64,000 nt of DNA from Olivibacter sp. SDN3 (GTDB taxonomy: Bacteria > Bacteroidota > Bacteroidia > Sphingobacteriales > Sphingobacteriaceae). This document shows, piece after piece, positions 1-64,000 of this stretch. The notes beneath the pieces are model-generated. The model was not told where the DNA came from, made no database searches, and was given only the letters and a program-made list of their open reading frames with translations. Location of the stretch: contig NZ_CP060497.1 of NCBI RefSeq assembly GCF_014334135.1, positions 4,650,001 to 4,714,000 of the forward strand, given 5' to 3'. Every line of letters begins with the position of its first letter. Position 1 is the first letter of the stretch. The translations under genes were made by a program, and so were the position numbers.

Positions 1-1
1 C

Positions 2-106
2 TATGATATTCGTGCCCGCAAAACCAGTAAAACGAAACTGTTGGACAACTTAAAAGACGCGTTGCTTAGACGAATTAAAGAAACTGATAACGAGTTATTT
101 ATATAA
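2..106 (+). CDS. C-terminal end of an RteC-like protein (partial)
   Basis: An open frame enters from outside the window and encodes 34 residues before TAA at 104-106. The segment is basic (RARKTSKTKLLDNLKDALLRR) and ends in an acidic tail. This resembles the C-terminus of RteC-domain proteins, the regulators found in Bacteroidota conjugative transposons, and the HTH gene that follows is a common neighbour of rteC. The identification is an inference from composition and context, because the bulk of the protein lies outside the window. Confidence 0.4.
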   Translation, partial: YDIRARKTSKTKLLDNLKDALLRRIKETDNELFI

Positions 107-108
107 AA

Positions 109-142
109 ATTTCTCACAACTTGTTAACAAGTTGTGAGAAAT
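109..142. terminator. 34-bp loopless perfect palindrome
   Basis: Each arm is 17 bp (plus-strand left arm atttctcacaacttgtt) and the halves meet at 125/126 without a loop. It starts three bases after the stop of the upstream frame, so a bidirectional terminator is the simplest reading. It lacks a long T-tract, so an operator or cruciform site for a dimeric protein is also possible. Confidence 0.5.
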
Positions 143-190
143 CATAGTATTTAATAGGCAATTTTACTGCTCACCAAATAATATAATCTT

Positions 191-463
191 ATGGCAGTAG
201 AAATTATTACCAGAGAAGACCTCATGTCCTTTAAACATGAACTATTGAACGATCTAAGAGACCTCTTATCCGCCACGAAAGTAAGCCAGCAGAAAAAATG
301 GTTAAAGACAAGGGAAGTTATCAAGATGCTTCAGATTTCACCGGGAACCCTACAAAATTACCGGGTTAACGGCACCATCCGTTATACAAAGTTTGGCAAC
401 ACGATCTACTATTCGCTTCAGGAAATTGAACAGTTACTCGAACAGGGTCGCAATAGCCAATAG
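191..463 (+). CDS. Helix-turn-helix (excisionase-like) DNA-binding protein
   Basis: This 90-residue protein has a helical N-terminus (about 1-40) followed by a MerR/excisionase-type winged HTH of the HTH_17 kind. The pattern WLKTREVIKMLQISPGTLQ-NYR, then a beta-wing with RYTKFGNTIYYSLQEIEQLL, is typical of these proteins. Such proteins are common in Bacteroidota integrative elements, where they act as excision or transcription factors. The next gene starts 43 bp downstream on the same strand, so an operon is likely. A role in element excision or regulation is inferred from family and position. Confidence 0.75.
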   Translation: MAVEIITREDLMSFKHELLNDLRDLLSATKVSQQKKWLKTREVIKMLQISPGTLQNYRVNGTIRYTKFGNTIYYSLQEIEQLLEQGRNSQ

Positions 464-505
464 CATTAGGATATTTACCTTATTTATCTCTTTAATCACC
501 TTAAT

Positions 506-1273
506 ATGAACTACAACAAACAATTGACCTACTTTTTCAACAAAGCCTCCGCGGATCCGGATTTCACATCGACACATTTGAGTCTGTTTATTGCTTTATT
601 CCAACTTTGGAACCAGGCTCGCTTCGCCAAGGCCATACAGATCATCCGGGATGACGCTATGCGTTTGGGGAAGATCAATTCCAAGGCGACTTACCATAAA
701 ACAATGGCTTATCTACACAAAAAAGCATACATCGATTACCGGCCATCTTATAATCCGTTTAAAGGGAGTGAGATATCCTTCTTTCCGGAAACCCCTATTC
801 AAACCTCGTTACCAAATGAACCTGTTCAAATCCTGACCACAAGACCATCAAACGAGCCATATATAGATAGTAATACTATCTCTAATCATGTTAATAGTAA
901 ATCTTTATTGATAGATAAGAGAAAAAATGATAAGCAGAAAAGTGCCGGTTCAAGTAATGAACTGGTTTCCCTGCCCCAAAAATTAGAGAACTCTCCGCAA
1001 ATAGAAAAAAGTATTCCGCCATTTCCCCGTGAAGTAGAACGCTTTTTTATTGCCGAAAAATCGACCGAACAGGAAGCGCATCGTTTCATCAATCACTATA
1101 CGGCCAATGGCTGGCTGGTCGGTGGAAAAAGTCCGATGAAGGACTGGAAAGCTTCGGCCAAGAACTGGATCTCAAACAGTATCAATTTTAACAGCAACAC
1201 AAATTATGGAAAACCTAACCGCGCCCAACAGCTTAATACCAATACGCGAAAGAATTATTTCGAGCCGCTATGA
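506..1273 (+). CDS. Replication-initiator-like winged-helix protein of a mobile element
   Basis: The 255-residue protein has two recognisable parts. Residues about 1-95 contain helices and a winged-helix-like segment (SKATYHKTMAYLHKKAYIDY) similar to initiator and DnaD-type phage replication proteins. A low-complexity linker of about 75 residues follows. The C-terminal block at about 170-220 (FPREVERFFI ... NGWLVGGKSPMKDWKASAKNW) is a motif known from Bacteroidota element and phage replication proteins. The next gene, a DnaC-like ATPase, overlaps its 3' end by 68 bp in another frame, as expected for an initiator and loader pair. The function is inferred; these proteins are often annotated only as hypothetical. 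Confidence 0.6.
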   Translation: MNYNKQLTYFFNKASADPDFTSTHLSLFIALFQLWNQARFAKAIQIIRDDAMRLGKINSKATYHKTMAYLHKKAYIDYRPSYNPFKGSEISFFPETPIQTSLPNEPVQILTTRPSNEPYIDSNTISNHVNSKSLLIDKRKNDKQKSAGSSNELVSLPQKLENSPQIEKSIPPFPREVERFFIAEKSTEQEAHRFINHYTANGWLVGGKSPMKDWKASAKNWISNSINFNSNTNYGKPNRAQQLNTNTRKNYFEPL

Positions 1274-1871
1274 TTACCAAAAAGTCTTTCAGTTTATGGA
1301 GATCAAAGGAAAAGAGCTTTACGGCCGGAAATTCCAATTGTGTGTAGAAGATAAATCCGTGCTGCTAAAATTGGCTGCCTATTTTCTTCGTGATAAGGAA
1401 TTATGCCGCGATCAACAACTCGACCTGGACAAAGGCATTATGCTGACCGGCCCTATTGGCTGTGGTAAAACGTCGCTGATGCATGTTTTGCGGTTTTTAA
1501 ACGGAGGACAATACCGCTACCTCATGAAAAGCGCTCGAGATGTCACGTTTGAATTTATCCAGGAAGGGTATGAAATCATCCATCGGTATAGCCGAGGTAA
1601 ACTTTATACCAGCGAGTACCGTAATTATTGCTTTGATGATCTGGGGACAGAGAATAACATCAAATATTTTGGTAACGAATGCAATGTGATGGCTGAAATT
1701 CTATTGTCGCGTTATGATTTATTTGTTTCTAAGCGATTGGTGACACATATCACGACCAACCTTTCTGCGACCGAATTGGAAGAAGCATATGGTAACCGAC
1801 TACGCTCACGCCTCCGGGAAATGGTTAATCTGATTGGTTTTGATAAAGAAGTGAAGGATAAGAGGAAGTAG
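1206..1871 (+). CDS. DnaC-like AAA+ ATPase (helicase-loader type)
   Basis: This 221-residue P-loop ATPase has Walker A GPIGCGKT at about residues 82-89 and a Walker B-like segment NYCFDDLGTE near 140. A sensor-like THITTNL segment and an arginine-rich end (NRLRSRLREM) follow. The architecture matches DnaC/IstB-type helicase loaders. The predicted start lies inside the upstream gene; a later start such as MEIKGKELYG at about residue 31 is possible. Together with the upstream initiator-like gene it probably serves replication of the element, which is an inference. Confidence 0.65.
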   Translation: MENLTAPNSLIPIRERIISSRYDYQKVFQFMEIKGKELYGRKFQLCVEDKSVLLKLAAYFLRDKELCRDQQLDLDKGIMLTGPIGCGKTSLMHVLRFLNGGQYRYLMKSARDVTFEFIQEGYEIIHRYSRGKLYTSEYRNYCFDDLGTENNIKYFGNECNVMAEILLSRYDLFVSKRLVTHITTNLSATELEEAYGNRLRSRLREMVNLIGFDKEVKDKRK

Positions 1872-1981
1872 AGAGATCGTTGGTGATATCGTCAACCCTT
1901 TTTAATATATCATAGCATCGATCTTCTCATTGCCTCAAATAATTCGAGGCGGATCCTTTAAGCGCTAAACAAAAAAATGTC

Positions 1982-1989
1982 TATATTTG
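1982..1989 (+). promoter_or_regulatory. Promoter -7 box for the SymE-like toxin transcript
   Basis: The sequence tatatttg matches the Bacteroidota -7 consensus TAnnTTTG. No good -33 TTTG is visible. A start near 1995 would give a leader of about 145 nt before the toxin ORF, covering the structured region at 2046-2158. Confidence 0.5.
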
Positions 1990-2045
1990 GAGTGCAAACA
2001 TTTCCAAAAAGTAATTACTATGATAACAATCATGTTTAACAATAT

Positions 2046-2158
2046 ACCTGGCAGAGAGCAGGTGCGAGTCCTGCACATTTCCAAACTTTTTGGGTGTTTG
2101 CAGCACTGCCAGGTTGCTTATTTAAATCTTTCAAAAAGTTATGCAAACACCCAAAAAG
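2046..2158 (+). promoter_or_regulatory. Structured leader RNA that can sequester the SymE start region
   Basis: Several complementary segments overlap. P1 pairs acctggcag (2046-2054) with ctgccaggt (2106-2114). Inside it, gcagg/cctgc (2058-2062/2070-2074) form a hairpin with a 7-nt loop that looks like a tRNA T-arm. A 17-bp perfect pairing links 2086-2102 (ctttttgggtgtttgca) with 2142-2158, covering two bases of the toxin start codon and its first codons. A competing 9-bp pairing joins 2084-2092 with 2132-2140, immediately upstream of the ATG. P1 and the 17-bp helix are interleaved, so together they would form a pseudoknot; otherwise they are alternatives. A translational control element is inferred. 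Confidence 0.6.
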
Positions 2159-2353
2159 AAAGTAACCAGACAACCGGAGGTTAGAAGCTTAAAAATCCAA
2201 CCAGTCATCAGATTTAACCAATTCAGTCAGACAACAGTTCCTGTTATCAGACTAAGTGGGCATTGGCTCGAAAAATTAGGTTTTAGTCCCGATCAACGAG
2301 TCAAGGTCACAACGATGAATAAATTGCTTATCATTAGTTTGGATGAGGATTGA
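2141..2353 (+). CDS. SymE-like type I toxin
   Basis: The 70-residue protein carries a SymE-type C-terminal half: VPVIRLSGHWLEKLGF followed by a short AbrB-like beta fold (VKVTTMNKLLIISL). The N-terminus is basic (MQTPKKKVTRQPEVR). SymE of Escherichia coli is an SOS-induced toxin controlled by an antisense RNA; Bacteroidota relatives are common in mobile elements. Here the start codon is embedded in the 17-bp complementary helix described for the leader, so translation is probably held back in cis. No antisense promoter was identified. The start at 2141 is favoured because the family has this short basic N-terminus. Confidence 0.75.
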   Translation: MQTPKKKVTRQPEVRSLKIQPVIRFNQFSQTTVPVIRLSGHWLEKLGFSPDQRVKVTTMNKLLIISLDED

Positions 2354-2441
2354 GATTATCGTCAATGCCTCTGCAGGAATTGAAGCAGTACAAACTCAAT
2401 TACTTCGCAATTATGGCATTTTATGGCGCAATCCAAATTAA
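2343..2441 (+). CDS. Possible 32-residue ORF overlapping the SymE 3' end
   Basis: An ATG inside the last codons of the toxin opens a second frame that encodes 32 residues (MRIEIIVNASAGIEAVQTQL, then LRNYGILWRNPN) and stops two bases before the terminator. The 11-bp overlap with the toxin stop is typical of translational coupling. No family is recognised, and an ORF of this length could arise by chance. Confidence 0.3.
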   Translation: MRIEIIVNASAGIEAVQTQLLRNYGILWRNPN

Positions 2442-2442
2442 C

Positions 2443-2493
2443 GTTCAATAAAAAGGTTTGTTCAGCAAAACTGAACAGGCCTTTTTATTGAAC
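2443..2493. terminator. Bidirectional hairpin terminator
   Basis: The outer stem is 14 bp (gttcaataaaaagg / cctttttattgaac, 2443-2456 and 2480-2493) and an inner 6-bp stem gttcag/ctgaac caps it. A T-run lies on each strand of the outer stem. It sits between the plus-strand SymE unit and the converging minus-strand lipoprotein genes, so it can end both transcripts. Confidence 0.8.
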
Positions 2494-2505
2494 AACTTGT
2501 CAATA

Positions 2506-3003
2506 CTACCTTCCCAATTCCTTTCTTCGCTCTATTTCAGCTTGCAGACTCGTAAACCATTCTTGATACACCTTTGGTTCATAGATCATCTGCTCTTTAT
2601 TGTCCTTATTCACCTGACCCCAGTAACCATTGCGGCTGGACTCGGCTCCTTCATACATGGTAATCTTTACCTCAGTTAGATTATCGTTAACTCCTTCTAT
2701 ATAGAACATCGCTTTAGAGGTATTGGCATCTTTTGCAGTGCCTAGCCAAAACCGTTGAGAAGCAGCGTTTTTATTTTCAATACGTTTGCTGGCATTGATA
2801 AGGCCGGTTTCTTTATCTGCACGATCTATGATGTAGCTTTCGGATTGGAGCAGACTAATTACGGATTTAAAAACAAGTTCTTGGTCCGACTCAAATTGTT
2901 TGGTGGTCATCATCTTCACTTCGGCGGGCGATTTGGTAACCATCTTGGTAGCACAAGATGTTAACAGTACTACATTACATACGAGTAAAAGTATTCGTTT
3001 CAT
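2506..3003 (-). CDS. Lipoprotein of unknown function
   Basis: The 165-residue product has a lipoprotein signal peptide with lipobox LLTSC at about residues 13-17. The mature part is alternating helix and strand and includes FKSVISLLQSESYIIDRADKETGLINASK, a pattern seen in small outer-membrane assembly or DUF4136-like lipoproteins. No catalytic motif is visible. It is the second gene of a minus-strand pair, 19 bp after a BamE-like lipoprotein gene, so both proteins probably act together at the cell envelope. It was not assigned to a named family. Confidence 0.65.
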   Translation of the reverse strand: MKRILLLVCNVVLLTSCATKMVTKSPAEVKMMTTKQFESDQELVFKSVISLLQSESYIIDRADKETGLINASKRIENKNAASQRFWLGTAKDANTSKAMFYIEGVNDNLTEVKITMYEGAESSRNGYWGQVNKDNKEQMIYEPKVYQEWFTSLQAEIERRKELGR

Positions 3004-3022
3004 ATTTATATATGTTGAAAGG

Positions 3023-3400
3023 TTAATAAGCAGTTGATACTACGGAGTAATCTTCTACGATATCATGTTCATCGAAGGTGATGATGAGATCAAAAGACTT
3101 ACTGGTGCTACTTTGACTGGCACGCTGTCCGGAGAAAAAGTCGGTCGAGCCTGCTTTATGTTCTACAGACATCCGGTTATAACTCCAAACTTCGTTATTC
3201 GATTTGTTTTTGGATACCAAGTTAGGGGCACCAAAGAGTTTCAGGATTTCATCCTGTGAGGTCTGTCCTTTTTTTAACTGGCTTTTCACCACACCTATCG
3301 TGAGATTGCTTTTCTGCGCATTGCCTTCGGTGCCATATTTATAGCTCTTGCAGGCACTTACCGAAAGGATCAAGAGACTTAATAGTAATAGTTTATTCAT
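3023..3400 (-). CDS. SmpA/OmlA (BamE-like) lipoprotein
   Basis: The 125-residue protein starts with a signal peptide and lipobox SVSAC at about residues 13-17. The mature part carries the BamE/SmpA signature: GVVKSQLKKGQTSQDEILKLFGAPNLV, then VWSYNRMS, and a strand ending FDEHDIVEDYSV. Members of this fold are small outer-membrane lipoproteins, in E. coli a component of the BAM complex. Here it heads a two-gene unit with another lipoprotein, away from any bam locus, so a specialised envelope role within the mobile region is more likely than being the housekeeping copy. That is inference. Confidence 0.7.
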   Translation of the reverse strand: MNKLLLLSLLILSVSACKSYKYGTEGNAQKSNLTIGVVKSQLKKGQTSQDEILKLFGAPNLVSKNKSNNEVWSYNRMSVEHKAGSTDFFSGQRASQSSTSKSFDLIITFDEHDIVEDYSVVSTAY

Positions 3401-3545
3401 CTGTTTTTATGTTTGCCAAAAGTATTTAATCCATAAAGACGAGCATTACGGAAACCCGTAAGAGAAGCATCTTTTCGTTGTCTATCTTTAGAACAAAGTA
3501 AAAAACGATTGATGTAGCCTATGTGCACAGTTTCCTATATAGCTA

Positions 3546-3578
3546 TGCACATACACTGCATTGGAAAACGTATCTTCG
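3546..3578 (+). promoter_or_regulatory. Promoter and putative autoregulatory operator of the WYL gene
   Basis: The operator core tgcacatacactgca (3546-3560) has TGCA half-sites separated by 7 bp and occupies the -33 region. The -7-like box tatcttcg lies at 3571-3578, 22 bp before the ATG. The same 15-bp core recurs exactly at 5136-5150. An extra palindrome tgtgcaca sits upstream at 3522-3529. Confidence 0.65.
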
Positions 3579-3600
3579 TATGTATACCAGATAAAACCAT

Positions 3601-4617
3601 ATGGCCACCAATAAACACGCAATTATCCGTTATGAAGCATTGGATCGGTGCTTTTCCAATAAGGGTCGAAAATTTTTCATCGATGATCTAATCGTTTACG
3701 TATCGACAGCCATCGAAGAATATAGTGGTACAAAAGGTTCTATATCACGCAGACAGATCTTCAAAGACATGGATTTCATGCGCAGTGAAGCCGGATTTCG
3801 CGCACCCATCGACTCCTACAAGGAAGGGAAAAAGACCTACTACCGCTATTCGGACAGAAGCTATTCGCTTGCTATGCAACAGATCAATCCCGTCGAAGCC
3901 GATCTTCTGAAAACGACATTGGATATGCTGGGGAGATTTAAAGGGTTGCCACAATTTGACTTTGTCCAAGAGCTGGCCTTGAAATTAAAAAAGAGTTTTC
4001 AGTTGGAAGAGCTGGATGAATGTATATTTTTTGATCAAAACGAATATCTGAAAAATCTACACTTTCTAGGCGATCTGTTAAAAGTTATCCAAGATAAAGG
4101 TGTACTAAGGATACGATATCAGTCATTCAACCAGGATCGGGAAGAAAGTTTTCTGCTTCATCCTTATTTCCTAAAGCAATACAACAAACGCTGGTTCTTA
4201 TTCGGTCAACGTGAAGATTTTGAAAACTGGAGTAGCCTGGCCTTAGACCGAATCATTGATTTTTCAGTTGAGCAGGATGAGGTCTATAAACCAGCAAGTA
4301 CTCATCCAGATGATTATTTTGAAGATCTGATTGGCGTAAGTAAACCTATCGAATTAACCGCTCAACTTGTTCGGATCAAAATCAATAAGAGCCTTTGGCC
4401 TTACATCGACTCTAAGCCACTACACCCCTCTCAAAAGATCTTAGAAAAAAAGGAAGACTACACGATTATACAGCTGGACGTGATTCCAAACTACGAATTT
4501 TATGCGCAGATACTAAGTTTTGGGCAAGCTGTACAGGTGATTGAACCCGAAAGTGTTCGATTCACGATGAAGAAAAAGTTGATTGCTATGTTGGGGAATT
4601 ATTCCACTGAAAACTAG
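3601..4617 (+). CDS. WYL-domain transcriptional regulator (CapW/BrxR-like)
   Basis: This 338-residue protein has an N-terminal winged-helix DNA-binding region (about 1-90, including SISRRQIFKDMDFMRSE). A WYL domain at about 140-235 (LRIRYQSFNQDREESFLLHPYF, then KRWFLFGQRE, with W-F-L replacing the W-Y-L motif) and a C-terminal extension at about 250-335 follow. WYL regulators of this layout control defence operons; CapW for CBASS and BrxR for BREX are described examples that bind palindromic operators as dimers. The gene lies upstream of a CBASS operon and shares a 15-bp operator with it, so autorepression and control of CBASS are both likely. Confidence 0.85.
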   Translation: MATNKHAIIRYEALDRCFSNKGRKFFIDDLIVYVSTAIEEYSGTKGSISRRQIFKDMDFMRSEAGFRAPIDSYKEGKKTYYRYSDRSYSLAMQQINPVEADLLKTTLDMLGRFKGLPQFDFVQELALKLKKSFQLEELDECIFFDQNEYLKNLHFLGDLLKVIQDKGVLRIRYQSFNQDREESFLLHPYFLKQYNKRWFLFGQREDFENWSSLALDRIIDFSVEQDEVYKPASTHPDDYFEDLIGVSKPIELTAQLVRIKINKSLWPYIDSKPLHPSQKILEKKEDYTIIQLDVIPNYEFYAQILSFGQAVQVIEPESVRFTMKKKLIAMLGNYSTEN

Positions 4618-4640
4618 AAGATGTATTTTATAATCTCATT

Positions 4641-5069
4641 ATGATCTCAACCGAACGTAAAAAGCGGGCTAAGAAAACTATTTCATTATGTCCCATTTGT
4701 AACCTAGAAATTAATAAGGACCTTCTTTCTTTTTTTAGTCACCTAAACGATGTCCATTATCCTGGATTTCAATACTTAAATGGGCACTTCATCCATTATC
4801 AAGATGGAAAGTTATTAGACTTAAAAACTCGTAATATTATTGAATCATTTAGCACAAGCCTTTTAATTCACGAGGCGGACAAATACCTGAAACGCAAAAA
4901 AGGTGAGGCGACTTATCAAATTGACAAATGTTCCAGGTGTAAAATCTCTAGATCGTTGTTGGCTAAATATCTTATCGATAAGAAATATGAATTTCTTATT
5001 TGTAAGAGGTGTAAGCGTAGCCTTCTTAAAACTCAAAATCATGTCAGAATCATCTATAATGCAACGTAG
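4641..5069 (+). CDS. Zinc-finger protein of unknown function next to CBASS
   Basis: The 142-residue basic protein has an N-terminal C2H2-like finger (CPICNLEI, then HLNDVH, about residues 17-39) and a C-terminal four-cysteine ribbon (CSRC at about 97-100 and CKRC at about 120-123). Middle residues NGHFIHYQDGKLLDLKT may form a beta-hairpin. It starts 23 bp after the WYL gene and is probably co-transcribed with it, upstream of the operator-controlled CBASS promoter. No family was recognised. It could be a nucleic-acid-binding accessory factor or an unrelated cargo gene. Confidence 0.65.
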   Translation: MISTERKKRAKKTISLCPICNLEINKDLLSFFSHLNDVHYPGFQYLNGHFIHYQDGKLLDLKTRNIIESFSTSLLIHEADKYLKRKKGEATYQIDKCSRCKISRSLLAKYLIDKKYEFLICKRCKRSLLKTQNHVRIIYNAT

Positions 5070-5133
5070 CTAGGCAAACGTTGATTTGGTATTCTAACAT
5101 TATGGTTATATACCTGATCAATCACTTTTTTTG

Positions 5134-5169
5134 TGTGCACATACACTGCACAATATCGATCCATCTTTG
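5134..5169 (+). promoter_or_regulatory. CBASS promoter with WYL-type operator
   Basis: The 15-bp core tgcacatacactgca at 5136-5150 is identical to the one in the WYL promoter. Here the arms extend to a 6-bp inverted repeat tgtgca (5134-5139) and tgcaca (5147-5152). A -7-like box catctttg follows at 5162-5169, 11 bp after the core, against 10 bp at the WYL promoter. A bound regulator would cover the -33 region. The leader before the CD-NTase start at 5226 is about 50 nt. Confidence 0.7.
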
Positions 5170-5225
5170 TCTTAAATAGTTAGCAAAATAATAAGAGAAA
5201 ATATTTTTACTTTACTCATTAAATT

Positions 5226-6284
5226 ATGAATAAAAATTACAATCAATTAGCTGCCAGCATCCAGCAAAGGTCAAATCCAGAAAATTTAGTTTTGGAGAAA
5301 TCTTTTTCCGATGAACTTTCTTCCGTTCAATACAATGACCTATTGAGGTATATAACCTTGGCTATGAATGGAGTGGATCCTGCATATACTGAAAAAAGCA
5401 AACTAGCAGGCGAAAGAGTTAAAAATCATCTTAAAGAAACACTTTCTGATGTTGTTTACAGGTATCAAGGGTCCGTAATGACTAATACTCATATTAAAGG
5501 AACTAGCGATATTGATTTATTGGTCATTACGGATAAGTTCTATACGTTTGATCGTGCCGGTATTGAAAAAGCATTATCCGATTACAACCAAATGATCTAT
5601 CTCAAAGAGTCCCAAATTAATAGTCTAAAAAGTCAGTTGCAAGGTGGGGGTTACGGAACTGATATTGCTCTTCAAGATCTACGGGAAAATCGCCTACATT
5701 CGGAGCATAAACTTAAAGATAAGTATGAGATCTACGATATTACTCGTCCTAAGTCCATTAAGATTACTAATCAACATCTTAAGCGTGACGTAGACATTGT
5801 CATAGCGAACTGGTATGACGACGTAAAATCTGTCATCAATGACAAAAATGATGATTATCGTGGAATTCAGGTCTATAACAAACAATTACATTCAAAAGGT
5901 GATGTCGATTATCCATTTTTAAGTATAAAGCGTATTAATGACCGAAGTGCCGATACACAGGGAAGATTAAAAAAAATGATTCGTCTTCTGAAAAACATTA
6001 AGGCTGATAGCGATAAGGAAATTGAACTAAGCAGCTTTGATTTTAACGCTATTTGCTACGACATTGATATCAGTACCTATAAAGATTTAAATAAATACAT
6101 GCTTGTGGGTGTAGTTCTGAACAAACTTATTAAGCTTGCGACTGACGGACATTCGGCAGATAACTTAACTTCCGTAGATGGGAGAGAGTATATCTTTAGA
6201 AATAATTCCGGAAAATTACAATCCCTAAGGAACTTGATGGGTGAAGTAAGCTTCGTTTTAAATGATTTAAAAACCCAATTATAA
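5226..6284 (+). CDS. CBASS CD-NTase (cyclic dinucleotide synthase, CdnE-like)
   Basis: The 352-residue protein shows the cGAS/DncV-like nucleotidyltransferase core. GS at residues 82-83 is followed by the DxD pair D95/D97 (GTSDIDLLV), and a third acidic residue sits in [10 protein letters not shown] at about 190. A helical SMODS C-terminal lobe completes the fold. It is followed one base later by a TIR-STING effector. In known STING-containing CBASS loci the CdnE-like enzyme makes 3',3'-c-di-GMP after phage infection; the same product is inferred here from the effector. Transcription probably responds to the WYL regulator through the operator at 5134-5152. Confidence 0.9.
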
Positions 6285-6285
6285 G

Positions 6286-7236
6286 ATGAGAAAGAAAAAA
6301 ATATTTATCGGATCTTCAAGCGAAGAGCTCGGCTTAGCAAATGCAGCCAAAACTATTTTGGAATTTGAACAAGACTTTGAAGTGACAATATGGAATGAAG
6401 ATGTATGGGAAAAATCCGTTTTTAAACTTAACAATAATTATTTAAACGACCTGATTAGAGCTACTTTGCAATTTGACTTTGGGATTCTTATCGGCACCAA
6501 GGACGACAAAGTCGAAGTTAGAGGAGACGAATATCTGCAGCCAAGGGATAACATATTATTCGAATTGGGGCTATTTATCGGAAGGTTAGGATTAAATAAC
6601 TGCGCTTTTTTAATTGATAAAGACATCAAGCTTTTATCAGATATTAAAGGTATTTCATTGGCACGTTTTGAAAGAAACAAAATGGATACATTCACCAATG
6701 CGATAAGTCAAATTAAGGATTTATTCAGAAATCAAATCGATTCCGGAATTAACTTTTTCCCCTCTTCGACCCTAGCAGCCGTTTATTATGAAAACTTTGT
6801 AAAACCAACTTGTCTACACATAATCAAAAACAACGGGATCGTAAATGACGATGGGAAAAAATATGAGGATTGTATAATAAAAATCATCATTCCAGAAAAA
6901 TTGACATCTGACGTAAATGGCCAGTTTCAGACGTTGAAAAAGAAGTTTCAAACGAAGAAGCTGACTTTTGATTATTTGGGCAGACCTAGACATATCGATG
7001 TGGAGATCTTGGTTAAAGATGGAAAATTATTTGTTATAGACTTTCCTACGGTTTTGTCTGGAATTAATTATGCAATTTCCAATTTACTGCCGTACGACTT
7101 TAACGCTATGTCCGAGGACTATGAATCTATTTTGAACAGGGAATTTGATAGGTTTGTTTATACGCTGAATAAGCTTGCTCTCCGGGATGGTTACAATAAT
7201 TTAACAACGGTTATCAATGAAAGGGACTTGAAGTAA
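6286..7236 (+). CDS. TIR-STING CBASS effector (Cap12-like NADase)
   Basis: The 316-residue protein fuses an N-terminal TIR-like domain (about 1-145) to a C-terminal bacterial STING domain (about 155-316). The TIR part has [10 protein letters not shown] and [13 protein letters not shown], in which E93 is the likely NAD-hydrolysing glutamate. The STING part shows the family pattern [13 protein letters not shown], then GRPR at 232-235 and IDFPT at 251-255. These correspond to the arginine and aspartate/threonine positions used to read guanine in c-di-GMP by described bacterial STINGs. Binding of the signal is known to drive filament formation and NAD depletion, killing infected cells. No transmembrane segment is present. 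Confidence 0.9.
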
Positions 7237-7379
7237 ATGTTTCAAAACCAATGGTTTGTCAGGTTTTAAAAAATACACAATGAATAGGTATATGTATATG
7301 ACATGTTTGCACGAACAATTTTCCAAGGCATATGAACGGTTGTCTTTGCTTTTAAATCGCATAAAAAGAGCTTTTTCAT

Positions 7380-7387
7380 TATATTTG
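7380..7387 (+). promoter_or_regulatory. Promoter -7 box for the hsdR operon
   Basis: The sequence tatatttg matches TAnnTTTG and lies 32 bp before the hsdR start. No convincing -33 element is visible at the right distance. Its position in the only sizeable gap between CBASS and hsdR makes it the best candidate start of the restriction operon. Confidence 0.5.
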
Positions 7388-7419
7388 GTTGTAATGAACG
7401 TATGAAACCATAATAACGC

Positions 7420-10400
7420 ATGGCCGAAACCAGTTTCCATTTTTTAGAAGAAGAATTCCCGTTGCTATTTAATCTGGCAAAAGCAGCGGAATATAACTTA
7501 TATCAAGATCCAACGACGTCATTATTCAAATTGCGTCAGTATGGGGAATACATGGCCAAGCAGATATTTGATACCTACGGTATGGACTTGCCCGAAGACA
7601 GCAAATTCCAGAACCTGGTGTACCTGCTCCGAAACCAAGGAATATTACCCAGTAATGTCTACGATTATTTTACCATTCTTCGGAAACAAGGAAATGATGC
7701 CGTCCATGAATATAAAGGCACCACTGACGAGGCGACTTCGTCGCTTTTTTCAGCATTCAAACTAGGTAAATGGTTTTACGAATCCTATTCCGTTAAGAAC
7801 AGGAATATTGCGGATATCAAATTCCATAAACCCGAAAACCTCGATGCGCGCCATGCTTTATACCTATTGGAACAAGAAAACAAAGCGCTAAAAGAACAAT
7901 ACGACCAATTAATCTTACAACAGAAAACAGTTAGCCAGGAACAAAGACAGGCCTTTACCGAGCGGGCAAAACGCTCCGCCTCTAAATTAGATATGGACGA
8001 GGCGCAAACGCGCGAACTCATTGATGTCAATTTGCGGAAGATGGGTTGGGAAGCGGATACAAAATTGCTAAACGCTAAAATTCATAAAACCCAACCGGAG
8101 AAAGGCCGTAACATGGCTATTGCCGAATGGCCAGTAAAAGGTGGTTATGCAGATTATGCCCTATTTATCGGTACCAGCCTATATGGCGTGGTCGAGGCAA
8201 AAAAATACGGACAAGACATCTCTACCAACCTGGATCAAAGCAAGCGCTACGCGCTGAACATTATTCCACAGGAAGGGATTGAAATATTGGGAGAATGGCA
8301 AGGTTATAAAGTGCCGTTCCTTTACTCCACCAATGGAAGGGAATACCTCCAACAGATTGCGACGAAAAGTGGTATATGGTATCTCGATGTGCGGGAGACA
8401 TACAACAACTCCAAATCTATCAAAGGATTTCATAGTCCGGATGATCTACGAAAGAAATTCGAACAAGATATAGCCCTGGCTAATAAAAAATTGCAAGCAA
8501 ATTCACTGGACTTTTTACAATCAAAAACAGGCCTTAGTTTACGGGACTATCAAATCAAGGCCATTGAAGCCGTAGAAACTATCGTCATTAATCATCCGGA
8601 AGTGGACCGGGCATTATTGGCCATGGCGACCGGAACTGGTAAAACCCGTACGATTATCGGATTGGCTTATCGTCTCATACAGACCAACCGTTTCAAACGT
8701 ATCTTGTTTTTGGTTGATCGTACCTTATTGGCTAAGCAAGCTTTAGATGGTTTTAAAGATTACAAAGTGGATGATCTAAAGAGCTTCAACGATATCTATC
8801 ACATTGATAACCTTAGAATCTGGTGGCCGGATGTGGACAGCCGAATTCACTTTGCTACGGTACAGAGTATGGTGAAACGACTGTTTTATCATGATGATGA
8901 ACAAAAGTCGCTAAGCATCGATACCTACGACTGCATCATCGTGGATGAGGCGCACCGCGGGTATTTGTTAGACAAAGAAATGGATGACGAAGAGCTGGAT
9001 TTTAAAGATCAGGATGATTACGTTAGTAAGTACCGCCAGGTGTTAGATTATTTCGATGCCTTTGCGATAGGATTAACAGCTACCCCAGCATTGCATACGA
9101 CAGAGATTTTCAATAAGCCCGTATTCAATTATGGATTACGGGAAGCGGTACTGGATGGTTATTTGGTGGACCAGGATCCACCGATCATGATCAAAACCAA
9201 ACTCTCCGAAGAAGGTATTGTATGGGAAAAAGGAGAAAGACCAACGGTATACGACAAAGAAGGAAATCAAATTATTGAATTGGATGAGCTGGATGACGAA
9301 CTTAAATTTGATGTCTCAGGATTCAATAAGCAGGTCATTACCGAGAATTTCAATCGAACCGTACTCCGCGAATTGGTAAATCAACTTGATCCGGATGGCG
9401 AGGCCAAGACATTAATCTTTGCTGCTACCGATGAGCATGCTGATATGATTGTTAAAATTCTTAAGGAAGAGTTCGCTGTAGCTGGTATCCCTATACCAGA
9501 TGATGCGGTGGCGAAGATTACCGGAAAATCGGACCAGCCCGAGGATAAAGTGAAACGGTATAAAAATGAGCAATATCCCAACATCGCTGTTACAGTTGAT
9601 CTATTGACCACTGGTATCGATGTTCCTAAAATATGTAATCTGGTTTTCATGCGCCGTATTCGATCCCGTATCCTGTATGACCAAATGATCGGACGAGCTA
9701 CACGCTTATGTCCGGAGATCCATAAGGAAAGTTTTAAAGTGTTCGACGCAGTCAACCTCTATGAAAGTATTAAGGATTATACAGAAATGAAACCCTTAGT
9801 AGTTAATCCGTCAGCAAACTTTGCAACCTTAAGCAGCGAATTCCGGCACATCCAGACAGACGAACGTGCTGCGCAACAAGTGGATCAGATCATCGCCAAA
9901 CTGCAACGCAAAAAGCGGTCAACAGGTATCGACAACGAGAAGATCAACTATTTCACCGGTGTAGGTTCCTTGGATGAATTCATCCATAGTATACGTGAAA
10001 AAACCTTACCTGAACAGGTCAAATTGCTGACGGACAGCAATGACCTTTGGAAATACCTGGACGAATTCAAGTCGGCTCCCGCAAGACAGTTTTACTCCAA
10101 CCATGAAGATGAGTTGCGTGAAGTAGTTGCCGGTTACGGTACTTCTGATAAACCGGAAGACTATATTGAAGGTTTTAAACAGTTTATTGAAGAAAACCAG
10201 AATAATATTGCATCTCTGAAACTGATTGCTACGGCGCCAACGCAATTAAAGCGTAGCGACCTGAAAGAGTTATTAATCTTGCTGGATACAAAAGGTTATA
10301 CTGTTCGTACATTACGCGAAGCATGGAAATCTACCAAAAAGCAAGATGTAGCGGCCGATATTATTGCCTATATTCGCACGCTTATATTAGGTTCGGAATT

Positions 10401-10665
10401 GGTTAGCAAGGAAGACCGCGTAAGGCAAGCTTTTCAAAAGCTCTACAGTGAACAAAACTGGACGGTACCACAAAAGAACTTGCTGGTTCGTATAGAAGCA
10501 CAGATGATTGCAGAATCCGTGGTCACCGTCGACGATCTGGATAAAGAACCCTTTGTTTCCACTTACGGCGGTTTTAACCGGATCAATCAACGCTTTGACA
10601 ACCATTTGCCGGATATACTGCAAAAGATCAACAGCTATATGTACGGTGGCAACCAAACGGCCTAA
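7420..10665 (+). CDS. hsdR: Type I restriction enzyme, R subunit
   Basis: The 1081-residue protein begins with a DUF4145-like helical domain (about 10-130). A type I nuclease domain follows with the D-ExK motif (GGYADYALF with D245, then VVEAKK with E259 and K261). The SF2 translocase has Walker A MATGTGKTR near 410 and DEAHR near 510. The helicase second domain ends with DLLTTGIDVP and QMIGRATR, and an EcoEI-type C-terminal domain closes the protein. HsdR cuts DNA after translocation once the HsdMS complex meets an unmethylated site. hsdM follows after 86 bp. All key motifs are present, so the subunit looks functional. Confidence 0.95.
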   Translation: MAETSFHFLEEEFPLLFNLAKAAEYNLYQDPTTSLFKLRQYGEYMAKQIFDTYGMDLPEDSKFQNLVYLLRNQGILPSNVYDYFTILRKQGNDAVHEYKGTTDEATSSLFSAFKLGKWFYESYSVKNRNIADIKFHKPENLDARHALYLLEQENKALKEQYDQLILQQKTVSQEQRQAFTERAKRSASKLDMDEAQTRELIDVNLRKMGWEADTKLLNAKIHKTQPEKGRNMAIAEWPVKGGYADYALFIGTSLYGVVEAKKYGQDISTNLDQSKRYALNIIPQEGIEILGEWQGYKVPFLYSTNGREYLQQIATKSGIWYLDVRETYNNSKSIKGFHSPDDLRKKFEQDIALANKKLQANSLDFLQSKTGLSLRDYQIKAIEAVETIVINHPEVDRALLAMATGTGKTRTIIGLAYRLIQTNRFKRILFLVDRTLLAKQALDGFKDYKVDDLKSFNDIYHIDNLRIWWPDVDSRIHFATVQSMVKRLFYHDDEQKSLSIDTYDCIIVDEAHRGYLLDKEMDDEELDFKDQDDYVSKYRQVLDYFDAFAIGLTATPALHTTEIFNKPVFNYGLREAVLDGYLVDQDPPIMIKTKLSEEGIVWEKGERPTVYDKEGNQIIELDELDDELKFDVSGFNKQVITENFNRTVLRELVNQLDPDGEAKTLIFAATDEHADMIVKILKEEFAVAGIPIPDDAVAKITGKSDQPEDKVKRYKNEQYPNIAVTVDLLTTGIDVPKICNLVFMRRIRSRILYDQMIGRATRLCPEIHKESFKVFDAVNLYESIKDYTEMKPLVVNPSANFATLSSEFRHIQTDERAAQQVDQIIAKLQRKKRSTGIDNEKINYFTGVGSLDEFIHSIREKTLPEQVKLLTDSNDLWKYLDEFKSAPARQFYSNHEDELREVVAGYGTSDKPEDYIEGFKQFIEENQNNIASLKLIATAPTQLKRSDLKELLILLDTKGYTVRTLREAWKSTKKQDVAADIIAYIRTLILGSELVSKEDRVRQAFQKLYSEQNWTVPQKNLLVRIEAQMIAESVVTVDDLDKEPFVSTYGGFNRINQRFDNHLPDILQKINSYMYGGNQTA

Positions 10666-10751
10666 TACGAAATAAATAGTAGACTGAAAGTATTCTTTAA
10701 CACAAAATTAGTATCTGAAAAAGAGCCGATTGGCTTATTAACAACAAAATA

Positions 10752-12218
10752 ATGAGCGCAGAAGAAATAGCACAAAAACTCTGGAATCTCTGTAATGTCC
10801 TTCGTGATGACGGAGTAACCTATCACCAATACCTAAATGAACTGACTTATATCCTCTTTCTCAAACTTTCGGAAGTTAAAAACTTCGAACAGGATATTCT
10901 GGAAAAATACCGTTGGAGTAGATTTAAAGCAATTAAAGACAATAAAGAGCTATATGACACCTACCGAGATTTGTTAGCAAACATTTCGGCCGATTCAGAA
11001 AATGCGACGATCAAGGAGATTTATACCAATGCATCGAGCATGCTGCGCAAACCGGTCAACTTGCGTACGCTGGTGACGGCCATTGATAACATTGATTGGT
11101 TCGAAGATACAGAGAAAGATAAGATTGCAACGATCTACGAGGAATTACTGGAGAAAAACGCGAACGAAAAAAAATCCGGTGCCGGTCAATATTTTACACC
11201 TCGGCCTTTAATCAATGTAATGGTTGATTTAATTGTTCCAAAGATTGGTGAACGTTGGAACGACCCTGCAGCGGGTACATTTGGATTTATGATTGCTGCT
11301 GATCATTATCTCAAACAAAAAACGGATGACTATTTTAAACTAAATGACAAAGAACGGGAGTTTCAAAAGTACGAAGCTTTTACGGGCTGTGAATTGGTGC
11401 AGGATGCCCATCGTTTAGCGCTGATGAATGCGAAACTGCATGGTATTGAATCATCGATTGCTATGACGGATACGTTAAGCCAAGATGGTGAGGCTTTCAA
11501 AAATTATGATGGTGTATTGGCGAATCCACCATTTGGCACTAAGAAAGGCGGTGAACGTCCATCGCGTACTGATTTAACTTTTCTAAGCTCCAACAAACAG
11601 CTCAATTTTCTTCAACATATCTACCGCTCACTTAAAAAGGACGGCAAAGCTCGTGCCGCTGTAGTATTGCCGGACAATGTCCTTTTTGAAGATGGGGATG
11701 GTTTGAAGATCCGCCGCGACCTGATGGATAAGTGCAACCTGCATACCATACTGCGCCTGCCCACAGGAATTTTTTACGCAGCTGGTGTCAAGACCAATGT
11801 CCTGTTCTTTACCCGTGGAAAAACAGAAACCGGGAACACCAAAAATGTATGGGTATACGACATGCGGACGAACGCGCCGAACTTTGGCAAGCGTACACCC
11901 TTCACCCGTGCAGCCTTTGCAGATTTTGTGAAAGCTTATACCGGAGGTATTTCCATCGATGAAGTAAAAAATGGCTGGCAAGGTGATATCGATGAAGCCA
12001 AACGTGCTGAAATAGCAAAAGAAGATCATCGCTGGCAAATATTCTCCCGTGAGGCGATTGCAGCTAAAGGAGATTGGCTGGATATTGGACTAATAGCCGA
12101 TAGTTCATTAAGCAATGGTGACGATCTCGGCGAGCCGATTGACATCGCTCGTGAAGCGTTAGTAGAACTGGATGCCATTACAAAAGAGTTGAACGATTTG
12201 ATAAAGGAGTTGAGCTAA
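10752..12218 (+). CDS. hsdM: Type I restriction-modification DNA methyltransferase, M subunit
   Basis: This 488-residue N6-adenine methyltransferase has the helical HsdM N-terminal domain (about 1-135), AGQYFTPRPL, the SAM-binding motif I DPAAGTFGF near 175 and catalytic motif IV NPPFGT near 256. It modifies adenines at the site chosen by HsdS and forms the HsdM2S methylase. Its TAA shares one base with the hsdS ATG at 12218, so the two are translationally coupled. All motifs are intact. Confidence 0.95.
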   Translation: MSAEEIAQKLWNLCNVLRDDGVTYHQYLNELTYILFLKLSEVKNFEQDILEKYRWSRFKAIKDNKELYDTYRDLLANISADSENATIKEIYTNASSMLRKPVNLRTLVTAIDNIDWFEDTEKDKIATIYEELLEKNANEKKSGAGQYFTPRPLINVMVDLIVPKIGERWNDPAAGTFGFMIAADHYLKQKTDDYFKLNDKEREFQKYEAFTGCELVQDAHRLALMNAKLHGIESSIAMTDTLSQDGEAFKNYDGVLANPPFGTKKGGERPSRTDLTFLSSNKQLNFLQHIYRSLKKDGKARAAVVLPDNVLFEDGDGLKIRRDLMDKCNLHTILRLPTGIFYAAGVKTNVLFFTRGKTETGNTKNVWVYDMRTNAPNFGKRTPFTRAAFADFVKAYTGGISIDEVKNGWQGDIDEAKRAEIAKEDHRWQIFSREAIAAKGDWLDIGLIADSSLSNGDDLGEPIDIAREALVELDAITKELNDLIKELS

Positions 12219-13534
12219 TGGAAAAGGTATTGCCAAAGGGATGGGTTGAAACGGAATTATTAAACTTACTACAAACTCTTGAAACTGGAATTAGACCTAA
12301 AGGTGGTGTTCAGGGAATTTTGGAAGGTGTTCCAAGCATAGGTGGAGAACATTTAACGTCCGACGGAGGCTTTAATTTCAAGAATATTAAATACGTTCCT
12401 AAAGAATTTGCTGAAAAGTTGTTAAGAGGAAGGATTTTACATAATGATGTATTGATAGTAAAGGATGGTGCCACCACAGGCAAAACATCCTTTGTTGGCA
12501 TAAACTTTCCATTTGATACAGCATTTGTAAATGAACATGTTTTTATTTGTAGGCCTTACAAAGAAATTAATCCTAAAGTAGTCTATTATTTTATGAGAAG
12601 TAAGGATGGACAAGAAAGGATAATGGTGAACTTTGCAGGTGCAGCTCAAGGAGGAATTAATACGAAGTTTGCTTCCAATACATTAATACCTCTCCCTCCA
12701 CTCCCCGAACAAGAACGCATGGTCGCTAAACTTGATAAACTCTTTGCACAGCATGAGAAAATAAAAAAAGCCCTCGACCGCATTCCACAATTGCTTAAAG
12801 CGTTCCGTCAGCAGGTTTTGACGCAGGCTGTGGAAAACAAAAAAGGTACAACAAAACTAAAGGAGTTTCTAATTGATATAAAATACGGCACATCTAAAAA
12901 ATCGGAGTATGGCATTAGTGGAACTCCAATATTAAGGATACCTAATATAGAAAATGGAGGGATAAATGATAAAGATTTAAAATATTCTGTATTGGACGAA
13001 AAGGAATATAACACACTTAGGTTACGGGAAAACGATATATTGATAATCAGATCAAATGGAAGTGTGTCGCTTGTCGGTCAGAGCGCTATCATATCTAGTA
13101 AGCATGAAAATTACTCGTATGCAGGTTATTTAATTCGTATTAGACTTAATGAAAATTATGACGCAGGATATTTAAACTATATCTTCAAATCAAATTTCAT
13201 TAGAAGTCAAATGATCGACACATCTCGTTCTACCAGCGGTGTTAATAACATTAATAGTAAGGAGATCCAAGAACTCGATATTCCAGATTTAGAAGTTAGT
13301 GAACAACAAGAAATCGTCCGTCGTGTAGAAAGCCTATTTGCCAAAGCCGATACTATCGAAGCTCGCTACCAGAAACTCAAAGAAAAAGTTGACAACTTAC
13401 CCCAAGTCATCTTGCACAAAGCTTTCAGAGGTGAGTTGGTTCCGCAACTTCCTACGGATGGTGATGCTAAGGATCTATTGCAAGAGATTTTAGCACTGAA
13501 GAAAGAGTCTAAAGGAAAGCGAGGTAAAGCGTGA
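12218..13534 (+). CDS. hsdS: Type I restriction specificity subunit
   Basis: The 438-residue protein has two target-recognition domains (about 8-170 and 215-370), each followed by a helical spacer. The first spacer begins LPPLPEQERMVAKLDKLFAQ and the second SEQQEIVRRVESLFAKAD. The two spacers are the central and distal conserved repeats that set the distance between half-sites. The C-terminal LHKAFRGELVPQLP is typical of HsdS. The sequence recognised cannot be read from the protein. The TGA overlaps the GTG start of the next gene by 4 bp, which links the restriction operon to the Septu-like pair. Confidence 0.93.
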   Translation: MEKVLPKGWVETELLNLLQTLETGIRPKGGVQGILEGVPSIGGEHLTSDGGFNFKNIKYVPKEFAEKLLRGRILHNDVLIVKDGATTGKTSFVGINFPFDTAFVNEHVFICRPYKEINPKVVYYFMRSKDGQERIMVNFAGAAQGGINTKFASNTLIPLPPLPEQERMVAKLDKLFAQHEKIKKALDRIPQLLKAFRQQVLTQAVENKKGTTKLKEFLIDIKYGTSKKSEYGISGTPILRIPNIENGGINDKDLKYSVLDEKEYNTLRLRENDILIIRSNGSVSLVGQSAIISSKHENYSYAGYLIRIRLNENYDAGYLNYIFKSNFIRSQMIDTSRSTSGVNNINSKEIQELDIPDLEVSEQQEIVRRVESLFAKADTIEARYQKLKEKVDNLPQVILHKAFRGELVPQLPTDGDAKDLLQEILALKKESKGKRGKA

Positions 13535-15093
13535 AAATAAAATCATTGTGGATTTCTAAGTATAAAAATGTAGAAAATATTGAACTGAAATTCGATACTG
13601 ATCTGATTTCCTTGATGGTTGGTCAAAATGGTTTTGGAAAATCTAATCTTTTAGAAGCATTATCGTTGATATTCCGAGATCTAGATTTGATGGATACACT
13701 GTCCGACTACGAAGATTGGCCATATGACAGTAGGCATTTTGAATATAAAATACACTATCAGTGCAAAGGTTTAGACATTAAAATAAATAGTTTAAAAAGT
13801 GAGTTTCACGTCTATGTTAAAAAAATCGGCGACCAGCACGATTTTGAGGATATTAATTTTTCTGAGTTCAGAAAAAACAAGCAAATTAGCTATCTTCCAG
13901 ATTACGTAGTTGGCTACTACTCAGGTGAAAATAAACGCATTAGAGAAACGATTAAACCATATGAGGAAACTATCATAAAAGATTTGAAAAGTAATAAGGG
14001 GCTTGACAGTGGTTTTCGGAAAATGTTTTTTGCTGAAAACTTTCATGGTCAAATGATCTTGCTGACACTTTTATTATATCGCAATGATAACAACAGCTTT
14101 TCAAGATGTGTAAATGATCTACTTGACAATTACCTAAGTTTTCATGAATTAGAGGAGTTTGGTATACGACTTAACAGTCCAGATTGGTTTGATCCAAGGA
14201 GAAAGGAACACCAAGTTTATGGGGTTAATCAGTTGGAAGAAAATCTACAAATAAACGATTCGAACATTTTTCCATTTTGGAATGCAAAAGGTAAAGCGAA
14301 TAAAATTCTTCAATTACTTTATGAAGAGAATGACGAAGCTCCAATATACTACGAAGAGAAGGAAAAAGATAGACTGTCCAAAGAGTATCTAGAGCTTAAC
14401 AGTATCAAGCTAACAAATAAACTCAAGGAAATTTTCCCGAAGCCCATTGATTTTTTTGATGCGTTTGAGACTCTATACTGTGCAGGTCTTCTCTCATCGA
14501 TTCATCTGAAAGTGAAAAATAAGAATAACCTTATTTATGAATTTGCGGAATTAAGCGAAGGAGAACAGCAGTTGGTCACTGTCCTCGGGTTAGTTCTAAT
14601 TACTGGTAAAGATGACTGTCTTTTTTTGTTAGATGAGCCTGACACACATTTAAATCCTAAATGGCAAAGAGATTACATTAAGCTATTGACTAATTTTAAT
14701 CTCAACGACGATAATTCACATATTTTTGTTGCAACTCATAGCCCATTAATTGTCCAGGCTGTGGAGGGTAAATTTGATATCCTCTTATATCACTTAAACG
14801 AGGAAGAAAATATTCAAATCGATAATGATCCGCAAATTATTTCCAATTGGAGAATAGATCAGGTGCTTGCTAGTAAATATTTTGGAATTGAAAATACTCG
14901 ACCAATAAATACAGATGATTTCCTCAAACTAAAGCAAGAGATTATTAGAAAAGGTGACCTGACGGATGCAGATAAAATGAAACTAAAGGAGTTGGAGGAC
15001 GAACTTGGATATCTACCACTTGGCGAGACTATTACTGAAATAGAGAGTTTAGCTTTTCTCAACAAATTGGCGAATAAGGATGATTTACATTAA
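13531..15093 (+). CDS. Septu-like ATPase (PtuA type)
   Basis: The 520-residue protein is an ABC/OLD-like ATPase: Walker A GQNGFGKSN near residues 32-40, signature LSEGEQQLVTVLGL near 345, Walker B LFLLDEPDTHLNP near 368-380 and H-loop ATHSPLI near 410. It uses a GTG start that overlaps the hsdS stop by 4 bp. The next gene encodes an HNH nuclease and overlaps its 3' end by 14 bp. ATPase plus HNH pairs of this kind form the Septu anti-phage system, in which PtuA complexes restrain and direct PtuB. A retron-type partner is excluded nearby because no reverse transcriptase is present. Confidence 0.8.
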   Translation: MKIKSLWISKYKNVENIELKFDTDLISLMVGQNGFGKSNLLEALSLIFRDLDLMDTLSDYEDWPYDSRHFEYKIHYQCKGLDIKINSLKSEFHVYVKKIGDQHDFEDINFSEFRKNKQISYLPDYVVGYYSGENKRIRETIKPYEETIIKDLKSNKGLDSGFRKMFFAENFHGQMILLTLLLYRNDNNSFSRCVNDLLDNYLSFHELEEFGIRLNSPDWFDPRRKEHQVYGVNQLEENLQINDSNIFPFWNAKGKANKILQLLYEENDEAPIYYEEKEKDRLSKEYLELNSIKLTNKLKEIFPKPIDFFDAFETLYCAGLLSSIHLKVKNKNNLIYEFAELSEGEQQLVTVLGLVLITGKDDCLFLLDEPDTHLNPKWQRDYIKLLTNFNLNDDNSHIFVATHSPLIVQAVEGKFDILLYHLNEEENIQIDNDPQIISNWRIDQVLASKYFGIENTRPINTDDFLKLKQEIIRKGDLTDADKMKLKELEDELGYLPLGETITEIESLAFLNKLANKDDLH

Positions 15094-15856
15094 TAGAATA
15101 GCTGAACCAATTCCAAACGTTCTATTAACTGATGGAGTTGTGGAAACACAAATATTGTGTGCCAATTATGATGCTGATAATACATATTTCGATGATAAAC
15201 AAAGTAAGGATATCTTCAAGTCTAATGTCTATGCTCATCAAGATGTTAAAAGTGCATTAGTTCGTATTCAGAATCATAAATGTTGTTTTTGTGAATCAAA
15301 AGTAACACATATCTCTGACGGGGACGTAGAGCATTTTAGACCAAAGGCTGAATGGTCGAAAGAAAATGATAATGGTACGAAGACTAAAAAAAAGCCAGGT
15401 TATTACTTTTTGGCTTACGAATGGAATAATTTAATGCTTAGTTGTCAGATGTGCAATCAAAGAATAAAAGGTAATAATTTTCCTTTAGTAAACGAAACGG
15501 CTAGAGCTAATGTTACACATAACTACAATGTCGAAGCCGAACTTCCCGTTTTTATTAATCCAACGTTAGAGGACCCTGAATTACACATCACTTTTTATGA
15601 AGAAACTCCTCAAGGGATTACATATCGAGGAAGAAAAACAATTGAATATTTACAATTAGACAGACTAGCCTTAAATGAGGTGAGAAAAGAGAAATTGAAA
15701 GACCTATTTACATTAAGAAACGTCGTGAATTCAATAGTAGACATAGATAGTAGAGAAAAGGCTGTAGATATTCTCCTCAGAAGATTACATGAAATCATTG
15801 AAAAAAACGATCAGTATGTCAATATGGTAAAGGCGAATTTTAGTGATTTTTTGTAA
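15080..15856 (+). CDS. HNH endonuclease of the TIGR02646/PtuB type
   Basis: The 258-residue protein has a zinc-bound HNH core: CCFC at 68-71, VEHFRPK with H85, NNLMLSCQMCN with C122/C125 and N126, and KGNNFP. The spacing fits TIGR02646-like nucleases, which are found both with Septu ATPases and with some retrons. It overlaps the upstream ATPase gene by 14 bp, indicating coupled translation and probably a fixed complex. It is expected to cleave nucleic acid when the ATPase senses infection. The C-terminal 100 residues are helical. Confidence 0.83.
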   Translation: MIYINRIAEPIPNVLLTDGVVETQILCANYDADNTYFDDKQSKDIFKSNVYAHQDVKSALVRIQNHKCCFCESKVTHISDGDVEHFRPKAEWSKENDNGTKTKKKPGYYFLAYEWNNLMLSCQMCNQRIKGNNFPLVNETARANVTHNYNVEAELPVFINPTLEDPELHITFYEETPQGITYRGRKTIEYLQLDRLALNEVRKEKLKDLFTLRNVVNSIVDIDSREKAVDILLRRLHEIIEKNDQYVNMVKANFSDFL

Positions 15857-15896
15857 TCCATATATTATAACATAATCAAAACCAATTTACCGATCT

Positions 15897-18263
15897 ATGG
15901 AACCACAAGAAATAAGAGCAGTTCAGAACACAAAATACCTATACAGCTGGGTGCCATTCTACAAGAAGGTGGTGGAGATGTTAGCTACCTATAAACACAA
16001 TCAGGTTGGTTTGATTGATGTACTGGCACAAATTGGTGTGGATCAACTGAATGATAAAGACGAAAACGGTGATATCCTATTAGATGAAATAGATCCATTG
16101 ACTTTTCTTTCCTATCTAAACAAATATGGGGATAACAAGCGTGTCCAATTGATGAACAATCTTTCTAAGTTATGGAATTTGGGCATTGAGATATATGATG
16201 CTTGTGGTATACCAACATCTAATGCGCAGAAAGTATGGCTATTTCCATATAAGCGGGATCGCCATAATCAAGAAATAACCAGATTATGGGCCTTTTTTGA
16301 TGCCGTCATGGAAGACCGTCTTAGTGATGATATTTTGCAAGATGTTATCACCATTCAAAGTATAGGGTGGACTAAGATTACTGAAGGATTGTTCTTGTTA
16401 AAGCCGAAAAAATATTTGCCGCTCAATAAAGTAGTCTTACCCCTATTGGCCGAGAAAGGCATCCAAACTAAATTTAGAAGTTTAGATGAAATTAAGAAAA
16501 TTAATGCGGCTGCAAAGGAGTCATTTAATCTTCCATTTTATCAATTATCTTATGAAGCGTGGCTATACGCTGATCGAGGTAAGAAGAAACACCGGTTCTG
16601 GCGTGTCGGAACTACCTCAGGCAGGAATAAACAAAGCGTATTAGAAGAAATGTATGAAAATAATGTCGTATCCATCGGATGGAATGATTTGGGAGATTTA
16701 TACAAGTTACCTACCCTGAATAAGTCAGCGCTTCAAAAAGAACTTATTCAAACATACGATCAAGATAAACGAACATCTTCGCGTAAAGCAGGAGAGATTC
16801 TTAATTTCGCCACGGACTTAAATCGCAATGATTATGTCGTTGCTATGGAGGGACATACGGTGAAAGCTATAGCGCGGGCGCTTGATGATAGGTACCATTA
16901 CGATGCATCATTAGTTTTTGCACATGTAAAGCCCGTTGAATGGTTGGCTAAGGATATCAATGACATCCAAATTTCTGAAGGTTTGCAGACCACTTTTGTT
17001 GAGCTTACCGCTAAGGATTCGATCAATAAACTTCAAGAATTATTGAATATTTCAGAAACGAAAAAAAAAGAGCTGGATAATATGGTTGACAAAGGTTCGT
17101 TAAACCAAATACTTTTCGGACCTCCGGGGACGGGAAAGACCTATAATAGCATTGATAAAGCCGTACACATAGCTACAGGGGAATCTGGAAATCATGCAGA
17201 AAATAAATTAATATTTGACCAACTGAGAATAGAAGGACAAATAGAGTTTGTCACCTTCCATCAAGGATATTCCTACGAGGATTTTATGGTGGGTATTAAA
17301 CCTAATACGGATACCGAACAGTTGACCTTCAAACCGCATAAAGGAATTTTCTATCGATTGGTAGAACGGGCAAAAGCAAATTACGTTGCTTACAAAAATA
17401 ACAAGCAGGAAGTAAAATCATTCGACATTGTCTTTGAAGATTTGATTGCTCCACTAGAAAAGGGTCAGACAATTGATATACCAATGGAAGGTGGTAACGC
17501 TTTTACCATTACAGACGTTGACAATGGCACCATACGCTTTAAAAAACCAAACGGCTCTGATCGGCATACCTTAAGCGTAGATACGTTAAAAGCAATTGTT
17601 GAAGGAAAACGACAGTTTCACTCTGGTTTGGGAGCTTATTATAAGCCGTTAGTACAACGGGTTCAGGAGCTGCAACAGCCTGTATCAGCCAATACCCCGT
17701 TGAAAAACTTCGTAATCATTATTGACGAAATCAACCGAGCCAATATATCTAAGGTATTTGGTGAACTGATCACCCTGCTCGAAGACGATAAGCGTATGGG
17801 AGCAGAAAATGCACTGGCCTTAGCTTTGCCGAATGGTGAGCCTGATTTCAGTATTCCCCCCAATGTTTATATTATCGGTACGATGAATACAGCCGATAAA
17901 TCAATTGCCTTAGTAGATATTGCGCTTCGTCGCCGTTTTGAGTTCGAAGGATATTATCCAGATTATGAAACATTAGCTAACTTTAATGCTGCGCACAGTA
18001 ACGTATTGCAAAGAGTTAATGAAGCCATCTATACACGTAAGAAAACAGCCGATTTTCTTATCGGCCATGGCTATTTTATGAAAACGGAACCCCTGGAGAC
18101 AATTTTGCTCAAAAAGGTCATTCCTCTGCTGATGGAATATTTTTCCGGACGCACAGAAGAAGTTCAATCTATTTTGAAGGCTGCAGGTATTAATGCAGAA
18201 TATAATACGCAGCGTTATATCTGGATTATAAATGCGACTATGTTCGATGAAACGCATAACTAG
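15897..18263 (+). CDS. mcrB: McrB-like AAA+ GTPase of a type IV restriction system
   Basis: The 788-residue protein has a long N-terminal specificity region (about 1-385). It includes a segment with FWRVGTTSGRNKQSVLEEMYEN and NDYVVAMEGHTVKAIARA that resembles an EVE/PUA-like modified-base reader. The C-terminal motor has Walker A FGPPGTGKT near 405, VIIIDEINRANISKVFGEL near 605, and the McrB hallmark MNTADKSIALVDIALRRRF near 661-680. McrB assembles as a GTP-driven ring that activates McrC to cut modified DNA. It starts 40 bp after the HNH gene and overlaps mcrC. Confidence 0.9.
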   Translation: MEPQEIRAVQNTKYLYSWVPFYKKVVEMLATYKHNQVGLIDVLAQIGVDQLNDKDENGDILLDEIDPLTFLSYLNKYGDNKRVQLMNNLSKLWNLGIEIYDACGIPTSNAQKVWLFPYKRDRHNQEITRLWAFFDAVMEDRLSDDILQDVITIQSIGWTKITEGLFLLKPKKYLPLNKVVLPLLAEKGIQTKFRSLDEIKKINAAAKESFNLPFYQLSYEAWLYADRGKKKHRFWRVGTTSGRNKQSVLEEMYENNVVSIGWNDLGDLYKLPTLNKSALQKELIQTYDQDKRTSSRKAGEILNFATDLNRNDYVVAMEGHTVKAIARALDDRYHYDASLVFAHVKPVEWLAKDINDIQISEGLQTTFVELTAKDSINKLQELLNISETKKKELDNMVDKGSLNQILFGPPGTGKTYNSIDKAVHIATGESGNHAENKLIFDQLRIEGQIEFVTFHQGYSYEDFMVGIKPNTDTEQLTFKPHKGIFYRLVERAKANYVAYKNNKQEVKSFDIVFEDLIAPLEKGQTIDIPMEGGNAFTITDVDNGTIRFKKPNGSDRHTLSVDTLKAIVEGKRQFHSGLGAYYKPLVQRVQELQQPVSANTPLKNFVIIIDEINRANISKVFGELITLLEDDKRMGAENALALALPNGEPDFSIPPNVYIIGTMNTADKSIALVDIALRRRFEFEGYYPDYETLANFNAAHSNVLQRVNEAIYTRKKTADFLIGHGYFMKTEPLETILLKKVIPLLMEYFSGRTEEVQSILKAAGINAEYNTQRYIWIINATMFDETHN

Positions 18264-19608
18264 CTTCGAATTCGGACCATCTTTCGACGTCACTTCCAGA
18301 AAGGAATTGGAGGGATACCTTCATGCGGTTTGGAAAGTCTATTACAGTTATGAAGATGGGGCTTCAACTTCACTCAGCCTGACTGAAGATAATGTTACTC
18401 GGCAAGGTATACTTCGGTTTGACGGTAATACTGCGAGAGCAAGAAATTTTATTGGATTCCTTCAAAGCGAGTATGAATCCATCGAGATATATCCGAAAAT
18501 ATTTCGTGGGGCTAATATGGAGAAGAGTGTGATGCTTAAACATCTCTTTTATTGGTTTGACTATTGTCGAAAATGGAAGTTTCCTTTCACGGACGTAAAC
18601 CTGAGTAACTTACAAGATATCGATCTACCCGAATTGATCCTAAATTTGATCGCTAATCAATTTCACGGAGTTGTTTCCACAAATCCGATTTCACTTTATC
18701 AAGACATGGAAGAGGCTATGCTGAAGCCAAAAGGTTCGATAAACTTCAACCGTTATATCTCAAACAGCATAGCTAATGGTAACTTTCATATGTTGGAGTG
18801 TGACCATCAGCCGATGGAATTCGATAATCGCCTTAATCGGACGATTAAATATGTCGCTCGGTTACTATTGGCCAAATCTTCATTTCCCGAAACCCGTCAA
18901 AAGTTGGAGGATATTATTTTCATATTGGATGAGGCAGAAGATCAGGTGTGCCAGGCCTCTTTTTTAGACCATATTCCAATCAGTCCGTTTTATCAGGACT
19001 ATCAAACAACAATCGGGTTGTGTCGTATGGTATTAGAGCAACATATCTATAATCACCATTATGAGGATTCAAAGCATTGGTCTCTACTTTTGCCGATGGA
19101 ATATGTGTTCGAGGATTTCATTGCAGGATTTCTCGAACGTTATTTTTCGGAAGATTGGGAAGTGAAATATCAAAAATCAGATATGTACTTGACGGATGAA
19201 AAGGCGTTTCAGATGCAACATGATATTTTTTTAGTGTCGAAGAAAGATAAATCGATTAAAATTATCGTTGACACTAAGTATAAGTTGCGAGGTAATTTTA
19301 AAGAGGATAAGAAAAAAGGGATAGCGCAAAATGATCTGTACCAAATGACTTCCTATGCATTTCGAAGAGACTGTAGCAGTGTACTACTCTTATATCCTAA
19401 TCAGTGTGATATTTTGAGTGAACCGGATATCTTTCATATTTCGAATGCTCATCAATCCCAAGTTATTAAAGTCACAGCAGCAGAAATTCCGTTTTGGTCG
19501 CTTTTTGGCCATCAAAATATAGATAGCGAACTTTATACCTCATTGTTGGTTTTATTAGCTAACCTATCGACTTCACAAACTCCAAATACCTATTTCCAGC
19601 TTCAGTAA
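18247..19608 (+). CDS. mcrC: McrC-like nuclease subunit
   Basis: The protein (453 residues from the start at 18247) contains an N-terminal SPFH-like beta region and a C-terminal PD-(D/E)xK nuclease. That nuclease includes VFEDFIAGFLERYF, MQHDIFLVSK with the aspartate, IIVDTKYK with the D-xK pair, and QNDLYQMTSYA. An upstream ATG at 18232 is possible, but 18247 (MKRITSFEF) gives a typical McrC N-terminus and a 17-bp overlap with mcrB. Its last 50 bp overlap the 3' end of the converging AlbA_2-like gene on the other strand. Confidence 0.9.
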   Translation: MKRITSFEFGPSFDVTSRKELEGYLHAVWKVYYSYEDGASTSLSLTEDNVTRQGILRFDGNTARARNFIGFLQSEYESIEIYPKIFRGANMEKSVMLKHLFYWFDYCRKWKFPFTDVNLSNLQDIDLPELILNLIANQFHGVVSTNPISLYQDMEEAMLKPKGSINFNRYISNSIANGNFHMLECDHQPMEFDNRLNRTIKYVARLLLAKSSFPETRQKLEDIIFILDEAEDQVCQASFLDHIPISPFYQDYQTTIGLCRMVLEQHIYNHHYEDSKHWSLLLPMEYVFEDFIAGFLERYFSEDWEVKYQKSDMYLTDEKAFQMQHDIFLVSKKDKSIKIIVDTKYKLRGNFKEDKKKGIAQNDLYQMTSYAFRRDCSSVLLLYPNQCDILSEPDIFHISNAHQSQVIKVTAAEIPFWSLFGHQNIDSELYTSLLVLLANLSTSQTPNTYFQLQ

Positions 19609-21178
19609 TCTTATACCGCTGATTAGGGTGGGTTTGATTTTCAGGATATTCCAGTTGAAGCCATCCTATTTTAAGCAGTGGAGTTAGGTAACGGTTTTTA
19701 TTCTTGGACTGTACACTAAGACCTATTTGAGTAAGTAAATCTCTGCTAGAAACCCATTGTGTGGCAGTTTCTAAAATAGGGATAACTTTATCATGTACCG
19801 TTCTATTGATTACCTCTTGAACTTGGTTACTAGCTTGGTTACTAGCTTGGTTACTCGGTAATTTAAAAAAAGCCACAACATCGCCTAATTCTTTAAATAC
19901 CAAATCTTTAACTTCGATACTAGCTTGGTCACTTTTTTCTTGACGGGCAGGTAGAATAGTCAAGAAATGGGTGCTTTGATCATCGGTTTCAAAAATAGGA
20001 TCAGGAGAATCGTTTTTATGCATAGTGCGGTATATGGTTGGAAAACCTGTACCTCGTCCTTCAGTAAGGTCCAATTCTTTTAAAAAATCACCGATACGAC
20101 GATTCCGATAATCCCGGGCAACTATCCGCCTTTGGTGATTTAGTATTTGAACATCCACGGGTGGAATTGGACCCGGAAAGCTTAATATTTCGATTTTATC
20201 TGGCCATACCTATACTTCAATTGGATTTCCGATTTCATAGCTCTTGTGATATACGGCATTAGATAGTGCTTCTTCAACAGCTTCATAAGGAAAGTTATAA
20301 AAGCGGATAGCCTCGGCCTGATAAGATACTTTGATTACATTTTCATGGATGACTGTCGCTTTTAGGAAAGCAAGGCAATCACGCAATTGTATATGTAATG
20401 GCCCTTTAAAATAATGCTCGCTAAATGACCGTCCGCTATCGTCTCGATGAACCACCAGCTCAATCCAAGCGCGGGAAAAGAACTTTTCGGGTGTACGATT
20501 GAAAAATAATAAGCCAACGTTAACAGGATAAAGATCTTCATTAGCTCCTTTGGCGATGTGCATGCTCCTGGACAATTCGGCTAGGGACATTTTTTGGCTT
20601 TCCTCATAAAGGTTGCTTTTTATTTCCTGCAAAAACGCCTGTATCAATCCCAAATCAAAATCATTTATTGTGGCCTGTCGGTTAATACGATCATCAAAAG
20701 GAATACGTGCGGTCAGCTCAATTAAACGTTGCAGGTTTTCTCCTTTGGCGATGATACTCCGTGAGCCATAACGGATATAGGAATAGCGTTGAGCACCCTT
20801 GCCTTGTGTACTTGGAGCTGTGTAAGGACGATGATCACCAGCTGGACACCATAGCACGAGTATGTGCCGTCCGTTTAATACATATGGCTGCATCCGTGGA
20901 AAATAGTTTGGTTGAAGCTGGTTAGCAAGCGATAAAACTTCACCTTGGATGCTATCTATTCGTTGCGGATCAATTCCTTCTGCAGGAAAAACAGCTTGTC
21001 CGTTTTGCTCAGCAATACCAATAACGATATATCCGCCGCCCCAATTATTGAGATCATTGGCAAAAGCACAGATCGTATGGATTACCTCTTCCGGATTCCA
21101 CCCACGTTTAAATTCCAAACGTTCCCATTCCACTACCTGTCCATGTAAAAGATCTTCAATATTAACGGGTAAAGCCAT
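19559..21178 (-). pseudogene. AlbA_2/Schlafen-like ATP-binding regulator split by an amber codon
   Basis: One continuous minus-strand frame of 540 codons is interrupted only by TAG at 20210-20212. Upstream of it, 322 residues include the AlbA_2 domain (WERLEFKRGWNPEEVIHTIC, then GGGYIVIGI) and the first part of a GHKL-like domain. Downstream the frame continues without any shift (VWPDKIEILSFPGPIPP, then GRGTGFPTIYRTM) to a winged-helix end. In relatives the segment reads roughly PIEV-R/K-V-PDRIEI, so the stop replaces one residue. The gene is either recently inactivated, read through, or carries a sequencing error. Such proteins often accompany restriction loci. Confidence 0.8.
19822..19857. 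repeat. Three 12-bp tandem repeats inside the AlbA_2-like gene
   Basis: The unit cttggttactag occurs at 19822-19833 and 19834-19845, with a third, imperfect copy from 19846. On the coding strand it encodes SNQA repeats. A further degenerate copy lies near 19919. Repeat numbers that are multiples of three keep the frame, so length can vary without loss of the gene. Confidence 0.85.
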
Positions 21179-21219
21179 CTGTTCTAAAATACAGTGTTAG
21201 GAAAATTAATTTGATTAAA

Positions 21220-21249
21220 CGAAGATAAGAAAGAAAATACAAAAGCCAA
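21220..21249 (-). promoter_or_regulatory. Promoter of the AlbA_2-like gene
   Basis: Read on the minus strand, TATCTTCG (21220-21227) is a near match to the -7 box TAnnTTTG. A TTGG at 21246-21249 stands about 18 bp upstream as a -33 element. Transcription would begin about 40 bp before the ATG at 21178. Confidence 0.5.
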
Positions 21250-22080
21250 TTCCTCCGGTCGGTTCATGCCTTTCGTTCGTACCTCACTCTAGGCATTCAC
21301 CCACCTACGGAAACCCACAGCAAGCGTATTCCCTCGATTGCTGATTTCCTTCATCCTTCCCTCATCATCTCTCTCGGTCATACCCTTGCTTTTATCCATT
21401 GCACACCCACCACACAGGAAATAAGGCATTCGTCGTCCTCCTTCCGCAAAGAATGTTGCCAATCCAAATAGGCCCTATTCATGATGTGTTTATTTTTAAG
21501 GCATTGAAATAGCGCCTATTTGCCCTTCGGGTGCTACGCAGATTGTCATCATCTTTGCCGGATCAGTCGTCCGCCTCATAGGCGGCTGCTCTGTCTGTCA
21601 TGAAGCTTCACTCCAGCGTACTCTTTTCGCTTCGCTCCATTCCGTTCCCTGTCATTCAGCACCATTCCATCCACCGCCGCTTCGTATTTGGCTCGCCTGC
21701 GGGTCGCTCGGGCTGCGGTGGCCATAGGCAGATCCAAAAGCAGCACAGCCCAAGGCATGCCTAGTCCACCTTGTGTAGGCGAGCTTTCGGCTGTCACTAT
21801 TTTTGAGAATACCCAAGACGCAATTCTAAACATCAAAAATACCGCCAGCCAAACCCACCTACATTTGCCGTTCCCCGATACTACGTCCTCTTAGCCCGGC
21901 ACCCTCGCTCCACTCGCAGACGGCTCGCGATGCTTGGTAAATGGATGCAACCCGCTACGCTCATTGCACCCATTTACCAGCCGTTTCCCGGTACGAGCTT
22001 CGCAAATTTCGTTTCCAAATAAAATCCTTGGAATAGAAATACGTATAGAAAGAAAAAAAAGTAAAGTAAAAATAATATGA
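21250..22080. other. C-rich non-coding stretch without a convincing gene
   Basis: This stretch is clearly richer in G+C than its surroundings and strongly C-over-G biased on the plus strand (for example the run from 21280 to 21420). Only short overlapping frames exist, none with a recognised domain or a good ribosome-binding context. Small inverted repeats occur, for example ccgcctcataggcgg near 21570, and a larger hairpin at 21935-21979. The composition suggests an RNA gene, a transfer origin or a degraded segment of the element. Nothing specific can be assigned. Confidence 0.5.
21935..21979. repeat. Hairpin with 15 of 16 paired bases
   Basis: The arms tggtaaatggatgcaa (21935-21950) and its complement at 21964-21979 pair except for one mismatch (21945 against 21969) and enclose a 13-nt loop, cccgctacgctca. 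There is no following T-run, so an ordinary terminator is unlikely. Confidence 0.7.
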
Positions 22081-22180
22081 GCTGGCTAAACAGCAAGTTC
22101 AAGGACGAGCTTTTCAGGAAAATCTCCATCCGCCTAATGGCGGTAGTATTTTACTGAAAAAACTTGCTTTATTAGCCAGC
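22081..22180. repeat. 100-nt long imperfect hairpin
   Basis: The ends gctggctaa/ttagccagc pair over 9 bp, followed by agcaagtt/aacttgct (8 bp), ttttcag/ctgaaaa (7 bp), further pairs, and a tip ccgcc-taat-ggcgg. One side has an 11-nt bulge (caaggacgagc). It lies about 50 bp beyond the stop of the minus-strand HEPN gene. It could be a structured RNA, a transfer-origin hairpin or a recombination site. Confidence 0.75.
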
Positions 22181-22228
22181 ATACATTTAGGAAATACTTT
22201 CTTTTTTCTCTTTTTCTTTTGGAATAGG

Positions 22229-22930
22229 TTATTCCAATGAGTTGAAATATATATCGCTCTTTTCTTCGCCAAAACGATGCCGTAACATATGTTTTTCAGC
22301 TATGTCTTCTATCGTTTTGAAATATTGGTATGTCCTCTTAAACTCTCGTAAATAACTATGAAGATGTCTGTGGATCTCTAAGTCTATATCCACATCCTTT
22401 TGAGCATAAATGTCTCTTAGAAATTGCTCTATTACAAGCATGAGATCCCAAGCTTCATCATAGGTCGGAAATAATTGGTCTGTCAAACGCCCAACTTCAG
22501 CATCTGTATGCGCATAATATTTATCTCGAAGAATCTTCAACTTATGGGTTGTACTGGAAGTATCCTTTGATTCTAGTATTGTTAATATCGGTTTAAAACA
22601 GTCTAGCGACACGTTAATATTAATATTCTTGTTGAGTATTTTGTTATACAGTTTCCCTATACCAAAAGCCCCGTTATTGGACAAGATCTTTGTAATTTCT
22701 AAGACGTATAATATCCAGCTTTTTCTGGACATTGCGTTATATATTGAAGATCTGTGCCCGATCAGATAGTCCAGGATATCTAAATCACATCTGAATGGCA
22801 TCTCTACTCCAAATTTTTGTAAATAACCTTTAGGACTACGCGTAAGATGCGCTTCGCCTAAATCTATTTTAGCTTTATAATAAAGCAAATAGATCGTTCC
22901 CAATATTTTATCAAACGGTGTTTTTTCCAT
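22229..22930 (-). CDS. HEPN-motif protein, AbiU2-like
   Basis: The 233-residue helical protein contains R135-x5-H141 (LRDKYYAHTD), the RNase motif of HEPN domains. A second conserved helical segment (YDEAWDLMLVIEQFLRDIYAQ) follows. The arrangement resembles AbiU2-like and other HEPN proteins with abortive-infection roles, in which an RNase is activated on infection. There is no adjacent MNT-type nucleotidyltransferase gene, so it would be a stand-alone HEPN. Its start codon is about 20 bp from the terminator of the next upstream unit. The family assignment rests mainly on the motif. Confidence 0.6.
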   Translation of the reverse strand: MEKTPFDKILGTIYLLYYKAKIDLGEAHLTRSPKGYLQKFGVEMPFRCDLDILDYLIGHRSSIYNAMSRKSWILYVLEITKILSNNGAFGIGKLYNKILNKNININVSLDCFKPILTILESKDTSSTTHKLKILRDKYYAHTDAEVGRLTDQLFPTYDEAWDLMLVIEQFLRDIYAQKDVDIDLEIHRHLHSYLREFKRTYQYFKTIEDIAEKHMLRHRFGEEKSDIYFNSLE

Positions 22931-22951
22931 ATTTAAGCATAATTCTTTACT

Positions 22952-22982
22952 AAAAAAAGCCCGGCATTTCTACCGAGCTTTC
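22952..22982 (-). terminator. Terminator of the DUF5675 cassette
   Basis: On the minus strand, agctcgg and ccgggct form a 7-bp stem (one G-U pair) around tagaaatg and are followed by a run of seven T. It lies between the end of the four-gene cassette (23007) and the HEPN gene start (22930), so the HEPN gene needs its own promoter. Confidence 0.8.
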
Positions 22983-22990
22983 GTTATGAA

Positions 22991-23009
22991 TAAAGCCACC
23001 ACAACTTTA
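22991..23009. repeat. 19-bp direct repeat, copy 1
   Basis: The sequence taaagccaccacaacttta occurs here and again, identical and in the same orientation, at 25308-25326. This copy ends with the stop codon of the small membrane protein gene. The ends taaag/cttta are themselves inverted. Confidence 0.9.
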
Positions 23010-23180
23010 TTTATTTTTACGTTTCACCAAATTTGCCAGCAATAAAGATACAAAAAAACTGACCACTGCTCCAACGATTGCCAGCAAAACCGTGCGGATA
23101 ATATCGCCAATGATCAATGTGGGAAAAATTCCCATGAGCAAACCGCCACAGGTTCCCATACCTACAGCAGATTTATTCAT
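23007..23180 (-). CDS. Small membrane protein (57 residues)
   Basis: The likely start is the ATG at 23180 (MNKSAVGMGTCGG) rather than an upstream in-frame ATG. The product has two hydrophobic segments (GGLLMGIFPTLIIGDII and VLLAIVGAVVSFFVSLLLA) and a basic tail (KRKNK). It overlaps the preceding gene by 8 bp and is the last gene of a four-gene unit. Size and layout are holin-like, but no family was recognised. Confidence 0.6.
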   Translation of the reverse strand: MNKSAVGMGTCGGLLMGIFPTLIIGDIIRTVLLAIVGAVVSFFVSLLLANLVKRKNK

Positions 23181-23415
23181 CGGGAACCTCCTCCGGATTT
23201 TCTTTTGTTTCTTTATCATCCACCGTAACCTGGCTGATAGCGGAGAGTACACCACCGGCCACAGTTAAATAACCTCCAATGGTAACTATTGCCGCCGGTA
23301 GGGCTACCGGGGCGGTCGCGATTGCTGCTCCCATCGCTGCGACAATCAGCCCTATGCTGCGCAGGGTCTTAAAAAACTTGGGAGTGGGCGCCTGCGCTCT
23401 TTCTATTACGTTCAT
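23173..23415 (-). CDS. Small membrane protein (80 residues)
   Basis: The start chosen is MNVIERAQAP at 23415, which overlaps the end of the DUF5675 gene by 4 bp. The protein has a hydrophobic, alanine- and glycine-rich middle (SIGLIVAAMGAAIATAPVAL, then AAIVTIGGYLTVAGGVLSAIS) and an acidic C-terminus (KETKENPEEVPDE). Two transmembrane segments are likely. It is part of a tightly overlapped cassette and has no recognised family. Confidence 0.6.
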   Translation of the reverse strand: MNVIERAQAPTPKFFKTLRSIGLIVAAMGAAIATAPVALPAAIVTIGGYLTVAGGVLSAISQVTVDDKETKENPEEVPDE

Positions 23416-23825
23416 TTTTCTTCCTTTTTTAAAATCACCAAATTCACCTCTTTTTCTTGGTCCAATGCCGAGTAGATACATTGTTTGAATTTGTCAAATG
23501 CCAATCGTGACTGTGTTCCCATGCCGGCACCCGATAGTTGGCTAACCGGTGCTATACATCCTCTTAATTCCTTCTTCGCGTCATTCGCTGGATGGAATAA
23601 GATCGCGCTGCGTTCTGGCACGTCTTTTACGGCCACATGCCAGCCAAACTTTTTGCTGTATCGCTTGGCCAGTGGATAGCTTCCTTCCGGGATACAGGAA
23701 GTATTGCGGACATTATCGCGCCAGGGCAGTTCAATGGTATAACAAATCAATTCGCCATCTATCCAGACCTCACCATTCGTACCCTGCTCACTATAAGTCC
23801 GCAACAGTTCGACCACTACCATCAT
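23412..23825 (-). CDS. DUF5675 family protein
   Basis: This 137-residue protein matches DUF5675 by its pattern: ELLRTYSEQGTNGEVWIDG, CYTIELPWRDN, SCIPEGSYPL, HVAVKDVPERSAILFHPAN and LRGCIAPVS. The family is known from phages and bacteria and has no firmly established activity that I can cite. The invariant histidine and cysteine hint at an enzyme, but that is inference. It shares one base with the preceding gene and overlaps the next by 4 bp, so the four genes are one transcription unit. Confidence 0.75.
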   Translation of the reverse strand: MMVVVELLRTYSEQGTNGEVWIDGELICYTIELPWRDNVRNTSCIPEGSYPLAKRYSKKFGWHVAVKDVPERSAILFHPANDAKKELRGCIAPVSQLSGAGMGTQSRLAFDKFKQCIYSALDQEKEVNLVILKKEEK

Positions 23826-24634
23826 TATTCGCCTGTTTCCCCACCTGTACCTTCATCCACATCTTCTCCTGAATCGATACCGGTATCAACCAGTACCAAA
23901 CTCAATGCGTTATAAGCCCCATTGTTCAGGGCATAGAAAGATCCGTTCACCTGTTGTAAGAACTCAATTCCGAAAACGAGGAATAAAGGTTTGGTAGAGT
24001 CCGTCACACCGAGATCGTTGCTTAAACTCACCGTCTCTGTAGCTAAGTTATCAAAGGTCATTTCACCGGAACTGCTTTGCGCCAGTACGAAGGTCTCATT
24101 TTCGAAATCCACTTCAACCCCTGCTGAAATCAAGCGGAAATGCGTGGTGCCTCCCGGAGCTACGATTTGACTGTCCGGCGTAAAGCTCGGAACATTGATA
24201 TCCAGCAGTCCGGTGGCGCGTGCGATGGATGCGTTGTAGGGAGTATACACCGTTGCGCTCAAACGCGCATTGCCATTGAAGTCGAAGCCCTGGAGAAGAA
24301 TCAATTCGCCATCCAGCACATTACGCTGGCCACGGTTACTTATCTGGTCCGCTTTGATCACCTGCATCATGGATTTGACCAGTCTCGAGATCATGCGCGA
24401 ATCCTGTGTTTTATTCAGCACGGGACGGATGGCCGTGCAAAACGCCTTACTGGCTTTGCCCGCCCTTCCGAATTCTGCGGCATTCTCACGCGTCCGCTGA
24501 AATTTGGGATCACTCAGAAAACGTTCCTTTTCAATTCCGCCTTTTTGCCTGGCCAAAAAGCCGTCTTTACTCTTGTAGAAGGTAATATCCCCGATAGTAC
24601 CTTTCAATTTAATAATACCTGATTGTCTTGCCAT
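23825..24634 (-). CDS. Conserved protein heading the DUF5675 cassette
   Basis: The 269-residue product begins MARQSGIIKLKGTIGDITFY, followed by KSKDGFLARQKGG and a helical, basic part (about 30-110: RTRENAAEFGRAGKASKAF). A beta-rich second half and an acidic, glycine-rich tail (GIDSGEDVDEGTGGETGE) complete it. I recall similar Bacteroidota proteins beside DUF5675 genes, but no function is known to me. The beta-rich domain and partnership with small membrane proteins would fit a structural or secreted component, for instance of a phage-derived particle or toxin. This remains open. Confidence 0.6.
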   Translation of the reverse strand: MARQSGIIKLKGTIGDITFYKSKDGFLARQKGGIEKERFLSDPKFQRTRENAAEFGRAGKASKAFCTAIRPVLNKTQDSRMISRLVKSMMQVIKADQISNRGQRNVLDGELILLQGFDFNGNARLSATVYTPYNASIARATGLLDINVPSFTPDSQIVAPGGTTHFRLISAGVEVDFENETFVLAQSSSGEMTFDNLATETVSLSNDLGVTDSTKPLFLVFGIEFLQQVNGSFYALNNGAYNALSLVLVDTGIDSGEDVDEGTGGETGE

Positions 24635-24911
24635 TTTTTCACCATTTTAAACTCACCTTTGCTGCAGCTGATCAGTGAATACAAAACGAAAATTGTGATA
24701 ATTATCTCCTGAAAGAAGACAGGCTATACCATCTGGCATTTATAGGTCAATATGGTCACATACTTCCTAAGTATTATTTGTAAATTGCAACAAAGATTCC
24801 ACCTCAACTTTACCCCAACTTGTTACCAAATTTGGCATCAAAATGATGAACAGCTACGCCGACTTACCTTAATATCAACTGGGTAGATAAAGCGTACATA
24901 AAGTATAGAAG

Positions 24912-25097
24912 ATGAGAAGAATCTGTATTTATCCGAAAGACATTGCAAGGATCACCGGCAAAAGCTACCGACAGAGTTTGAGGATCCATCATACCATCAA
25001 AAAGGCTAATAACAAACAACCGCACCAGGTCGTTACGCTTGAAGAACTTTGTGTGTATTTAGGTTTGGAAAGAGAGACGGTGATCAAGATAATTTAG
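24912..25097 (+). CDS. Small HTH-like protein (61 residues)
   Basis: The protein reads MRRICIYPKDIARITGKSYR, then a basic loop, then VVTLEELCVYLGLERETVIKII. This is a two-helix and turn layout seen in many small Bacteroidota proteins that resemble truncated HTH regulators. It lies alone, divergent from the DUF5675 cassette across a 277-bp gap. That gap shows no other feature beyond space for the two divergent promoters. A DNA-binding role is inferred only from pattern. Confidence 0.55.
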   Translation: MRRICIYPKDIARITGKSYRQSLRIHHTIKKANNKQPHQVVTLEELCVYLGLERETVIKII

Positions 25098-25160
25098 CAC
25101 TCCGCCAATAGAACCGGCCGCTCGCCATAGTTTATTTGCTATTTGCAATCCGTAAATAAT

Positions 25161-25194
25161 AATGTCAAGTTTTTGGCGCCAAAAACTTGACATT
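25161..25194. repeat. 34-bp loopless perfect palindrome
   Basis: Arms of 17 bp (left arm aatgtcaagtttttggc) meet at 25177/25178 with no spacer. It has the same length and loopless layout as the palindrome at 109-142 but a different sequence. It abuts a HipB-like gene fragment. Confidence 0.85.
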
Positions 25195-25198
25195 TATT

Positions 25199-25246
25199 GG
25201 TCTACAAGATGATGTGCTGAAATTAGCGGCAAATAATAGTAAATAA
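25199..25246 (+). pseudogene. Remnant of a HipB-like HTH gene
   Basis: The last 16 codons of a regulator survive here (GLQDDVLKLAANNSK then stop). They closely match GLQNDVLKLAADDE in the intact HTH gene at 25426-25722. Nothing before it is preserved; the palindrome at 25161-25194 sits where the rest should be. Confidence 0.75.
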
Positions 25247-25307
25247 CGCCCGAAAGGTTTGACAAAACTATTAGGAAACTACTATACACATACGACCAGT
25301 TCAACCT

Positions 25308-25326
25308 TAAAGCCACCACAACTTTA
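25308..25326. repeat. 19-bp direct repeat, copy 2
   Basis: This is an exact second copy of the sequence at 22991-23009, in the same orientation. Between the copies lie the DUF5675 cassette, the small HTH-like gene, the 34-bp palindrome and the HipB remnant. Confidence 0.9.
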
Positions 25327-25365
25327 GATGCCTTTAGCCTATCTGCTATAGTATTAATGATAAAT

Positions 25366-25416
25366 ATGTTTGTTATTTCAATCAAAATACACACATTTGT
25401 ATGTAATAACAAACAT
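25366..25416 (+). promoter_or_regulatory. Promoter and operator of the HipB-like gene
   Basis: A perfect 12-bp inverted repeat (atgtttgttatt at 25366-25377 and its complement at 25405-25416) flanks a -7-like box cacatttg at 25392-25399. The ATG follows at 25426. This layout suggests that the HTH protein represses its own promoter. Confidence 0.7.
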
Positions 25417-25425
25417 TAGTTAGAG

Positions 25426-25722
25426 ATGACTACGAAGAGACAGGTCGTTTTTCCCAAGTACCACAAACTGATGGAGCAAGTCGGCGAAAATATAAAGCTT
25501 GCAAGAAAACGTCGCAAACTAACAACCGTTCAAGTTGCAGAGCGGGCTGGGATTGCACGCTCGACGTTATACCTAATTGAAAAAGGGGGTACAGGAGTGG
25601 CATTTGGTGCGTATTTTAATGTACTTCGTGTATTAGGTCTACAAAATGATGTGTTAAAATTAGCGGCAGACGATGAGCTGGGAAGAAAATTGCAGGATTT
25701 GAAATTATTGAACGGCGTTTAG
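25426..25722 (+). CDS. HipB-like XRE-family regulator (orphan)
   Basis: This 98-residue protein carries an XRE HTH: VGENIKLARKRRKLTTVQVA, then ERAGIARSTLYLIEKGG, and a C-terminal LGRKLQDLKLL. It is similar to HipB-type antitoxins that precede hipA kinase genes. No hipA reading frame follows. Only a short open stretch after the stop (about 25,726-25,809, YDKQPEYGTYSII) could be a decayed remnant. It is therefore an orphan regulator, probably autoregulated through the inverted repeat at its promoter. Confidence 0.75.
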   Translation: MTTKRQVVFPKYHKLMEQVGENIKLARKRRKLTTVQVAERAGIARSTLYLIEKGGTGVAFGAYFNVLRVLGLQNDVLKLAADDELGRKLQDLKLLNGV

Positions 25723-25842
25723 TTTCAGCTATGATAAACAACCGGAGTACGGAACCTATTCAATCATCTATAATTGTTTGAAAATGACCGCACAAATGAC
25801 TTCACATTAAGCAATAACTATTACATTTTACAGAAAAATTAG

Positions 25843-25850
25843 TATTTTTG
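25843..25850 (+). promoter_or_regulatory. Promoter -7 box of the YoeB-type module
   Basis: The sequence tatttttg fits TAnnTTTG and ends four bases before the antitoxin ATG at 25855. Transcription would start at or next to the start codon, which implies a leaderless or nearly leaderless message. Confidence 0.5.
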
Positions 25851-25854
25851 CATC

Positions 25855-26055
25855 ATGGATACCATACTTATACGTCCTAAGAACAAAACGCAATTGGAGG
25901 CTATTAAAGCTTTTGCCAAGGCATTGAAAATGGATTTTGAAACTAATTCAGAAAGTACATATAATCCGGATTTTGTGAAGAAAATTCTCGATGGCCGGGA
26001 AGATGTCAAAAATGGCAAAGGAGTTAAAATAGCCGTGGAAGACTTATGGAAGTAA
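25855..26055 (+). CDS. Antitoxin of the YoeB-type pair (DUF2683-like)
   Basis: This 66-residue acidic and helical protein (MDTILIRPKNKTQLEAIKAF, then AKALKMDFETNSE, and NPDFVKKILDGREDVKNGKG) resembles the DUF2683-type antitoxins that precede YoeB toxins in Bacteroidota. It overlaps the toxin gene by 10 bp, so the two are translated as a coupled pair and should form an autoregulating complex. Confidence 0.75.
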   Translation: MDTILIRPKNKTQLEAIKAFAKALKMDFETNSESTYNPDFVKKILDGREDVKNGKGVKIAVEDLWK

Positions 26056-26321
26056 TCTATACGCCACAGGCGGTTGAGGATTTGAACTACTGGAAAAAGT
26101 CTGGAAACAAAGCCATTCAAAAGAAAATACAGCAACTTATTCTCGCTATTATAGAAAATCCATTTGAGGGTATTGGTAAACCTGAACCTTTGAAACACCA
26201 ACTATCCGGTTCCTGGTCAAGACGGATCAATCGGGAACATCGTATCGTTTATGAAGTTTACAATGATCAAACCGTAGTGATCCTTGAAATCCAGTCACTT
26301 CGTGGCCACTATCTGAAATAA
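26046..26321 (+). CDS. Txe/YoeB family mRNA interferase toxin
   Basis: The 91-residue RelE-fold protein has YoeB features: EDLNYWKKSGNKAIQKKI, NPFEGIGKPEPLKHQLSG, WSRRINREHRIVYEV, and the C-terminal RGHY with H88 and Y89. The conserved arginines and the terminal His-Tyr are the catalytic set for ribosome-dependent mRNA cleavage. No residue of the usual catalytic group appears to be missing, so the toxin is probably active and kept in check by the upstream antitoxin. Confidence 0.85.
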   Translation: MEVIYTPQAVEDLNYWKKSGNKAIQKKIQQLILAIIENPFEGIGKPEPLKHQLSGSWSRRINREHRIVYEVYNDQTVVILEIQSLRGHYLK

Positions 26322-26352
26322 TAAATTTTCACAACAATTAAGCTTTGCTTTC

Positions 26353-26406
26353 TGTCGCAAATAACGTTTCGCGACAGAAATTTGTCGCGAAACGTTATTT
26401 GCGACA
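26353..26406. repeat. Nested palindrome with 24-bp arms
   Basis: Two perfectly complementary 24-nt arms (26353-26376 and 26383-26406) enclose gaaatt. Each arm also begins tgtcgc and ends gcgaca, so inverted hexamers are nested within arms. It lies 32 bp after the YoeB-type toxin stop. It could terminate transcription, although the T-run is poor, or bind a protein. Confidence 0.8.
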
Positions 26407-26561
26407 ACAAATTATTATTTCATTCCGAAAACACATATACTCGGACATAGGTATTCCTCCTGAAACGAGATTGTTATTTATATATGTCAGCTGATTAACC
26501 GCCATTCCTGAAAATACTATAAACTGCATTAAGTATAAGGTTTAAACCCGTTCATTTCGTA

Positions 26562-26569
26562 TCTTTGTA
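26562..26569 (+). promoter_or_regulatory. Isolated promoter -7-like box
   Basis: The sequence tatctttg (within cgtatctttgtatag) matches TAnnTTTG. No protein gene follows; the next feature is the tRNA-like fragment at 26675-26700. It may be the original element-end promoter or an unrelated match. Confidence 0.35.
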
Positions 26570-26674
26570 TAGCAAAATGGAATAGGGATAATAAGGAAAT
26601 GGTTCAGCGAGACCCTAGCGAGACCTCAAAAAACCATCACTTATAAAAGATATTAAATCAATGAGTTAGGAAGC

Positions 26675-26700
26675 GAGTTCAAGACCCTCACTTTCCGCCA
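26675..26700 (+). other. tRNA-Ser 3' fragment, probable attachment site
   Basis: The sequence from gagttcaagaccct through cactttccgcca looks like the 3' part of a serine tRNA: T-loop TTCAAGA, stem CCCTC, acceptor strand CACTTTCC, then GCCA. The 5' half of a tRNA is absent, and the base-pairing partner of the T-stem is degenerate (GCGAG in place of GAGGG). This is the expected scar when an element inserts at a tRNA 3' end. Defence and element genes lie on the left and housekeeping genes on the right, so this is the probable right junction. Confidence 0.65.
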
Positions 26701-26710
26701 AAGCCAAATG

Positions 26711-26736
26711 AAGCCCCGCATTAGCGGGGTTTTTTA
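26711..26736 (+). terminator. tRNA-type rho-independent terminator
   Basis: The hairpin ccccgc-atta-gcgggg is followed by a run of seven T. It lies ten bases after the tRNA-like 3' end, as expected for a terminator of the original tRNA gene. Confidence 0.85.
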
Positions 26737-26786
26737 TTTATAGGAGTAAGAGAAGCTCGCTTCAATTTGCTCCTATAAATAAAAAA
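26730..26786. repeat. 17-bp inverted repeat overlapping the terminator T-run
   Basis: The arms ttttttatttataggag (26730-26746) and ctcctataaataaaaaa (26770-26786) are perfectly complementary. The 23-nt loop holds a smaller gaagc/gcttc hairpin. Its role is unknown. Confidence 0.7.
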
Positions 26787-26826
26787 ACAATGAGTGTAAC
26801 GAATGGCTTAATTTGACCTGAAGCCG

Positions 26827-26890
26827 CCCCTCAGAGATGGCAGCAGCCATTGCGAGCGGAGCTAGCGAGACGCTGCCAATCCCTGAGGGG
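26827..26890. other. 64-nt structured element
   Basis: The arms cccctcag (26827-26834) and ctgagggg (26883-26890) pair, followed by atggcagc with gctgccaat (one bulged base). The loop of about 27 nt contains cgagcggagctagcgaga. No T-run follows. It could be a small structured RNA or a repeat element. The rest of the gap 26,322-27,183 holds only the elements listed separately. Confidence 0.45.
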
Positions 26891-27045
26891 GACAATAGTC
26901 GCACTTTCCACTAACATAACTGTTACTAACCAGATTTAATGGGAAGCTTTTCTTTAAACGAAAATCTAAGGATAAAGCATTAGAGGATGCTTAGACTTAT
27001 TTATTAGTAATAACACCCACATAGCTAGTTATTTTTTATTTTGGC

Positions 27046-27115
27046 ATACGCGGGTAACTCCAGAGCGATATAGCGGCAACCGATGATCTTTAGACATACC
27101 CTTTCCCACGCGTAT
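27046..27115. other. 70-nt structured element downstream of serA
   Basis: The ends atacgcg (27046-27052) and cgcgtat (27109-27115) pair, and gggta pairs with taccc just inside. The element lies between the tRNA-type terminator and the serA terminator. No known RNA family was recognised. Confidence 0.35.
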
Positions 27116-27130
27116 CGTCAAATACAAAAA

Positions 27131-27156
27131 AGAGGCAACCCCTTAAGGTAACCTCT
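27131..27156 (-). terminator. serA terminator
   Basis: On the minus strand, agagg/cctct with an inner acc/ggt pairing forms a hairpin that is followed by a T-rich run. It lies 28 bp after the serA stop. Confidence 0.6.
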
Positions 27157-27183
27157 CTATTAATTAAATAAACCGCTATCGGC

Positions 27184-28131
27184 TTACCTTTGAAAAAAAT
27201 CGATAATGATGTTTGCTAGCTCCACACCTATTCGTTCTTGAGCTTCATTAGTAGCAGCACCAATATGTGGGGTCAACGATACCTTTTTATGAAGTAACAG
27301 CTCTTTTCTCGGTGTGGGTTCATTTTCAAACACATCTAATCCCGCAAAAGCAACTTTCCCGCTATCAAGAGCAGCTATAAGTTCAGCCTCGTCAATTGTG
27401 CCTCCGCGAGAAGCATTTACAATCCCCACCCCTTCCTTCATCAAATCAAATTCTGCTTTTCCCAAAACTGGCTTATTCAGAAAAGGTACATGTAAGCTTA
27501 TAAAGTCAGCAGTTTTTAACAACTCTTCCATACTTGACTGTTTGACGGGAACGTCGACTAAAATTCCACCAGATAAATTCAATGTGAGTGTTTTAGGAAC
27601 GTTCACAAAATCACAAGCTACTACATCCATACCAACACCTAATGCCACTTTCGCTGTTTCTTGGCCAATACGACCAAAACCTATAACACCTAAAGTCTTC
27701 CCTCTAAGTTCTACTCCCTTTGCAAAGCTCTTTTTTAAACCTGCAAAACCAGTATCTCCTTCCAATGGCATTCTGCGATTTGCATCATATAAAAAGCGTA
27801 CTCCCCCATACAAATGGGCAAAAACCAGCTCAGCTACCGATAGCGAGGATGCCGCAGGTGTATTTACCACAGCGATCCCTTTAGACCGTGCATACGCTAC
27901 GTCAATATTGTCCATTCCTACACCTCCTCTACCTATAAGTTTTAAATTAGGACAAACATCTATCAACTCCTTTCTCAGTTTCGTAGCACTTCTTACAGTA
28001 ACAGCATCATAATAAGGTAATTTACTTACTAACTCTTCCTGAGGAATATGTACTGTATCAACGGTAAACCCGGCTCTTTCAAGCAATTCCTTCCCAATAG
28101 GATCTATTCCGTCATTTGCTAATAATTTCAT
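27184..28131 (-). CDS. serA: D-3-phosphoglycerate dehydrogenase
   Basis: The 315-residue D-2-hydroxyacid dehydrogenase has the NAD-binding motif GVIGFGRIGQETA near 148-160, RGGTIDEAELIAAL near 244-257 and the catalytic-histidine region LTPHIGAATNEAQ near 286. It oxidises 3-phosphoglycerate in the first step of serine synthesis. It lacks the C-terminal ACT regulatory domain, as in short SerA forms, so serine feedback through that domain is not expected. It follows serC on the same strand with a 36-bp gap, forming a serC-serA operon. Confidence 0.93.
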   Translation of the reverse strand: MKLLANDGIDPIGKELLERAGFTVDTVHIPQEELVSKLPYYDAVTVRSATKLRKELIDVCPNLKLIGRGGVGMDNIDVAYARSKGIAVVNTPAASSLSVAELVFAHLYGGVRFLYDANRRMPLEGDTGFAGLKKSFAKGVELRGKTLGVIGFGRIGQETAKVALGVGMDVVACDFVNVPKTLTLNLSGGILVDVPVKQSSMEELLKTADFISLHVPFLNKPVLGKAEFDLMKEGVGIVNASRGGTIDEAELIAALDSGKVAFAGLDVFENEPTPRKELLLHKKVSLTPHIGAATNEAQERIGVELANIIIDFFQR

Positions 28132-28167
28132 AAAATGGTATGTGATGATATATAAAACTGTTAATAT

Positions 28168-29238
28168 TTACTTGGCATGTTTCTCTGCAAATTCCTGCAT
28201 AGTATCAACTAATATATTGATGCTTGTAATCGGTAAAGCATTATAAATCGATGCCCTAAAACCACCTACGCTTCGGTGCCCCTTTAAACCTACCAACCCT
28301 CTCTCTTCCGCAAAAACCAAAAAATCTTTCTCTAAATCGCTATTATCCATTACAAAAGTAACGTTCATCCTTGATCGATCTTCTGCATTGGCAGTACCTC
28401 TAAAAAGTGGGTTACGATCAATCTCTTCGTATAATGTTCTTGCCTTGATAATGTTCTCACGTTCAATCTCCTCAATACCGCCTTTAGATCTTAGCCAACG
28501 TAAATTTAAAAGCGAAACATAAATCGCGTAAACGGGTGGCGTATTGTACAAAGAGCCAGCTTCTGCATGTTTACGATAATCAAATATCGCAGGCAAATCT
28601 TTACCTGTTTTTCCTAAAATATCATTCTTGACTATAACCAATGTTACCCCAGCTGGCCCCATATTTTTCTGCGCGCCGGCGTAAATTAAACCATAGTCTG
28701 CAACATTAATTTTGCGACTCAATACGTCTGATGACATGTCACAAACCAAAGGCGGGACAGAAGACGGCGCTTCAAATAATTCAGTTCCATAAATGGTATT
28801 ATTCGATGTATAATGGAAATATGCTGCATCCGAAGGCACTTCATACTTCTTAGGTATAAACGTATAATTTCCCTCTTTGGAGGATGCTACAACTTGTATA
28901 GTGCCTAATTTCTGCGCCTCTTTAATAGCTTTTGTAGCCCAAGTACCCGTGTCTAAATAAGCCGCTTTACCAGCATGAGGTAATAAATTCATAGGAACCA
29001 TTGCAAATTGTTGGCTAGCTCCCCCTTGAAGAAAAAGAACACTGTAATTCTCGGGCACTGATAGCAATTCCCGTACTAGGAGCTCAGCCTCTTCGATTAC
29101 CGCTTCAAAAGCTTTCGAACGATGCGATATTTCTAAAATAGAAAGTCCTGAATTATTAAAATCAATTATTGCTTGCGAAGCTTCTTTAAAAACTTCCTGA
29201 GGCAATATACATGGCCCCGCACCGAAATTATGTTTCAT
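28168..29238 (-). CDS. serC: Phosphoserine aminotransferase
   Basis: The 356-residue PLP enzyme begins MKHNFGAGPCILPQEV, has the PLP-lysine segment YAGAQKNMGPAG near 190-200 and ends with VGGFRASIYNALPITSI. It transfers an amino group from glutamate to 3-phosphohydroxypyruvate, the second step of serine synthesis. Length and motifs are normal. It is the first gene of the serC-serA unit and has a strong promoter upstream. Confidence 0.95.
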   Translation of the reverse strand: MKHNFGAGPCILPQEVFKEASQAIIDFNNSGLSILEISHRSKAFEAVIEEAELLVRELLSVPENYSVLFLQGGASQQFAMVPMNLLPHAGKAAYLDTGTWATKAIKEAQKLGTIQVVASSKEGNYTFIPKKYEVPSDAAYFHYTSNNTIYGTELFEAPSSVPPLVCDMSSDVLSRKINVADYGLIYAGAQKNMGPAGVTLVIVKNDILGKTGKDLPAIFDYRKHAEAGSLYNTPPVYAIYVSLLNLRWLRSKGGIEEIERENIIKARTLYEEIDRNPLFRGTANAEDRSRMNVTFVMDNSDLEKDFLVFAEERGLVGLKGHRSVGGFRASIYNALPITSINILVDTMQEFAEKHAK

Positions 29239-29339
29239 TATTACGTAATATATAGATTTAAAATATGCACGTTAAATTAAAAATTCTCTTCTATATATGA
29301 CCAATGTGAGATCTAATAGACAGAATTTATTGGTTTAGG

Positions 29340-29371
29340 CAAATGTAATCGTTTTGTGAAAAAAATTCAAA
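29340..29371 (-). promoter_or_regulatory. Promoter of serC-serA
   Basis: On the minus strand TTTG (29368-29371) and TACATTTG (29340-29347) are separated by 20 bp, which is close to the Bacteroidota consensus. The start would lie near 29335, giving a leader of about 95 nt before serC. Confidence 0.75.
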
Positions 29372-30838
29372 ATTTTAAGCATTTTATTACGAAAATAGCT
29401 AAAATATTTTTACACAATTAAACAGATAATAATCTTGTACAGAGAAGAAATTGTTAACAAAATCATTCAAACAAAAGAAGGCGTCTAAAAAGGGCGCCTT
29501 CTTTCGTTTTGTATCTACCTGTAGAGTCTATCGGTTTTAGGATGTTACTCTGCGACCAATGGTTGATAGCAGTAGTTTATCCATTTGGGGTCATAAATAA
29601 GGGGATTATTGTATTTAGGTTCGTTGTTTGGGCCTGACGAAGTTGTTTTCAGGAGCTTTTTCGACCATTTTCTCAGGTTATGCCCTATACACATCAGGGC
29701 GAACTCAATATCGACCTTTTCAAGCCCCCTCATGGTTAACCTGTTGAATCTGTTGTTGCTTTTCATCTGTCCGAAGACCGCCTCCACTTCTATGGGGCGT
29801 TTACTCCGGTGGTACTTTCCTGTTTCCGATGTTAGACGTTCGCGTGCCCTGGTCTTCAGTTCGTTCAACCGGTGGTTGACTTCGATGATCCTGTTTCCCT
29901 GCGCTTTATGGCACTGCCCCCGAAGCGGGCAGCCTTCACAGCGTTCGGCCCTGTAATAGCTCACCCGGGAACTATATCCATTGGTGCTTTTGCGTATTCC
30001 CTTACCGGCAAACTCCATCTTCTGTCCCATCGGGCACACATAGAAGTCCTGCTCTTTATGATAATACAGGTTCTGTAATAGAAAAGGATTGTTCCTCTGG
30101 TTGCGTTTCTGCTCTTTGTGGAAGTAATTATATTTCACGTAACCTTCTATGTTCTTTGATTCCAGCATTTCATAGTTCTCTTCACTTCCGTAACCGGCAT
30201 CGGCCACCACCACATCGCTCTGCCTGTTATATTGATCTTCGAAGCTATCAAGATGGTCTTCCAATGTGGTGGTATCGGTGCTTGTCTGGTGGATACTGTA
30301 GTGGGTGATGAACTGTTCTTCCGTACTGATCTGCGTGTTGTAGGCCGGTTTGAGCTGCCCGTTCTGCATGTGGTCATCTTTCAGCCGCATGAAGGTGGCA
30401 TCTTCATCGGTTTTGCTGTAACTGTTCCTTTCCCCCAGTGTAGCCAATTGCTTTTCGTACTTTTCCAGCCTTGGAAGATGTTCTTCCCGCAGCTTTTTAA
30501 GCTGTTTTTGGGTAGGTTTTGCTGTTGCTTTGAGCTTTTCGTTCAGTAAAGAAAGTCTGTCCCTGAGCTCATTGCTCTTAATAGGTTTGGGTGTTTCATC
30601 CCTGCCCAGTTCCGATTGGTCCTGTTTTATCTGTGATTCAATGTCCGAGAGGACCGACTGTATTTTATTTTCCAGTTTTGCTTTGTTCTTTTCCACCGAA
30701 CCTTTCCATACAAAAGTGTAACGGCCTGCCGCCGATTCAATCTTTGTACCGTCTATGTACTGGACCTTTAGGCTTACATAGTGGAGTTGCTACCTTTAAA
30801 GCGAGACAGATTTAGACAGTAATTTTAAATTTGTAGAA

Positions 30839-31138
30839 ATGCATAGAAAATTTGATGATTCGTTTAAGATAATGGCGGTCGATTTGAGCGTTGTTAAGGG
30901 ATCTGTAGCCGATGTAGCTAAGGAATTAGACATAGACCCCAGTTTACTGAGTAAATGGCGTAGAAATCCACGTTATAATGGGAATAAGGTTTTACCTGAC
31001 AATCCCAAGATCAGTCCGGAGGAGCAGGAGTTAAGGATTTTACGCAAGAAATTAAGAGATACAGAATTAGAACGCGATATCTTAAAAAAGGCCATAGCCA
31101 TCTTCTCCAGGGGAGACGGTCCATATACCGGTTCATAA
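30839..31138 (+). CDS. IS3-family OrfA (HTH_Tnp)
   Basis: The 99-residue protein has a transposase HTH (HRKFDDSFKIMAVDLSVVKG, then DVAKELDIDPSLLSKWRR) and a leucine-zipper helix (EEQELRILRKKLRDTELERD). A slippery A-AAA-AAG at 31084-31090 near its end is the usual site for -1 frameshifting into orfB to make the OrfAB transposase. Confidence 0.9.
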   Translation: MHRKFDDSFKIMAVDLSVVKGSVADVAKELDIDPSLLSKWRRNPRYNGNKVLPDNPKISPEEQELRILRKKLRDTELERDILKKAIAIFSRGDGPYTGS

Positions 31139-31170
31139 AGGAGAACCGAGAAGTATATTCCGTAGAGAAG

Positions 31171-32001
31171 ATGTGCGAAGTATTGAACGTTAGCAGCAGT
31201 TGTTTTTACCGTTGGCTGGTTTGGCCCGAATCCCCCAGGGAACAACGCAGTAAAGCACTTGTGGATAAAATACAGCAGGTACACAGTGACAGTAAGTATA
31301 TCTATGGCAGCCCACGGATAACCGCAGAGCTGCACAAAAAAGGTGAAATGGTATCAAGAAGCTACGTAGCAAGATTGATGAAGAAACATGGGATACGAAG
31401 TAAGGTTAAGAAAAAATATAGGGTGACCACAGATTCGAGCCATAGTTATAGGATAGCTGAAAATCTCCTCCAAAGAGATTTTTCAGCGGATTCCCTATCG
31501 CAAAAATGGGTTAGCGACATTACTTACATCCATACCGGCAAAGGGTGGCTTTATCTAACAACGGTTATCGATCTGGCGGACAGAAAAGTCATTGGATGGT
31601 CTTTAAGCACCGATATGACGACTAAAAACACTTCTGTACAAGCCATCAAAATGGCTATTAGAAACCGAGGTATCAAAGATGGTCTTATCTTCCATTCGGA
31701 TAGAGGGATCCAATATGCCTGCGATGAATTCAGGAGGGTAATTGTAAAAAACAAGATACTTCAAAGCATGAGTAGGAAGGCCAATTGCTGGGACAATGCA
31801 GTAGCTGAGAGCTTTTTCAAGACACTAAAGGCTGAAATGATCTACCATAGAAAATTCATCGATCAGCAATCGGCTAAATTGGAGATCTTTGGATATATTG
31901 AAGGTTTTTATAATACCAAAAGAACACATTCTGCCCTGGGATATAAAACCCCTAAGCAGATCGAAGAGATGCTATTGGAAAAAGAGAAAATGGCAGCATA
32001 A
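31171..32001 (+). CDS. IS3-family OrfB (DDE integrase domain)
   Basis: The 276-residue frame shown starts at an internal ATG; the real product is probably the OrfAB fusion made by -1 frameshifting at 31084-31090. It has the HTH_21 segment and an rve-type DDE core: WVSDITYI (first D), FHSDRGIQY (second D) and NCWDNAVAESFFKTLK (E). All three acidic residues are present, so the transposase should be active. Confidence 0.9.
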   Translation: MCEVLNVSSSCFYRWLVWPESPREQRSKALVDKIQQVHSDSKYIYGSPRITAELHKKGEMVSRSYVARLMKKHGIRSKVKKKYRVTTDSSHSYRIAENLLQRDFSADSLSQKWVSDITYIHTGKGWLYLTTVIDLADRKVIGWSLSTDMTTKNTSVQAIKMAIRNRGIKDGLIFHSDRGIQYACDEFRRVIVKNKILQSMSRKANCWDNAVAESFFKTLKAEMIYHRKFIDQQSAKLEIFGYIEGFYNTKRTHSALGYKTPKQIEEMLLEKEKMAA

Positions 32002-32479
32002 AAAAGTCTCCTATTTTAAGTTGCAATTCCATAGCCCAGTTCGGCAAGCAAACGGACAACATCGGCAAAAAGGGAATGGATATGCCCTTTAAGTCTTTTG
32101 CCACGGAAGTGGTTGATCGTTCGGTAATCCGGTGCACTGTGGCCCGAAAGCCACATGAAATAGATATTCTCCTGTAAGGCCTTTTCTATCCTGCGGCACG
32201 AATAGATGTTGCCCAGATAGGCATAGAACAGCACTTTGATCATCATACGCGGATGTAAACTGCTCGTGCCGCCACCTTTGTACTGTCCTATGATGTGGTC
32301 GATGTTCAGTCTGTCAACCACTGCATTTACCAGACGTACCGGGTGGTTCTCTGGGATCTTTGCAAAAATATCTTCCGGAAACAGGCTCGGACTGTTGGAC
32401 GGTAATGCTTTGAATAGTATGTTTGCCATATTGTTTGGGTGCACCTAAAAATAACTGTTTTTTAGGACAAAAAATAAAA

Positions 32480-32508
32480 ATCCCCGACACTTTTTCAGTA
32501 TCGGGGAT
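32480..32508 (-). terminator. Terminator inside the IS1182 right end
   Basis: The stem atccccga/tcggggat (8 bp) is followed on the minus strand by a T-rich run. It stands between the outside rpe gene and the transposase start, so it blocks read-through transcription into the transposase. Confidence 0.75.
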
Positions 32509-32577
32509 CTTCTATTAATAGGGCTTTTTAGACAGCTCCTTTTGTTTGAATGATTTATTACTTGTACTTGTTTGTTG

Positions 32578-33249
32578 TTAAATTGTCATGGTGGAGGTAG
32601 AAATATTTTTTAGATCAAAAATGGTCTTCTCCTGATTTTCAGCTGAGAACACGGTATTACCCGTCACGAGCACATTTGCTCCAGCTTTTAATAACGGAAG
32701 TGCATTCAGTTGGTTAACGCCCCCGTCAATTTCAATCCAGAGCGCGTCTTTTCTCCCCTGCGCCAAAAGCTTCAACTCCTGGATCCTACGGTAGGTGCTC
32801 TCTATAAATTTCTGACCTCCAAAACCCGGATTAACAGACATGACGCATACTAAATCAATCTCTTCGATAATATCATGCAAGTGAGCTATCGGTGTGTGTG
32901 GATTTACTGCAACTCCGGCTGTGCAGCCCAGTTCTTTGATTTTCTGAATGGTGCGATGTAAATGTGTGCAAGCCTCATAATGCACTGTGATATTTGCAGC
33001 ACCATAATCCTTAAACGCTGTTAAATACCTGTCGGGATCAACGATCATTAAATGAACATCTAAAGGCTTATTTGTAAGCTTATTTACAGCGGCCAATACA
33101 GGAAAACCAAATGAAATATTAGGAACAAAAACTCCATCCATAATATCTACATGTATCCAATCGGCTTCACTCCTGTTGATCATCTCAATATCTCTTTGAA
33201 TATTTGCGAAATCAGCAGCTAGAATAGAAGGAGCAATTAAATGTTTCAT
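32578..33249 (-). CDS. rpe: Ribulose-phosphate 3-epimerase
   Basis: The 223-residue TIM-barrel protein has the Rpe signatures MKHLIAPSILAADFANI, HVDIMDGVFVPNISFG, LDVHLMIVDPDRYL, VMSVNPGFGGQKFI and IEIDGGVNQLNAL. The metal ligands (H, D, H, D) are all present. It interconverts ribulose-5-phosphate and xylulose-5-phosphate in the pentose phosphate pathway. It lies downstream of pnp with an 83-bp gap. Its natural terminator region was split by the IS1182-like element. Confidence 0.95.
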   Translation of the reverse strand: MKHLIAPSILAADFANIQRDIEMINRSEADWIHVDIMDGVFVPNISFGFPVLAAVNKLTNKPLDVHLMIVDPDRYLTAFKDYGAANITVHYEACTHLHRTIQKIKELGCTAGVAVNPHTPIAHLHDIIEEIDLVCVMSVNPGFGGQKFIESTYRRIQELKLLAQGRKDALWIEIDGGVNQLNALPLLKAGANVLVTGNTVFSAENQEKTIFDLKNISTSTMTI

Positions 33250-33332
33250 TATAAATAAAATTCGTTTAAGACCTAAAAGAGTATAGAACCATCACCGAAA
33301 AGCTTTCTGGTGATGGGTATACTGTAATATAA

Positions 33333-35468
33333 TTAAGCTTCTGCTTTTTTCTCAGGCCTCGGAATTAATGCTTTTCTAGATAGTTTTAGTTTACCTTGCC
33401 TATCGATGTCAAGCAATTTAACTTGAACCTTTTCTCCCACTTCAAAAATACCATCCATTGTTTCATAACGCTTCCAGTCTATCTCTGATATATGAAGCAA
33501 TCCGTCTTTACCAGGCAAAATTTCGACAAATGCTCCAAAGGGCATAATAGATTTTACTTTACCTTCATAAACCTCTCCAACTTCAGGTTTAGCTGCAATC
33601 GCCTTGATTCTACCTACTGCTGCATCAATAGACTCTTTATTTTCCGCAAAGACTTGGACGATTCCTCTCCCGTCAGTCTCTTCAATAGCAATAGTCGCAC
33701 CTGTTTCACGCTGCATTTCCTGGATAATTTTTCCACCAGGTCCTATGATTGCGCCGATAAACTCTTTGTCAATGCTGAAACTGACAATACGAGGAGCATG
33801 TGACTTATAATCCGTTCTTGGGCTGGCTATAGTTTTTAACATTTCATTAAGAATGTGCAAGCGTGCTTCTTTAGCCTGATACAATGCTTCTTTTAACACT
33901 TCCCATTTTAGCCCGTTTATTTTAAGATCCATTTGACAAGCTACAATTCCCTTTTCCGTGCCCGTTACTTTGAAATCCATATCTCCTAAATGATCTTCAT
34001 CTCCAAGGATATCACTTAACACGGCATATTTACCTGTTTTTTCATCAGTAATTAAACCCATGGCTATCCCAGACACTGGAGCTTGTATTTTCACACCAGC
34101 ATCCATCAATGCTAGCGTTCCAGCACAAACCGTTGCCATAGATGATGATCCGTTAGACTCCAGTATATCGGATACGATACGTATAGTATATGGATTTTCT
34201 TCTTTGGCAGGAAGAACCTTTTTCAAAGAACGCATAGCAAGATTGCCATGCCCTACTTCCCTTCTACCAGGGCCTCTATTTGGTCTAACTTCACCAGTTG
34301 AAAAACCAGGAAAGTTATAGTGTAAAATAAACCTGCTATAACCATTTATAAACGCCCCATCAATCATCTGCTCATCGTCTTTTGCTCCTAATGTTACAGA
34401 CGTCAGAGACTGGGTTTCACCTCGGGTAAAAATAGCCGATCCATGTGCAGCGGGTAAATAATCAATTTCACTCCAAATAGGTCTTACTGTACGTGCATCA
34501 CGCCCATCCAAACGCACTCCTTCGTTAAGGATAAGGTTCCTTACTGCATCATACTGAACATCATGAAAATATTTTTTTGCTAAAAAAACTGTTTCTTCAT
34601 CTACCTCTTCTCCTAGCGTTAGCGCAAAAGCTTCAGCTATATCGGCAAATTTAGCGGAGCGATCTTTCTTGGAAAGACCGGACTTAGCAACTTCATACAC
34701 ACTATCATAAGTTGCTGCATAAACACGGTCTTTTAATTCAGGATTACTAGGTTCATGATTATAGGTGCGTTTTTCCAGCTTGCCAGCCATTTCAGCAAGT
34801 TCAATCTGCGCCTGTACTTGTATTTTTATCGCATCATGTGCAAAAGCTATTGCTTCCACCATTTCTTCCTCAGCAATCTCCTTGCTCTCTCCTTCAACCA
34901 TCACGATATCACTTGCCGAGCCTGCTACGATAAATTCTAAACTAGCTTTTTCCAGCTCTGACAATCGTGGATTTACCACTAATTTCCCGTCAATTTTAGC
35001 CACACGAACCTCTGATATTGGTCCATTAAATGGAATGTCAGAAACAGCCAAGGCTGCAGATGCTGCTAATCCGGCAAGTGCATCCGGCATGATATCTTTA
35101 TCAGCAGATATCAATGTGATCATAACCTGAGTATCTGCATGATAGTCTTCAGGAAACATTGGACGAAGTGCACGGTCAACTAAACGAGAAATTAAAATTT
35201 CATAATCGGACAAACGTGCCTCTCGGCGTAGGAAGCCTCCTGGAATTCGTCCAGTAGCTGCATATTTTTCCTGGTAATCTACTGAAAGGGGTAAAAAGTC
35301 AGTTCCAGGTTTTGCCTCTTGTGCGGAAACTACCGTAGCAAGCAACATCGTGTTGCCCATTTTTACTACTACAGAACCGTCAGCTTGCTTTGCCAGCTTA
35401 CCGGTTTCGATCTCGATTTGACGCCCATCGCCAATATCGAATGTTTTTTTAATTACATTATAACTCAT
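33333..35468 (-). CDS. pnp: Polynucleotide phosphorylase
   Basis: The 711-residue enzyme contains two RNase PH domains (about 1-230 and 310-540) joined by the helical PNPase domain. A KH domain ([20 protein letters not shown]) and an S1 domain ([20 protein letters not shown]) close the protein. It degrades RNA 3' to 5' with phosphate and is part of the RNA turnover machinery. rpsO lies upstream on the same strand, the common rpsO-pnp arrangement, but a terminator separates them here. Confidence 0.96.
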
Positions 35469-35549
35469 GTCATTTTCTCTGATGCACTGGTCGTCTTTAA
35501 AAGCGCATCCATTTTTATTTTATAGACTCTTAATTTGCTACAAAGGTAA

Positions 35550-35590
35550 ACAAAAAAAGCCATCTCTTTTTAAGGATGGCTTCTTGTTTT
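35550..35590 (-). terminator. rpsO terminator
   Basis: On the minus strand the stem agccatc/gatggct (35558-35564 and 35575-35581) with a 10-nt loop is followed by a run of seven T. It lies 15 bp after the rpsO stop, so pnp probably has its own promoter or depends on read-through. Confidence 0.85.
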
Positions 35591-35604
35591 TTTTTCACTA
35601 AGAG

Positions 35605-35883
35605 TTATTTGATAATATCTCTCAGTTGCAAAGCTTTGATAATTGCACGATATCTCTCAATATCCTTTTTATATAGATACGCTAATAAAGCACGGCGTTT
35701 ACCAACAAGTTTTTGTAAAGCCAACTGGGTAGAGAAGTCTTTACGGTTTTTTTTCAAATGTTCAGTTAAGTGAGCAATACGTTTTGTAAATAAAGCCACT
35801 TGACCCTCTGTAGAACCGGTGTTTGTTGCGTTTCCAGCAAATTCAGCAAAAATATCTGCCTTGTACTCTTTACTTAAATACAT
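35605..35883 (-). CDS. rpsO: 30S ribosomal protein S15
   Basis: The start MYLSKEYKAD at 35883 gives 92 residues, the usual S15 length; an in-frame upstream start would add a non-conserved stretch. Family patterns include NTGSTEGQVALFTKRIAHLTEHLKKNRKDFSTQ and LVGKRRALLAYLYKKD. S15 binds 16S rRNA early in assembly of the small subunit. A terminator follows the gene. Confidence 0.95.
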   Translation of the reverse strand: MYLSKEYKADIFAEFAGNATNTGSTEGQVALFTKRIAHLTEHLKKNRKDFSTQLALQKLVGKRRALLAYLYKKDIERYRAIIKALQLRDIIK

Positions 35884-36035
35884 TACTTTGAATAATATTA
35901 AAGCGTTAAAAATTTTGTTAATTGCCTGCAAAGGTAAGGTTTTTGTATTTATTATCAAAACCTTCCAACAAGTCTTTAAAGCTTAAACTTGAGCACAACA
36001 AAACTATTCAATCAAATATATTACAGTGAATACAC

Positions 36036-36065
36036 TTTGATAGTTACAAACATTATGTAGCTTTG
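36036..36065 (+). promoter_or_regulatory. Promoter of the thioesterase gene
   Basis: TTTG (36036-36039) and tagctttg (36058-36065) are separated by 18 bp, a good match to the Bacteroidota promoter. The ATG at 36071 is only five bases beyond the -7 box, so the message should be leaderless. Confidence 0.75.
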
Positions 36066-36070
36066 TATTA

Positions 36071-36487
36071 ATGACAAATAATTATACCCGTTTTGAAAGT
36101 GAATTCAAGGTACGACCTGATGATATCGACATGTTCCAACATGTACATAACAGTAAATATTTCGATTATGTTCTAGCTGCAAGGTATGAGCAAATGGAGA
36201 CCTTTTACGGCATGACCATGGAAGAGTTTATACGGCAAGGCTTTGGATGGGTAGTAAGCACGGCTCACGTTAATTATAAACGTCCTTTAAAGCTTGGGCA
36301 AAATTTCATTGTTGAAACGGGAGTTGACGAAATGAGGGATAAGGGTTGCTTGGTTACTTTTGAAATACGCTTTAAGGACTCTGGCAAGATTTCTTGTGAT
36401 GGATGGTTTAACTATGTATTAATTGACTTGAAATCTGGGAAATCTGCCTTCGTTACTGATGAAATGATAGCGAAATATTCTATTTAA
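36071..36487 (+). CDS. Acyl-CoA thioesterase, 4HBT hotdog family
   Basis: The 138-residue single-domain hotdog protein has the pattern DDIDMFQHVHNSKYFDYVLAARYEQM followed by AHVNYKRPLKLGQNFIVETGV. The Asp/Asn catalytic region in the first helix is conserved. It is predicted to hydrolyse acyl-CoA or acyl-ACP thioesters; the substrate cannot be read from the sequence. It is monocistronic and diverges from the rpsO side. Confidence 0.85.
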   Translation: MTNNYTRFESEFKVRPDDIDMFQHVHNSKYFDYVLAARYEQMETFYGMTMEEFIRQGFGWVVSTAHVNYKRPLKLGQNFIVETGVDEMRDKGCLVTFEIRFKDSGKISCDGWFNYVLIDLKSGKSAFVTDEMIAKYSI

Positions 36488-36570
36488 TTTCGCCATCATG
36501 CTTTAAATTTAATAGGTATGAATTGCGTCTGACAATAGTTTTTCTACATGTTGATAAGTGAAATACGCGG

Positions 36571-37572
36571 TTAGGACTTTAATTCTTGCTCAATTAATTC
36601 AGTATAAAAATCGGTTTCGTTCATCCCGGCAGCCCGAACTTGTTGTGGAATAAAACTTTGCTCTGTTTGCCCAGGTATTGTATTTATTTCGATAAAATAG
36701 AATTTGTTGGAACCAGTCTCAAGAAAGAAATCAACCCTTACAAGACCTTTACAGTTTAAGCGTACGTACACTTCTTTTACCAAACGCTGTATTAACCTGT
36801 TATCTTCGACAGAGAGATCTGCAGGTGTAATTTCATTCGTTAATCCTGGCGTATACTTTGCCTCAAAATCAAAAAAACCACGTGAGGTGATAACTTCAGT
36901 AGCCGGTAACACTTTTAATTCATTTCCTGAACGATATACACCAATAGAAAACTCTCTTCCCGAAATAAACTCTTCAACAAGCACCTGCTTGCCTGTATTC
37001 GCTGTATTGAAAGCTCGTTCAATAGCTTCCGGTAATGCGACTTTTTCTGTCACCTTTGTCATCCCAATACTACTCCCACCGCCATTAGGTTTCACAAAAT
37101 AAGGTAATTTAAGCTTATCCTCAACAAGCGATATCGCAAGTTGTTTTTGATGTTCGGACAGGCAAATTGATTTGGCTAAGTTAAGATCATCAATTTCTTG
37201 GAGCAATGCTTTCGTGTATGCCTTATTCATTGTTATTGCAGAAGTCAGGGCGTCACATGAAGTATACCTTAAACCAATCATATCCAAATATCCCTGCAAC
37301 TTACCGTCTTCCCCAGGAGAACCATGCAACATTATGAACGCTAAATCAAACTTAATAATTCGATCATTTAGAGGCAATGTAAAATCTTTACGATTAACCT
37401 CATGTTTAATACCTACATCATCTACATAATACCAATTTTGAGATGTTAAAATAATTTTATAGACATCAAAGCGTTTAGTATTTAGCTTTTGAGCTACAAA
37501 TGCTGCACTTTTTAACGAAACTTCGGCTTCTCCTGTGAATCCACCAGTAATTAATGCTATTTTTGCGTTCAT
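36571..37572 (-). CDS. ddl: D-alanine--D-alanine ligase
   Basis: The 333-residue ATP-grasp enzyme has LITGGFTGEAEVSLKSA at the N-terminus, HGSPGEDGKLQGYLDMIGL, PYFVKPNGGGSSIGMTKV in the ATP loop, EEFISGREFSIGV and FIEINTIPGQTEQSFIPQQ near the end. It makes the D-Ala-D-Ala dipeptide for peptidoglycan in the cytoplasm. The divergent neighbours are a PASTA protein and MltG, also cell-wall genes. Confidence 0.94.
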   Translation of the reverse strand: MNAKIALITGGFTGEAEVSLKSAAFVAQKLNTKRFDVYKIILTSQNWYYVDDVGIKHEVNRKDFTLPLNDRIIKFDLAFIMLHGSPGEDGKLQGYLDMIGLRYTSCDALTSAITMNKAYTKALLQEIDDLNLAKSICLSEHQKQLAISLVEDKLKLPYFVKPNGGGSSIGMTKVTEKVALPEAIERAFNTANTGKQVLVEEFISGREFSIGVYRSGNELKVLPATEVITSRGFFDFEAKYTPGLTNEITPADLSVEDNRLIQRLVKEVYVRLNCKGLVRVDFFLETGSNKFYFIEINTIPGQTEQSFIPQQVRAAGMNETDFYTELIEQELKS

Positions 37573-37689
37573 AAAAGACGGAATATAGTGAACAAAGATA
37601 GTTGAATATCTATATCTTTATCAATTAAAAAATATAGAGTTGGCATACTTTTTTCAGATGAGTGTTAAGATATTTTTAAAAAGTAATAA

Positions 37690-38457
37690 TTGATGAGCAG
37701 ATTTTTTCAGTATTTAAGAACGCAAACATTTAGGAAAAACCTTATTATAGCTTTGATATCTGGTATAGTATTTCTTCTTCTCTTATTTTATAGCTTAAGA
37801 TTTTATACGCGCCACGGAGAATCTATTGAAGTGCCATCTTTAAGAGGTATTTCAATAGACGAAGCAGTTAACAGACTCGAAAGCAGAGGTTTTAGATACC
37901 AGGTAGACTCGGTGTATCAAGCAGATAAAAATCCGGGATTAGTTATAGAACAAGACCCTGATGCCGGTACCAATGTTAAAAGCAATCGAACATTATATCT
38001 AACGATTATTACGAAAAATGCTCCAGAGGTACAGTTGCCAGATCTGACAGAAATGGCACTACTGGAAGCTATGTCAACTTTAAGTAATTACGGACTTAAA
38101 CTCGGAGATACCATTTATATACCTGATATTGCGCGCGACAGGGTATTAGATGTAAAATATGGTGGGCAAAAAATTAACGCTGGGCAACCCATACCTAAAG
38201 GAAGTAAGATTGATCTCGTATTGGGGAACGGTATGGGTGAAAGCGAAGTTTATATACCTGATCTCGTTGGTTACACTTTAGATGAAGCAATCTTTTCTCT
38301 TAAAGGAGCTTCACTAACACTAGGTACCGTTAGGTACATGGGGCCGGTAACTGATAGTACGAGTGCAAAAGTCGTTAGCCAAACACCAGAAGCTGATCCT
38401 GATGGTGAAAAGAAAGTGAGTATTGGCACCTCAGTTAATTTGGCTCTTAGCAACTAA
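37690..38457 (+). CDS. Membrane protein with three PASTA domains
   Basis: The 255-residue protein has one N-terminal transmembrane helix (about 18-40, LIIALISGIVFLLLLFYSL) and three extracytoplasmic PASTA domains. They begin at ESIEVPSLRGISIDEAVNRL (about 50), VQLPDLTEMALLEAMSTL (about 115) and VYIPDLVGYTLDEAIFSL (about 190). PASTA domains bind peptidoglycan or muropeptides. No kinase or transpeptidase domain is attached, so it may be an anchor or sensor. It is the first gene of a run with mltG. Confidence 0.88.
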   Translation: MMSRFFQYLRTQTFRKNLIIALISGIVFLLLLFYSLRFYTRHGESIEVPSLRGISIDEAVNRLESRGFRYQVDSVYQADKNPGLVIEQDPDAGTNVKSNRTLYLTIITKNAPEVQLPDLTEMALLEAMSTLSNYGLKLGDTIYIPDIARDRVLDVKYGGQKINAGQPIPKGSKIDLVLGNGMGESEVYIPDLVGYTLDEAIFSLKGASLTLGTVRYMGPVTDSTSAKVVSQTPEADPDGEKKVSIGTSVNLALSN

Positions 38458-38495
38458 AAACCTTGAGGTAAACTAGACACATTATCGTTATACTA

Positions 38496-39548
38496 ATGGA
38501 AAGTATTCCTAAGAAAAAAAAATATAAAAGAAGAATAATCACTACAATATCAGTCGTTTTATTACTGACTGGTATCACATTGGCTTATACTTATTACAAG
38601 CGTTATTTCGCTCCCAACGTAACAGGAGTAGAAGATTATTTATATATTAAAACAGGGGCTTCATTTGAAGATATCATGTTAGATCTAGGAAAAAACAATC
38701 TATTGAAAGACACCGCTAGTTTTCGATGGGCTGCAGAAAAAATGGAATATCCGTCTCGGATAAAACCAGGAAAATACAGATTAACAGAGCAGATGAATAA
38801 CCGATCGCTTATCAATATACTTGGTGGAGGTTTCCAAGAACCGGTAAATCTAAGGTTTCAAAATATTAGACTAAAAGAACAATTTGCTGGCTTTATTGCT
38901 ACACAAATAGAACCCGATTCTACTCAGCTAATGGGGCTGTTAAACAGTGATACACTTGCTGCAAAGTATGGGTTTAATACCGAGAACTTTTTTACGATGT
39001 TTATTCCAAATACTTATGAATTATACTGGAATACTTCCGCTGACAACTTCTTTTCCCGTATGCACGATGAGTACGAAAAATTCTGGAACACAGAACGTAC
39101 TAAAAAAGCAGCGGCCATAAACCTAACGCCTATCCAGGTGAGTATCTTAGCGTCCGTTGTAAAAGGGGAAGCACTTCATAATGATGAGATGCCAAAAATT
39201 GCTGGCCTTTATATTAACAGACTTAGAAAAGGTATTTTACTACAGGCAGACCCAACTGTTATTTTTGCAACTAACGATTTTACTATTCGCAGGGTGCTCA
39301 ATAGACATTTGAGAACTGAATCACCATACAATACCTATATTCATAAAGGATTGCCTCCCGGACCGATTATGATGCCCAGTATTACAGCCATAGATGCTGT
39401 TCTTAACTATGAAAACCATAATTATATATATATGTGTGCAAAAGAAGATTTCTCTGGATACCATAACTTTTCCACCAATGTATCCGAGCACTTGGTAAAC
39501 GCAAGAAAATTTCAACAAGCGCTTAACGAAAGAAATATCAAAAAATAG
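38496..39548 (+). CDS. mltG: Endolytic transglycosylase MltG
   Basis: The 350-residue YceG-family protein has an N-terminal transmembrane helix (about 13-35), a LysM-like region, and the catalytic segment ILASVVKGEALHNDEMPKIA with the glutamate near 228. ILLQADPTVIFA and ESPYNTYIHKGLPPGPIMMPS follow. It cleaves glycan strands at the inner membrane and is thought to set glycan length. It follows the PASTA gene by 38 bp. Confidence 0.94.
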   Translation: MESIPKKKKYKRRIITTISVVLLLTGITLAYTYYKRYFAPNVTGVEDYLYIKTGASFEDIMLDLGKNNLLKDTASFRWAAEKMEYPSRIKPGKYRLTEQMNNRSLINILGGGFQEPVNLRFQNIRLKEQFAGFIATQIEPDSTQLMGLLNSDTLAAKYGFNTENFFTMFIPNTYELYWNTSADNFFSRMHDEYEKFWNTERTKKAAAINLTPIQVSILASVVKGEALHNDEMPKIAGLYINRLRKGILLQADPTVIFATNDFTIRRVLNRHLRTESPYNTYIHKGLPPGPIMMPSITAIDAVLNYENHNYIYMCAKEDFSGYHNFSTNVSEHLVNARKFQQALNERNIKK

Positions 39549-39550
39549 AT

Positions 39551-39967
39551 ATGTTCATATTTAAAACCCATATCAGAGTACGATACGCGGAAACGGATCA
39601 AATGGGATATGTCTATTACGGCAATTATGCGTCGTACTATGAAGTTGCTAGAGTGGAGATGTTACGCAGTTTAGGCACCTCCTATAAAGAAATGGAAGAT
39701 CGCAGAATAATGATGCCTGTCTTAGAACTCTCCAGTAAATACCTCAAACCTGCCAGATATGATGAATTGATCACCATCAAAGTTTCTATACCGGAAAAGC
39801 CGTCTTTACGCATTAAATTCAAATATGAGCTATTTAATGAAAGGCAGGAGTTGATTAATATAGGCGAGACTACCCTTGTCTTTATCGATATGAATAAGAG
39901 TAAACCCTGCTTGCCACCTATGGATTTTCAGGATAAGTTGGCAATATACTTTGGAGAAAACACATGA
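39551..39967 (+). CDS. Acyl-CoA thioester hydrolase, YbgC-like
   Basis: The 138-residue hotdog protein has the YbgC/4HBT signature VRYAETDQMGYVYYGNYASYYEVARVEMLR with the catalytic aspartate near residue 16. It starts two bases after mltG and overlaps the next gene by 4 bp, so it belongs to the same operon. It is predicted to act on short acyl-CoA thioesters. Confidence 0.88.
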   Translation: MFIFKTHIRVRYAETDQMGYVYYGNYASYYEVARVEMLRSLGTSYKEMEDRRIMMPVLELSSKYLKPARYDELITIKVSIPEKPSLRIKFKYELFNERQELINIGETTLVFIDMNKSKPCLPPMDFQDKLAIYFGENT

Positions 39968-40956
39968 GTTGGTTACACCGGAAATTGTTAAAATTTAAAC
40001 CATACGACTTATTCATTGAATGGACCAAAGTCTTAGTACTTCCGGGTTTTGGAAAACTGCCTCTATACACTGTAGCTTTATTTTTCTTTCAGGAAATTGG
40101 AAGGGAATCTCTTCTCAACAAAGCTTCATCCTTGGCATACTCTTTTATGCTTGCCATTTTCCCGGGTATCATTTTTTTATTTACACTCATCCCTTATATT
40201 AGAGTCTTTATCGAAGATTTCCAAGAGCAACTATTGGAATTCATGCAGATGATATTACCAGTTGATGCATATAACACCATAGAATCTACACTTTTGGACA
40301 TTGTAACCAATCAAAACAGTAGGTTGCTTTCTTTTGGTTTTGTAATGGCTATGATTTTTGCCACCAATGGTATTCATAGTTTAATGTTGGCTTTCAACAA
40401 GTCATCATTGGTTTTGGAAAATCGCAGTTTTATTAAACAGCGCCTTGTTGCTCTTGGTCTGACAATTATGATTATAATGGCGCTTACGGTAGGCATGGGC
40501 ATTGTCACTTTTGCATCTTTTGTTATCCGGCATATAAGGAACAACTTAGAAATTACTAATGCATTCTGGACTTGGCTTATCAGCGTTACACGGTGGATTA
40601 TACTTTTCGGCATTTACTTTTTCACCCTAAGTATCTTATACAAATATGGCCCTTCATCATCAAAAAAATGGAGTTTCTTCAGTCCTGGAGCTACCTTAGC
40701 GACAATACTAGCCGCATTTACGTTCTGGGGATTCGCGTTTTACATTAATAACTTTAATACTTATAATAAGCTCTACGGTTCTATTGGTACGTTAATAGTT
40801 ATCATGATCTGGCTCTATCTAAATTCTCTTATTTTATTAATAGGATTCGAACTAAATGCCAGTATCGCGCTATCCAAACAAAGCATTAAAATAGTGAAAC
40901 CCCGATTTAATAGCTTTAAAACCGGGGTAAAAAAAGAAGATATGCTAAAGAAATAA
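39964..40956 (+). CDS. YihY/BrkB family membrane protein
   Basis: The 330-residue protein has about six transmembrane segments and the family segments SLAYSFMLAIFPGIIFLFTL and SLRLYGSIGTLIV-like (NKLYGSIGTLIVIMIWLYLN) with a conserved FELNA near the end. The family was once called ribonuclease BN but is now regarded as an integral membrane protein of uncertain role, possibly a transporter. It overlaps the thioesterase gene by 4 bp (ATGA). Confidence 0.88.
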   Translation: MSWLHRKLLKFKPYDLFIEWTKVLVLPGFGKLPLYTVALFFFQEIGRESLLNKASSLAYSFMLAIFPGIIFLFTLIPYIRVFIEDFQEQLLEFMQMILPVDAYNTIESTLLDIVTNQNSRLLSFGFVMAMIFATNGIHSLMLAFNKSSLVLENRSFIKQRLVALGLTIMIIMALTVGMGIVTFASFVIRHIRNNLEITNAFWTWLISVTRWIILFGIYFFTLSILYKYGPSSSKKWSFFSPGATLATILAAFTFWGFAFYINNFNTYNKLYGSIGTLIVIMIWLYLNSLILLIGFELNASIALSKQSIKIVKPRFNSFKTGVKKEDMLKK

Positions 40957-40979
40957 TATCAACTATTTTGCGGCCAAGA

Positions 40980-41990
40980 TCATTGCGCTTGATCTTGTTT
41001 CAGCTTCTCAGCTTCGTCTTTTGCGCGCTGTTTTGCCTGCTTTCTAAAGAAACCTCTGAATAAAAAGTTATGCTGTAGAGCTTCCATATTCTGATTTAAT
41101 TTATCCGTACTCTGTTCTAAGTTATTCATTGTTTTTTTCATCTGAACGGCCATCTCCTCATCATTAAGCAGCGTACCTAATGCATTATCATTCGTATTCA
41201 TTTTGTCGGTAGCGTTTTTAAGATTCTCAGTCAAAGAAGAAGTTGTTTGGGTAATTCCCGCTAACTGCGCAGCAGAACTGCGTAGACTCTGGTATACGGT
41301 GGTGTCAGTCAGAATTTCATTTGCCAAAGACCCCTCGGTATTTAGCTTTTCGGTAAATAATTGCAACGATGCAGAAACCTTTGCTGTATTGGCCGCTGTT
41401 TGTGACAAGCTAGCCATAATCGACTTAACCTGCAAAGCCATCAAAGAGTCGGTAAGTACAGCCCCAATAGTTCCCTCTCCGTTTGTTATCCTTTCACTTA
41501 GTTTTTTTACATCACCTGTAATAGCCACTAAATTTTCATTATTAACCTGTAATGTAGCCATCATCTCTTCTGTGTCCGTACTCTTTACAGATTGAAGTAA
41601 ATCTCCAGGTTCAACAACGGCCACATCGGCGCTCCCCCCTTGAATCACAATGATCTTATTTCCTATAAAACCTTCAGAACTGATGCGTACTTCAGCGTCC
41701 TTTCTAATATAATCTTGCGACTTCTCTTCGATATTAAAATCAATTTCGACGTGTGAATTTTCTATCAATTTAATGTTTTTTATCGTTCCTATTTTCACTC
41801 CAGAGAAAACAACATTATTTCCAGTTTTTAATCCACCCGCATTATCGAATACCGCTTTTAAATGTATTGTCTTTGTAAAGCGCTTTTGATTGCCTCCCAA
41901 AACAAAAATTGCAGTTACAAAAAACACAATGCCTATTAAGGTAAACAAGCCTACTATTACAGACTTCTTATTATCTGAATTACTACTCAT
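40980..41990 (-). CDS. MlaD-like MCE-domain protein
   Basis: The 336-residue protein has an N-terminal transmembrane helix (about 10-30). An MCE domain (about 38-120: IHLKAVFDNAGGLKTGNNVVFSG, then VKIGTIKNIKLI and VRISSEGFIGNKII) and a long helical C-terminus follow. MlaD-type proteins form hexameric rings that carry phospholipids across the periplasm. The genes for the ATPase and permease lie directly upstream, so the three form an Mla-type ABC transporter. Confidence 0.9.
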   Translation of the reverse strand: MSSNSDNKKSVIVGLFTLIGIVFFVTAIFVLGGNQKRFTKTIHLKAVFDNAGGLKTGNNVVFSGVKIGTIKNIKLIENSHVEIDFNIEEKSQDYIRKDAEVRISSEGFIGNKIIVIQGGSADVAVVEPGDLLQSVKSTDTEEMMATLQVNNENLVAITGDVKKLSERITNGEGTIGAVLTDSLMALQVKSIMASLSQTAANTAKVSASLQLFTEKLNTEGSLANEILTDTTVYQSLRSSAAQLAGITQTTSSLTENLKNATDKMNTNDNALGTLLNDEEMAVQMKKTMNNLEQSTDKLNQNMEALQHNFLFRGFFRKQAKQRAKDEAEKLKQDQAQ

Positions 41991-41995
41991 ATAGT

Positions 41996-42769
41996 TTATA
42001 CAATAAAATTATAATCATAAAATGCTTTTACTCGATCATCTTTCGAATCAAAAATCTCATCGAATCTACCCTGACGCTCAAACTTCCCATCTAGTAACAT
42101 GACAATCCTGTCTCCCACTTCCTTGGCGCAGGTTAAATCGTGGGTGATAATAATTGAAGACGTTTTGTATTCTTCCTGTACAGCGTTTATCAGATTATTG
42201 ATCTCTGTACAGGTGATTGGATCTAAACCGGCCGTTGGTTCGTCGTATAACATGATATCTGGCCGCAAAATAAGTGTTCTGGCAATGCCAATACGTTTCC
42301 GTTGCCCACCTGAAAGTTCTGAAGGCATTTGATCTAAGGCTTGTAATAAACCAACAGATTCTAATACCTGCATAATCTCCTTATCAATTTCACTCCTGGT
42401 TAATGTGCGTTTATTTCTTACCAGTGGAAACTCCAAATTTTCTCGCACCGTCATGCTATCATATAGTGCACTATTTTGGAAAGAAAAGCCAATCCGTAAT
42501 CGCAATTCCATTAATGCTTTCTCGTCTAATAGATTGACGTGCTCTCCCAGTACATTGACAAGCCCTTCATCTGGTTCCAGTAAACCTGAAATAATCTTTA
42601 TCAAAACAGATTTACCCGTACCCGACCGTCCTAATACTACTAAATTCTCACCTTCATAAAGTTGCAAATTTACGCCCTTTAATACATGTAGATCGCCAAA
42701 AGATTTTCGTAAGTCCCGAAGGTCGATCACTGTATTATCGTAATTTATATGAGCCAATTGTTTTTCCAT
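41996..42769 (-). CDS. ABC transporter ATPase, MlaF-like
   Basis: The 257-residue ATPase has Walker A LGRSGTGKSVLIK near 46-58, the signature LSGGQRKRIGIARTL near 150, Walker B DIMLYDEPTAGLDP near 170 and the H-loop ITHD near 205. The position between the permease and the MCE gene identifies it as the MlaF-type motor of a phospholipid transporter. It starts 2 bp after the permease stop and ends 5 bp before the MCE gene. Confidence 0.93.
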   Translation of the reverse strand: MEKQLAHINYDNTVIDLRDLRKSFGDLHVLKGVNLQLYEGENLVVLGRSGTGKSVLIKIISGLLEPDEGLVNVLGEHVNLLDEKALMELRLRIGFSFQNSALYDSMTVRENLEFPLVRNKRTLTRSEIDKEIMQVLESVGLLQALDQMPSELSGGQRKRIGIARTLILRPDIMLYDEPTAGLDPITCTEINNLINAVQEEYKTSSIIITHDLTCAKEVGDRIVMLLDGKFERQGRFDEIFDSKDDRVKAFYDYNFIV

Positions 42770-42771
42770 AA

Positions 42772-43536
42772 CTATCCGCGCATACTTTGTACAATCATTA
42801 CAACTAATTGTTCTTCTATAAAAATCAAGAACATAGAGGCTACAACCGCAGCATTGGCAGCTTTACCTACACCTTCTGTACCTTTAGAAGAATGATAACC
42901 CTGATAACATCCAACGATTCCAATTGTAAATCCAAAAAAACCAGCTTTAATAATTGCCTGAAAAATATCCAGAAAAGATACTGTTTCAAACACTTGGTCA
43001 AAGAAACTAATAAAACTAACGGACTCATGCTGATAAACATTTAAAAATGAACCCATTAACCCAACAAAACCAGTGTAGCAACTTAATATTGGAATCATAA
43101 TTGTGGTTGCCAATACTCGGCTAACCACCAAAAATTTAAATGGATTCGTCCCGGAAACTTCCATAGCATCTATCTGTTCGGTTACCTTCATGGATCCTAG
43201 CTCCGCCCCAATATTTGAACCGACTTTTCCTGCGGCAATTAATGCTGTGACCAATGGGGCCAATGCCCTCACAATGGCAATAGCTATTAAAGAAGGTAAC
43301 ATGGCTGTTGCGCCAAATTCTTCCAAAGAAGGTCTCGACTGGTTTGTAAATACAATTCCTGTTATAAAGCCTGTCAAGGATATTAAGGGTAATGACTTCA
43401 CTCCTACCTCATAGCATTGGTTCATTATTTCCCTAAATTCATAAGGAGGCATAAAAAGCTCTTTAAAAAACCGCATGATAAATTGGTGCACATTACCTAA
43501 TTGAATAAGCTTTTGGTCAATTTTTCTAGAAATCAT
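42772..43536 (-). CDS. ABC transporter permease, MlaE-like
   Basis: The 254-residue protein has about five to six hydrophobic segments and the MlaE signature GKVGSNIGAELGSMKVTEQIDAMEVSGTNPF near 118-150. It forms the membrane channel of the Mla-type system that moves phospholipids between membranes. It is the first gene of the three-gene minus-strand unit. Confidence 0.93.
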   Translation of the reverse strand: MISRKIDQKLIQLGNVHQFIMRFFKELFMPPYEFREIMNQCYEVGVKSLPLISLTGFITGIVFTNQSRPSLEEFGATAMLPSLIAIAIVRALAPLVTALIAAGKVGSNIGAELGSMKVTEQIDAMEVSGTNPFKFLVVSRVLATTIMIPILSCYTGFVGLMGSFLNVYQHESVSFISFFDQVFETVSFLDIFQAIIKAGFFGFTIGIVGCYQGYHSSKGTEGVGKAANAAVVASMFLIFIEEQLVVMIVQSMRG

Positions 43537-43862
43537 CTCTTCTCTTTGTCAGCAAAAAACATAATATACCCTATTATGTTTTTTGCAAAAGTATATTTTT
43601 ATTAATTAATTTCCTTTGTTGGTAACACAAAAGTTAACACATCTTACCGTTTGTGGGAATTATGAGATTTATATGAAAAAACTATAAGCCGACAGTAGGT
43701 TTTTTCACAAAAGATGATGCCCCTATACCGAATTATTTATTTTGTTTTCGCTCTTTATTTTAAAAAATTTACTTTTAGACACTGATTCAAAGACAGTGTT
43801 ACGCATTGTTATGTAAAAAACAGTAACTGATGACAGGCTTATTAACTTAACAAACCTTTAAA
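43537..43862. other. Divergent intergenic region without a further gene
   Basis: This 326-bp AT-rich gap separates the divergent MlaE-like and GDSL-hydrolase genes. It must hold both promoters. No strong consensus pair, RNA gene or notable repeat is visible. Confidence 0.5.
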
Positions 43863-44618
43863 ATGACAAACAGACGAAGCTTTATTCAAAAACTAGCGCT
43901 TGGCAGCACTTTAGCTATCAGCATTCCAGATATTGTATCGGCAGCAAATTTGAGCAGCAATAATACTATTAAACTTAACCGAGATGATGTAGTATTATTT
44001 CAAGGTGATTCTATTACAGACGCTGGTAGAGATAAACAAGAAACAGCAGCTAATACCCAAGCGTCATTGGGAAACGGGTACTCGGCATTGGCAGCAGCAC
44101 AACTATTACTCAAATATGGATCTTTAAATTTACATATTTATAACAGAGGCATCAGTGGAAACAAAGTATACCAACTTGCTGAAAGATGGGAACAGGACAC
44201 GTTAAATCTTAAACCCAATGTACTTAGTATTCTTATAGGGGTAAATGACTTTTGGCATACTTTGGCAGATAAAGACCCATATGAGGGAACTGTAGCAACG
44301 TATGAAAAAGATTACCGTGCACTATTAGACTACACAAAGAAAATATTACCAGACACGCAGCTGGTTATAGGAGAACCTTTCGCTATTAAAGGCGTGAAGG
44401 CAGTAAACACTGAATGGTATCCTGCTTTTGACGAATATCGTGCTGTTGCCAAGGCGCTTGCCGCAGAATTTAATGCTATATTTATTCCTTATCAACAGGT
44501 GTTTGATGAAGCCATTCAGCAGGCACCAGCTCAATATTGGACAGGAGATGGCGTGCATACCACGTTAGCTGGAGCCGCACTGATGGCTGAAGCTTGGTTA
44601 AAAGTAGTTAGTGGTTGA
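43863..44618 (+). CDS. SGNH/GDSL-family hydrolase with Tat-type signal
   Basis: The 251-residue protein begins MTNRRSFIQKLALGSTLAIS, a twin-arginine-type signal (NRRSFIQK), and is probably exported. The SGNH blocks are present: FQGDSITDAGR with the nucleophile serine near 50, GISGNK, GVNDFWH, and GDGVHTTLAG with the Asp-x-x-His pair. It is predicted to be an esterase, perhaps acting on acetylated polysaccharide. The natural substrate is unknown. Confidence 0.88.
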   Translation: MTNRRSFIQKLALGSTLAISIPDIVSAANLSSNNTIKLNRDDVVLFQGDSITDAGRDKQETAANTQASLGNGYSALAAAQLLLKYGSLNLHIYNRGISGNKVYQLAERWEQDTLNLKPNVLSILIGVNDFWHTLADKDPYEGTVATYEKDYRALLDYTKKILPDTQLVIGEPFAIKGVKAVNTEWYPAFDEYRAVAKALAAEFNAIFIPYQQVFDEAIQQAPAQYWTGDGVHTTLAGAALMAEAWLKVVSG

Positions 44619-44697
44619 ACCGTATTCGTTTATTGTCGATTTATGTTATATAACGGTACAAATGACCATCGATTTCAATCTCTCTAAATAGTCAAAA

Positions 44698-45882
44698 ATG
44701 ACAACGCCCCAAACATTGCTCAATTCCATATTGGATAATGATTTTTACAAATTCACGATGCAACATGCAGTTATCAAGCTTTTCCCAAAAGCCGAAGCAT
44801 CCTATGAATTTATTAATCGTGGCGATCATAAGTACCCAGAAGGTTTTGCCGAAGCGCTGAGATACGCAGTTGCTAAGATGGCCAGTTTACAGTTAAGTAA
44901 AGAAGAGAAAACATATTTACAAACCACCTGCCCTTACTTAGACCCGACATATCTTGATTTTTTACAAGGGTACCGATACGATCCAGAAGAAGTTGCAATA
45001 ACACAGCATGGAGGTATACTATCTGTAAAAATTACTGGCTATTGGTACAGGACAATCTTATGGGAGGTTCCAATCATGTCCTTGATTTCTGAACTATACT
45101 ACAAAATGAATCAACTGATCGGTCACACCGACAATGAAGTAGTCGAAACAGCTAGGCGTAAAATTGAAAAATACAATGCTTTGGGAGTTACGATTGCCGA
45201 ATTCGGCACACGTCGAAGACATTCCTACCATACGCACAGGCTAGTAGTACAAACCCTTAGACGTTTTGGCACAAAAAGCTTCATAGGGACCAGTAATGTA
45301 CATCTGGCTATGTTGAACCAAACAAAACCTATTGGTACGCATGCCCATGAATGGTTTATGTTTCATGCAGCTAAGTATGGTTTCAAAATGGCCAACAACC
45401 TGGGCCTACAACATTGGGCGAACGTATACCGGGGAGACCTCGGAATAGCGCTATCTGATACGTATACAACAGATGTGTTCTTCTCTCAATTTGATAAAAT
45501 GTTCGCTAAGTTATTTGATGGTGTCCGACATGATAGTGGCGACCCGATTGTCTTCGCCAACAAAACCATAGCACACTATCAGGAGAAAGGAGTCAATCCT
45601 CTCTCAAAGACAATTATTTTTTCTGATGGTCTAGATTACGAAAAAGTAGAGCATATTGCCCTACATTGTAAAGGGAAAATAGGCATTTCGTTTGGAATAG
45701 GTACAAACTTTACAAATGATGTTGGTTTAAGCCCTTTAAATATTGTAATAAAGATGACGGAAGCGCATCCTGATGACGCGTATTGGACACCTGTAGTTAA
45801 ATTATCAGATGTTAAAGGTAAATATACCGGCGATCAAAAAATGATAAGCTTAAGTAAAACGATATTAGGGATAACGGACTAA
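44698..45882 (+). CDS. pncB: Nicotinate phosphoribosyltransferase
   Basis: The 394-residue protein has the PncB features LDNDFYKFTMQHAV, YEFINRGDHKYPEGFA, FGTRRRHSYHTHRLVVQTL with the regulatory histidine, GTSNVHLA, GTHAHEW and GVRHDSGDP. It converts nicotinate and PRPP to nicotinate mononucleotide in NAD salvage. Its stop codon shares one base with the next gene's start. NAD salvage has no obvious link with the distant TIR effector. Confidence 0.95.
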   Translation: MTTPQTLLNSILDNDFYKFTMQHAVIKLFPKAEASYEFINRGDHKYPEGFAEALRYAVAKMASLQLSKEEKTYLQTTCPYLDPTYLDFLQGYRYDPEEVAITQHGGILSVKITGYWYRTILWEVPIMSLISELYYKMNQLIGHTDNEVVETARRKIEKYNALGVTIAEFGTRRRHSYHTHRLVVQTLRRFGTKSFIGTSNVHLAMLNQTKPIGTHAHEWFMFHAAKYGFKMANNLGLQHWANVYRGDLGIALSDTYTTDVFFSQFDKMFAKLFDGVRHDSGDPIVFANKTIAHYQEKGVNPLSKTIIFSDGLDYEKVEHIALHCKGKIGISFGIGTNFTNDVGLSPLNIVIKMTEAHPDDAYWTPVVKLSDVKGKYTGDQKMISLSKTILGITD

Positions 45883-46583
45883 TGGATAATGATATTTTTG
45901 GAAATGCGTTGCTAGATTATTATCATAAAAAACGATCAACGGCACCTCTTATACTGCATAATAACTACGGCGAAGACGAAGAAATGCCCGTAGAGATTTT
46001 TTTTAGAGAAATTGATGACTTTCCTGAACTCGAGTTCATTGCATTGGCACTTACCGATGGAAAGGTATTAGATGTTGGAGCAGGAGCTGGAAGTCATTGT
46101 TTATATCTTCAGCAAAAAGGTGTTGACGTAACCGCCTTGGAGATTTCTCCCATTGCTTGCCAAATCATGGCCAAACGTGGAATAAAAAAAATAATCAATC
46201 AAGATATTTTCAGTTATAAAGAAGAAAAATTTGACACCCTTTTGTTTTTGATGAATGGGATTGGACTTGCGGAAAATATAGCGGGTTTAAAAAAACTATT
46301 AAATCACTGTAAAAAGCTTCTTAATACGGGCGGCCAGCTTATCTTTGATTCTTCTGATGTTTCCTATCTATATGAAAGTGATCTTGAAAGACCAATGGTT
46401 TATCATGGAGAGATACACTTTCAGTACGAATATAAAAACCAATTGGGAGATCCTTTTGGTTGGTTGTATATTGACCAAGAGACGCTTATACTAATCGCTC
46501 AACGCAGCGGTTGGGTAGTGCAAATCTTGTACGAAGATGAAAATGATCAATACCTGGTAAGGCTTTCTCTAAGTACGCCTTAA
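45882..46583 (+). CDS. Class I SAM-dependent methyltransferase
   Basis: The 233-residue protein has the SAM-binding motif [16 protein letters not shown] near 64-79, [13 protein letters not shown] (acidic loop), and [16 protein letters not shown] near motif IV. Substrate is unknown. It overlaps pncB by one base and ends 4 bp into the converging mutS 3' end. Confidence 0.88.
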
Positions 46584-49189
46584 TTTTTAAGTAAACGTTG
46601 AATTTCATCAAGTTTCATCAAAGCTTCTACGGGTGTTAGCGCGTTTACATCTAGATTATTTAACATATCCCTGATCTTTACCAGTATCGGATCGTCAATA
46701 GAAAACATCTGTAATTGATAGGCTTGCTTTTGTATTTTCTTAATACTATCCTTGATATGTTCTCCGCCGGTACGCTCCTGTTCCAATCGTTTTAAAATAT
46801 CATTGGCCCGCATTACTAACTTAGGCGGCATACCTGCCATTTTAGCCACATGGATGCCAAAACTATGTTCACTTCCTCCCGGAACCAATTTACGCAAGAA
46901 GATAACCTTATTATTAATTTCTTTTACAGAAACATTAAAGTTTTTAACACGATTAAACGTGTTAGTCAATTCATTCAGTTCGTGGTAATGCGTAGCGAAA
47001 AGTGTTTTTGCTTTTGCCGCTGGGTGGTTATGTAAATATTCAGCAATTGCCCAAGCAATAGAAATTCCATCATAAGTGCTTGTCCCCCGCCCAATCTCAT
47101 CTAGCAAAATGAGGCTTCTATCAGAAATATTATTTAATATACTTGCTGTTTCATTCATCTCCACCATGAAAGTAGATTCGCCCGAAGATAAATTATCAGA
47201 AGCGCCAACTCTAGTGAAAATTTTGTCCACAAGTCCTATCGTTGCCTGTTTCGCAGGCACAAAACAGCCCATTTGTGCCATCAAAACAATAAGCCCAGTT
47301 TGCCTTAACAAGGCGGATTTTCCGGCCATATTTGGACCGGTAACAATAATTATCTGCTGTTTTTCGCTATCTAAAAGAACATCATTTGTAATATATTCCT
47401 CTCCAACAGGTAGTGTTTTCTCAATGACAGGATGACGCCCCCCCTTGATATCAAGTACCCGGCCTTCATTAATCAACGGTTTTACGTAATGCTGCTGTCT
47501 GGCAATTGAAGCAAAGTTTAATAGCACGTCAAGCTGTGCAACCAAACCTGCGTTCAGTTGTACAGGCTTAATATAGGCCAATAATGAAACCAACAATTCA
47601 TTATACAGGCGATTTTCGATTCCCTGTATTTTATCTTCGGCCCCTAAAATTTGCTCTTCATACGTTTTAAGTTCATTAGTGATATATCGTTCTGCATTCA
47701 CCAGTGTCTGTTTCCTTACCCAATCGGAAGGTACTTTATCTTTATGAGCGTTAGTAACCTCTAGGTAATAACCAAAAACATTATTAAAAGATATTTTCAA
47801 CGAAGGAATACCGGTTAACTCCGACTCCCGGCGTTGAATTTCAAGTAGGTAATCTTTCCCCCCAAATGCCACCTTACGCAACCGGTCTAACTCCTCATCC
47901 ACACCATCAGCTATTACGTTGCCTTTTATCAAAAGTACGGGAGGCTCCTGCTGCAATTCTTTGTCTAAACGTTCGATTATTAGTTCACAAGGGTTTAACT
48001 GCTCGGAAATCATTTTCAAAGCAGAAGAATCCACGTTACTTGTCAATTCCTTCAATTTCGCTATCGACGTCAGCGCTCGTTTGAGCTGGATTAACTCTCT
48101 GGGGTTTGCTTTTTGTAAACCGATTTTACTGATCAAACGTTCTAGATCGCCTATCTGCTTAATTTCTTGAATCAAATGTTCCCTTAAGTCTTCATTCCTT
48201 AACAAGTAATCGACAACATTTAGTCGTTCTTCTATAGGAGCTTTATCTTTCAAGGGCATCACCATCCACCTTTTTAAAAGCCTAGCTCCCATCGGGGATG
48301 ATGTATTGTCAAGTACATCTACCAAGGTTATTGCCTGCTCATTGCTTGAACCAAGGAGTTCAAGATTACGAATAGTAAAGCGGTCCAACCACATATAACG
48401 CTCTTCTTCTATACGCGCAATGTGTGAGATATGTTGTAAATTTCGATGTTCTGTTTCATTAAGATAATGCAACGCTACACCGGCAGCAGTTATACCAAAT
48501 GGCATTCGATCGATACCAAAGCCCTTTAGCGAATTAACTTCAAAATGTTTAAGTAAAGTTTCTTCTGCATAATCACCGGTATAAGGCCAATCATCTAAAG
48601 AAAAGGTATAGAATCGATCACCAAAATTTGTCTTGACGTCATTCGAACTTCGTTTTGGAAAAATAACTTCACTGGGTTTAAACCCCTGCAACAACTTATC
48701 AATATAATCAGGATTTCCCTGCGCGACTAAGAACTCACCCGTAGAAATATCTAAAAAAGCAACACCTACATTACTCTTTTCAAAAAATAATGAAGCTAAG
48801 TAATTGTTAGATTTTTGTTGAACAATATTATCGTTATAAGATACGCCGGGTGTTACTAACTCCGTAACACCTCTCTTCACAATGGTTTTTACTGATTTTG
48901 GATCTTCCAGTTGATCACATATGGCTACACGTTGCCCTGCGCGCACCAACTTTGGCAAGTAGGTTTCTAGCGAGTGATGAGGAAAACCAGCAAGCGCAGT
49001 TTCAGAAGCACTCCCATTACCGCGCTTTGTAAGCACTATTCCCAATATTTCTGCTGCCTTAACGGCGTCAGAACCAAATGTTTCATAAAAATCACCTACC
49101 CTAAATAACAATAAAGCTCCTGGATATTTCACTTTAATGCTATTATACTGCTGCATCAATGGAGTTTCTTTCTTCGCTGTCTTTGCCAA
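46580..49189 (-). CDS. mutS: DNA mismatch repair protein MutS
   Basis: The 869-residue protein has the N-terminal mismatch-binding FYETFGSDA (F-x-E motif near residue 32), the connector and clamp domains, and the ATPase: [15 protein letters not shown] near 612, [28 protein letters not shown] and [10 protein letters not shown]. It recognises mismatches and starts repair. Length and all motifs are standard. Confidence 0.97.
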
Positions 49190-49248
49190 AATATAAATAA
49201 GTTTAAAGCGGTAAAAATAAGATAAAATTTAGTTACCCGTCAGCTCTA

Positions 49249-49590
49249 TTACCAATCTTCATCATCAGGTTCGATTCCCAATAGTGAATCGTGTACTGAC
49301 TGGAGTTCTGCCAACGCATGCAAATTGTTTGCTTGCTTTGCAACAGCCATTCCCTTTTGATAAATTTCTATCGCTTTCTCCTTTTGCTGCAATGATTCAT
49401 ACAATTTACCAAAGTGGTAATAAGTTCCTACGTATCCGGGATGATTATTCACGAGCTTGCGAAAATAACGCAACGCCTGTTTAGTATCGTTCTGTTTAAC
49501 GTACTCAGAAGCAATAGCATATATTACAAAAGGATCATTGGGATTGGCTTCTTGAAAACTAAAAAGTTTTTCCAAACGTTCGTTACTCAT
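49249..49590 (-). CDS. Small tetratricopeptide-repeat protein
   Basis: The 113-residue protein contains about two and a half TPR units: DPFVIYAIASEYVKQNDTKQAL and GYVGTYYHFGKLYESLQQKEKAI. TPRs are protein-binding scaffolds; the partner is unknown. It lies upstream of mutS with a 59-bp gap and may be co-transcribed. Confidence 0.82.
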   Translation of the reverse strand: MSNERLEKLFSFQEANPNDPFVIYAIASEYVKQNDTKQALRYFRKLVNNHPGYVGTYYHFGKLYESLQQKEKAIEIYQKGMAVAKQANNLHALAELQSVHDSLLGIEPDDEDW

Positions 49591-49780
49591 ATTATTGTGC
49601 CCCTAAAAATTTAATAGTTATGCGATTTTTCATATCTTTAAAACCTTGAGAGACCAAAGATAGAAAAGTATGTTTTGATTTCACAATAATAGAAAATATG
49701 ACTGCTTCTAGCAATACGGGTCATCGAACAAGCAAATACCAGTTATGTAAAATAAAACCAGAGAGATTTAAACAAAAAAG

Positions 49781-50518
49781 ATGAAAGTATTAGTTTGTAT
49801 AAGTAACGTTCCGGACACTACCTCGAAAATCACCTTTTCAAACGGAGATACCGAATTCAATACAACGGGCATACAATTTATTGTAAACCCATATGATGAA
49901 ATAGCACTATCCAAAGCAATTGAGTTAAGCGAAGGAGGAAAAGGAACTATCACCGTAATTAATGTTGGCGAAGCTTCAACAGAACCTACCATTAGAAAAG
50001 CATTGGCAACTGGTGCCGACAAAGCGGTACGGGTTAATGCGCACCCCAGAGACGCCTGGTTTGTTGCTAACCAGATAGCTAATTATGCTAAACACGAAGA
50101 CTTTGATTTAATTTTACTGGGCCGTGAATCTATTGATTATAACGGAACTCAGGTAGCAGGATTAGTTGGTGAGTTACTGAATATACCGTCCGTATCAATC
50201 GCAAAAAAAATAAGCATTGAAGACAATAAAGCCACTATTGAGCGGGAAATAGAAGGTGGTAAAGAAATAATTTCAGTCCCATTGCCAATTGCAATTGGAA
50301 CTGCAGAAGGAGTTGCAGAACCAAGAATCCCGAATATGAGGGGGATTATGTCTGCCAGAACAAAACCATTGGAGGTTATTGATGCAATAGAGGTACCTCA
50401 GCTCGCTAAAGTTATTAAATATGAAACACCCGCTCCCAGAGGGGCTGTAACATTGATTGATGCAGCAGAAGCAGAAAAATTAGTAGATCTGCTACATACC
50501 AAAGCACGGGTAATCTAA
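49781..50518 (+). CDS. etfB: Electron transfer flavoprotein, beta subunit
   Basis: The 245-residue protein has the EtfB pattern MKVLVCISNVPDTTSKI, FIVNPYDEIALSKAIEL, LGRESIDYNGTQVAG and GIMSARTKPLEVID. It binds AMP and pairs with EtfA to carry electrons from acyl-CoA dehydrogenases. etfA follows after 88 bp. Confidence 0.95.
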   Translation: MKVLVCISNVPDTTSKITFSNGDTEFNTTGIQFIVNPYDEIALSKAIELSEGGKGTITVINVGEASTEPTIRKALATGADKAVRVNAHPRDAWFVANQIANYAKHEDFDLILLGRESIDYNGTQVAGLVGELLNIPSVSIAKKISIEDNKATIEREIEGGKEIISVPLPIAIGTAEGVAEPRIPNMRGIMSARTKPLEVIDAIEVPQLAKVIKYETPAPRGAVTLIDAAEAEKLVDLLHTKARVI

Positions 50519-50606
50519 GGATATAGTTTATATGTTTGTATAAAGAAAGCAAACAACGTTAAGTACGTCCTTTTCTAATTCACATTAAAATAAAAACACT
50601 CTGATA

Positions 50607-51581
50607 ATGTCAGTATTAGTATTTGTAGAAAATATATCAGGCAATTTTAAGAAATCTGCCTACGAAGTAGTTTCTTATGCCAAAACCATAGCCAAATCGG
50701 TAAATAAAGAATTGGTTGCTATCTCTATTGGAGATGTTTCTGAAGAAAATCTTCTCAACTTAGGGAAATATGGAGCCAACAAAATATTGACTGTTAACGC
50801 CGACAATTTGAAGTCGTTCGTTAACCAGGCCTATGCTTCCATTATTGCACAAGCGGCAAAGCAGGAAGATGCAAAGATCATCGTCTTATCTAACTCTTTT
50901 AGTGGGAAAGGACTGGCTCCTCGAATTGCAGCTAAACTGGAAGCTGGTTTGGCTGATGGGGTAGTAGAACTTCCTAAAATTGATGGTGAATCTTTCGAAG
51001 TAAAGAAGACAGCCTTCTCGGGAAAAGCTTTTGCGATAACGGCATTGCGTTCTGACATCAAAGTTTTAGCGTTAAATGCAAATTCTTTTGAGATACGGGA
51101 AGACGCTGTGGAAGCGGCAATTGTCAATTTTGAGGGGTCTCCCTCACAGGAGGATTTTGGTGCTGTAGTAAAAGACATCGTGCGCGCCACTGATAAAATT
51201 TCTCTCCCTGAAGCAGAAATTGTAGTTTCGGGAGGAAGGGGATTAAAAGGGCCCGAAAACTGGGGAATAATAGAAGATTTGGCAAAAGCGCTTGGTGCAG
51301 CTACCGCCTGTTCTAAACCGGTATCTGATGCCGGCTGGCGCCCCCATGCTGAACACGTTGGGCAAACAGGTATCGCAGTAAGCCCAAACTTATATATTGC
51401 CATTGGTATATCTGGAGCTATACAACATTTAGCAGGTGTAAGTTCATCGAAAGTTATTGTTGTCATCAATAAGGATCCAGAGGCTCCTTTCTTTAAAGTT
51501 GCAGATTATGGTATTATAGGAGATGCATTTGACATAGTTCCAAAACTTACTGCTGCCATCAATGCACACAAAGACAGTTAA
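50607..51581 (+). CDS. etfA: Electron transfer flavoprotein, alpha subunit
   Basis: The 324-residue protein has an N-terminal alpha/beta domain and the FAD-binding C-terminal half: VSGGRGLKGPENWGIIEDLA, SKPVSDAGWRPHAEHVGQTG and YIAIGISGAIQHLAGV. Together with EtfB it forms the heterodimer that shuttles electrons to the quinone pool. The etfB-etfA order is usual. Confidence 0.96.
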   Translation: MSVLVFVENISGNFKKSAYEVVSYAKTIAKSVNKELVAISIGDVSEENLLNLGKYGANKILTVNADNLKSFVNQAYASIIAQAAKQEDAKIIVLSNSFSGKGLAPRIAAKLEAGLADGVVELPKIDGESFEVKKTAFSGKAFAITALRSDIKVLALNANSFEIREDAVEAAIVNFEGSPSQEDFGAVVKDIVRATDKISLPEAEIVVSGGRGLKGPENWGIIEDLAKALGAATACSKPVSDAGWRPHAEHVGQTGIAVSPNLYIAIGISGAIQHLAGVSSSKVIVVINKDPEAPFFKVADYGIIGDAFDIVPKLTAAINAHKDS

Positions 51582-51752
51582 ACACAAAGCTAAAGTGTCT
51601 CATCAACCTGTTGTTAATAGTAGATTAACAGTTAAATGGACTTTTTATACACGATTAGTTGAAAAAGCAATAAATTCGCGTGTTGAATTAGATGCTATTT
51701 TAAAAAAATAGCACCTCTTTTAAAATGCTTTTTGCATATTTGCCTCCATAAA

Positions 51753-52358
51753 ATGAATAAGATCAAGTTAGAAATAGTCGGGCTCTCCTATAGTCAAACA
51801 CAGTCTGGTGCTTATGCTTTAGTACTAGGTGAGGTTAGTGGACGCAGAAGATTACCAATTATCATTGGTGGATTTGAAGCACAGGCGATTGCAATTGAAA
51901 TTGAAAAACTTACTCCTAGCAGGCCTCTTACACACGACTTATTCAAAACATTTGCCTCAACGTTTAACATTTCAATAAATGAGGTCATCATTTACAATTT
52001 GGTTGACGGCATTTTTTATGCAAAATTAATTTGTAATAATGGTAAGAAAGATATCGAAATAGACGCAAGGACCTCTGATGCCATTGCGCTAGCTATTAGG
52101 TTTGAGTGCCCAATATATACGTACGAGTTCATACTCGCGTCAGCAGGGATTGTTATAGAGGGAAACGATTTTGTGTTTTTGGAAAACCTAGATGCATCAA
52201 AAGAAGAGCAGTCTACCACAGCTGAACCTTCTAGAACAACCTATGCATCTTATACAGATGATGAACTAAAGGCTGCTCTTCAACAAGCTCTTCAGGAAGA
52301 GGCTTACGAAAAAGCAGCAAAAATACGTGACGAAATTTCGCGGAGAAAATCGTCTTGA
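51753..52358 (+). CDS. Bifunctional nuclease (DUF151) with a UVR motif
   Basis: The ATG at 51753 (MNKIKLEIVGLSYSQTQSGA) is the likely start and gives 201 residues; an in-frame ATG at 51732 would add a short tail. A BFN/DUF151 domain (about 1-140, with LPIIIGGFEAQAIAIEIE, TRPLTHDLFKTF-like and DARTSDAIALAIRFECPIY) is followed by a UvrB/UvrC-type coiled coil (DDELKAALQQALQEEAYEKA, then AKIRDEI). Proteins of this family are described as nucleases or stress factors, but the exact role is unsettled. Confidence 0.87.
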   Translation: MNKIKLEIVGLSYSQTQSGAYALVLGEVSGRRRLPIIIGGFEAQAIAIEIEKLTPSRPLTHDLFKTFASTFNISINEVIIYNLVDGIFYAKLICNNGKKDIEIDARTSDAIALAIRFECPIYTYEFILASAGIVIEGNDFVFLENLDASKEEQSTTAEPSRTTYASYTDDELKAALQQALQEEAYEKAAKIRDEISRRKSS

Positions 52359-52404
52359 CACGTTAATAAACTAAACTGTTAATTAGCATACAGCCAAGTA
52401 AAAT

Positions 52405-53658
52405 ATGCCGATCAAATTCAGATTAACACTCATGAGTTTTCTGCAGTTCTTTGTTTGGGGTGCATGGATGATAACGATTGGTGTATACTGGTTTCAACAT
52501 AAACAATGGTCTGGGAGCGAGTTCGGTGCTATCTTTTCTACTTTGGGTATTTCTTCTCTATTTATGCCTGCATTGACTGGCATAATGGCCGACAAATGGG
52601 TGAATGCCGAGCGCCTATATAGTATTTTGCACATCTTATTTGGATGTACTTTTTTGTATTTACCGCATGTACAAGATCCACAAATTTTTTTTTGGGTCAT
52701 TTTGGTTGCCATGTTGTTTTATATGCCTACTATAGCCTTATCAAATTCCATCGCTTACACATTATTAAAAAAAAATCAATACCATATCATTAAAGATTTC
52801 CCTGCTATCCGTGTGTGGGGGACAATAGGTTTTATAGCTGCGATGTGGGTAACTGATCTGACCGGTAATAAAGCGCTAGAGGGGCAATTTTACATCTCTG
52901 CCATTGCGGCAATTGGACTCGGTATCTATTCTTTTACTTTGCCCCCATGCCCTCCTCTTCAATCAAAATCAGGAAATAGATCGCTAAATGAGCGTTTGGG
53001 ATTGAATGCATTCCAGCTTTTTCGAACCCCAAAAATGGCATTATTTTTTACGTTTTCCATGTTTCTAGGTGGCGCGCTCCAATTAACAAACATGTATGGA
53101 GACGCCTATTTATCCGATTTTGGCAGTATCCCGGCCTATGCAAATTCTTTCGTTGTTAGGCACTCTACTATTATCATGTCTATTTCCCAAATATCGGAGA
53201 CCATATTTATCTTAGCTATTCCATTTTTTCTTCGACGATTCGGTATTAAGCATGTCATGCTCATCAGCATGTTAGCTTGGGTGCTCCGTTTTGGTTTATT
53301 AGCCTATAGCGATCCGATTAACGGTCTATGGATGATTATTCTTTCTTGCATAGTTTACGGTATGGCCTTCGATTTTTTCAATATATCTGGATCTCTTTTC
53401 GTGGAGACCAGTACCGATGCGAACATCCGTTCTTCGGCACAGGGATTGTTTATGATGATGACCAACGGTTTTGGGGCGATCTTAGGCAGCTCAGTTAGCG
53501 GTTATGTTATTGAACATTATTTTACACAAGCCAATGGACGAATGATGTGGCAGGAAATCTGGATAAGCTTTGCCGCTTATGCACTTGTCATCGCTTTTCT
53601 ATTTTCGTTTCTTTTTAAACACAAACATCAGACCTCGAATTCTGAAAAGATTGAATAA
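52405..53658 (+). CDS. Nucleoside permease, NupG-like MFS transporter
   Basis: The 417-residue protein has about twelve transmembrane segments and the nucleoside:proton symporter pattern: MSFLQFFVWGAWMITIG, PALTGIMADKWVNAERL, RVWGTIGFIAAMWVTDL and DFFNISGSLFVETSTD. It should import nucleosides with protons. It stands 46 bp after the DUF151 gene. Confidence 0.87.
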   Translation: MPIKFRLTLMSFLQFFVWGAWMITIGVYWFQHKQWSGSEFGAIFSTLGISSLFMPALTGIMADKWVNAERLYSILHILFGCTFLYLPHVQDPQIFFWVILVAMLFYMPTIALSNSIAYTLLKKNQYHIIKDFPAIRVWGTIGFIAAMWVTDLTGNKALEGQFYISAIAAIGLGIYSFTLPPCPPLQSKSGNRSLNERLGLNAFQLFRTPKMALFFTFSMFLGGALQLTNMYGDAYLSDFGSIPAYANSFVVRHSTIIMSISQISETIFILAIPFFLRRFGIKHVMLISMLAWVLRFGLLAYSDPINGLWMIILSCIVYGMAFDFFNISGSLFVETSTDANIRSSAQGLFMMMTNGFGAILGSSVSGYVIEHYFTQANGRMMWQEIWISFAAYALVIAFLFSFLFKHKHQTSNSEKIE

Positions 53659-53681
53659 ACAGCAATTTTTAAAATGGCTCT

Positions 53682-54446
53682 TTATTGTAACCGTTGCCTA
53701 ATTGCTTCGTAAATAATAACACCTGCGCTCACAGAAACATTCAAAGATGCGATATCCCCGAACATCGGTATCTTCGCCAGATGATCTGCGTATCGGATAA
53801 TATCCTTAGATATTCCTTCATCTTCGGCACCTAAGACAATAGCGGTTGGAGCACTATAATCGGGCGTATATATCGTGCTATTTGTTTTCTCTGTACAGGC
53901 AACTATTTGAAGCCCGGACTCCTGTAAATATCGTAGTACATCCACCAGATTCCCGTGTCTGCATACAGGGATTTTATATAAAGCGCCCGCAGACGTTTTG
54001 ATTGCATCGGGATTAATTTCAGCAGCCCCCTTTTTGGGAACTATGATGGCATCCACCCCTGCACAAGCTGCCGTCCTTGCAATAGCCCCCATATTACGCA
54101 CATCCGTTATTCCGTCGAGAATCAATATCAGCGGTACAGCGCCAGACTCATAAATTTGGGGAATGAGATTTTCAATCTTATGGTATGTAATAGGTGAGAT
54201 AGCAGCTATCACACCTTGATGATTTTTTCTCGTGATACGATTCAACTTCTCTAGAGGTACTGATTGAAAGCTAATTTCACGTTCCCTTATCAAAGACTTA
54301 AGTTCCTGAAAAAGTTCTCCGGACAACCCTCTTTGAATAAATAAAGATTCAATTTCTTTATTACTATTTATCGCTTCAATCACTGCTCTTATACCAAACA
54401 CTAATTGGTTGGTTTCTCCTTTAATCGGTTTTGAAAAATGACGCAT
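53682..54446 (-). CDS. rlmB: 23S rRNA 2'-O-methyltransferase (RlmB-type SpoU)
   Basis: The start MRHFSKPIKGET at 54446 gives 254 residues; an in-frame ATG at 54479 would add eleven residues that look unconserved. It has an N-terminal L30-like substrate domain and the SpoU knot: LDGITDVRNMGAIARTAACAG, IVLGAEDEGI and LNVSVSAGVIIYEAIRQR. RlmB-type enzymes methylate G2251 of 23S rRNA. Confidence 0.92.
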   Translation of the reverse strand: MRHFSKPIKGETNQLVFGIRAVIEAINSNKEIESLFIQRGLSGELFQELKSLIREREISFQSVPLEKLNRITRKNHQGVIAAISPITYHKIENLIPQIYESGAVPLILILDGITDVRNMGAIARTAACAGVDAIIVPKKGAAEINPDAIKTSAGALYKIPVCRHGNLVDVLRYLQESGLQIVACTEKTNSTIYTPDYSAPTAIVLGAEDEGISKDIIRYADHLAKIPMFGDIASLNVSVSAGVIIYEAIRQRLQ

Positions 54447-54734
54447 ATCTACATTAAAATTGCCCGTGCAAGTTACCAATATAATCTATTATTATAGGGT
54501 CGTTCCATATAAAAAATTCGAGTGTTCCACCATGCTATTAGTCTTTTGTAAATCGTCAGTTAAATATCCAACGCTCCCTCTTTTATATGTCGCGAAATAA
54601 CTAAATGTTTCTTATATGGTAAGTTTTTCTTCTAGAATATCAGAGGGTTATTAAGCATGCAAATTAACAGTCGAAAAGTTATTAACATATTTTACAAATC
54701 ATTGATGATCATATTAGTATGCACACAACTAACA

Positions 54735-54761
54735 GGATATCCACATCAAATGTGGATATCC
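54735..54761. repeat. Hairpin upstream of dnaB
   Basis: The arms ggatatccacat and atgtggatatcc pair over 12 bp with a three-base loop (caa). No T-run follows on either strand. It lies in the 385-bp gap between the divergent rlmB and dnaB genes, which shows no other gene. It may be an operator or RNA hairpin. Confidence 0.6.
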
Positions 54762-54852
54762 ATCTTTAGCAAAGCAGACAAATTCAATGCTTAACATTTT
54801 TTATTATCCACCATTGTGAGAAACTCAAAATTACGAAGGATAATAAATTAAC

Positions 54853-54860
54853 TACATTTG
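54853..54860 (+). promoter_or_regulatory. Promoter -7 box of dnaB
   Basis: The sequence tacatttg matches TAnnTTTG and ends four bases before the dnaB ATG at 54865. Transcription would start at or beside the start codon. No clear -33 box is visible. Confidence 0.5.
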
Positions 54861-54864
54861 TACT

Positions 54865-56454
54865 ATGAACTCCGAAAACGAAAATTATCAACCAAGAAAT
54901 ACTGCAAAAAAAGGATCATTTGCTGATCGTAAAAACAGGTTAAGCAATATGACAAGCGGTCTTGGCAAGCTACCTCCTCAAGCTGTAGACTTAGAAGAAG
55001 CTGTTCTAGGAGCTTTAATGGTAGAAAAAGATGCCTTGTCGACCGTCATCGACATACTAAAGGTGGATACATTCTATAAAGATGCACACCAGAAAATCTT
55101 TGAAGCCATTTTCAACTTATTCCAAAAATCCTCTCCCATTGACTTATTAACTGTGACTGCTGAATTGAGAAAAATGGGCGCCTTAGAGATGGTAGGAGGA
55201 GCTTATTATATTACCCAACTGACAGATCGGGTGGTATCAGCCGCAAATATCGAGTATCATGCTCGTATCATATCTCAAAAGTATATTCAGCGTGAATTAA
55301 TAAAAATTTCTACGGAAATAATTAATAACGCCTACGAAGATACTGCTGATATTTTTGATTTATTGGATACTGCAGAAAAAAGCTTATTTGATATCGCGCA
55401 AAATAATCTCCGGCGTGACACCCGGAAAATGGATGACATCATGCGCGAGGCTGTAAATAATCTCGAACAATTGAGAGATCGTACCGATTCCTTAACAGGA
55501 GTTCCGTCGGGTTTTACAGCTTTGGATAGAATTACTTCCGGCTGGCAGCCATCAGATTTGGTTATTATTGCGGCAAGGCCAGCAATGGGTAAAACGGCAT
55601 TTGTATTAACCTGTGCTAGAAATGCAGCCGTTACACATGATAAACCCGTGGCCGTATTCTCCCTTGAGATGTCTTCCGTACAGCTCGTGAACAGATTAAT
55701 ATCTGGGGAAACAGAAATAGAGCAGGAAAAGTTGAAAAAAGGTACACTTGCTGATCATGAATGGACACAACTACATTCTCGAATAGGAAAGCTTACTGAA
55801 GCTCCTCTTTTAATAGATGATACCCCAGCCCTTAATGTTTTCGAATTTCGTGCGAAATGCAGGCGCTTGAAAGCGCAGTATGATATACAAATGGTAATTG
55901 TTGACTACCTGCAGTTAATGCAGGGTAAAGCTGAAGGTAAGGGCGGTGGAAATCGTGAGCAGGAAATAGGTAGTATATCAAGAGCCCTCAAGTCAGTAGC
56001 AAAAGAACTAAATATTCCAGTTTTGGCATTATCCCAACTAAGCCGTGCTGTTGAAAGCAGGCCTGGAGCATCGAAAAGACCAATGCTTTCAGATTTACGT
56101 GAATCTGGCTCAATAGAACAAGACGCAGACATGGTGCTATTCCTTTATCGACCAGAATATTACGGAATGACCGAGGACGAAGAAGGCAGGCCTACTGCTG
56201 GAGTAGGAGAAGTTATCATTGCAAAAAACAGACATGGTGAAACAACCATTGTTCCGCTAAAATTTGTAGGTAAATATGTCAAATTTCAAGATTTAGAAGA
56301 AGATTTTAATGGAGGAACCTCCTTTGGTAGCGGCAGTACTGAGGATAATCCTTTTTCAGCAGGCATGATGCCTTCGCCGGAATTTGGAAATGTTGGTGGA
56401 ATAATAACACGATCCTCAAGAATGAATGACATGGATGATGAAGCTCCATTCTAA
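54865..56454 (+). CDS. dnaB: Replicative DNA helicase
   Basis: The 529-residue protein has the N-terminal DnaB domain (LPPQAVDLEEAVLGALMVEK) and the RecA-like motor: ARPAMGKTAFVL near 238, VFSLEMSS, VDYLQLMQG and LRESGSIEQDADMVLFLYRP. It unwinds DNA at the fork. There is no intein. It is the chromosomal copy; the DnaC-like ATPase near 1.2-1.9 kb belongs to the mobile element. Confidence 0.96.
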   Translation: MNSENENYQPRNTAKKGSFADRKNRLSNMTSGLGKLPPQAVDLEEAVLGALMVEKDALSTVIDILKVDTFYKDAHQKIFEAIFNLFQKSSPIDLLTVTAELRKMGALEMVGGAYYITQLTDRVVSAANIEYHARIISQKYIQRELIKISTEIINNAYEDTADIFDLLDTAEKSLFDIAQNNLRRDTRKMDDIMREAVNNLEQLRDRTDSLTGVPSGFTALDRITSGWQPSDLVIIAARPAMGKTAFVLTCARNAAVTHDKPVAVFSLEMSSVQLVNRLISGETEIEQEKLKKGTLADHEWTQLHSRIGKLTEAPLLIDDTPALNVFEFRAKCRRLKAQYDIQMVIVDYLQLMQGKAEGKGGGNREQEIGSISRALKSVAKELNIPVLALSQLSRAVESRPGASKRPMLSDLRESGSIEQDADMVLFLYRPEYYGMTEDEEGRPTAGVGEVIIAKNRHGETTIVPLKFVGKYVKFQDLEEDFNGGTSFGSGSTEDNPFSAGMMPSPEFGNVGGIITRSSRMNDMDDEAPF

Positions 56455-56458
56455 GTTA

Positions 56459-56491
56459 AACCCAATAATTACCTGCGGTAACTATTGGGTT
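56459..56491. terminator. Hairpin between dnaB and the exonuclease gene
   Basis: The arms aacccaataattacc (56459-56473) and ggtaactattgggtt (56477-56491) pair with one mismatch and a 3-nt loop. It stands between converging genes and probably ends both transcripts, although T-runs are short. Confidence 0.65.
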
Positions 56492-56501
56492 ACCTTAAAT
56501 A

Positions 56502-57470
56502 CTATTTTTTGAACTTGTCTTGTAAATTCTTTAGCATATCATCAGTGATGGGCTTTGCTTTCTTTTCTACAGTTTTAACTTTATTAATCCGTTGTTGATG
56601 GTTTATATTTGAATTTCCACTGTTAGGCAATGGGGATATTTTTGCGTCTTTTTTTACCGTCTGATTGTTACTTCTGACCCTATTCCAGATGCCGTCAATG
56701 CATTTCTTAGTGAATAAGGGAAAATCGCCCTGTTTCATCCAAGCATAGTAACTTGGCTCTATCCTAAATATATCTTCTACACTTCTACCTTTGTACTTTC
56801 CAAAGCTAAAAACCTCTATCCCATCCTCATTATAAACAATACGTCCAGCAAAATCAACAGGCCTATTTAAGTTGGTAAACTCATGTAGTGCTGACACTTC
56901 ATTTTTTACAGGAAAAGACTTATTGCCTTGTTTATCCTCCCATTCTACTCCCTCATATTTCTCAATCTGAGCAAGTAAAACTTCATAAGTCGCCCGCACA
57001 TCTGCCTCCGCACTATGTGCATTTACAAGTGTTTTATCACAATAGAATTTATAAGCGGCTTTCAAGGTACGCTGTTCCATTTGGTGAAAAATATTCTGTA
57101 CGTCAACAAATTTTCTATTGTCCAGCTCAAAATCAACACCAGCGCGTAAAAACTCCTCCATTAAAACCGGAATATCAAATTTATTAGAGTTATAGCCTGC
57201 TAAATCAGTATTATCCAAAAAAAGGACAATCTCTTCGGCTATTTCCTTAAAAGTAGGGGCGTCTTTCACATCCTCATCATAAATGCCATGAATAACAGAC
57301 GATGTTAGTGGTATTGGCATCTCTGGGTTTACACGTTCAGTCTTGATCTCTTCACTCCCATCCGGCATTGCCTTAAGAATAGAAATTTCAACAATTCTAT
57401 CAGAAGCTACATTTACACCTGTTGTTTCTAGATCAAAGAAAGCTAAAGGGCGCTTTAAGTTCAGCATCAT
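56502..57470 (-). CDS. DnaQ-like 3'-5' exonuclease with ExoX-type tail
   Basis: The 322-residue protein has the DEDDh nuclease core: FFDLETTGVN (D, E near 14-16), AGYNSNKFDIPVL (third acidic residue) and NAHSAEADVRATYEVL (His and Asp near 150-156). A smaller C-terminal domain (VFSFGKYKGRSVEDIFRIEP, then YYAWMKQGDFP) resembles the ExoX-like tail, and the last 60 residues are basic. It may proofread or trim DNA or RNA; it is not attached to a polymerase gene. Confidence 0.85.
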   Translation of the reverse strand: MMLNLKRPLAFFDLETTGVNVASDRIVEISILKAMPDGSEEIKTERVNPEMPIPLTSSVIHGIYDEDVKDAPTFKEIAEEIVLFLDNTDLAGYNSNKFDIPVLMEEFLRAGVDFELDNRKFVDVQNIFHQMEQRTLKAAYKFYCDKTLVNAHSAEADVRATYEVLLAQIEKYEGVEWEDKQGNKSFPVKNEVSALHEFTNLNRPVDFAGRIVYNEDGIEVFSFGKYKGRSVEDIFRIEPSYYAWMKQGDFPLFTKKCIDGIWNRVRSNNQTVKKDAKISPLPNSGNSNINHQQRINKVKTVEKKAKPITDDMLKNLQDKFKK

Positions 57471-57536
57471 TCCTTTTTTTTGATTAATATTGTGTTATTT
57501 ATTGATTAGTTTAACTGAAGAAAGAAACAAGGTAAC

Positions 57537-57665
57537 TCATCCAAATATCAGAATTCCCAGCATTATACCAACAACCATAATGATATAAAGCCATATCTCA
57601 TTGCTCGCAAAATGCTTATATTGCGTCCAAAAACTATAATCGTGTCTATCTTTTTCTTCACTCAT
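57537..57665 (-). CDS. Small membrane protein (42 residues)
   Basis: A short frame starts at the ATG at 57665 and encodes MSEEKDRHDYSFWTQYKHFA, then SNEIWLYIIMVVGIMLGILIFG. The N-terminus is charged, the C-terminus is one transmembrane helix. The layout is common among small Bacteroidota membrane proteins. It lies between the NlpC/P60 and exonuclease genes on the same strand. Confidence 0.6.
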   Translation of the reverse strand: MSEEKDRHDYSFWTQYKHFASNEIWLYIIMVVGIMLGILIFG

Positions 57666-57777
57666 GAACAAACTTACATATATAAATTGCATATAAAATG
57701 CAATTTAAACGAACGGTATATACCTGATGTTTTCGTCGATCACACGTCGACAGATGCATCTATGTTAATAAAATTTC

Positions 57778-58371
57778 TTACCTAACCGTTCCACAGCGCT
57801 TAAAACCTTTATAATACCAAGCATCTTTTAAGTCACTTACAATTACTCCTTTTGAGGTAGATACATGCGCAAATTTATTATTATGTAGGTATATACCTAC
57901 ATGATTGATTTTAGAGCTACCAAAACGAAAGAAAAGCAAATCACCTTCTTGCAATTGACGTTCATATTTACGTTTGACGGCACTTGCTTGTTCACTAGAG
58001 CTCCTAGGAATACTCTTCCCGTATGCTTGACTCATGACCATCACAGCGAAAGCAGAACAATCTATTCCTCGTTTCGAGCTTCCTCCATACAAGTGCGGTG
58101 TTCCCATCCATTCATTGATCAATAGATATAAACGTTCATTTTTAAGATCACTTGTTTTTACTCCCATAAACATCGCATAGTCATTCAACACATTACCCGT
58201 TCTGTGATAATTATTTACATTAGATGCATCTGTAATGATTTGCCCGCTATTTTTTTCCAAATGCTTATTGTGCGTTACCGTAGGCCTTGCAGACCTTCTA
58301 CTTAAACAACCGGTAAACAAGCACAATATGATCAATAAATAGATATTCCTTTTCAGCAGACAATTCATCAC
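57778..58371 (-). CDS. NlpC/P60 family lipoprotein hydrolase
   Basis: The 197-residue product starts with a lipoprotein signal (lipobox LFTGC near 18-22). The NlpC/P60 catalytic set follows: GGSSKRGIDCSAFAVMVM with the cysteine near 106, and INHVGIYLHNNKFAHVSTSK with the histidine near 156. Such enzymes cut peptide stems of peptidoglycan. The domain is complete and probably anchored to a membrane through the lipid. Confidence 0.9.
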   Translation of the reverse strand: MMNCLLKRNIYLLIILCLFTGCLSRRSARPTVTHNKHLEKNSGQIITDASNVNNYHRTGNVLNDYAMFMGVKTSDLKNERLYLLINEWMGTPHLYGGSSKRGIDCSAFAVMVMSQAYGKSIPRSSSEQASAVKRKYERQLQEGDLLFFRFGSSKINHVGIYLHNNKFAHVSTSKGVIVSDLKDAWYYKGFKRCGTVR

Positions 58372-58433
58372 AAAGAGCTAATCAACAAAAATACGTCTTA
58401 CAATTATCATTTAGCCTAACATTCATTGCTAAT

Positions 58434-59762
58434 TTATGAATTTGCAACGCTTAAAGAAGCCGAGGTTTCTTCTACTTCTACTTCACCATTTTCACTCAAC
58501 TCGATAAGTTTAACTGTTTTTATTTCGTTCACCAATAACGGGTCATACATTACCCGTGTTTTTACATAATTTTTTGAAAAACCATGCATGTAGCCATCTT
58601 TTACATCTCCTTCAAAAAGTACTTCTACGGTACTCCCTAACTGAGATTCATAAAATGCTCTCCTTTTTTTATCAGATAAAATATGCAACATTTTACTTCG
58701 TTCAGAACGAGCTGATCCAGGAACAGCTCCTTCCATTTGTGCAGCAATAGTGTTTTCCCGTTCAGAATAGGTGAAAACATGTAGGTAAGAAATAGCCAAC
58801 CTATTTAAAAACTCATAGGTTTCTATAAAATCTTCCCTTGTTTCTCCAGGGAAACCGACAATAACATCCACTCCAATACAGCCGTTGGGCATAAGTTGCT
58901 TTATCTTTTCAACGCGCTCTATGTACAACTCCCTTTTGTACCTCCGGCGCATCAATCCTAAAATCTTGTTTGAGCCCGATTGTAAAGGTATATGAAAATG
59001 CGGAACGAAACGTTTAGAACGTGCAACGAACTCAATAATTTCATCACTCAATAAATTTGGCTCAATAGAGGAAATCCGAAATCTGTCAATACCCTTAACA
59101 TTGTCAAGTGCTTCCACGAGACTCAAAAAACGGTCTTCTCTACGACCATTCCTGACGCCAAAATCACCGATGTTTACACCCGTAAGAACAACTTCTTTCA
59201 CTCCTGAGGCAGCAATTTCATCAGCCTGCCTTACAATGTCAGTAATCGCTCCACTTCGACTTCCACCTCGAGCTAAAGGGATTGTACAGAATGTACATGA
59301 ATAATCACAACCATCTTGTACTTTTAAAAAAGTTCGGGTACGGTCTCCTATAGAAAACGCAGGCACAAAAATATTGGTCTCTTCTATTGGTGCATTATGT
59401 ACAATAGCTTTTTGCTGTTTCGTTAGACTATTAATATGTTCAATAATATTAAATTTCTCCGCAGCACCTAAAACCATATCAACACCAGGAATTTCAGCAA
59501 TTTCTTTCGGTTTTAACTGTGCATAACACCCTACGATGGTGATATAAGCATTAGGAGAATATTTTAAAGCTTCTTTTACCACCTTTCTGCACTTTTTATC
59601 GGCATTGTCTGTTACTGAACAGGTATTTATAACGTAAACATCTGCTTCTTCATTAAATGCAACAGAACGGTATCCCGCATCCTGAAACAGTCGACCGATT
59701 GACGAAGTCTCTGAAAAATTCAGTTTGCATCCCAGCGTATAAAAAGCAACTCGTTTTTTCAT
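58434..59762 (-). CDS. mtaB: tRNA t6A37 methylthiotransferase MtaB
   Basis: The 442-residue radical-SAM methylthiotransferase has the N-terminal iron-sulfur cysteines (YTLGCKLNFSE, NTCSVTDNADKK, VGCYAQL), the radical-SAM motif CDYSCTFCTIPLARG and a C-terminal TRAM-like region. The family converts t6A to ms2t6A at position 37 of ANN-decoding tRNAs. Motif spacing fits MtaB better than MiaB or RimO. Confidence 0.92.
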   Translation of the reverse strand: MKKRVAFYTLGCKLNFSETSSIGRLFQDAGYRSVAFNEEADVYVINTCSVTDNADKKCRKVVKEALKYSPNAYITIVGCYAQLKPKEIAEIPGVDMVLGAAEKFNIIEHINSLTKQQKAIVHNAPIEETNIFVPAFSIGDRTRTFLKVQDGCDYSCTFCTIPLARGGSRSGAITDIVRQADEIAASGVKEVVLTGVNIGDFGVRNGRREDRFLSLVEALDNVKGIDRFRISSIEPNLLSDEIIEFVARSKRFVPHFHIPLQSGSNKILGLMRRRYKRELYIERVEKIKQLMPNGCIGVDVIVGFPGETREDFIETYEFLNRLAISYLHVFTYSERENTIAAQMEGAVPGSARSERSKMLHILSDKKRRAFYESQLGSTVEVLFEGDVKDGYMHGFSKNYVKTRVMYDPLLVNEIKTVKLIELSENGEVEVEETSASLSVANS

Positions 59763-60313
59763 AATTACTTATTTGCAAAGACATGTATTGCAACATCTTA
59801 CATACTGTCATTATTACGAATGGCAAAAATACAGTTTTATTTAAGCTTATTGCAGATAAGTTTGAGTTTTTCGCATAAGGAAGTTAGTTTAGAGACTAAT
59901 TTGACAAAACTCAAAAGAGTTAAACTTCAATTATCAAATTAGACTAGGTTGATACCTAGGCCTTTCAAGGGCTGACGCATAAGGAAACACGAGACAATTC
60001 TATCCTTTGATCGGCAATTCAACCCGAAACAAACACGACAGTTTCACCATGAATGAGCTTTTGGTATGTTAAAACACTAAATATCAATTCTCTGAACCTT
60101 TATTTCCAGCATGAAGCATTTCATTGCATATAAAATCAATTTTGTCTAAGTTTGTATGTTCTTTTTAGAGTCAAATAACTTGATAGGCACCTCAATTATC
60201 TGTGTGTTTAATTAATGCCAATAAAAAGAATGTTACTTCGGCTTTTTTCGATTGACTTCAATTTTAAGAAAGGATCTTCGAAATAAGGCCGCACCAAAAA
60301 ATACGCAGTATAA
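59763..60313. other. 551-bp intergenic region with nested hairpins
   Basis: No ORF of note lies here. Nested inverted repeats occur at 59896-59942: ctaatttga with tcaaattag, enclosing aactc-aaaa-gagtt. A ctagg/cctag hairpin follows at 59944-59959. The motif cgcataaggaa appears at about 59872 and 59973. These suggest a possible structured RNA between mtaB and mqnC, but no known family is recognised. Confidence 0.4.
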
Positions 60314-61438
60314 ATGGACACTTCAAAATTACTTCAGCGCGCGCTTCAATTTGATTTCTTATCCAAAGAAGAGGGTATACACCTATACCACCATGCATCT
60401 ACTGCATCGTTATCCTATGTTGCTAATGAATTACGCAAAATACAGGTACCACATGGCAAAGTTACCTGGCAAATAGATAGAAACGTAAATACAACTAACG
60501 TCTGTATTGCCAATTGTAAATTCTGTAATTTTTTCAGAAGACCCGGGCATCAGGAGAGTTATATAACAGATATCGAGACTTATAAGCATAAAATTGAAGA
60601 AACCATTAAGTACGGAGGTGATCAATTATTATTACAGGGAGGGCACCATCCTGACCTTGGTTTGAATTTCTACACAAACTTGTTTAGACAGCTAAAAGAT
60701 CTCTATCCAAAAATAAAACTACATTCATTAGGCCCTCCCGAAATTGCTCATGTCGCGAAACTGGAGAACATGTCACACCTAGAAGTGCTAAGCGCCTTAA
60801 AAGAGTCGGGACTGGATTCTCTTCCAGGTGCCGGTGCTGAAATATTGAACGATCGCGTTCGCAGACTGATCTCTAAGGGAAAGTGTGGAGGAAAGGAATG
60901 GCTCGATGTTATGCGTGCGGCCCACAAAATAAATCTACCCACCTCCGCAACTATGATGTTTGGGCATATTGAAACAATTGAGGAACGCTTCGAACATCTC
61001 GCTTGGATTAGGGAAGTACAAAATGATAAGCCCAAAAACGCCTATGGGTTTATCGCATTTATACCATGGCCTTTTCAAGATGATGGAACGTTATTGAAGA
61101 AAATTCGGGGCATAACGAATGATGTTACTGGAGAAGAATATATACGCATGATTGCATTGAGTAGAATTATGCTGCCAAACATCAGAAATATTCAAGCTTC
61201 TTGGTTGACCGTTGGAAGAAAGGTAGCACAACTTTGTTTACATGCTGGAGCGAACGATTTTGGTTCCATCATGATCGAAGAAAATGTTGTTTCAGCTGCT
61301 GGTGCTCCGCATCGCTTCACCTCACGATCCATACAAGACGCGATTAAAGAAGCAGGTTTTGAACCACAACTAAGAACGCAAAAATACGAATTCAGAGAAC
61401 TTCCTCAAAAAATAGAAGAGCAGGTCATAAATTATTAA
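60314..61438 (+). CDS. mqnC: Cyclic dehypoxanthine futalosine synthase
   Basis: The 374-residue radical-SAM protein has NTTNVCIANCKFCNFFRRPG with the CxxxCxxC motif, GGDQLLLQGGHHPDLG, DSLPGAGAEILNDRVRR, TSATMMFGHIE and FIPWPFQ. It matches MqnC, which forms the cyclic intermediate of the futalosine pathway to menaquinone. scpB follows 4 bp after the stop, so the two share a transcript. Confidence 0.94.
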   Translation: MDTSKLLQRALQFDFLSKEEGIHLYHHASTASLSYVANELRKIQVPHGKVTWQIDRNVNTTNVCIANCKFCNFFRRPGHQESYITDIETYKHKIEETIKYGGDQLLLQGGHHPDLGLNFYTNLFRQLKDLYPKIKLHSLGPPEIAHVAKLENMSHLEVLSALKESGLDSLPGAGAEILNDRVRRLISKGKCGGKEWLDVMRAAHKINLPTSATMMFGHIETIEERFEHLAWIREVQNDKPKNAYGFIAFIPWPFQDDGTLLKKIRGITNDVTGEEYIRMIALSRIMLPNIRNIQASWLTVGRKVAQLCLHAGANDFGSIMIEENVVSAAGAPHRFTSRSIQDAIKEAGFEPQLRTQKYEFRELPQKIEEQVINY

Positions 61439-61442
61439 TGTA

Positions 61443-62003
61443 ATGGAAAACGTTGCACAGTACATTGAAGCTTTAATTTTTGCATCTGAACAAAGCGTTG
61501 AAATCTATGATATTAAACAAGTTATACGGGAGGCCTTGGAATACGAATTGTCGTCAGAGGATATAGAAGAAGCCATACATTTAATCGAACAGAAATATGC
61601 AGCGCCGACTTTTGCCATACAATTGCAGAAGATAAATAACGGATATCAATTCTTGACAAAGAAAAATTACCATAAAGTTATCAATCAACTACAGATACAC
61701 CACTCTAAAAAGAAACTAAGTCAAGCTGCGCTGGAAACACTGGCTATCATCGCCTATAGGCAACCTATCACTAAACTTGAAATAGAACAAATAAGAGGAG
61801 TTAGCTGCGACTATTCTATCCAAAAACTACTTGATAAAGGGCTTATCCAAATTAACGGAAAATCAGATGCAATAGGAAAACCATTACTGTACGGAACCAG
61901 CAAAATTTTTATGGACTATTTTGGGATTAATTGTACTGCGGATTTACCTAAATTAAAAGATATTGCAAATGAGGAACAGAGCATAGGTGATGTTATCGAT
62001 TAG
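61443..62003 (+). CDS. scpB: Segregation and condensation protein B
   Basis: The 186-residue protein has two winged-helix domains and the ScpB segments VAQYIEALIFASEQSVEIYD, SQAALETLAIIAYRQPITKLEIEQIRG and GKPLLYGTSKIFMDYFGI. It links ScpA and SMC in chromosome condensation. It lies directly after mqnC. Confidence 0.93.
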   Translation: MENVAQYIEALIFASEQSVEIYDIKQVIREALEYELSSEDIEEAIHLIEQKYAAPTFAIQLQKINNGYQFLTKKNYHKVINQLQIHHSKKKLSQAALETLAIIAYRQPITKLEIEQIRGVSCDYSIQKLLDKGLIQINGKSDAIGKPLLYGTSKIFMDYFGINCTADLPKLKDIANEEQSIGDVID

Positions 62004-62120
62004 GCTAATAACATTTTGCAGATTTATTTTTAAATAAATTTATAGACTCTTTTAAAATCTTCGTAATTTTATCAGCACAAACCAAACAATATAAAACAAG
62101 CGTAACTATTAAAATTGGAA

Positions 62121-62315
62121 ATGAAAACGCCAAAGAAAACTGACAAAAAAATTGGTTCAAAAGCTCCCTCGCACGAAGCAGACAAGTCTGATATTAAGTC
62201 TACCCAACCAAAATCCAAAAGAGGCTTTGACGACGACGATGATGACTTTGATTTCAACGAGCTGGATACGTTTGACAATTTTGATGATTTCGACGACGAT
62301 GATGATGACTATTAG
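62121..62315 (+). CDS. Small protein with an aspartate-rich tail
   Basis: The ATG at 62121 gives 64 residues: a basic N-terminal half (MKTPKKTDKKIGSKAPSHEA) and a C-terminal half that is almost entirely D, F, E and Y (two runs of five and six aspartates). The halves have opposite charge and no fold is apparent. Similar acidic small proteins occur in Sphingobacteriaceae, but I cannot name a function. Confidence 0.65.
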   Translation: MKTPKKTDKKIGSKAPSHEADKSDIKSTQPKSKRGFDDDDDDFDFNELDTFDNFDDFDDDDDDY

Positions 62316-62398
62316 TCTTTCGATCAACGCACTATAGGAATATAAAGCACTTAGTATTTATACTGGGTGCTTTTTTGTTAAAAATATTCAAGGTTAAG

Positions 62399-63520
62399 AT
62401 GACAGTTGAGGTAAGAACAAAGAAGCAAGAGAAACAATTTTTAGAAGTTCCGAAAAGATTATACAAGGATGATGAACACTGGATATGTCCGCTTGACAAT
62501 GATATAAAACAAATTTTTGATCCTATAAAAAACAATTTTCACCAACATGGTGTCTGTGCCAGATGGATTTTGATTGAAAACGAGCTAGTAGTAGGAAGAA
62601 TCGCCGCTTTTATTAATTATGAGAAGGCTTTTTCTCTGCAATTCAAGGTTGGAGGGATAGGTTTTTTTGAATGCATAAATTCTTATAGCGCTTCAAAAGA
62701 GCTATTTGATACTGCAAAATTGTGGCTACAAGCAAAAGGTATAGAGGTGATGGATGGCCCTATTAATTTTGGTGAGAACGACAATTTTTGGGGACTGCTG
62801 ATCGAGGGTTTTACTCCTCCGTCCTATGGCATGAATTATAATAAACCTTATTATCGCGATTTATTTATAAATTATGGTTTCAAAATAATTTATGAACAAA
62901 TCACTAATCACCTCGATGTTAATCGCCCATTTCCGGAACGTTTTAACAGGATAGCAGAATGGGTAAGCCAAAAACAAGGTTATACCTTCAAACACTTCAG
63001 TAAAAAGAAACTACCTGAGTTCGCTAAGCATTTTATGGAAATTTATAACGATGCTTGGGGAGATTTCGAAAATTTTAAACCTATAAAGATGGAGACCATA
63101 ATGGAATCTTTTAAAAAAATGAGGTTTATTATGGACGAAAAATTAATTTGGTTCGCTTATATAGACAATGTACCCGTCTCTTTTATTATGGTAATACCAG
63201 ACGCCAATCAACTTATCAGGAAGTTCAATGGAAAAATGACTATATGGAATAGTTTTCGTTTTATATTGAATAAAAGAAAGGTTAACCGATTACGTGCGAT
63301 TGTTATGGGAACAAAGAAAAATTATCAAAAGCACGGACTTGAATCTGCACTGTTTATCAAGTTAAAGCAATATGTTATACCTCTAAATAGGTATAAGGAA
63401 CTTGAGCTGTCATGGGTAGGTGATTTTAATAAGGAGATGTTATCCATACATAAAGCTACTGGAGCCAAACCAGGAAAAAAACATGCCACATTTAGGTACA
63501 TATTCGAGACTGTAAAATAG
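62399..63520 (+). CDS. GNAT-fold acetyltransferase-like protein
   Basis: The likely start is MTVEVRTKKQEKQFLEVPKR at 62399, giving 373 residues; an upstream in-frame ATG exists at 62375. The protein resembles large GNAT-like proteins common in Bacteroidota (GRIAAFINYEKAF, GFFECINSYSASKELFDTAK, then VMDGPINFGENDNFWGLLI and YEQITNHLD). The substrate is unknown. Its TAG stop uses the first base of the IS256-like element, so the original C-terminus may have been altered. Confidence 0.75.
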   Translation: MTVEVRTKKQEKQFLEVPKRLYKDDEHWICPLDNDIKQIFDPIKNNFHQHGVCARWILIENELVVGRIAAFINYEKAFSLQFKVGGIGFFECINSYSASKELFDTAKLWLQAKGIEVMDGPINFGENDNFWGLLIEGFTPPSYGMNYNKPYYRDLFINYGFKIIYEQITNHLDVNRPFPERFNRIAEWVSQKQGYTFKHFSKKKLPEFAKHFMEIYNDAWGDFENFKPIKMETIMESFKKMRFIMDEKLIWFAYIDNVPVSFIMVIPDANQLIRKFNGKMTIWNSFRFILNKRKVNRLRAIVMGTKKNYQKHGLESALFIKLKQYVIPLNRYKELELSWVGDFNKEMLSIHKATGAKPGKKHATFRYIFETVK

Positions 63521-64000
63521 ACTGTGTCAAGGATAATAAATAGAAGTATTATTTTTGACATAGTAATTATGAGTATTAAAGAAAGCGATTTTGATTTTGA
63601 GTCCATGAAGGATAAAGCTCTGGAACAGTTACGCAGCGGAGAATCACTTTATGGCAAGAACGGAGCTTTTGCTCCTTTAATGAAGAAATTTTTAGAAGCC
63701 GCGTTGGAAGCTGAAATGGAGAGCCATATGGACGAAGCCCAACGCTCCGGTGGTAATCGGCGTAACGGCAAGTCCAGTAAGCAGATTCGGACTTCTGAGG
63801 GTACGATCGATATCGATACTCCCCGTGATCGTCGATCCAATTTCGAGCGAGCCCCAACTCGTTAAGAAACGGGAGACGATTTTAGCTGAGAGCCTAGAGA
63901 AGAAGATTTTAGGCATGTATGGCTTGGGTATGAGTTTTCGGGATATTTCCAACCACATCAAGGAGATGTACGATACGGATATCAGCCACAGTACACTTTC
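63520..64000 (+). mobile_element. IS256-family insertion sequence, left end
   Basis: The left end begins gactgtgtcaaggataata, a typical IS256-family terminal repeat start, at the last base of the upstream gene's stop codon. The transposase starts shortly after. The right end lies outside the window. Confidence 0.75.
63569..64000 (+). pseudogene. IS256-family transposase with a frameshift (partial)
   Basis: The frame starts MSIKESDFDFESMKDKALEQ near 63569-63572. It reads through AAALEAEMESHMDEAQRSGGN-type IS256 sequence to about 63840 (IDIDTPRDRRSNFE), then stops at 63863-63865. A tandem 4-bp duplication (cgagcgag around 63845-63852) shifts the frame. In the other frame the family sequence continues (PQLVKKRETILAESLEKKIL, then YGLGMSFRDISNHIKEMYDT) to the edge of the window. 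Removing four bases restores one frame. The copy is probably inactive unless frameshifting occurs. Confidence 0.75.

Follow-up and report, generated by a model that had tools for sequence, protein, structure and literature searches.

A 15-bp quasi-palindrome lies in the −33 region of three putative promoters of a defence island in Olivibacter sp. SDN3 and, in related genomes, goes with the gene of one WYL-domain regulator. The window analysed is a stretch of 64,000 nt (contig NZ_CP060497.1, positions 4,650,001 to 4,714,000). We consider it likely, with a probability of roughly 0.8, that the site is the operator of a regulon shared by the WYL gene, divergent lipoprotein-like genes and a cargo operon, whatever the sign of control. 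Specifically, the WYL protein would bind the quasi-palindrome as a dimer, and the bound site would cover the −33 region of its own promoter, of the divergent lipoprotein promoter and of the promoter that serves an interchangeable defence cargo, which in this window is CD-NTase/TIR-STING. Expression of regulator, lipoproteins and cargo would be coupled by binding, and a signal received by the WYL domain would change all three together. By analogy with CapW, DriD and PafBC, that signal would most plausibly be single-stranded DNA from damage or phage infection.

The earlier note had described TGCACATACACTGCA as present twice, and an exact search confirms both copies on the + strand (operators 1 and 3, Table 1) and finds no other in the genome of 6,118,654 bp. 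Both contain the claimed inverted repeat with a 7-bp spacer, TGCA-N7-TGCA, with arms extending to 5 bp at the WYL site (ATGCA/TGCAT) and to 6 bp at the CBASS site (TGTGCA/TGCACA). A third, weaker copy, which differs from TGCACATACACTGCA at three positions, is inverted and forms a pair with operator 1, 33 bp apart. This copy is absent from the earlier note, which counted two sites. As read from the sequence, the window has three operators, not two. Five places in the window match TGCACATACACTGCA with at most three mismatches, compared with 1.35 expected, and 0 of 100 shuffles reached five. Across the genome, two matches with one mismatch and thirteen with two bring the total to 17 places including the exact copies, compared with 6 for the same pattern read backwards.

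Table 1. Features of the island, by position in the window. Operators are sites read from the sequence; promoters are putative.
Feature	Position	Strand	Remarks
165-aa lipoprotein-like protein (by eye)	2506..3003	-	neighbour of 125-aa gene
125-aa protein, divergent	3023..3400	-	lipoprotein-like signal (by eye); downstream of operator 2
−7-like box, divergent lipoprotein promoter	3494..3501	-	TTACTTTG; 11 bp; 5/6 consensus positions
Operator 2 (divergent), putative	3513..3527	-	TGCACATAGGCTACA; faces lipoprotein gene; same 33-bp inverted pair in 11/13 close loci
Operator 1 (self), putative	3546..3560	+	TGCACATACACTGCA; equivalent site in 11/13 close loci
−7-like box, WYL promoter	3571..3578	+	TATCTTCG; 10 bp after operator 1; 5/6 consensus positions
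WYL regulator, 338 aa	3601..4617	+	Pfam PF13280 E 2e-10, PF25583 E 4e-8
142-aa protein, paired CxxC motifs	4641..5069	+	zinc-ribbon-like (by eye); between WYL and CBASS
Operator 3 (cargo), putative	5136..5150	+	TGCACATACACTGCA; before CBASS operon; equivalent cargo site in 13/13 close loci
−7-like box, CBASS promoter	5162..5169	+	CATCTTTG; 11 bp after operator 3; 5/6 consensus positions
CD-NTase (CBASS cyclase), 352 aa	5226..6284	+	PADLOC Cyclase E 3e-146; PF01909
TIR-STING effector (Cap12), 316 aa	6286..7236	+	PF20300, PF10137; NF050171 494 bits (cut-off 450); 8hy9 E 1e-87
HsdR, type I restriction	7420..10665	+	no operator directly upstream in window
HsdM	10752..12218	+	
HsdS	12218..13534	+	

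The cargo is a type I CBASS with TIR-STING (Cap12), the CD-NTase gene adjoining that of the effector. No Cap2/Cap3 or HORMA/TRIP13 genes are found beside this pair among the neighbours scanned, namely the WYL gene, the 142-aa protein gene and hsdRMS. The 142-aa protein shows no Pfam family above cut-off and no match in a plasmid search; in Sphingobacterium sp. xlx-96 its gene is placed after STING. On the other side of the WYL gene, the 165-aa and 125-aa lipoprotein-like genes are probably co-transcribed.

The arrangement can be followed through 13 close loci in 12 genomes (WYL identity 64–92%), which are related to one another and include several near-duplicates (L100/L102, L105/L106). A search of these loci that used the window's 15-mer alone, and is thus not circular, finds the site before the cargo operon in 13 of 13 and also before the WYL gene, as the 33-bp inverted pair, in 11 of 13; L105 and L106, with a WYL protein of 64% identity, have no site before their own WYL gene. 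Upstream alignment of nine of the 12 other close loci gives operator columns 67–93% identical to the window, while the rest of those regions is 45–51% identical in eight and 80% identical in the congener. Copies of the 125-aa protein, 77–98% identical, are present in 8 other close loci; one further stretch ends in a partial copy, and 3 loci yielded none. The lipoprotein gene does not accompany every pair: none was found in L104, and the intact WYL gene of L097 has other neighbours at the divergent site.

What stands behind the site varies. The cargo types are CBASS, DUF1508 (which we take to be the YegP domain), DUF2971, SIR2, an outer-membrane protein and type I restriction, and 11 of the 13 loci have cargo other than CBASS-STING beside the close WYL gene. 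In Olivibacter sp. XZL3, another module parts the WYL gene from the cargo, and the operator has stayed with the cargo operon, at a distance of 5.9 kb. A single further close WYL/CD-NTase/STING locus was found, in Sphingobacterium sp. xlx-96 (WYL 72%, STING 87%), and it has both sites, so the repeat, whose loss from homologous WYL-STING loci the earlier note would have counted against itself, is retained in the one such locus; 93 genomes of the genus of that strain yield no new close WYL gene. The proposal of a site common to the WYL gene and the STING operon thus stands in part. Both copies lie at putative promoters, are kept across genera and track the WYL gene, but CBASS is merely one cargo; likewise, the expected co-occurrence of the 15-mer with the WYL-STING pair holds in one locus, but the site follows the WYL gene and the cargo changes.

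The converse comparison agrees: 15 STING-type CBASS loci that lack a close WYL gene also lack the site, the best score before the CD-NTase gene being 7–8 of 12, as is usual in shuffles. The site tracks the WYL gene, not CBASS. A dedicated STING regulator was considered and rejected, as only one of 26 other STING loci from class and family searches had a close WYL gene (one further locus had a WYL protein at 28%). Judged by gene context, the WYL protein does not serve STING-CBASS alone, because CBASS is one of several cargoes behind the operator. More distant WYL genes retain related sites: TGCA-N7-TGCA stands 50–59 bp before the ATG in 10 of 24 examined (39–42% identity), and six of the 24 (35–37% identity) have a GCG variant. 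No such site is found upstream of the WYL gene in the distant homologues L107, L108, L109, L116, L121 and L130; in L107 and L108 the site is before HsdR.

We give next to no credence to a chance repeat, or a recent duplication of a promoter fragment, in which the WYL protein has no role. Identical 15-mers 1.6 kb apart could stem from one local copying event, and the related loci have common ancestry; however, outside the 15-mer the flanks differ, a second genus retains both sites although its intergenic DNA is unrelated, and the site goes with the WYL gene. This explanation is already largely refuted.

The consensus site is TGCACATannnTGCA, usually within TRTGCACATNNNNTGCAYA. A 19-bp motif is present in 11 of 12 close-WYL genomes (10 inside the WYL island) and in 14 of 387 others (p = 6e-14), an enrichment that is partly circular because the motif was written after viewing these loci. 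Its 32 hits divide into 16 in ~0.18 Mb of WYL islands and 16 in ~2 Gb elsewhere, and the motif read backwards, a lenient control with other dinucleotides, is found in 0 of 399 genomes. In the Olivibacter genome, a composite search for the site with a −7 box at 9–11 bp returns three places (control 0), namely operators 1 and 3 and a site before a sulfatase gene (PF00884). This last site is one of four examined among the 15 inexact matches; it is well spaced, with only 10 nt between the −7-like box and the ATG, and no relative of the sulfatase in the genus's 4 other genomes exceeds 51% identity. Two of the other examined matches are inside long reading frames, and another, poorly spaced, falls within a 60-aa frame that precedes a long gene.

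The composite match before the distant sulfatase gene, together with the sixteen motif hits elsewhere in the family, some of them intergenic and with no close WYL gene in reach, would fit a site of another, unlinked regulator that targets both WYL and CBASS. We regard this as improbable, since in a set of 399 genomes the motif goes with the WYL gene, and variants of the palindrome stand at the same place before distant WYL genes.

The geometry of the sites is nearly constant. In accordance with the claim of a −33 position with a −7-like box 10–11 bp later, boxes are found 10 and 11 bp downstream of operators 1 and 3. Of all 37 close sites, 35 have their best −7-like box, within a range of 3–25 bp, at 11 bp and the remaining 2 at 10 bp; 6 of these 37 placements tie with another position. 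At divergent sites the best box is at 11 bp in 11 of 11; in the most distant homologue group the distance is 17 bp. Among 35 operator promoters, none has a TTG 18–22 bp ahead of its −7 box. This absence says little because other TAnnTTTG promoters here rarely have TTG there (17 of 94, compared with 12% in shuffles).

The WYL protein has the wHTH-WYL-WCX architecture, with WYL and WCX found by Pfam and a winged HTH modelled at a pLDDT of about 80. The predicted layout comprises the winged HTH (~1–83), a helical linker, WYL (156–220) and WCX (255–330), in a model of low confidence (pLDDT 57; under 40 for residues 91–150) built on 10 sequences, those of the window and 9 of 11 named loci, excluding L166 and L167. 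The winged HTH and the Pfam WYL match are about 72 residues apart, a stretch for which the model gives three low-confidence helices (97–109, 117–131 and 146–164). A single-sequence search gives no PDB match at E 0.001. An hmmsearch with the 10-sequence profile gives no significant similarity to CapW beyond the shared WYL domain (7tb5 E 0.42, 7tb6 E 1.8) and no BrxR chain among 14 matches up to E 10. In the Foldseek ranking, PafBC (best E 6e-14) and DriD (2e-13) come ahead of CapW (7e-8) and BrxR (6e-7), whereas in a structural re-alignment BrxR (best Z 11.4), DriD (10.9), CapW (10.7) and PafBC (10.4) are tied at an rmsd of 10–23 Å over 158–237 residues. Fold comparison was rejected as a way to decide between repression and activation, as all WYL families tie. 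A search of viral contigs yields no relative of the WYL or STING protein, and the WYL homologues on plasmids are all under 60% identity (best 43%).

Repression and activation are two signs within the shared-operator regulon, and we lean slightly towards repression over DriD-like activation. Repression of the CapW/BrxR kind, in which the WYL dimer would keep the three promoters closed to RNA polymerase until released by a ligand, has in our estimate about an even chance. This is the reading of the earlier note, widened to three promoters. It is consistent with a site inside the core promoter and with a cargo, TIR-STING, that is self-toxic by family. In addition, CapW is a wHTH-WYL-WCX regulator adjoining CBASS (type I in 40 of 160 loci) that represses CBASS and itself, with a quasi-palindrome in the CBASS promoter (PMC9122588); in the window, self-control is read from putative sites. 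However, CapW is divergent from CBASS, shares one promoter region with it and has sites overlapping the −10 (PMC9122588), whereas here the WYL gene is on the same strand, the putative promoters are separate, the effector is TIR-STING, and the site covers −33, leaving 11 bp to the −7-like box of the CBASS promoter. Together with the lack of a significant CapW match, the shared strand and the position of the site rule out a CapW-type assignment, the type named in the earlier note.

BrxR offers a closer arrangement of sites. It belongs to a WYL family tied to mosaic defence islands, its Acinetobacter site overlaps −35 (PMC9122601, PMC9122589), and it represses its own promoter through R-BOX1 and, as proposed, a second island promoter through the putative R-BOX2 (PMC9122601). 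Judged by sites alone, the window likewise has operators at the promoter of the WYL gene and at another promoter of the island, and one WYL regulator with operators at two separate promoters is not new. Unlike the window sites, BrxR half-sites are longer (10–11 bp with a 5-bp spacer; PMC9122601, PMC9122589); the window differs further in its third operator at the divergent lipoprotein promoter, its nearly constant site-to-−7 distance and a cargo that changes from locus to locus while the operator is conserved. Against repression, R-BOX1 lies behind the −10, whereas here no site touches the −7 box, and occlusion alone leaves the nearly fixed spacing unexplained unless the site itself contains a −33 element. 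Such an element, considered as the cause of the conserved asymmetry, is weakened by the rarity of a −33 TTG in other promoters here and by distant group B, which by eye seems to have the same asymmetric motif reversed at about the same spacing, arguing that the asymmetry belongs to the protein site.

To activation of the DriD/PafBC kind we assign somewhat less than an even chance. A ligand-bound WYL dimer would straddle −33 and recruit RNA polymerase to promoters without a good −33; DNA damage would turn the STING operon on, and the operon would be silent without the WYL protein. The 10–11 bp spacing, which recurs at promoters of three types although their spacers and cargo are dissimilar, argues for it, as would the missing TTG, did other TAnnTTTG promoters not also rarely have one. 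DriD, a Caulobacter WYL activator described in a preprint, likewise binds over −33/−35 at a constant distance from −10/−7 at several promoters with a poor −35, its gene is at a bidirectional promoter, and its linker is of comparable length (PMC12340889); the ~72 residues of the window protein, as modelled, are nearer to DriD (linker and bundle 71–133) than to BrxR (loop 95–119). The Foldseek order points the same way, but the tied re-alignment and the weak model take from its weight. Also against activation are the 17-bp distance in the most distant homologues and Acinetobacter BrxR, a proposed repressor covering −51 to −27 (PMC9122589). Furthermore, DriD was not found to act on its own gene. 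Its targets are DNA repair and cell-death genes, not a defence island (PMC12340889).

Two other systems share features with the regulon. CapK and CapS are a controller linked to many different immune operons, including yegP, whose presumed domain DUF1508 is also found in the cargo of the close loci, but are unrelated proteins, a kinase and a STAS-wHTH repressor (PMC13373217). RptR is a self-repressing regulator with a conserved site linked to type I restriction islands, but it is not a WYL protein, and its site is a set of three short direct repeats, of which two cover the −10 (PMC12255303). In the open-licence literature searched, we found no account of transcriptional control of STING-type CBASS.

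We tentatively propose, at rather less than even odds, that a DriD-like WYL activator runs a plug-in defence island of Bacteroidota, with the operator/−7 module as the dock for interchangeable immune cargo. If activation is the true reading, acquired STING-CBASS, SIR2 and restriction genes would join one damage-triggered switch, and envelope lipoproteins would be switched along via the divergent operator. The occurrence of one site before different genes in relatives suggests a reusable switch for interchangeable immune cargo. If this is right, defence cargo would be swapped behind a constant switch, and the 15-bp site would predict the regulator's target genes across genera, giving a cheap sequence handle on uncharacterised defence genes, that is, on the genes behind the site.

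The exact 15-mer TGCA-N7-TGCA lies before both the WYL gene and the CBASS operon, as in the earlier note, which proposed that the WYL protein represses itself and the CD-NTase/TIR-STING operon through this sequence. Both copies were confirmed, and the genome, a single contig of 6.12 Mb, holds no other exact copy. A composite pattern, TGNACATANNNTGCA followed by a -7-like box 9-11 bp later, matches this genome three times, at both candidate operators and before one sulfatase gene, while a reversed-pattern control search of the same 6.12 Mb gave 0 matches. The sulfatase-gene match combines a well-spaced site and a -7-like box with a gene (sulfatase by Pfam) directly behind. The TIR-STING effector scores 494 bits, above the NCBIfam Cap12 cut-off of 450, and is near to the solved bacterial STING structure 8hy9. 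The genes upstream of the island, partly recurrent in Olivibacter sp. XZL3 (SymE 94% identical; ORFs with the same lengths), look like a mobile-element scaffold. TGTTCAGCAAAACTGAACA, which has similar hairpins in loci L096, L098, L100 and L102, looks like a terminator hairpin rather than an operator.

Features of the island and related places (window positions, window = G000:C1:4650001-4714000, unless another locus is named)
Feature	Position	Strand	Remark
HTH_17 protein, 255-aa and 221-aa proteins, SymE-like protein	191-2353		upstream of island
TGTTCAGCAAAACTGAACA, then T run	2459-2477		3' of SymE-like gene
Island	2506-13534		lipoprotein-like pair to hsdS
Two divergent lipoprotein-like genes		minus	left end of island
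Palindrome TTACGG-N4-CCGTAA	3446-3461		between lipoprotein start and lipoprotein promoter
Divergent candidate operator	3513-3527	minus	weaker inverted copy, 33 bp from WYL candidate operator
Self candidate operator	3546-3560		before WYL gene
WYL regulator	3601-4617		after lipoprotein-like pair
142-aa protein with CxxC pairs, no known family	4641-5069		between WYL and CD-NTase
Cargo candidate operator	5136-5150		before CBASS operon
CD-NTase, then TIR-STING effector			3' of 142-aa gene
hsdR, hsdM, hsdS			3' of TIR-STING effector gene
Sulfatase-gene match	G000:C1:3297284-3297316 (L063 from 7285)		1.36 Mb away
SIR2-like gene	L096 11289-12548		PADLOC Aga_SIR2/SIR2
SIR2-like gene	L098 5513-6767		PADLOC Aga_SIR2/SIR2; apparently split over two frames

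We searched the WYL protein against 399 family genomes and obtained some match in 232, with 64-92% identical homologues in 12; the close set thus defined comprises 13 loci in 12 genomes, window included, and 36 loci were examined (12 other close and 24 more distant). Among these 36, only Sphingobacterium sp. xlx-96 has the WYL-CBASS-restriction order of the window (WYL 72%, CD-NTase 83%, STING 87%, HsdR 83% and HsdM 89% identical). This homologous WYL-STING locus, where the repeat was sought, has both sites, TGCACATACAATACA and TGCACATAGAGTGCA, each with a -7-like box behind it, in intergenic DNA unrelated to that of the window. The 142-aa protein has a clear homologue, among the loci read, only in this other CBASS-bearing island (48% identical), at a different position, after STING.

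In all 13 close loci, a site copy precedes a cargo operon, mostly straight after the WYL gene, and the cargo varies. Specifically, it is CBASS in two loci, DUF1508 in five (L098, L103, L104, L105 and L106; followed by SIR2 in L098, DUF2971 in L103 and otherwise small proteins without known family), DUF2971 plus a protein that by eye has a signal peptide in L097, 219- and 221-aa proteins of no known family in L099, L100 and (by length) L102, a small protein that by eye contains cysteines in L101, and an outer-membrane barrel in L096. The type I restriction genes behind the cargoes fall into two distinct sets, one per locus, either 82-91% or 25-31% identical to those of the window. In Olivibacter sp. 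XZL3 (L096) the WYL gene is 92% identical, there is no CBASS match, and another module with a SIR2 gene intervenes between WYL and cargo; the site is still found before the outer-membrane/HsdM operon, at a distance of 5.9 kb. The candidate operator thus travels with the regulator and with whichever cargo the regulator would control. In L096 and L098, SIR2-like genes lie beside the WYL island or belong to its cargo.

The geometry of site and promoter was compared over 37 sites, drawn from the window and the 12 other close loci with the second L097 pair included, and the box was sought at 3-25 bp. The best -7-like box follows the site by 11 bp in 35/37 and by 10 bp in 2/37, both Olivibacter self sites, with a tie with another box place in 6/37; box scores are 4/6 (2 sites), 5/6 (24) and 6/6 (11). 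In the non-redundant set (37/41 rows, with loci L107 and L108), box scores at 11 bp average 4.6 for self, 4.9 for divergent and 5.2 for cargo sites; at all other distances the averages are 0.8-3.6. Furthermore, the asymmetric half, [CT][AG]T at positions 5-7, is on the upstream side in 37/37.

A non-circular test compared the window 15-mer alone with two stretches in each of the 12 other close loci, the 130 bp preceding the WYL gene and ~200 bp around and after the WYL stop, with 300 shuffles per stretch. Upstream, the plus strand matched with 1-3 mismatches in 10/12 loci (p <= 0.010) and the minus strand with 2-4 in the same ten (p up to 0.04), against 6-8 and 7-8, respectively, in the two 64% loci. 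For the cargo stretch, 9/12 loci gave a match (2-4 mismatches, p up to 0.02), the exceptions being XZL3, S. tabacisoli and S. endophyticum (5-7 mismatches). In the first two the site is farther off, as in the window itself, and in the third the stretch was wrongly placed owing to an early stop in the WYL reading frame; all three cargo sites were seen when the loci were examined. The S. endophyticum locus (L104, genome G475), despite this in-frame stop, still has candidate operators and cargo. In the 9/12 loci that were aligned, identity to the window is 67-93% over the operator columns; over the remaining columns it is 80% for XZL3 and 45-51% for the other eight loci. The pattern TRTGCACATNNNNTGCAYA is present in 25/399 genomes, 11/12 with a close WYL versus 14/387 without (p 6e-14), an enrichment that is no independent evidence because the pattern was composed after the loci were seen; in one of the 11 (G638) it lies only at another place. 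Of its 32 places, 16 are inside WYL islands; 3-kb stretches at the 16 scattered places elsewhere lack the WYL protein and the other seven proteins tested, and one place, in G686, has a distant WYL gene 12 kb away. As a negative control we took 26 other STING loci, 16 with a CD-NTase match and 15 of these without a close WYL. These 15 CD-NTase upstreams (up to 300 bp; one ~45 bp) give site scores of 7-8/12, versus 11/12 in xlx-96; shuffled 220-bp WYL upstream stretches score 7 or 8 in 3112/3700.

The divergent copy, absent from the earlier note, points toward the lipoprotein genes, and its -7-like box follows 11 bp later on the minus strand. Such an inverted pair precedes the WYL gene in 11/13 close loci, with 33-bp spacing in every case. 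Besides the window, eight other loci carry the 125-aa lipoprotein gene, and a ninth stretch ends in a partial copy; the gene did not turn up in the close loci L104, L105 and L106. In Parapedobacter (L097) it adjoins a second site pair beside a decayed WYL start, and the site pair of the intact WYL has other neighbours. There, in the first 0.6 kb in WYL orientation, the second pair precedes a WYL remnant whose frame reaches a stop after 10 codons, and next comes a gene for a KAP-type P-loop NTPase. The TTACGG-N4-CCGTAA palindrome is kept, at least as TTACG...CCGTA, in 10/10 aligned WYL upstream regions, has four places in the genome, and could be either a second operator or a leader hairpin.

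The Bacteroidota promoter consensus is TTTG / TAnnTTTG. The -33 TTG is absent in 35/35 operator promoters, yet is rare too in 94 others (17; 12% in shuffles). We put repression, as proposed in the earlier note, at about 0.5 and regard activation as a serious, if somewhat less probable, reading, because spacing, known WYL sites, fold ranking and the -33 TTG do not agree on one sign. Like the sites here, those of DriD show near-constant spacing at unrelated promoters; in excerpts of a preprint (PMC12340889), they overlap the -35 element at constant distance from -10, at promoters with poor -35 elements. PafBC, another WYL activator, acts by sigma adaptation (excerpts of PMC11804915). According to excerpts of the respective papers, CapW sites overlap -10 (PMC9122588), BrxR R-BOX1 lies behind -10 (PMC9122601), and Acinetobacter BrxR, a proposed repressor, covers -51 to -27 (PMC9122589). 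With a poor model of the WYL protein (pLDDT 57) as query, Foldseek places PafBC and DriD ahead of CapW and BrxR, and a second structural aligner ties all four.

BrxR is a WYL repressor with operators at two island promoters, the second putative (PMC9122601, in part), and WYL regulators serve many defence systems (parts of PMC9122601 and PMC13373217); CapW and BrxR sense ssDNA, as told in part of PMC13373217. The WYL protein has no significant sequence similarity to CapW or BrxR, and searches limited to open-licence papers turned up none that deals with WYL control of a bacterial STING. As far as these searches show, four points are new: candidate operators belonging to a WYL gene that neighbours TIR-STING CBASS, a third candidate operator at a divergent lipoprotein promoter, near-constant site placement over -33, and cargo exchange behind a conserved candidate operator in Olivibacter, Sphingobacterium and Parapedobacter.

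Ten more distant WYL genes (39-42%) carry a motif that by eye looks like the same one in reversed orientation, 10-12 bp from the box in 9/10; in a group yet further removed (35-37%) there is a GCG variant, 17 bp from the box in 5/6. Related palindromes (TGCA-N7-TGCA or the GCG variant) stand before the WYL gene's own ATG in loci L110-L115, L117-L120, L123 and L125-L129. These distant WYL genes form a ready series for regulator/operator co-evolution.
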